A stretch of DNA of 23,587 bases, taken from a virus. Below the pieces are notes generated by a model. The model was not told the origin of the DNA. It did not search any database and saw only the letters and a list, made by a program, of their open reading frames with translations. A program made the translations under genes and the position numbers. The DNA lies in the IMG/VR virus record IMGVR_UViG_3300030450_003829, positions 1 through 23,587 of that record; one strand, 5' to 3'. Below, piece after piece: positions 1-23,587 of the stretch (position 1 is its first letter; the number at the start of each line of letters is the position of its first letter).

Positions 1-2
1 GG

Positions 3-131
3 TTTTCATTTAAAATAGCTTCTGAATTTGATAATCGTTTTAAAGGAGGAGGTTTTGGTGATGATGATACAGATCCAGAAATAATTGATTTAGCAAATAA
101 AAAAATTGCTGTAATAAAATATAATTTATAA
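3..131 (+). CDS. C-terminal end of an unknown protein (5' truncated)
   Basis: An open frame enters from the left edge of the window and ends at TAA 129-131, leaving 42 residues. The fragment reads as an ordinary charged C-terminus with a Gly-rich turn (RFKGGGFGDDD) followed by PEIIDLANKKIAVIKYNL. The stop lies 2 bases before the next ATG at 134, so the two genes are probably co-transcribed. No family can be named from so short a piece. The call rests on the continuous frame, the codon use matching the neighbours and the tight junction with the next gene. Confidence 0.6.
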   Translation, partial: FSFKIASEFDNRFKGGGFGDDDTDPEIIDLANKKIAVIKYNL

Positions 132-133
132 AA

Positions 134-1015
134 ATGGATAACTTTGATTTAAGAAAATTTTTTAAAAAACAATATTTAGCTGAAGGTCGGTTATTAAAAG
201 AAGATGTATCTCCAAGATTCATAAAAAAATATCTTACACTACCTCCACCTGATGAGGATTTTAAAAACAATGATGATTATTTGAAGTATTTTGATATTGA
301 AGATATAGAATCATACAGTGATAGAGATAAAGCTATACTTATATTTCTAGATGATCAACATGGAATTGAGTTAAGTGATGAATTAGCAAAAGGTATTAAA
401 GACAAATCAACGGCTGATATAATTAAATACTTTCAGGATGAAGATTATGAGTATATGTCCTATGGTGTGATGAAAAAACAATTAGGTGTTCCTGTAGTTA
501 CAACATTGACATGGGATGAAACAGGAGGACCTCGTGGATCGGAAGACGCTTTTTATTATAGTACTAATCATAAAAGGAAGTTAAATAAAGTATGGAGAAC
601 AAAATACCCAGAACTTGAAATTCCTAAGTGGAATGACCGTTATAAAAACTATGACACAAGAGAGAAGATAGCACAAGAATTAGATGATTATTATCGTGGT
701 CAAGCAAGAAAGCAAAAAGGAATAGATTTAGAGGTTCCTTATGAAGAATATGCTGCTATGTACGTTCAAGCCTTAAAAGATGAAGGAGCTATTATACCAG
801 ATAGATCAACAGATTTATCTAAATCTCGCTCATTAAAAGAAATAGAAAATTATTGGTTTATTGATGAAATTGATTTAGACGATCATTTAGAGAATATACA
901 TTACGAGTGGGAAAAATGGAAAGAAACAACTAGTCCTGACCCTAGAGATATTACAACAGCTAAAAGAGATGTAATACAATATATAGTAAATTATTTAAAA
1001 AGATCACTAAAATAA
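134..1015 (+). CDS. Unknown 293-residue protein with a capsid-targeting-like N-terminus
   Basis: I do not recognise this 293-residue, mostly charged and probably helical protein. It has no signal peptide or membrane segment. Its first about 23 residues form a basic amphipathic stretch, FDLRKFFKKQYLAEGRLLKE, containing L-A-E-G. That matches the L/I-x-E|A/G cleavage pattern of T4-type prohead proteases and resembles the N-terminal capsid-targeting peptides of T4 internal proteins. The middle is rich in Asp/Glu, Tyr and Trp (for example LTWDETGGPRGSEDAFYY, and a KYPELEIPKWNDRY stretch). It starts 2 bases after the previous stop and is followed by a strong terminator, so it ends a transcription unit. 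Being an internal head protein is inference only; an unrelated DNA-handling or host-takeover role is equally open. Confidence 0.85.
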   Translation: MDNFDLRKFFKKQYLAEGRLLKEDVSPRFIKKYLTLPPPDEDFKNNDDYLKYFDIEDIESYSDRDKAILIFLDDQHGIELSDELAKGIKDKSTADIIKYFQDEDYEYMSYGVMKKQLGVPVVTTLTWDETGGPRGSEDAFYYSTNHKRKLNKVWRTKYPELEIPKWNDRYKNYDTREKIAQELDDYYRGQARKQKGIDLEVPYEEYAAMYVQALKDEGAIIPDRSTDLSKSRSLKEIENYWFIDEIDLDDHLENIHYEWEKWKETTSPDPRDITTAKRDVIQYIVNYLKRSLK

Positions 1016-1074
1016 ACTTGCTAAACATATAGAGCAGATTCATAGCCTGTTCGATTAAAATAAATTAAGAGATC

Positions 1075-1105
1075 TGTGGCCTCCATTTGGAGGCCACATT
1101 TAAGT
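1075..1105 (+). terminator. Rho-independent terminator after the 293-residue gene
   Basis: A perfect 10-bp inverted repeat (TGTGGCCTCC, 1075-1084, with GGAGGCCACA, 1089-1098) encloses a 4-base ATTT loop and is followed by TTTAAGTTT. It lies 60 bases after the stop of the upstream gene and just before the start of the next transcription unit, as expected for a boundary terminator. The T-tract is interrupted, so it is weaker than the other two terminators in the window. Confidence 0.8.
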
Positions 1106-1117
1106 TTCGTATATTAA
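1086..1117 (+). promoter_or_regulatory. Bacteroidota-type promoter for the FAD dehydrogenase gene
   Basis: TTTG (1086-1089) is followed after 20 bases by TATATTAA (1110-1117) in the context TTTCGTATATTAAC. This resembles the Bacteroidota -33 TTTG / -7 TAnnTTTG promoter, with an imperfect -7 end. The ATG at 1137 is about 20 bases downstream. The same arrangement and spacing recur at 2432-2463. The -33 element lies in the loop side of the upstream terminator. Confidence 0.5.
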
Positions 1118-1136
1118 CGTGTTAAAATTATATTAA

Positions 1137-2444
1137 ATGAATGTAGTAATAATAGGAGCAGGAGTAGCAGGTGTAAATGCTGCTACCAAATTAGTTGATA
1201 ATGATTTTAAAGGTAAAATCACTATTATAGATATGGGTAAAAACCCATATGAAAGACCATATGAAGAGGTAATGACTGGTTATTTAGGAGCAGGTGGTTG
1301 GAGTGATGGTAAATTAACTTATTCTACTCAAATTGGTGGACAATTATCTAAGTATGTAGGTGAAGAAAAAGCTATGGAGCTTATGAAGCAAGTAGTAGAT
1401 AATTTTAGTAGATTTCACCCTCACCCAGAACAAATAGTTTTATCAAATCCAGAAGAAGAACCTGAATTTATTAAACCATACTTTGGTTTAAGATTATTTC
1501 CATGTTGGCACATTGGTACTGATTATTTACATGAAATTGGTAAAAGTTGGTATGATTATTTAGTTAGTAAAGGTGTTGAATTTATTTGGGAAACTAAAGT
1601 TACAGATATTGATTTTGAAAACCAAACATTAGATATGGTCCAACAGGATCCAATAAAAACAAGCAAGTTTTTAGAAGATGAAATATCATATGATAAACTT
1701 ATTTTTGGTGTAGGTAAATCAGGTATTGATTTTACTTCTGTAATGATGACAAAATATGATTTACCTACAGAAGAAAAACCAGCACAAGTAGGTGTTAGAT
1801 TTGAAGCACCACAAAAACACTTTCAAAAATTAATTGATGTTGCTTATGATTTTAAATTGTATAGAAAGATGGATAATGTTAGTTTAAGATCATTTTGTAC
1901 AAATAATAATGCTGCTTATGTAGCAGTTGAAGAAACATATGGTGACCACAGTTATAATGGTCACGCTAAAAAAGATGAGTCATTTAGAAATGATATGACT
2001 AATTTTGGTATATTAATGGAAATTAGAGGAATTGAAAAACCATTTAAATGGGCAAGAGAATTAGTAGGTAAAGTACAAGAAAATAGTACAGGTTTATTTT
2101 ATAGCCCTACCAGAGAACCCTCAACAACATCAGAAGGAGTAGATGTATCAGCTACTAAAATTAATGATTTAAATGTAGTTAAAGATGCATTTAAGGGGTA
2201 TTATAAATACATAGAAGATTTTATTAATGATATGAAAAAAGTATTTCCAACATTAAAAGATGATTGGGGTATTTATATACCTGAAGTTAAATATTTAGCA
2301 CCAGAACCATTAGTTAATTACAAGGATTTAAGTTTAACAAAATATCCAAATGTACACTTTGTAGGAGATGCCTTAAGTGCTAGAGGAATTTCAGTTTCAG
2401 GAGCCCATGGTACATTTGTTGCAGAAAAACTTTTGGATAAATAA
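1137..2444 (+). CDS. FAD-dependent dehydrogenase (COG2509-like NAD(P)/FAD oxidoreductase)
   Basis: This 435-residue cytoplasmic flavoenzyme starts with a Rossmann dinucleotide-binding fold: VVIIGAGVAGVNAA (GxGxxG at residues 7-12) and an acidic residue (Asp32) at the end of the second strand, as expected for FAD. A GAGGWSDGKL motif at 51-60, a GVGKSGIDF loop at 191-199 in the place of the usual ATG motif, and a C-terminal FAD-ribityl motif (VHFVGDALSARGISVSGAHG) are all typical of the uncharacterised 'FAD-dependent dehydrogenase' group COG2509. The substrate of that group is unknown. The gene is isolated by a terminator and its own promoter-like site, and is followed by a second promoter-like site, so it looks like an independently controlled auxiliary metabolic gene. 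Family assignment is good; the reaction is not known. Confidence 0.88.
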   Translation: MNVVIIGAGVAGVNAATKLVDNDFKGKITIIDMGKNPYERPYEEVMTGYLGAGGWSDGKLTYSTQIGGQLSKYVGEEKAMELMKQVVDNFSRFHPHPEQIVLSNPEEEPEFIKPYFGLRLFPCWHIGTDYLHEIGKSWYDYLVSKGVEFIWETKVTDIDFENQTLDMVQQDPIKTSKFLEDEISYDKLIFGVGKSGIDFTSVMMTKYDLPTEEKPAQVGVRFEAPQKHFQKLIDVAYDFKLYRKMDNVSLRSFCTNNNAAYVAVEETYGDHSYNGHAKKDESFRNDMTNFGILMEIRGIEKPFKWARELVGKVQENSTGLFYSPTREPSTTSEGVDVSATKINDLNVVKDAFKGYYKYIEDFINDMKKVFPTLKDDWGIYIPEVKYLAPEPLVNYKDLSLTKYPNVHFVGDALSARGISVSGAHGTFVAEKLLDK

Positions 2445-2463
2445 AATAGGATTCGTATATTTA
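2432..2463 (+). promoter_or_regulatory. Bacteroidota-type promoter before the 86-residue gene and ATPase
   Basis: TTTG (2432-2435), inside the end of the dehydrogenase gene, is followed after exactly 20 bases by TATATTTA (2456-2463) in the context ATTCGTATATTTACAA. This is one base from the TAnnTTTG -7 consensus. The ATG at 2478 is 14 bases further on. Spacing and the TTCGTATATT core are shared with the site at 1086-1117. Confidence 0.5.
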
Positions 2464-2477
2464 CAATAAACAATATT

Positions 2478-2738
2478 ATGAAAGATAAAACCCCATTTCC
2501 ACAAAGTAAAAAATTAAAAAAAGTAGACGGAACCATTGCCTATGTTTGGGATGGTAAACTCCATAATTGGGAAGGATTTGCTTTAATACCTGAAGGTATT
2601 GAAAAAAAAGGAGAATATCATTTATATGGTATTAAGATGTCTAAAGAAGAATGGACAGAAAAAAGGAGACAAAGAGAAGGACTACCTTATTATAAAAATC
2701 AATCAATGAAATCTAAACTATCAGATTATAGAAATTAA
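2478..2738 (+). CDS. Small unknown protein (86 residues)
   Basis: This is a soluble 86-residue basic protein with no signal peptide. The core reads DGTIAYVWDGKLHNWEGFALIPEG followed by KKGEYHLYGIKMSKEEW. It vaguely resembles small phage proteins with a 'GKLHxxxGPA... EYxLxGxxxSKEEW' pattern, whose function I do not know. The C-terminus is Lys/Arg-rich. It sits 3 bases before the ATPase gene and shares its promoter, so the two are likely co-expressed. The start follows the promoter-like site by 14 bases. The gene is supported by codon use and tight packing; no function is proposed. Confidence 0.75.
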   Translation: MKDKTPFPQSKKLKKVDGTIAYVWDGKLHNWEGFALIPEGIEKKGEYHLYGIKMSKEEWTEKRRQREGLPYYKNQSMKSKLSDYRN

Positions 2739-2741
2739 ATT

Positions 2742-3272
2742 ATGAAAATAGGTTTATGTGGTACAATGAGTGTAGGTAAAACTACATTGGTTAAAGCTTT
2801 AAAAAATACAAAACAATTTAAAAATTATAATTTTGCTACAGAACGTAGTAAATATTTAAATGATTTAGGCATTCCATTAAATACAGATTCTACTTTAAAA
2901 GGTCAAACTGTATTTTTAGCAGAACGATGTGCTGAATTAATGAATAATGATATTATCACAGATAGAACTATTATAGATGTTATGGCATTTACTATGAATG
3001 CTAAATCAATTGGACAATATGATAAAGAAATGTTTGAAAAATATGCTAAAGAATTTATTAGGGAATATGATTATATTTTTTATATTTCTCCTTATGGTAT
3101 TCCTATTGAAAATAATGGGGTAAGAGAAACGGATGAACATTATAGAGATATAATTGATTTTACAATTACTTCATTAATTAAAAGATATAGTCATATGGCT
3201 AATAAAATAGAAAAAATATCTGGGACTACAGATGAACGTATAGAACAAATATTAAAGTTTACAAATCTTTAA
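2742..3272 (+). CDS. NadR/AAA_28-like P-loop ATPase or kinase
   Basis: The 176-residue protein begins with a Walker A loop, GTMSVGKTT (residues 7-15). It continues with ATERSKYL (32-39), a Walker B-like strand ending in ITDRTIID (72-79, Asp74), and a FYISPYGIPIENNGVRETDEHYR segment (113-135). The overall order and length are those of AAA_28 / NadR-type nucleotide-binding domains, which include nicotinamide riboside kinase-like and nucleotide kinase-like proteins. The Asp-Arg after the Walker B strand is typical of such kinases. It follows the 86-residue gene by 3 bases and the FAD enzyme lies just upstream, so a role in nucleotide or cofactor metabolism is plausible but inferred. The substrate cannot be read from sequence. 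Confidence 0.8.
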   Translation: MKIGLCGTMSVGKTTLVKALKNTKQFKNYNFATERSKYLNDLGIPLNTDSTLKGQTVFLAERCAELMNNDIITDRTIIDVMAFTMNAKSIGQYDKEMFEKYAKEFIREYDYIFYISPYGIPIENNGVRETDEHYRDIIDFTITSLIKRYSHMANKIEKISGTTDERIEQILKFTNL

Positions 3273-3288
3273 CATATTTATAATAAAA
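3273..3288 (+). promoter_or_regulatory. Putative phage late promoter box
   Basis: CATATTTATAATAAAA overlaps the junction between the ATPase gene and the next gene, 26 bases (first A to ATG) before the start at 3300. The same box precedes five other genes at nearly the same distance. It resembles T4-type late promoters, which have TATAAATA as their only element. Confidence 0.6.
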
Positions 3289-3299
3289 CCCTTATTATA

Positions 3300-3887
3300 A
3301 TGAAAAAGTCTGATTTACAAGAATATATAAGAAATCAAATAATTAATGAATTATCTGAAGATCAAAAAACACAAGATGATATTAAAGATACAGAGGAGCT
3401 AATTGCTAAAACTAAAGAATTAGAAAAAGCAAAAGAAGATGCTGGGTTAGCCGAGGAGGTTGTTAATGAAGAAGATATCAAAAGAAGAAAAGAAGCTGAA
3501 AATGCAATCAGACAAACTTTAAAAGATGAAGGTGGAGCTGCTGGTTTAAAACCATTAGTTAAAGCTGTAAAAAAATTCGGATTTAATAAAGACGAATTGG
3601 TTTCATTACTTAAAAAGATAGTTAAAGTTGATAAACATAAACATGGGGATTATATATTAACTCCTATTAATGAAGACGAAGATGAACCATCTGATGCTGA
3701 TATTAAAAAAAATAAAAGTATGGCAAAATACGCTGAGGAATTAGCCCGAACAACATCAGATATGAGAACTTTAGCTAGAGATTATTCTAAAGCTGAAGGG
3801 CAAGAAAAAGAAAATTTATTAAAAAAATTAAAATCTAAAACTAAATTAAAAAAAGAATTAGAAGCTATTTTAGATATAAAAGCATAA
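3300..3887 (+). CDS. Unknown Lys/Glu-rich protein with a capsid-targeting-like N-terminus
   Basis: This 195-residue protein is very charged and predicted to be helical throughout, without signal or membrane segments. Its N-terminus, SDLQEYIRNQIINELSE, is an amphipathic helix ending in I-N-E, much like the targeting peptides of phage internal head proteins. Residues about 60-125 form a compact region (EAENAIRQTLKDEG, then LKPLVKAVKKFGFNKDELVSL). The C-terminal third is a Lys-rich helix. It is placed directly behind a late promoter box and its stop overlaps the next start (TAATG at 3885-3889), so it is co-expressed with the membrane pair and terminase. It may be a packaged or core protein; I know no family for it. 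Confidence 0.8.
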   Translation: MKKSDLQEYIRNQIINELSEDQKTQDDIKDTEELIAKTKELEKAKEDAGLAEEVVNEEDIKRRKEAENAIRQTLKDEGGAAGLKPLVKAVKKFGFNKDELVSLLKKIVKVDKHKHGDYILTPINEDEDEPSDADIKKNKSMAKYAEELARTTSDMRTLARDYSKAEGQEKENLLKKLKSKTKLKKELEAILDIKA

Positions 3888-4270
3888 TGGGATATAAAGA
3901 AAGGGTTATTTATATATTAAAAATTGTAGTTCTTATTTGTATTATAGTTTGGTTATTATACACAGATAGAGAAAGATATGTTGAAGAATACAATGCCAAA
4001 ATAGAGGCATTGGAACAAAAAGTCGATTCGTTACATGGTATAAATGACGAATTGACTTTTAAAATTGATACATTAAATAACCAAATTATTAAATTAGATA
4101 AGGAAATTGATGTACAAGATAATCGAATAAGAACATTAAAATGGAAAGTAAATGAAAAAGTTATTGCTGTCGATACTTTTAGTAACACTGAGCTTTACAA
4201 GTTTTTCACAGAACGATACAGACAGTACTTCGATTCAATTAGAAGTACCAGTAGCGAAATTAGTAATTAA
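3887..4270 (+). CDS. Membrane-anchored coiled-coil protein, candidate inner-membrane spanin
   Basis: The 127-residue product has a short basic N-terminus (MGYKERVIY), one transmembrane helix at about residues 10-25 (LKIVVLICIIVWLLY), then a long heptad-type coiled coil at about 32-95 and a short C-terminal domain. This is the layout of an i-spanin (Rz-like): N-in, coiled coil in the periplasm. The start overlaps the upstream stop (TAATG). Its last 119 bases overlap, in the +1 frame, the next gene, which is secreted and also coiled-coil; out-of-frame overlap is a hallmark of Rz/Rz1 pairs. No sequence match to a known spanin is claimed. The alternative is a membrane-bound accessory protein of unrelated function. 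Confidence 0.75.
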   Translation: MGYKERVIYILKIVVLICIIVWLLYTDRERYVEEYNAKIEALEQKVDSLHGINDELTFKIDTLNNQIIKLDKEIDVQDNRIRTLKWKVNEKVIAVDTFSNTELYKFFTERYRQYFDSIRSTSSEISN

Positions 4271-4556
4271 AGATCTAATTAGTGGAGATGGAGCTAAAGA
4301 AGAATTAATTATTAATTCTGAAAAAGTAAATTTACTAAATCAAAAATTAGTATTAAAGGATAGTGTTATTGCTAATTTAAATAGTAAAATATTTAATTTT
4401 AATTCTATGTTAGATACTAAATCTAATCAATTAACATTATCTCAAGAATTATCTAAAAAATTAGAAACTGATCTTAAAAAACAACAACTAAAAACTAAAT
4501 TGATGGGTGGAGCTGGTATCGTAGCAGTAGCAGTAACTATTTTCCTTCTTAAATAA
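4152..4556 (+). CDS. Secreted coiled-coil protein with C-terminal membrane helix, candidate spanin partner
   Basis: The 134-residue product starts with a clear signal peptide, MKKLLLSILLVTLSFTSFSQ, with a likely cleavage after S17-F18-S19. A periplasmic region follows, with a coiled coil at about 50-115 and a C-terminal hydrophobic helix (GGAGIVAVAVTIFLLK, about 118-134). It starts inside the preceding gene in the +1 frame. In the overlap its codons (TTG CTG TCG) are unlike the A/T-ending codons used elsewhere, as expected for a double-coding stretch. A canonical o-spanin would carry a lipobox cysteine; none is present, so this would be a non-standard partner, or closer to a unimolecular spanin with a C-terminal anchor. 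The stop is 1 base before the terminase ATG. Confidence 0.75.
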   Translation: MKKLLLSILLVTLSFTSFSQNDTDSTSIQLEVPVAKLVIKDLISGDGAKEELIINSEKVNLLNQKLVLKDSVIANLNSKIFNFNSMLDTKSNQLTLSQELSKKLETDLKKQQLKTKLMGGAGIVAVAVTIFLLK

Positions 4557-4557
4557 T

Positions 4558-6132
4558 ATGGGTGAAGATATAAAAAAAGTAATAAGACAAGAATATCTTA
4601 AATGTGCCACAGATCCTGTACATTTTATGAGAAAGTATTGTTATATACAACATCCCCAAAGAGGTAGAATACAATTTAATTTATTTCCATTCCAGGAAAG
4701 AGTATTAAAACTATTTAGGGATAATCCTTATTCAATTGTTTTAAAATCTAGACAATTAGGCTTATCTACCTTATCAGCTGGTTATTCTTTATGGTTAATG
4801 ACTTTTTCTAAAGACAAAAATATACTTTGTATAGCTACAAAGCAAGAAACAGCTAAAAATATGGTTACAAAGGTAAAATTTATGTACGAAAATTTACCAT
4901 CATGGCTCAAAGTAGACGCAGCAGAAAATAATAAATTAAATCTTCGATTAGTAAATGGATCCCAAATTAAAGCAACTTCTGCAAGTAGTGATGCAGGTAG
5001 ATCAGAAGCAGTATCATTGTTATTAATTGATGAGGCGGCATTTATTGATAATATTGGAGAAATTTGGGCATCAGCTCAACAAACATTAGCAACTGGTGGT
5101 GGTTGTATTGCTTTAAGTACTCCTTATGGTACTGGTAATTGGTTTCATCAAACATGGACTAGAGCAGAAGCAGCTGAAAATGATTTTTTACCTATTAAAT
5201 TACCTTGGTTTGTCCACCCAGAAAGAGATGACGCTTGGAGAAAAAGACAAGATGAATTATTAGGTGATCCTAGAATGGCGGCTCAGGAATGTGATTGTGA
5301 TTTTTCAACATCTGGTGACATTGTATTTTATCCTGAGTATATTGAATACTATGAAAAAACTTATTTAAAGGATCCATTGGAAAGAAGAGGTGCAGATCAA
5401 AATTTATGGGTTTGGGAATCCCCTGACTATACAAGAAACTATATGGTAGTAGCTGATGTAGCTAGAGGAGATGGTAAAGATTATTCTGCTTGTCATGTAA
5501 TTGATATAGAAAATAATGTACAAGTTGCTGAATATAAAGGACAAATTGGTACAAAAGAATATGGGCATTTATTAGTTGGTTTAGCAACCGAATATAATGA
5601 AGCATTACTAGTAGTTGAAAATGCTAATATAGGATGGGCAACTATTCAAGTTTGTATTGATAGAGCTTATACTAATTTATATTATTCAAATAAAACAGAA
5701 AGCCCAAATGCTAATTCATATTTTGAAAAATATATGGATACAAGTAAAATGGTTCCTGGGTTTACTATGTCATCAAGAACTAGACCTATGGTAATAGGAA
5801 AATTTCAAGAATATTTAAGTGATAAAGGCGTAACATTTCAATCTAAAAGATTATTAGAAGAAATGAGAACCTTTATATGGAAAAATGGAAGACCAGAAGC
5901 ACAAGGAGGATATAATGATGATTTAGTAATGGCTTTTGGTATTGCTATGTATGTAAGAGATACAGCATTAAAATTCAGACAAAGAGGTATTGATATAACA
6001 AAAAATGCTTTAAGTAATATGTCTGTAAATAGAACTCCTTATCAAGGAGGTTATGGAGGAACAGCAAATGTTAAAAATCCATACGAACAAAAATATGGAA
6101 ATGATAAAGAAGACATTAGATGGCTCTTTTAA
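4558..6132 (+). CDS. terL: Terminase large subunit (gp17-like)
   Basis: This ATP-driven motor and nuclease packages DNA through the portal and cuts the concatemer. Of 524 residues, the N-terminal ATPase has a deviant Walker A, VLKSRQLGLST (61-71), with its lysine (Lys63) before the loop rather than in the GK[ST] position. Walker B is LLLIDEAAF (154-162) with Glu159, and the coupling motif is STPYGTGNW (187-195). The C-terminal RNase H-like nuclease shows Asp300 in VADVARGDGKDYS, Glu354 in LVVENANIGW and Asp454/455 in GYNDDLVMAFG. T4 gp17 is somewhat longer (610). The ATG follows the upstream stop by one base. No small-terminase gene is seen next to it. Identification is firm. Confidence 0.97.
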   Translation: MGEDIKKVIRQEYLKCATDPVHFMRKYCYIQHPQRGRIQFNLFPFQERVLKLFRDNPYSIVLKSRQLGLSTLSAGYSLWLMTFSKDKNILCIATKQETAKNMVTKVKFMYENLPSWLKVDAAENNKLNLRLVNGSQIKATSASSDAGRSEAVSLLLIDEAAFIDNIGEIWASAQQTLATGGGCIALSTPYGTGNWFHQTWTRAEAAENDFLPIKLPWFVHPERDDAWRKRQDELLGDPRMAAQECDCDFSTSGDIVFYPEYIEYYEKTYLKDPLERRGADQNLWVWESPDYTRNYMVVADVARGDGKDYSACHVIDIENNVQVAEYKGQIGTKEYGHLLVGLATEYNEALLVVENANIGWATIQVCIDRAYTNLYYSNKTESPNANSYFEKYMDTSKMVPGFTMSSRTRPMVIGKFQEYLSDKGVTFQSKRLLEEMRTFIWKNGRPEAQGGYNDDLVMAFGIAMYVRDTALKFRQRGIDITKNALSNMSVNRTPYQGGYGGTANVKNPYEQKYGNDKEDIRWLF

Positions 6133-6134
6133 AT

Positions 6135-6150
6135 CATATTTATAATAATA
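6135..6150 (+). promoter_or_regulatory. Putative phage late promoter box (portal)
   Basis: CATATTTATAATAATA lies in the 28-base gap between terminase and portal, with 25 bases from the first A of ATATTT to the portal ATG. It is a member of the six-copy box family described in the findings. Confidence 0.6.
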
Positions 6151-6160
6151 ACAACTAATT

Positions 6161-8083
6161 ATGGCTAATAAAAGCGTATTTTCAAGATTAAAAAGATTAT
6201 TTTCTACTGACGTAATAATAAGAAACGTTGGTGGTAATCAAGTAAAGGTAATAGATAGTGGTAAAATTCAAGCCACAGGTGAAATAGAAACTAATTCACT
6301 AATAGATAGGTATAATAGAATTTATTCTACTAGCCCTACTTCATTATATGGGGCACAATTTAATATTAATTACCAATATCTAAGACCCCAATTATACTCA
6401 GAATATGATTTAATGGATCAAGATGCTATTATAGCTTCGGCTTTAGATATATTAGCTGATGAATCAACACTAAAAAATGATATGGGAGAAGTACTTCAAA
6501 TTAGAAGTGCTAATGAAGATATACAAAAAATACTTTATAATTTATTTTACGATGTATTAAATATAGAATTTAATCTTTGGATGTGGATACGTCAAATGTG
6601 CAAATATGGTGATTTTTTCTTAAAAATGGAAATAGCAGAAAAATTTGGTGTATATAATGTTATACCTTATACTGCTTATCATATTGAAAGACAAGAAGCT
6701 TACAACCCAGATAATATATCAGAGATTAGATATAGATACTCTCCAGATGGTTATGATAATATAAGTTCAGGAATGTATCCTGTGCCTGGTTACGCATCAG
6801 GTAATATGGAAAATGAACCAGGTATTTTCTTTGACAATTATGAAATGGCTCATTTTAGATTAATTTCTGATGTTAATTACCTTCCTTATGGTAGATCATA
6901 TATTGAACCAGCAAGAAAATTATATAAACAATATGTGTTAATGGAAGATGCAATGTTAATTCATAGAATTGCACGTGCTCCTGAAAAAAGAATATTTTAT
7001 ATGAATGTTGGTTCTATTCCACCTAATGAAATAGAAACATTTATGCAAAAAACTATTTCACAATTAAAAAGAACACCATTCCAAGACAATAATACAGGTG
7101 AATATAATTTAAAATATAACATGCAAAACATGTTAGAAGATTTTTATATTCCAATTAGAGGTAACGATGCAACAACAAAAATAGAAACTACACCTGGATT
7201 ACAATATGATGGTATTCAAGACGTAGAATATTTAAGAGGTAAATTATTTGCTGCACTTAAAATACCTAAAGCATTTTTAGGATATGAAGAAGGTGTAGAG
7301 GGTAAAGCTACATTAGCAGCCCAAGATATTAGATTTGCTCGTACAATTGAAAGAATACAAAGAATTATACTATCAGAATTAAATAAAATAGCATTAGTTC
7401 ACTTGTATACTCAAGGTTATACAGATGAAACACTAACTAATTTTACACTTCAAATGACTAGTCCATCAATTGTACTAGAACAAGAAAAAATAGAATTACT
7501 GAAATCAAAATCTGAATTAGCAGAACAATTACTTGGACAAGGTTTAGTACCATCTGATTGGATTTATGATAATGTTTATCACTTTAGTGAAGATAATATT
7601 GATGAATATAGAGATTTAGTACAAGAAGATGCTAAACGTAAATTTAGAATAGCACAAATTGAAGCAGAAGGAAACGATCCTGTAGAAACAGGTAAATCTT
7701 ATGGTACACCACATGATCTAGCTTCATTATATGGTAAAGGCAGAATGTATACAGACCCAGGTGATGTTCCTGATCCTGAAAAATATGCTGCTGATGATCC
7801 TAAATTAGGAAGACCAAAAGTTTCTAACACAAAACGTAATACCCAAGATGATAATTTTGGTAAAGATAGATTAGGAGTTAAACGTATGAAAGACAAAGAT
7901 AAAAATGATTCTGATGATATTAGAAATAAGTTTAAAGGCGGAAGCCCATTAGCTCTTGAAGATGCTAGAACAACTTATCTGAGAAATAAAGATATGTTTA
8001 AAAAATTAGATGGGAAAAAATTAATATTTGAAAGAGATAAAGACACTTCTTCGTTATTAGATGAAAAACAATTAAAGAAGTAA
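6161..8083 (+). CDS. Portal vertex protein (gp20-like)
   Basis: The dodecameric portal sits at one head vertex, nucleates prohead assembly and is the channel for packaging. The 640-residue product carries segments typical of T4-like portals: a helical AIIASALDILADES (89-102), a PYGRSYIEPAR (242-252) region, and MEDAMLIHRIARAPEKRIFY (261-280), followed by the MNVGSIPPNE strand. The stem and crown-type helices follow, including PKAFLGYEEG near 370. It is longer than T4 gp20 (524), mainly through a hydrophilic C-terminal tail of about 130 residues rich in Asp/Lys (from about residue 510 on). Late promoter-like boxes flank it on both sides. The first ATG after the box was taken as start. Confidence 0.95.
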   Translation: MANKSVFSRLKRLFSTDVIIRNVGGNQVKVIDSGKIQATGEIETNSLIDRYNRIYSTSPTSLYGAQFNINYQYLRPQLYSEYDLMDQDAIIASALDILADESTLKNDMGEVLQIRSANEDIQKILYNLFYDVLNIEFNLWMWIRQMCKYGDFFLKMEIAEKFGVYNVIPYTAYHIERQEAYNPDNISEIRYRYSPDGYDNISSGMYPVPGYASGNMENEPGIFFDNYEMAHFRLISDVNYLPYGRSYIEPARKLYKQYVLMEDAMLIHRIARAPEKRIFYMNVGSIPPNEIETFMQKTISQLKRTPFQDNNTGEYNLKYNMQNMLEDFYIPIRGNDATTKIETTPGLQYDGIQDVEYLRGKLFAALKIPKAFLGYEEGVEGKATLAAQDIRFARTIERIQRIILSELNKIALVHLYTQGYTDETLTNFTLQMTSPSIVLEQEKIELLKSKSELAEQLLGQGLVPSDWIYDNVYHFSEDNIDEYRDLVQEDAKRKFRIAQIEAEGNDPVETGKSYGTPHDLASLYGKGRMYTDPGDVPDPEKYAADDPKLGRPKVSNTKRNTQDDNFGKDRLGVKRMKDKDKNDSDDIRNKFKGGSPLALEDARTTYLRNKDMFKKLDGKKLIFERDKDTSSLLDEKQLKK

Positions 8084-8093
8084 GAATTTCCCA

Positions 8094-8107
8094 ATATTTA
8101 TAAATAA
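8094..8107 (+). promoter_or_regulatory. Putative phage late promoter box (after portal)
   Basis: ATATTTATAAATAA is the copy that contains a perfect T4-type late element, TATAAATA (8099-8106 region). The distance from its first base to the ATG at 8119 is 25, as for the portal gene. Confidence 0.6.
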
Positions 8108-8118
8108 ATATATTTTTG

Positions 8119-8982
8119 ATGAAAATAAAACACTCTAAGTACAAGAATACAGGAATATTATTTGAACTGTTAGTACGACAAATAACTGCAGATACTTTAA
8201 AAGGTGTAGATTCCCCAGCAATAGATATTTTAAAAGAATATTTTGTAAAAACTTCCTTAGGTCGTGAATACAAATTATATGAATCTATAATAAAGTCTAA
8301 AGTTATTAACGAAGGAAGAGCAAGTTCTGTAATTAGTACAATTTTAGAAAATTCTAAAAGATTTAGTAGAACTTCTTTAAAGAAACAAAAGTATAATCTA
8401 ATTAATGAAATTAAAAAACATTATAATTTAGATATATTTTTTGGGGCTAAAATAAAAGATTATAAAGAATTAGCTGCTTTATATACATTAATAGAAGGTT
8501 ATAACTCAAAAGAAATACCTAATACCCAACAGTTAGTTGATAATAAAATTACTTTACTTGAATTTTTAACAAAACAGGAAGTAAAACAAGAAACTAAAAG
8601 AACGGTATTAGAAGAATTTTCTACTTATGATAAAGATACAAGAATAATTACTTATAAAGTATTATTAGAAAAATTTAATGACAAATATAAAGATTTATCT
8701 TCTAACCAAAAAGATGTTCTTAAAGAATTTATTAACTCAGTAGATTCTACTCCTGGTTTAAGAAATTTTTATAATGTTAAAATTAATGAACTAAAATCTT
8801 CATTAAATAAAGAATCAAAAAATATAAAAGATAAGGCTACACAAATCAAAATAGTTGAAGTAGCAAAATTATTAACTGAATTAAGTAAAACTGATAAAGT
8901 AGATAGTGAAAATTTAGTTGATTTGTTGCAATATTACGAACTAGTAAAAGAAATTCAAGTAGCAAATGGCATACAAATATAA
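8119..8982 (+). CDS. Unknown virion-module protein between portal and protease
   Basis: The 287-residue product is helical and Lys-rich, without signal or membrane segments. It opens with [20 protein letters not shown], a stretch I associate only loosely with uncharacterised proteins in marine T4-like phages. I chose ATG 8119 over the in-frame TTG at 8116 because the other genes in the window start with ATG. The gene is led by a late promoter box and overlaps the following gene by 17 bases. Its position behind the portal is where T4 has gp67 and gp68, small prohead-core proteins, but I see no sequence likeness to either. A core or head-assembly role is inferred from position only. Confidence 0.82.
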
Positions 8983-10750
8983 GCTTAACGAAATGTCTAA
9001 AACTGCTTCGGCTGATGAGGCAGAAAAAGAACTAGGTACACCCAAAAGAAGTATAGAAGTAGGAAAAGTAACTTTTAGCAAAGATGGTGATACTAAATTT
9101 ACAGTAACTGACATTGATGATCAAACAGGAAAAGTTTCATGGAGTATAGAAAAATTACCTTCATATGAGGAATTATTCGTTGCTGCATCAAAATTAGTTA
9201 ATACAGCTAAAGGTGTTAGAAATGAAACTAAAAGTGATCCAATATTTAGAGATATTTATGAAATAGCAAAAAGTTTAAGAAATAAAATTCGTACACATCT
9301 TAGAAATGAATATCCTGATGAGTATCAAAGAATAATAAATAAAGGTCTCTTAGAAGAGACAGATGTAGATGAAATATCAACCTCTGGTGCTGCTGGTGCA
9401 TATAATACTCCCTATGCTTTTGTTAGAAAACCTTTAAAACCTAAAGGTAAAAAGAAAAAAAGAAAATCTAAATATAGAATGAAAATGCCTTCTGGTATGG
9501 TAAGTTCTTTAGGTTATACTATGAATGAAGAAAAAGAAGGATATATTGTAATTGGTAAAAAAGGTAAAGGTACAGCTCAATATAGTGAACCATATAAAAC
9601 AAAAAAAGAAGCTGAAGCTGCAATGGAAAAAATCCTTAAATCAATAAAGGGTAAACCAGATGCTAAATTTAGTGTTAGAAAAGGACCATTAGAAGAAGAT
9701 ATCGATATGGATAAAGTGTTTATGAAAGGTAAACCACTACCTAAATTTAAAAAAGGTGATAAAGTAGATTATTTAGGTTCTGAAGGTGAAATTAGATCAG
9801 TAAAATTTAATGTTTTTGATACATCTGATAATCCTCAAGGTTCTTGGATTTATACTGTTGCCTACAAAGGTAAACCAAGTGATGCTTATCCTAAAGGTGT
9901 AAATAGAGTATCACAAGGAGTTAATACGAGAAATTTAGAATTATTAGATGAAAGAATTGATTATGATGAAGCTTTGACATTAAGAGGTATGAAAGCGGAT
10001 TTAAAAGATAGAATTGCTCAATTATATAGAGAAATGGAGCAAGACGCAGAACCAGAAGGAGGTCCTATAGCAGATCAATATGCTGATGAATTACATAAAT
10101 TAGAAGGTTCTTTATATAAAATCCAAAAACAACTTCGTGATTATGATATGAACGAAGGTACTTGTGGTTATGATAGAGATGCTAAAACAGGTAAAAAATT
10201 AGATGGACCAGGTGGGTTAGGTGAAGATTATAAAGGAAAATCTGAATATACTGAAGATGAAGTTAAATACTCTATTGGTGTAGATGATGATTACGAAGGA
10301 TGGGTTGACGTTGCCTTTCAAAAAGGATTCAAATATGATGAAGATAAAGATCAATGGTATGGTCCAGGAAGCTTAAATGAAGAATATATGGAAAAAGAAT
10401 ATTATGGTGAGGATTATCAAGAAATAGCAACAAGCTATATGAAAAAACGTTATGATGGACGTAAATTAGGAACGATGAATGATAAAACTCTAGAAAGATT
10501 AGGTCATAAAATAGTAGATGAAAAATATGATGGTGATCTAAGTAAAGCATATCAAGAAGTTGTTCTTAAGGGTAAAATAAAAGAATCTAGAGACCCAGGT
10601 GCAACCTTAGGACCAGGACCTAAAGCAGGACCTGACGGGGTTACTGATAATGCATATACAAAACAGTTTAAATATAAACTAGTTCCTAAAAATAAAGACG
10701 GTACATATGTACAAAAAGGATCAGGAATGATAGTTAAGAAACTCTTTTAA
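8966..10750 (+). CDS. Unknown large head-module protein (594 residues)
   Basis: I do not recognise the family. The start ATG overlaps the upstream gene by 17 bases. The protein begins [10 protein letters not shown] and ends with a related [13 protein letters not shown] stretch. It includes a Lys/Arg-rich patch ([17 protein letters not shown], about 156-172) that could bind nucleic acid. [19 protein letters not shown] segment (about 134-151) resembles low-complexity stretches seen in T4-like phage virion proteins. There are many scattered L/M/I-x-E-E/G/D motifs ([25 protein letters not shown]) that could be prohead-protease targets. The modular, charged, repeat-poor composition suggests an internal or core protein. 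Placement in the prohead block supports a head role; everything beyond that is inference. Confidence 0.85.
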
Positions 10751-10751
10751 T

Positions 10752-10997
10752 ATGTATAAATATACGTTAGTAACTGAACAAGAAGATAAACTTGAAAAAT
10801 TTCAAGAAAGTAGAATAAAAGCTTTTGATGAAATTGAAGATAAGTTAAAAAATTTAATTGCGCCCTTAAGACAGGCAAAAATAGAAACAATAAAATATTA
10901 TAGAGATAAAGAACCAAAAAGTTACTCTGTAGTTTATGGAACAGATTTAATTAACGATTATATAAAAGATATAGAAACATTATTAAAAAAAGATTAA
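10752..10997 (+). CDS. Small unknown protein (81 residues) in the prohead block
   Basis: The 81-residue, helical, Lys/Glu-rich protein begins YKYTLVTEQEDKLEKFQ, echoing the YKYKLNE start of the gene before it. The ATG lies 1 base after the preceding stop, and its own stop is 1 base before the next ATG, so the genes are tightly coupled. Length and position match T4 gp67 (80 residues), a prohead core component, but gp67 is highly acidic and I see no sequence match. It is real by packing and codon use; the function is unknown. Confidence 0.75.
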   Translation: MYKYTLVTEQEDKLEKFQESRIKAFDEIEDKLKNLIAPLRQAKIETIKYYRDKEPKSYSVVYGTDLINDYIKDIETLLKKD

Positions 10998-10998
10998 A

Positions 10999-12366
10999 AT
11001 GAGCAAGTCAACAGAAAAAATATTCGAGAGTGTAAAAAATAAATTACTTAATGAAGAATTAGGTGGTGTTATTTCTCTTAAGCCAATTAATAAAATAGAA
11101 GCTTCACCAAAAGCTGATTGGGAAACTAAATTTGACAACTTTTTAGCAGAAAATGGATCATTAGAACCAATTGTAAATGCATGGGATAAAGAAAAGTATA
11201 ATACAAAAGCAGGTGATGAAAAGATTCAAAATAAAGAGGGTAAATTTACAATGGATAGTAAATTAGCGGGTTCATATAAAGTATCTAATGAAGTTGAAAA
11301 TATTGCATCTCATAATTATGATTATTCACCTTCTGTAGACAATATTAATAATGTTAATGCTCAAGAAGTACTTACAGGTATTCAGTGTGAAATTAATTAT
11401 AATAAAGAATTAACTTTAGATGAAGCTAAAGAATTAGCAGTTAAAAACTTAGCTAAAGATCCATTACATTATGTTAAAGAAGGTCAATTTGGTATTAAAG
11501 GTTTAGGTTATTCTGAAGCAATGCTAAACACTAAAGAAAACTCAGGTGAAACTTATGGTGGTAGTGGATTTAGTGAAAAACTAAAAGATAGCGATAATGC
11601 TATGCAAGTAGTAAAAGAATCTAAAGAATGCTGTCCAAAAGAACAAATTAACGAAGAATTAGGTGGCGTTGTAACATCAGGTAATCCAAATTCATTAGCA
11701 GCTATGTCTGGTCAAGTTATTAGAGATATGATGAAAGAAAGAATGGAAGATCCTTTACCAATGGATGGTGCTGGAGAAGATGAAGGTACTGCTGTATCTT
11801 ATTCTGATACTTATGCTACTATGGAAAATGAAGAAAAGGAAATGCCTATGGACGAGAAAAAAGATCATGATGGAGATGGTGATGTAGACTCAGATGATTA
11901 TATGGCGGCTAAAGATAAAGCAATTAAAACTAATATGAAGAAAAAACCTAAAAAAGAATCAATTGATACTAAATTAGCTGAAATAGGTAAAGCTGGTGAC
12001 ATAACAAAATTAGAAGCTCAATTAGAATTTTTAAATAATCATATCAATGAAAAAATTCAAAGAGTAAGTTCAATTAATGAAGATGATAATCTTAAAGAAT
12101 TAATTGATAAAAAGAAAATGAAGGACATGCAAAGAGAAATTAAGCTTTTAGAAAAAAGAAAAGGCAAGATGGAAAAAGTGTATGAAAAAATGACAGGTAA
12201 TAGATACCAACAATCTGAGGTTGTTGATGAAATTAATGACCAGAGTGTATTTGATTTTGCTAACCCAACTGGAGGTGAAACATTAGATCCTGAACCTAAA
12301 AAAGTAGGTAAAGGCACAGGTAAAAGTTACTTAAACAGACCTTCAGGACCAGCTAAACAACCATAA
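10999..12366 (+). CDS. Unknown head-module protein with a calcium-loop-like motif
   Basis: The 455-residue acidic protein has a basic N-terminal helix ending in NKLLNEELGGVISL (14-27); the INEELGGVVTS motif recurs at 217-227, suggesting two related processing or joining sites. Residues 289-300, DHDGDGDVDSDD, are a textbook EF-hand/dockerin-type calcium loop with Asp at positions 1, 3, 5, 7, 9 and 12, followed by a helix (YMAAKDKAIK). A coiled coil lies at about 325-400 and the tail is Gly/Pro-rich. It is coupled to the gene before it (1-base gap) and lies 2 bases ahead of the protease gene. It is probably an internal or core protein processed during head maturation; this is inference from position and motifs. 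Confidence 0.85.
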   Translation: MSKSTEKIFESVKNKLLNEELGGVISLKPINKIEASPKADWETKFDNFLAENGSLEPIVNAWDKEKYNTKAGDEKIQNKEGKFTMDSKLAGSYKVSNEVENIASHNYDYSPSVDNINNVNAQEVLTGIQCEINYNKELTLDEAKELAVKNLAKDPLHYVKEGQFGIKGLGYSEAMLNTKENSGETYGGSGFSEKLKDSDNAMQVVKESKECCPKEQINEELGGVVTSGNPNSLAAMSGQVIRDMMKERMEDPLPMDGAGEDEGTAVSYSDTYATMENEEKEMPMDEKKDHDGDGDVDSDDYMAAKDKAIKTNMKKKPKKESIDTKLAEIGKAGDITKLEAQLEFLNNHINEKIQRVSSINEDDNLKELIDKKKMKDMQREIKLLEKRKGKMEKVYEKMTGNRYQQSEVVDEINDQSVFDFANPTGGETLDPEPKKVGKGTGKSYLNRPSGPAKQP

Positions 12367-12368
12367 GA

Positions 12369-12974
12369 ATGAGTAAAAAACTCTTAATTGAAACCCACAC
12401 TGTTAAAATTTCCCCATCTCAATTAACTGAAAATGTAAATAAAGAAAACGGAAATTTAATGGTTGAAGGCATCCTTGCTACAGCAGAAGTAAAGAATGGT
12501 AATGGTCGTTATTATTCAAAAGCTCTATGGAATAGAGAAATGGATAAATATAAAGAACTTGTTGAACAAAGACGTTCAATGGGAGAATTAGACCACCCAG
12601 AATCTACTGTTATAAATTTAAAAAATGTATCACATTTAATTACTGACTATTTTTGGGATGGAGATAATGTAATGGGTAAAATAGAAATTTTACCTACCCC
12701 ATCAGGAAATATCTTAAAAGAATTAATCAAAAATGGTATTACAGTAGGTGTATCATCTCGTGGTATGGGTTCTTTAGAAGATAAAGGTGGTGTAATGGAA
12801 GTGCAAGATGACTTTGAATTATTATGTTGGGATTTTGTTTCAACTCCATCAAACCCAGGTTCTTATATGCATACCTTAAATGAAGGTAAAAATACAGTTA
12901 CATATAATTATTCTAAAGTAAATAAGATTGTTACTGAAATACTTTGCTCTAAAGGAACTTGCCCAATTTCTTAA
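12369..12974 (+). CDS. Prohead core protease (gp21-like)
   Basis: This serine protease cleaves the scaffold and capsid propeptides during head maturation. The 201 residues show MGELDHP with the probable catalytic His76, GVSSRGMGS with the probable nucleophile Ser129 or Ser130, and the WDFVSTPSNPGS motif (154-165) typical of T4-type (peptidase S77/U9) and related herpes-like assemblin folds. Length agrees with T4 gp21 (about 212). Near the C-terminus TLNEGKNT (169-176) fits the L/I-x-E|A/G rule and could be an autoprocessing site. The gene lies directly before scaffold and major capsid genes, as in T4. The start is the first ATG, 2 bases after the upstream stop. Confidence 0.95.
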   Translation: MSKKLLIETHTVKISPSQLTENVNKENGNLMVEGILATAEVKNGNGRYYSKALWNREMDKYKELVEQRRSMGELDHPESTVINLKNVSHLITDYFWDGDNVMGKIEILPTPSGNILKELIKNGITVGVSSRGMGSLEDKGGVMEVQDDFELLCWDFVSTPSNPGSYMHTLNEGKNTVTYNYSKVNKIVTEILCSKGTCPIS

Positions 12975-13009
12975 TTTTTTCAAAATAAGCATATACGTAT
13001 AAACGTAAT

Positions 13010-13031
13010 ACACCATCTTATTATATGGTGT
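13010..13031 (+). promoter_or_regulatory. Hairpin in the scaffold leader (first)
   Basis: ACACCAT (13010-13016) pairs with ATGGTGT (13025-13031) around an 8-base loop. It lies in the 125-base gap between protease and scaffold genes. It lacks a following T-tract, so it is not an ordinary terminator; it may be a processing or stability element. Confidence 0.45.
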
Positions 13032-13053
13032 CGAGTAAAAAATTATTTCCTAT

Positions 13054-13074
13054 TACGCTTCATGAATAAGCGTA
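13054..13074 (+). promoter_or_regulatory. Hairpin in the scaffold leader (second)
   Basis: TACGCTT (13054-13060) pairs with AAGCGTA (13068-13074) around a 7-base loop, 25 bases before the scaffold ATG. With the hairpin at 13010 it makes a structured leader before the two most strongly biased genes of the window. Confidence 0.45.
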
Positions 13075-13099
13075 TTTCACAAACTTAAATTTTGAGATT

Positions 13100-14299
13100 A
13101 TGTCTAACAACAGAGATTTGTTAAAAGAAGCAATTGCTGATGCTAAAGCCGTTAAGGAAACAGCTATCGCAAATGCTAAACTTGCTCTTGAGGAAGCTTT
13201 CACTCCACATTTAAAATCTATGCTTTCAGCCAAATTAGAAGAAATGGATAAAGAAGACGTTGATGAATCATACGGTAAAAAGTATGAAGAAGATGACGTT
13301 AACGAAGATGCCAGAACAGATGCCGAAGAAGAAGGTTATCTAGATGGTATGAAAGACGAGAAAGAAGATATGGATGAAGCTAAAGAAGAGCTTGATGAAA
13401 TTAACCTTGATGAATTGTTAGCCGAACTTGATGAAGAAATGTCAGATTCCGAAAGAAAAGAAGTCGACAGAGAAGTTGATGCTGTCAGAGATGATTTAGA
13501 CCAAATATCTAAACTAGCTAAAGATGCTGGTGAAGATGCTGAAGATATCAAAGACAAAATTGATGAAGCTGAAGACAAAGAGGACGTCAAAGAAGATGCC
13601 AGAACAGATGCCGAAGAAGAAGGTTATCTAGATGGTATGAAAGACGAAAAGGAAGATATGGAAGACGATATGGAAGACGAAGATATTGATCTAGAAGACA
13701 TGTCAGAAGATGACCTAAAAGGGTTTATCGAAGACGTTATTAAAGATATGGTATCAGACGGAACTATCGAAGCAGGCGAAGAATTCGAAGAGGTAGATGT
13801 TGAAGACGAAGTTGAAATAGAGGATGTTGAAGATGTTGATGTTGATGTAGAAATCGACGAAGCAAAAGACATGGATAAAGGTGAAACCGGTGTTGGAAAC
13901 GAGGATGGAGACAAAGATGACTCCAAAGTTGAAAAAGAAACCGAAAAAATGAGATTCAAAGAAGCAATGGATGAAATCCAAGAGCTTAAAAAAGAATTGA
14001 ATGAAGTAAACCTTTTAAATGCTAAACTACTTTACACAAACAAAGTTTTCAAATCTAAAAATTTATCTGAAGGTAAAAAAGTTAAAGTGCTTAAAGCATT
14101 TGACAAAGCCTCTTCAGTAAAAGAAGCTAAAGTTATTTTTGAAACATTAAACGAAGGTTTAATATCTAAATCAGAAGCTAAAGCAAGACCACAAGGTAGT
14201 GCTTCTAAAGCAACTGGTACAATAACAGAAGCTAAACAGCCAATAATTGAATCAAACGCTGTCTATGACAGAATGAGAAAATTAGCTGGCTTGATCTAA
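13100..14299 (+). CDS. Prohead core scaffolding protein (gp22-like)
   Basis: The scaffold fills the prohead and is degraded by the protease. The 399 residues have an N-terminal helix (LLKEAIADAKAV, then KLALEEAFTPHL), a very acidic middle, and a conserved gp22-like C-terminal region (VNLLNAKLLYTNKVFKSKNL, about 303-322, then VLKAFDKASSVKEAKVIFETL). It is longer than T4 gp22 (269) because of the acidic middle, which contains a 24-residue duplication (69-92 and 165-188; 71 bases each). Candidate cleavage motifs include NLSEG and TLNEG. Codons are richer in C-ending forms than in most of the window, consistent with high expression. The gene follows a structured leader and precedes the capsid gene by 36 bases. 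Confidence 0.92.
   Translation: MSNNRDLLKEAIADAKAVKETAIANAKLALEEAFTPHLKSMLSAKLEEMDKEDVDESYGKKYEEDDVNEDARTDAEEEGYLDGMKDEKEDMDEAKEELDEINLDELLAELDEEMSDSERKEVDREVDAVRDDLDQISKLAKDAGEDAEDIKDKIDEAEDKEDVKEDARTDAEEEGYLDGMKDEKEDMEDDMEDEDIDLEDMSEDDLKGFIEDVIKDMVSDGTIEAGEEFEEVDVEDEVEIEDVEDVDVDVEIDEAKDMDKGETGVGNEDGDKDDSKVEKETEKMRFKEAMDEIQELKKELNEVNLLNAKLLYTNKVFKSKNLSEGKKVKVLKAFDKASSVKEAKVIFETLNEGLISKSEAKARPQGSASKATGTITEAKQPIIESNAVYDRMRKLAGLI
13304..13374 (+). repeat. Direct repeat copy 1 in the scaffold gene
   Basis: 71 bases starting GAAGATGCCAGAACAG are repeated 288 bases later (13592-13662) with two silent differences. The repeat encodes the EDARTDAEEEGYLDGMK segment. The offset keeps the reading frame. 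Confidence 0.9.
13592..13662 (+). repeat. Direct repeat copy 2 in the scaffold gene
   Basis: The second copy of the 71-base in-frame repeat in the acidic part of the scaffold. It differs from copy 1 only in GAG-AAA versus GAA-AAG, which are synonymous. Confidence 0.9.
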
Positions 14300-14335
14300 C
14301 AAAATTAATTATTAACCCTTTTAAAATTAGAAACA

Positions 14336-16036
14336 ATGAGTTTAAATTCTCTTTTAGAAAGTGCAAACCCTTACCAATCACTACAAAGTGATGCTGCTAA
14401 ATTAGCTGGTAAATGGGAAAAAACAGGTTTATTAGAAGGTTTAGGTGGTGCCCACAAAAATAATATGGGTATTATTCTTGAAAACCAAGCTAAGCAACTT
14501 GTTGTTGAGCAAAGCTCAACAGGTGGAGGTGCAGCTTCTACTGGTACGTTTACTTCACAAACAGGTGTGAATGTAGGTGGTCAGTGGGCAGGTGTTGCTT
14601 TACCATTGGTACGTAAAGTTTTTGGACAGATAGCTGCCCAAGAATTTGTATCAGTACAACCTATGAATTTACCTTCTGGTCTTGTGTTTTATCTAGATTT
14701 CCAATATGGATCTGCTAAAACTCCATTTAGTTCAGGTGGTTCATTATATGGTAGCAAAGACGCTAATAACAATCCATTTGGTAACACAAACGAAGGTGGA
14801 TTATACGGTTCAGGTAGATTTGGTTACTCAGTTCAAAATACTCAATCAAAAGTAACATTAGTTGCTGGGGATTGGGCTACTGCAACTTGGGACCAATTAA
14901 ACTTTAACAGTACTTATTCAGCTTCTGCTGCTGCTAGTCATTATTATGCTATCGCAGTACCAACTTCTTCATTAGCTTATGCTGATGTACAAGGAGTTAA
15001 AGGATTTAACATCTTTACTGGTTCATTAACAGCTGCTGTAATTACAGGATCTGACGGAACAGTACCAGGTGTTCAATTATCTGAATTCACTGCATACACA
15101 CAAGGTGGTGACATTACATTTGTTGCTACAAAATCAGCATTTGCTACTAACGCAACTGCTTCTATTTGGGTCAACTACCAACTTCAACCAACTGACAAGT
15201 TCAGAGGTGATTTCGAAGCTGGAAATTCTGAGCCAAACTCTTACAACAACAGTGATGACTGTTGCCCAGAGCAAGTTATTCCAGAAATCAACATTCAGAT
15301 GCAATCATCTGCAATCGTTGCTAAAACTAGAAAACTTAAAGCTGTATGGACTCCAGAATTCGCTCAAGATCTTAACGCTTACCATGCTCTAGATGCTGAA
15401 GCTGAATTAACTTCAATCTTAAGTGAGTACATTTCATTAGAAATTGACTTAGAAATCTTAAGTATGTTAATTGAGTCTGCTGCTGCTGGAACAGAAAATT
15501 GGTCAGCTGTAAACAACCAGGCAATTACTGGTACAGGTGCTTCAATAGCATTATCAGATCTTGGATTCTATAATAGTCAAGGACAATGGTTCCAAACTTT
15601 AGGAACTAAAATCCAAAAACTAAGTAACATTATTCACCAGAAAACACTGAGAGGTGGAGCTAACTTTATGGTAGTTTCTCCAACAGTTGCAACTATCCTA
15701 GAATCAATTCCAGGATTCGCTGCTAATTCTGATGGTGATGCTGCTAAAATGAGCTATGCATTTGGTGTACAAAAAGTAGGTGCTCTTAACGATCGCCAAA
15801 AAGTATACAAAAACCCTTATATGACTGCTAACCAAATCCTTTTAGGATATAGAGGTTCTCAGTTCTTAGAAAGTGGTGCTGTATTTGCTCCATATATTCC
15901 GTTAATCATGACTCCACTAGTATACGATCCAGATACGTTCGTACCTAGAAAAGGTCTATTAACTAGATATGCTAAGAAGATGGTAAGACCAGAATTTTAT
16001 GGTTTAATCAACGTAGCAGGATTAAATACTTTATAA
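14336..16036 (+). CDS. Major capsid protein (gp23-like)
   Basis: The main head shell protein, HK97 fold. Of 566 residues, the N-terminal part aligns in pattern with the T4 gp23 propeptide (KWEKTGLLEG at 26-35, IILENQAKQ at 46-54). Then come VQPMNLPSGLVFYL (107-120), VAKTRKLKAVWTPEFAQDL (328-346) and a C-terminal DPDTFVPRKGLLTRYAKKM, all characteristic of T4-type capsid proteins. A region at about 150-300 is Ala/Ser/Thr-rich and less conserved, probably the surface insertion domain. The cleavage site is not certain: LLE|G at 34 fits the protease rule, but T4 has the same motif inside its propeptide. Codon use is more C-ending (AAC, TTC, GAC) than in the neighbours, as expected of the most abundant virion protein. 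Confidence 0.97.
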   Translation: MSLNSLLESANPYQSLQSDAAKLAGKWEKTGLLEGLGGAHKNNMGIILENQAKQLVVEQSSTGGGAASTGTFTSQTGVNVGGQWAGVALPLVRKVFGQIAAQEFVSVQPMNLPSGLVFYLDFQYGSAKTPFSSGGSLYGSKDANNNPFGNTNEGGLYGSGRFGYSVQNTQSKVTLVAGDWATATWDQLNFNSTYSASAAASHYYAIAVPTSSLAYADVQGVKGFNIFTGSLTAAVITGSDGTVPGVQLSEFTAYTQGGDITFVATKSAFATNATASIWVNYQLQPTDKFRGDFEAGNSEPNSYNNSDDCCPEQVIPEINIQMQSSAIVAKTRKLKAVWTPEFAQDLNAYHALDAEAELTSILSEYISLEIDLEILSMLIESAAAGTENWSAVNNQAITGTGASIALSDLGFYNSQGQWFQTLGTKIQKLSNIIHQKTLRGGANFMVVSPTVATILESIPGFAANSDGDAAKMSYAFGVQKVGALNDRQKVYKNPYMTANQILLGYRGSQFLESGAVFAPYIPLIMTPLVYDPDTFVPRKGLLTRYAKKMVRPEFYGLINVAGLNTL

Positions 16037-16061
16037 TAGTATTTATTTTTCTTAATAAAAT

Positions 16062-16087
16062 AACCCGGCTTTTTGCCGGGTTTTTTT
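16062..16087 (+). terminator. Rho-independent terminator after the major capsid gene
   Basis: The GC-rich stem AACCCGGC / GCCGGGTT with a 5-base T loop is followed by a run of seven T. It lies 25 bases after the capsid stop. The 180 bases between it and the next start are AT-rich and hold no gene, only late-box-like sequences. Confidence 0.93.
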
Positions 16088-16220
16088 ATCCTTATCTCCT
16101 TATATTTATATTTAATTTTATATGTATATTTACGTATTTACTTAATTAAATTACAATAGTAATATTATCCCCACAAAATAATTATTTCCCGAGAAAATAC
16201 ATAAAATAGTTTTTTAATTA

Positions 16221-16260
16221 ATATTTATAATTATAACAATTCACTTCATATTTATAATAA
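16221..16260 (+). promoter_or_regulatory. Tandem late promoter-like boxes before the 180-residue gene
   Basis: ATATTTATAATTATAA (16221-16236) and CATATTTATAATAA (16247-16260) lie in tandem. The second is 22 bases (first A to ATG) before the start at 16270. A looser copy, TATATTTATATTT, is at 16101-16113. Restarting transcription here fits the terminator just upstream. Confidence 0.6.
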
Positions 16261-16269
16261 AAAAGAATT

Positions 16270-16812
16270 ATGGCATTGTGTACTACAACAGGTTCATTAG
16301 ATGTTTTTATACGTGAAAGCATAACTTTACCAAATGGCAATGAAGAAATTGCTACAAATAATATAAAAATAGCTAATGTTAATCAATTAGTAAGAAGAAT
16401 AGATACAATATCAGCAAATTGGGAAGGCACAGGTGTTGAATTATTAAGATTTGTTGATGATGAAGCATCACAAGTAGCTGGTTCATTTGTTAGAGATACT
16501 GTTAAATATTTAAGATTTACTAATTTAGATTGTACTAATTACATTTCTCTATACCTAATACAAGATAGCCCAGATGCCCAATCACCTAATACTGGTAATG
16601 TAGGGTCAGGAGATGAAGGTGTATTTAAAATTGATCCGGGAAAATCAATGATGTTATCAAATGCCCAATTTGATAGTACAAACTATTACGATTATGTAGT
16701 TGAAGGTTATGTTGATATACAATATTTTTCAGATTTTGCCTCATTATATAGTATTAAAGCAAAAGCAAACGCTGCTGATGTAAGAATTGAGTATCTTGTA
16801 GGATCTTCTTAA
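16270..16812 (+). CDS. Unknown virion-type protein after the capsid gene
   Basis: This 180-residue protein looks beta-rich: alternating hydrophobic/polar strands such as GSLDVFIRESITL, VKYLRFTNLDCTNYISLYLI and YVVEGYVDIQYF, and no signal or membrane segment. I do not recognise the family. It has its own tandem late boxes behind a terminator, so it can be expressed strongly and separately. The place after the major capsid gene is where T4 has its vertex protein gp24, but this product is far too short and unlike it. A head decoration or a fibre-attachment protein is possible, inferred from position and composition. Confidence 0.82.
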   Translation: MALCTTTGSLDVFIRESITLPNGNEEIATNNIKIANVNQLVRRIDTISANWEGTGVELLRFVDDEASQVAGSFVRDTVKYLRFTNLDCTNYISLYLIQDSPDAQSPNTGNVGSGDEGVFKIDPGKSMMLSNAQFDSTNYYDYVVEGYVDIQYFSDFASLYSIKAKANAADVRIEYLVGSS

Positions 16813-16830
16813 TATAATAAAAATAAATAA

Positions 16831-19056
16831 ATGGGATTAACATTCAGAACAGGCTCAGGAGGAAAAGGTTCAGCTTTAACAATTGAAGAGTTAGATAATA
16901 ATTTTAGATTTTTTACTAGTTCTTTTGAAGTATCAGGATCAATTAGCGGTTCATTTAGTGGATCATTTGTAGGAGATGGTAGTGGATTAACAGGAGTTAT
17001 ATCTGCAAGTTACGCAGAATCTGCTTCAGTTGAAGTAATTAAAGAAATATCTTCTTCATATGCTGAAACAGCTTCGATTCTAATAGGGCAACCTTCTATT
17101 GATGTTACTAATATAACAGCTTCTGGAAACATTAGTTCAAGTGGTGATATAACTGCTAACAATATATATGTTGATCTTACTGGAAAGATTTATGGTAATG
17201 AAGCATATGATAATTATCTTACTTTTAATGCTTCATCAAGTTTATTTAAAGTACAGAGTAAAACATATATTAAATTTGATGGTAGTAGTGCTCAAAGAGA
17301 GGTAACTGTTAATGAAGGCACTAATGATATTGATTTTGTAGTTAAAGGTGCTTCTAATAATCCTTTATTCAAAACTGTTTCTGCTACGAATCAAATAGGA
17401 ACCCATGGTACTGGTACACCTTCAGCTGATTTCCATATTGGTGGTAACTTATTAACAGATTCACACATAACAGCGTCATCAAATATAAGTGCAAGTGGTG
17501 ATCTTATTGTTAATGATATAACTGCTAGTGGTGATATTGTTCTAGATGAAGATCAAAGAATATATTTTGAAGAAGATAAAGCAACTTGGGCTGAATCCCA
17601 CGCAGCTGATTCATTTAGAGTAGTTGTTAATTCTAGACAAATGTTATTATTAGATGAAGATACGGGTAACAGAGCGGTATTTGGTAATGGTACTAAAGTT
17701 TTTATAGGTGAGAATAACAATAAATTCCCTACAGCTTCATTACATGTTGCAGGTGATATTTGGGCAAGTGGTTCAAATTCATCAGGAATAGATGGTCATA
17801 TTACAGCTTCTGGAAATATTAAGGTAGGCGGTGATTTATATGTTACTGAATATATTAGACATATAGGTGACGATAATACAAATATTAGATTTACTGATAA
17901 TAAGATTCAACTGTCAGCTGGTAATATGATTTTCTTTGCGGTTGATGATGATGATGCTGCTCCTTTTACTGCTACAGTTAATGGTGGTGGTAATAAAATC
18001 AACTTCAGAGCTTTAGATGAAAATCAAGATGTACTTCTAAAAACTGATTCTGAAGCATACAGCGTTGAACTATATCACGCAGGTAATAAAAAATTAGAAA
18101 CAACAACAGGTGGGATTAATATAACAGGTAGTGTAACAGCTTCTGGAAATATAAGTTCAAGTGGTATATTTTACGGAGATGGATCAGGTTTAACAAATCT
18201 ATCAGTAACTACAAGTAGTTTATGGTATAATGCAACAACATTTATTTCTTCATCTCTACCAATACAAGTAGATGGTGCTATAACAGCTTCGGGAGCAATA
18301 AGTGCAAGTAAGGATATTACTCTTGGTCATACTATTAATTACGCAGGATATGTAGCAGGTACCACTAACTATATGTTTACTAATACGAGTTACCAAGAGT
18401 CAGGAGGTTATAGGCTTGGATTTTTAATAGCAACAGGCTCAACTGTAGGAGGTACAGCTGTTAAAATATCTGGTAGTAATGAGGGTAGTTTTGTTGGGAT
18501 TGGAGTTCCATATACAACCCCACTAACAACAGAATTAACAGTATCAGGTTCTATAAGTGCAAGTAATGCTATGATAAGTACAACTGGTTCATTTGATGTA
18601 ATTTCAAGAGTTGGAGACCCTGATACTAGAATTTTATTTACTGATGATGACATAAATATTAGAGTTGGTGGTATTAATATGATCGACTTTACTGAGGATA
18701 CTAATGATGAAATAACTATTAATGAAGATTCAGCGGATTTAGATGTTAGAATAGAAGGAGAAGATGATCCTAACTTATTATTTACAGATGCATCAACACC
18801 AGGTAGAGTTGGTATCGGAACAAATACACCAAGTACCAAATTTGAAGTAGCTGGTGAAATAAGTGCAAGTGGATTTATTTCAACTGATACAAACATAACA
18901 GCAAGTGGGAATATAAGTGGAAGTGGAACAGGAATTTTTAATAATCTACAAGTAAATGGTGCTTCCGTTGATTTTTCAAATTTACCAACATCTGACCCAG
19001 CAGTCGCTGGAAGATTATGGAATGATAGTAACACATTAAAAATATCTGCAGGATAA
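16831..19056 (+). CDS. Repetitive fibre protein, possibly neck or head fibre
   Basis: The 741-residue fibre begins with a module, LTFRTGSGGKGSALTIEELDNNF (4-26), of a kind I know from phage fibre and tail N-termini, where it probably anchors the protein to the particle. It continues with many short repeats: GDGSGLTG (48-55) and GDGSGLTNL later, and at least five variants of ITASGNISSSGDI. Longer beta segments (IRFTDNKIQLSAGNMIFF and RILFTDDDINIRVGGINMIDF) and VGIGTNTPSTKFEVAG also recur in fibres. It ends with NLPTSDPAVAGRLWND. It lies two genes before the gp13-like gene; T4 has its whisker fibritin gene wac next to gene 13. Fibre is firm; where it attaches is inferred. Confidence 0.88.
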   Translation: MGLTFRTGSGGKGSALTIEELDNNFRFFTSSFEVSGSISGSFSGSFVGDGSGLTGVISASYAESASVEVIKEISSSYAETASILIGQPSIDVTNITASGNISSSGDITANNIYVDLTGKIYGNEAYDNYLTFNASSSLFKVQSKTYIKFDGSSAQREVTVNEGTNDIDFVVKGASNNPLFKTVSATNQIGTHGTGTPSADFHIGGNLLTDSHITASSNISASGDLIVNDITASGDIVLDEDQRIYFEEDKATWAESHAADSFRVVVNSRQMLLLDEDTGNRAVFGNGTKVFIGENNNKFPTASLHVAGDIWASGSNSSGIDGHITASGNIKVGGDLYVTEYIRHIGDDNTNIRFTDNKIQLSAGNMIFFAVDDDDAAPFTATVNGGGNKINFRALDENQDVLLKTDSEAYSVELYHAGNKKLETTTGGINITGSVTASGNISSSGIFYGDGSGLTNLSVTTSSLWYNATTFISSSLPIQVDGAITASGAISASKDITLGHTINYAGYVAGTTNYMFTNTSYQESGGYRLGFLIATGSTVGGTAVKISGSNEGSFVGIGVPYTTPLTTELTVSGSISASNAMISTTGSFDVISRVGDPDTRILFTDDDINIRVGGINMIDFTEDTNDEITINEDSADLDVRIEGEDDPNLLFTDASTPGRVGIGTNTPSTKFEVAGEISASGFISTDTNITASGNISGSGTGIFNNLQVNGASVDFSNLPTSDPAVAGRLWNDSNTLKISAG

Positions 19057-19066
19057 GATAAAGTTA

Positions 19067-19080
19067 TATATTTATAATAA
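19067..19080 (+). promoter_or_regulatory. Putative phage late promoter box (short fibre gene)
   Basis: TATATTTATAATAA stands between the two fibre genes, 32 bases (first A of ATATTT to ATG) before the start at 19100. This is the largest spacing in the set. Confidence 0.55.
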
Positions 19081-19099
19081 AATAAAAAATTAAATAAAA

Positions 19100-19393
19100 A
19101 TGGCATTAACGTTTAGAACAGGCTCAGGAGGAAAAGGTTCAGCCTTAACAATAAATGAATTAGATAATAACTTTAGATATTTTACTGGATCACATGATGT
19201 ATCTGGATCATTTACAGTCTCAGGTAGTGCTACAATAACAGGCTCTTTAGTTATAAGTGCTAGTGGTGATAGTTCAATTAGATGGGAAAATCTATCCACA
19301 TCAGAACCTTTAGTAACTGGTTCACTTTGGATATCAGGTAGTGGGGATGGATCCGCAAGTGGTTCTGGATATTTAATGATATTTAATCCATAA
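19100..19393 (+). CDS. Short paralogue of the fibre protein (ends only)
   Basis: The 97-residue protein has the same N-terminal module as the long fibre (LTFRTGSGGKGSALTINELD) and a related C-terminal pattern (WENLSTSEPLVTGSLW versus FSNLPTSDPAVAGRLW), joined by about 30 residues of the S-G-S/T-I-T-G repeat type. The first 111 bases are roughly 80% or more identical to those of the upstream gene. It therefore looks like a fibre with its shaft removed, either by internal deletion after duplication or as a functional short spike or adaptor. It has its own late box and is followed by a terminator. The frame is intact, so it is called as a gene and not a pseudogene. Confidence 0.85.
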   Translation: MALTFRTGSGGKGSALTINELDNNFRYFTGSHDVSGSFTVSGSATITGSLVISASGDSSIRWENLSTSEPLVTGSLWISGSGDGSASGSGYLMIFNP

Positions 19394-19418
19394 TAAAAAA
19401 TAAATAAAATAAAAATTT

Positions 19419-19445
19419 AAGGCCTCAATTTGAGGTCTTTTTTTT
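19419..19445 (+). terminator. Rho-independent terminator before the neck genes
   Basis: AAGGCCTCA pairs with TGAGGTCTT (one G-T pair) around a 3-base loop, followed by a T-run to 19445. It lies 25 bases after the short fibre gene and directly before the late box of the gp13-like gene. Confidence 0.9.
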
Positions 19446-19460
19446 CATATTTATAATAAA
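19446..19460 (+). promoter_or_regulatory. Putative phage late promoter box (neck operon)
   Basis: CATATTTATAATAAA touches the end of the terminator T-run. It is 25 bases (first A to ATG) before the gp13-like start, and no further box is seen before the next three genes, so it probably drives them all. Confidence 0.6.
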
Positions 19461-19471
19461 ACTAGATTATT

Positions 19472-20650
19472 ATGAATATTCCAATTTATGATGGTAATCC
19501 ACTATGGAACCCAAATGCAACAGCTTTTGGTTTTTACAATAATGATGTTGAATTTCAAATCGATTGTTTAAAAGTAGCTAAATTTGTAACAACTAGATTA
19601 GGTTACCCATTAATGGATGTTGAACTCCAATCAGGTTCTATTTTTACTGCATTTGAAGAAGCTATAACTACTTATGGAAATGAGTTATATGCTTATCTAA
19701 TTAGAGAAAATATATTAGATCTTACTGGTTTACCTTATGCTGAATTAGATTTAAGTGAAACTATTATTTCACCTAATTTTGAGACAATAATTAGACTTTC
19801 AGAACAGTATGGTGAAGAAGCAGGTGTAGGAGGAAATGTTCCTTGGTATAAAGGAAGTGTACCCTTAACATCTAGTGTTCAAGATTACGATTTAAAGGTA
19901 TGGGCTAAAGATCAAGGTATAACAGGTAGTATAGAAATAAAAAGAGTATTTTTTCAAGAACCTACACCAGCATCTGCAAGGTATTTAGATCCATTTGATG
20001 GGTTTGGTTTTGGAGGAGTAGCTGCAGCGGGTTTACTAGGACTTGGAGGTTTTGGTGGTGGAATGGGTTATTTAATGATGCCATTAAATTATGACATGCA
20101 AGTAATTCAAGCCATTGAAATGAATGAAATGGTAAGATTATCTAATTATAGCTTTGAAATACATAACAATGTAATTAGAATATTCCCAATCCCAGGACCT
20201 TATGATGGAGATGGAGTTACAGAAGGAGCAGCATGTGGAAATTTATGGTTTGAATATATTAAAAGTAATGATAGAATAAGCAGTAGTGTTCAATGTGCTG
20301 AAGGTTTAATTAGTAATGTTTCTAATATTCCTTATCAAAACCCAATTTATAGACTGATTAATTCAGTTGGTAGACAATGGATTTTTGAATATACTTTAGC
20401 ATTATGTAAAGAAATTTTAGGATATGTAAGAGGAAAATATAGTACTGTTCCTATTCCTAATGCTGATATGACGCTAAATCAAGCTGATTTATTAGCTGCA
20501 GCAACTGCTGAAAAAACAGCCTTATTAGAAAGGTTAAGAGCTTATTTTGATGAAACATCAAGAGCAAAATTATTAGAAAGAAAAGTACTTGAAGCTGATG
20601 CAGTTTTAAAAGAATTAGATCAAGTACCAAGAGTAATTTATATAGGATAA
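19472..20650 (+). CDS. Neck protein (gp13-like)
   Basis: The gp13-type protein closes the filled head and prepares it for tail joining. Of 392 residues (T4 gp13 309), the middle has ARYLDPFDGFGF (169-180), a Gly/Ala-rich hydrophobic loop, then YLMMPLNYDMQVIQAIEMNE and RLSNYSFEI, a pattern I associate with gp13 of marine T4-like phages. The C-terminal part (WIFEYTLALCKEILGYVRGK, then STVPIPNADMTLNQADLLAA) is the best marker of the family, followed by a helix ending ETSRAKLLERK. It starts a three- or four-gene run (gp13-, gp14-, gp15-like, collagen-like) without gaps, matching the T4 order 13-14-15. Confidence 0.88.
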   Translation: MNIPIYDGNPLWNPNATAFGFYNNDVEFQIDCLKVAKFVTTRLGYPLMDVELQSGSIFTAFEEAITTYGNELYAYLIRENILDLTGLPYAELDLSETIISPNFETIIRLSEQYGEEAGVGGNVPWYKGSVPLTSSVQDYDLKVWAKDQGITGSIEIKRVFFQEPTPASARYLDPFDGFGFGGVAAAGLLGLGGFGGGMGYLMMPLNYDMQVIQAIEMNEMVRLSNYSFEIHNNVIRIFPIPGPYDGDGVTEGAACGNLWFEYIKSNDRISSSVQCAEGLISNVSNIPYQNPIYRLINSVGRQWIFEYTLALCKEILGYVRGKYSTVPIPNADMTLNQADLLAAATAEKTALLERLRAYFDETSRAKLLERKVLEADAVLKELDQVPRVIYIG

Positions 20651-20651
20651 T

Positions 20652-21182
20652 ATGGCAATGTTTGCAAGACAGAGAGATGTTTCTCTGGTAAGACATTTAA
20701 ATAGAGAAGTTATGGGTAATGTTATTACCCAACAATGTGCTATCTATCAATTTAAATTGGAAGAAACAAAAGTTAACATATATGGAGAAGCAGCTGATGA
20801 AAAATTTTATAATGGACCATTTTTATTTAATGTTTTAATAAATAGACAAGATCAACAATATCCTGAGAATGAAGAAGGTGTACAATTTGAACAATCAATT
20901 GATTTTTATTTCTTAAGAGATGATTTAGTTGATGCAAATGTTGTACCAGATGTAGGGGATATAATCTTATACCAAGAAGGATATTATGGAGTACAAAGTA
21001 CAGTAGCAAATCAATATTGGAGTGGTAAAAACCCTCAATATCCTAATAATAATTCAGATGGCACAGATAATCCTCTAAATCCAAATTTACAATTATTTGG
21101 AACAAATTTATCAATATTAGTATCAACATATTACATTTCAGCAGATAAACCTGCAATTTCACCTTATATAGAAAGATTTTAA
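20652..21182 (+). CDS. Neck protein (gp14-like)
   Basis: The gp14-type protein forms the lower neck with gp13. The 176-residue product has the family's KLEETKVNIYGEAADEKFYN start region (35-54), a DFYFLRDDL segment (about 88-96) and VPDVGDIILYQEGYYGVQS (about 99-117), the conserved beta core of gp14 proteins. It is shorter than T4 gp14 (256). The ATG lies 1 base after the gp13-like stop, and its own stop shares one base with the next start (TAATG at 21180-21184). The identification rests on these motifs and on the T4-like order of the three genes. Confidence 0.85.
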   Translation: MAMFARQRDVSLVRHLNREVMGNVITQQCAIYQFKLEETKVNIYGEAADEKFYNGPFLFNVLINRQDQQYPENEEGVQFEQSIDFYFLRDDLVDANVVPDVGDIILYQEGYYGVQSTVANQYWSGKNPQYPNNNSDGTDNPLNPNLQLFGTNLSILVSTYYISADKPAISPYIERF

Positions 21183-22171
21183 TGTCAAAGCTTAGAAAAC
21201 CCATACCAAAAACACAAAAAGAAATTAGTAGAGATTTACATACTCCAACTGATGCTAGATATGGTAATCCTAATATCGCTTCACCAGTTAATGAAAATGA
21301 AACAGGAATACCTTTTAATAGATCAGAAAAATTATCTTGGAAAGGTGATACAACAAAACCATTTTCAATTGGTATAAAAGATATAGATGAAGCTGTATTT
21401 TATTATTTTGAAAATGTTATTAAACCTTTTGTTTATCAAAATGGACAAAGAAGAGAAGTTCCAATAATTTATGGAGCTCCTGAAAGGTGGAAATCATATC
21501 AAAGAGATGGGTATTATAGAGATAAAAAAGGTTCAATAATGTTACCAATTATTGTTGTTAAAAGAGATGTAATAACAAAAGATAGATCAGTATACAATAA
21601 ACTTGATGCTAATGATCCAAATTTATATGCTAGTTTTCAAAGACCATATAATCCAAAAAACTTTTATAGCAATTTTGCTGCAATAAATAACAGAAAACCA
21701 GTAAAACAGATGTATGCTGTTGTTGTCCCAGATTTTGTAACTATAGAATATAGTTGTTTAATCCAGACATATTACATGGAACAGTTAAATAAAATAATAG
21801 AAGCTTGTGAATATGCATCAGATGCTTATTGGGGAGATCCAGAAAGATTTAAATTTAGGGCATTTATTGATTCTTTTACAACAGCTACAGAATTAACAAC
21901 AGGTAGAGATCGACTTGTTAAAGGTAATTTTGGTATAAGACTTAGAGGTTATATTGTGCCTGATACAATACAGAAAGAAATGACAGCTTTGAATAAATAT
22001 AATACTAAAGGTAAATTTATTATTCAAATGGAAACAACAGCTAATGAAGAAATATTTGAAAGTAACGTAACAAAAACAAAAGATGGCAGAACTAGGCGTC
22101 AAAGGGAAGACCAAGGTAATTTATCTAATATTTCCGACGTGACGCAAGGTAGTGAATTAAAACAAAGTTAA
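21182..22171 (+). CDS. Tail terminator / sheath stabiliser (gp15-like)
   Basis: A gp15-type ring caps the finished tail and binds the neck. In 329 residues (T4 gp15 272) the gp15 pattern is visible: REVPIIYGAPERW (about 90-102), GSIMLPIIVVKRD, then PVKQMYAVVVPDFVTIEYSC leading into IQTYYMEQLNKIIEACEYAS. Next comes a FKFRAFIDSF strand, and finally LVKGNFGIRLRGYIVPD. The same order of elements (a VPITYAS-type strand, NPSPIKMIYELSIFTRY, IKIVLMSAAIDEA, RRIEWSLTFEVNGWMYP) is known in T4 gp15. The C-terminal tail is polar and probably disordered. It is translationally coupled to the gp14-like gene. Confidence 0.82.
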   Translation: MSKLRKPIPKTQKEISRDLHTPTDARYGNPNIASPVNENETGIPFNRSEKLSWKGDTTKPFSIGIKDIDEAVFYYFENVIKPFVYQNGQRREVPIIYGAPERWKSYQRDGYYRDKKGSIMLPIIVVKRDVITKDRSVYNKLDANDPNLYASFQRPYNPKNFYSNFAAINNRKPVKQMYAVVVPDFVTIEYSCLIQTYYMEQLNKIIEACEYASDAYWGDPERFKFRAFIDSFTTATELTTGRDRLVKGNFGIRLRGYIVPDTIQKEMTALNKYNTKGKFIIQMETTANEEIFESNVTKTKDGRTRRQREDQGNLSNISDVTQGSELKQS

Positions 22172-22174
22172 TAT

Positions 22175-23587
22175 ATGGCTAATCAGAATAATGTAAGATT
22201 TGTAGACAGCTTAAAAGTTGGTGCCTATAATGTATTAGATGAAAGTGCTGGGGAAGATGGAAGCTCAGGATCCTCGGGAACGAGTGGATCATCAGGTTCC
22301 TCTGGAACATCAGGAACATCTGGTACATCAGGAACATCTGGTTCAAGTGGTTCGTCTGGTACATCAGGAACATCTGGTGTAAAAGGTGATGAAGGATCAT
22401 CTGGTTCTTCAGGAACTAGTGGATCTTCAGGATCAAGTGGTACCTCTGGTACTTCAGGATCTGATGGTGCAGGTGGTTCGAGTGGCTCTTCTGGTACTAG
22501 TGGTTCATCTGGAACTTCTGGTGTAGACGGCTCTTCAGGTTCTTCTGGTACAAGCGGTACCTCAGGTTCATCAGGTACATCTGGTGAAGATGGAACTTCA
22601 GGTTCTTCAGGAACAAGTGGTTCATCTGGTTCAAGTGGTACTTCTGGTACATCTGGTTCTGATGGTTCATCTGGTTCAAGTGGTACATCTGGAACAAGTG
22701 GTTCATCTGGAACTTCTGGAATAGATGGAACTTCAGGTTCTTCAGGTACATCAGGTGTAGACGGCTCAAGTGGATCTTCTGGTACAAGTGGCTCAAGTGG
22801 TACTTCGGGATCAAGTGGATCTTCAGGTACAAGTGGAGATTCTGGTTCAAGTGGTAGCTCAGGAACAAGTGGTACAAGTGGTTCTTCAGGTACTTCTGGT
22901 ATAGATGGAAGTAGTGGTTCATCAGGTACTTCAGGAACTTCGGGACAAGATGGTTCATTTGGTGGTGCTTCTTTTGATTACACTTTTGAAACAGATACTG
23001 ATACATCAGATCCTGGCTCAGGAAAAGTTAAAGTAAATAATTCTACTCAACCTTCTGCAACAGCAGTATATATTAGTCAAACAGATGATGCTGGTAATAG
23101 TATAGAATCATTCTTAGAAACAGTACAATCTTCAACTGGTGCAGTAAATGGTCATATTAGAATATCAGATAAATTTAATACAAATGATTTCATTTTATGG
23201 GCAATTACAAATTTAACAGACAATGGGGATTGGTGGACATTAACTGTAAGTAATGAAGCTTCAGGTGGGAGTGCGTTTACAGATGGAGAAGATGTAATTT
23301 GTTCATTTGTAGTAACAGGTGATTCAGGTTCAAGTGGATCTTCAGGTACTTCTGGTACTTCAGGTGCAGATGGCACAAGTGGCTCATCAGGTACTTCAGG
23401 TATTGATGGCACAAGTGGAAGTTCAGGAACTTCAGGTGTAGATGGTACAAGTGGTTCTTCTGGTACTTCAGGTGATAGTGGATCAAGTGGATCTTCAGGA
23501 ACAAGTGGAAGTTCAGGTACTTCAGGTGATAGTGGATCAAGTGGATCTTCTGGAACAAGTGGTATAGATGGAACTTCAGGTTCATCA
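22175..23587 (+). CDS. Collagen-like Gly-Ser/Thr-Ser fibre (3' truncated by the window)
   Basis: The frame stays open from ATG 22175, 3 bases after the gp15-like stop, to the window end (471 residues, no stop). A 25-residue N-terminal head (NNVRFVDSLKVGAYNVLDES) probably attaches to the particle. Residues 26-260 are unbroken Gly-X-Y triplets, nearly all Gly-Ser-Ser or Gly-Thr-Ser, with a V/I/E/S/Q-D-G unit every 15-35 residues and no proline. A globular insert follows at about 261-381 (SDPGSGKVKVNNS, FILWAITNL, then DNGDWWTLTV), a type I recall from phage fibres between collagen-like stretches. A second Gly-X-Y run starts at 382 and continues past the window. It is probably a trimeric tail or head fibre; the attachment site is unknown. 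Confidence 0.9.
   Translation, partial: MANQNNVRFVDSLKVGAYNVLDESAGEDGSSGSSGTSGSSGSSGTSGTSGTSGTSGSSGSSGTSGTSGVKGDEGSSGSSGTSGSSGSSGTSGTSGSDGAGGSSGSSGTSGSSGTSGVDGSSGSSGTSGTSGSSGTSGEDGTSGSSGTSGSSGSSGTSGTSGSDGSSGSSGTSGTSGSSGTSGIDGTSGSSGTSGVDGSSGSSGTSGSSGTSGSSGSSGTSGDSGSSGSSGTSGTSGSSGTSGIDGSSGSSGTSGTSGQDGSFGGASFDYTFETDTDTSDPGSGKVKVNNSTQPSATAVYISQTDDAGNSIESFLETVQSSTGAVNGHIRISDKFNTNDFILWAITNLTDNGDWWTLTVSNEASGGSAFTDGEDVICSFVVTGDSGSSGSSGTSGTSGADGTSGSSGTSGIDGTSGSSGTSGVDGTSGSSGTSGDSGSSGSSGTSGSSGTSGDSGSSGSSGTSGIDGTSGSS
22250..22954 (+). repeat. Tandem Gly-X-Y coding repeats, block 1
   Basis: About 78 triplets of GGN-TCN/ACN-TCN type form degenerate 9- and 18-base units across the block. The codons vary freely at third positions, so the repeat is kept at protein level more than at DNA level. 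Confidence 0.9.
23318..23587 (+). repeat. Tandem Gly-X-Y coding repeats, block 2 (runs off the window)
   Basis: The same triplet repeats as block 1, restarting after the globular insert. A D-S-G triplet at its start and near 23471 and 23528, and A/I/V-D-G triplets in between, punctuate the run. Confidence 0.88.

Follow-up and report, generated by a model that had tools for sequence, protein, structure and literature searches.

Spanins of the two-component Rz/Rz1 type pair an i-spanin, a type II inner-membrane protein with a periplasmic helix, with an o-spanin, an outer-membrane lipoprotein whose mature part is short and Pro-rich and whose gene is embedded in, overlaps or adjoins that of its partner; association with holin and endolysin genes is usual, though not universal. 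Unimolecular spanins (u-spanins) carry a lipobox and a C-terminal transmembrane domain (TMD) in one protein. T1 gp11, which has no partner, comprises a signal sequence with a lipobox Cys (LSGC), a periplasmic part predicted to be β-structured, and a TMD of 19 residues with a basic tail behind it. Spanin surveys screen for the lipobox first. That of Kongari 2018 (PMC6139136) left other topologies out of consideration, with the remark that they might act as spanins, and listed Croceibacter phages P2559S and P2559Y and Bacteroides phage B124-14 as spanin-less. A 2025 dataset of lytic proteins (PMC12596118) discarded o- and u-spanin candidates without a lipobox and concluded that Bacteroidetes phages use only u-spanins. 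The gene pair described here is a concrete, widespread and conserved candidate of the sort that such filters miss. No lipobox-free nested spanin of this kind, and no spanin with a lipid-free outer partner ending in a hydrophobic tail, was found described in a literature search that most subscription journals lay outside.

The DNA analysed (the window, 23,587 nt, or 23.6 kb) comes from a T4-like phage and encodes the gp17 terminase, gp20 portal (6161–8083), gp21 protease, and gp23 capsid proteins. Directly upstream of gp17 lie two small genes on the plus strand, here termed P1 (3887–4270, 127 residues) and P2 (4152–4556, 134 residues), both at the positions given in a first-pass annotation of the sequence. 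The start of P1 shares 1 nt with the stop of the upstream gene, and the P2 stop lies 1 nt before the start of the gene for the terminase large subunit gp17 (4558–6132, plus strand; PHROG_2, E = 3e-52), the usual downstream neighbor. As in Rz/Rz1 pairs, P2 begins within P1, in the +1 frame, and extends beyond the P1 stop, the overlap spanning 119 nt (4152–4270, plus strand).

Homologs were taken from IMG/VR, and profiles based on 22 aligned sequences each served to select loci having P1 and P2 together. Of these there are 351, including repeats of the same contig; they reduce to 202 pairs with distinct protein sequences and to 108 once near-copies (85% identity) are removed. The nested arrangement proved to be conserved, the two genes overlapping in 349 of the 351 loci, by 74–170 nt, and in every one of the 349 the P2 frame is +1 relative to P1; in this respect the pair has the overlapping outer-subunit gene of the Rz/Rz1 type. 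It is known from hundreds of marine phage fragments and from one cultured phage, Flavobacterium phage immuto, as gp187/gp186. Phage PAU has the same layout, with 20–28% identity to the window proteins. By itself, the open +1 frame is compatible with chance: it survives over the 119 nt in 7.4% of 20,000 synonymous recodings of P1, and together with a hydrophobic start in 3.3% of the same number. Chance is excluded by conservation, namely the uniform frame of the overlaps, an invariant Ser-Gln in P2, and the P2 C-terminal tail in nearly all relatives listed. The GenBank starts of both annotated P2 homologs, immuto gp186 (46129 vs. 46087) and PAU gp292 (214493 vs. 214457), are too far downstream, so that most of the signal peptide is lost from the annotation. 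In two loci (G006:C1:68381–68792, on the contig of L198, and L021:4980–5327), P2 is frame-shifted or ends before the tail, through sequencing error or as a pseudogene. Two scans of genome contigs, each with one or two short peptide patterns, confirmed no cellular relatives.

P1 is, by prediction, a type II inner-membrane protein with a periplasmic helix, the form of an i-spanin and, like P2, a small envelope protein. The N-terminal membrane helix proposed at first pass is supported by hydropathy and charge across 107 relatives, which place a transmembrane segment at about residues 7–26 (3905–3964, plus strand), with positive charge before it and negative charge after it (N-in). An AlphaFold2 (AF2) model based on a 73-sequence alignment contains helices 3–97 and 100–125 (mean pLDDT 83.9). 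The membrane-distal end is marked by the motif VDxFxxxELxxFFTxRY (residues 95–111; 4169–4219, plus strand), in which E102, L103, F106, F107, R110, and Y111 are invariant or near-invariant in the 73 sequences; this motif and the P2 signal peptide are encoded by the same DNA. P1 weakly resembles Rz-like PHROGs, the match to PHROG_214 (“Rz-like spanin”) covering residues 7–122 at E = 1.4e-4; matches of this sort are coil-prone, and coil bias may contribute. An IGAC-like lipobox tetrapeptide is present within the transmembrane segment of 20 of 108 P1 proteins (L014, L065, L128, and others). Since the hydrophobic stretch runs on past the Cys, that residue is probably not lipidated, and lipidation of P1 as a family trait was rejected.

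P2 begins with a signal peptide (residues 1–19, MKKLLLSILLVTLSFTSFSQ in the window) and a predicted signal peptidase I site before Gln20 (4152–4211, plus strand), a region free of Cys, as is the whole of the window protein. The Ser19-Gln20 of this “(F)SQ” site is invariant in 73 aligned sequences. Among the 108 non-redundant P2 proteins, none has a lipobox Cys near the cleavage site; some relatives have a Cys at position 27, 38, 46, or further on, never at the site itself. No conserved lipobox was found in P2 or in the third reading frame. Signal peptidase I substrates of Bacteroidota follow a Q-rule, the new N-terminal Gln being cyclised (Bochtler 2018, PMC5837995). Given the missing lipobox Cys and the Q-rule site S|Q, P2 should be a signal peptidase I substrate and is not expected to be lipidated. 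In this it differs from the o-spanins of Rz/Rz1 pairs, from which it also departs in having a long helix rather than a short Pro-rich mature part and in adding a C-terminal hydrophobic tail.

The mature part of P2 opens with a conserved motif, P-[VI]-A-[KR]-LVIKD-L-I-x-GDG (residues 33–47; 4248–4292, plus strand); D41 and D46 are invariant and L37 near-invariant in the 73 sequences. Its AF2 model, based on a 73-sequence alignment, contains helices 32–45 and 48–133 (mean pLDDT 82.8). The pTM values of both models are low (P1 0.38, P2 0.44), as expected of single long helices. Outside the membrane segments the helices measure about 70 residues in P1 and about 66 in P2, or about 10 nm each. Coiled coils had been suggested for both proteins. 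Heptad-like periodicity is significant in P1, where 56 of 2000 shuffles reach the observed value, but not in P2 (1132 of 2000), and the suggestion is supported only in part. A basic stretch (residues 109–116) and a hydrophobic tail (117–133), then a single Lys, complete P2 (4476–4550, plus strand). Across relatives, the hydrophobic run is 14–20 residues long (median 17), with about one residue beyond it and a mean of 6.0 Lys/Arg in the 15 residues preceding it. The first-pass description of P2 as having a signal peptide, a C-terminal hydrophobic anchor and no lipobox Cys is supported.

The gene neighborhoods fall into several types. Gp17 is directly downstream, within 200 nt, in 135 of the 202 distinct pairs. 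A holin and/or GH19 endolysin gene lies just upstream in 32 (both in 29), an Amidase_2 endolysin gene within 1 kb upstream in 19, and 16 have neither context or too short a flank. Two kinds of endolysin, GH19 and Amidase_2, accompany the pair, and a lysis-gene neighbor (endolysin, holin, or amidase) is found in 51 of the 202, a part of the family that shares the position of Rz/Rz1 genes after endolysin and holin; the remainder are mostly at gp17. In one contig (L335), the order is a transmembrane-protein gene, GH19 endolysin (phrog_181, 1.1e-60), holin (Phage_holin_4_1, at its cutoff), P1, and P2, the last 14 nt of the holin gene being shared with the start of P1. In immuto, the endolysin gene (43.7 kb) is followed by a holin gene, two further genes, and the pair at 45.8 kb, with the terminase gene at 119 kb. 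As these orders and the gp17 type show, the pair stays together while its neighbors change. Two genomes, G007 and G008, have the pair at gp17 and an endolysin–holin cassette elsewhere; no spanin was found in that cassette within a flank of about 1.5 kb on each side. The complementary distribution of the pair and of spanin-less cassettes, its complementary part coming from these two genomes, is the strongest argument for a role in lysis, because its basis is gene order rather than weak matches to families.

Other neighbors were noted. Hydrophilic products of 195–204 residues are encoded directly 5′ of P1, both in the gp17-type context (window 3300–3887) and in the amidase-type context (L308:5363–5977). 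An FAD/NAD-type oxidoreductase gene (window 1137–2444; Pyr_redox_2, E = 1e-10), which precedes a thymidylate-kinase-like gene, has relatives at the corresponding position in most gp17-type contigs whose flank is long enough.

A standard spanin elsewhere in the genome, which the first-pass annotation had set against its own reading, was sought by lipobox scans of six pair-carrying genomes (immuto, PAU, and the long contigs G001, G003, G009, and G011). These contain only scattered lipoprotein-like ORFs: no lipoprotein gene is common to all six, and no Rz1-like nested lipoprotein ORF was seen in any of them. In G003, the only two lipobox matches are short, antisense, and due to chance. A lipoprotein resembling immuto gp30 has matches in six of 16 records, immuto included, which are weak in the other five and absent from ten, and which fall largely over the signal sequence. 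A conserved standard spanin elsewhere was accordingly rejected, while some of the six genomes may have a separate o-spanin.

Among other phages of Bacteroidota, Flavobacterium phages 11b and 6H provide a comparison. Their gp49 (L440:28129–28593) and gp36 (L441:29452–30006, minus strand), annotated only as hypothetical, adjoin the endolysin gene and, like P2, have a C-terminal TMD. They differ from P2 in having a lipobox and no visible nested partner, and are ordinary u-spanin candidates. T1 gp11 likewise shares with P2 a signal sequence, a periplasmic part, and a C-terminal hydrophobic segment, whereas P2 has no lipobox, is helical, has its basic residues ahead of the hydrophobic tail, and comes with P1 as a partner. 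Of the two elements that define a u-spanin, P2 has the hydrophobic segment and not the lipobox. With 11b and 6H carrying such candidates, the nested lipobox-free pair is not the sole solution among Bacteroidota phages. The earlier proposal that this architecture is specific to phages of Bacteroidota stands for the hosts known so far: immuto infects Flavobacterium, and the Q-rule site is typical of the phylum. The host on record for PAU is Sphingomonas.

A parallel is found in Croceibacter phage P2559S (L429, NC_018276.1). Here an i-spanin-like gene, gp29 (27300–27674), directly follows the endolysin gene and shares 167 nt with a +1-frame ORF at 27508–28065. The ORF encodes a Q-rule signal peptide, no lipobox, a helical-looking middle, and a strand-like C terminus that ends in an aromatic residue (FAIW), a pattern resembling outer-membrane proteins. 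GenBank annotates only its end (gp30, 27826–28065). The 167-nt +1 overlap is kept in P2559S, a near-copy (L437), and two more distant relatives at 53–56% identity (L438 and L439). No homology to P1/P2 was detected (hhalign probabilities 1.7 and 0.8), with a remote relationship still possible; nor was a known anchor domain found in Pfam for the nested protein. The two systems are alike in +1 nesting after an endolysin gene, a Q-rule signal peptide, the lack of a lipobox, and a candidate C-terminal membrane anchor, and differ in the anchor region, which in P2559S looks like β-strands ending in an aromatic residue. The P2559S pair is read as a parallel architecture, its outer-membrane-protein character being a pattern only.

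Taken together, the nesting, the linkage to lysis genes, the form of P1, and the lack of another spanin in the genomes and flanks scanned make it likely that P1 and P2 together form a two-component spanin of the overlapped type, with P1 as the i-spanin and a non-lipoprotein as the outer subunit. The new spanin-like architecture suspected at first pass thus gains from the +1 nesting, the missing lipobox, the C-terminal hydrophobic anchor, and the 51 of 202 pairs beside lysis genes; the location of most pairs at gp17, away from a lysis cassette, counts against it, as do the weak PHROG matches and the lack of significant heptad periodicity in P2. From these features we infer the following course. 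P1 would be the inner-membrane subunit, its N-terminal segment in the membrane and its helix of about 10 nm reaching across the periplasm to end in the VDxFxxxELxxFFTxRY head. P2 would be exported by Sec and cut by signal peptidase I at S|Q, its N-terminal Gln probably being cyclised by the host, leaving a long helix. The pair would accumulate, kept apart by peptidoglycan, until the wall has been cleared by the endolysin, after which the helices could pack or collapse, forcing the membranes together and breaking the outer membrane at lysis. In the preferred arrangement, the P2 tail is in the outer membrane and the P2 N-terminal motif meets the distal head of P1 end to end, in mid-periplasm. 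Within the spanin reading this arrangement is slightly favored at about even chances, since P1 already provides an inner-membrane anchor and, in part, since the nested Q-rule gene of P2559S has an outer-membrane-protein-like strand end.

The main alternative keeps the spanin pair and places the P2 tail in the inner membrane as a type I anchor, so that contact with the outer membrane, or with one of its proteins, would be made by the N-terminal motif; in that case P2 would resemble a u-spanin deprived of its lipid and assisted by P1. Proteins exported by Sec ordinarily stop in the inner membrane when they have a hydrophobic run at the C-terminal end, the signal peptide, coil, and C-terminal TMD match the 11b and 6H candidates in all but the lipobox, and the strong conservation of the P2 N-terminal motif also fits. 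However, this would leave P1 and P2 alike anchored in the inner membrane, with no known element to hold the outer one, and the P2 tail is shorter than the T1 gp11 TMD, with one residue after it; this placement is considered rather unlikely, at about one chance in four. Charge cannot place the tail: T1 gp11 has the reverse pattern, but the 11b and 6H candidates are not reversed, carrying Lys/Arg before the C-terminal TMD as P2 does, and the charge rule was dropped as proof of topology.

A role in the timing of lysis, as an antiholin or a sensor for lysis inhibition, rather than in breakage of the outer membrane, would suit the location in lysis cassettes. Single-transmembrane periplasmic proteins can be antiholins, and lysis inhibition is used by T4-like phages. 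This role is nonetheless improbable, given that the cassettes read contain no other spanin and already have other transmembrane-protein genes (gp192-like), and that a nested +1 envelope pair is typical of Rz/Rz1 and not of antiholins. It is very improbable that these are superinfection-exclusion or virion/ejection proteins near lysis genes by accident, even though most copies adjoin gp17 and head genes and exclusion systems include envelope proteins, as the pair accompanies endolysin/holin or amidase genes in different gene orders and a signal peptide with a hydrophobic tail is unusual in a virion protein.

The presence of the putative spanin pair in marine phages and in the cultured immuto makes outer-membrane crossing in these phages directly testable. 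It is tentatively suggested, at somewhat less than even chances, that non-lipoprotein outer spanin subunits of at least two kinds exist in Bacteroidota phages, nested in the +1 frame within the i-spanin gene, matured by signal peptidase I and pyroglutamate formation, and held C-terminally in the outer membrane by a helix here and by a β-strand element in P2559S. If true, spanins need no lipid anchor, and some phages listed as spanin-less would be explained. A search around the endolysin genes of B124-14, P2559Y, and P12024S revealed no such architecture. In P2559Y, a gene after the amidase gene (L443:22998–23621) encodes a protein with an N-terminal transmembrane segment and a strand-like C terminus (GYEFSIF), possibly another kind of spanin.
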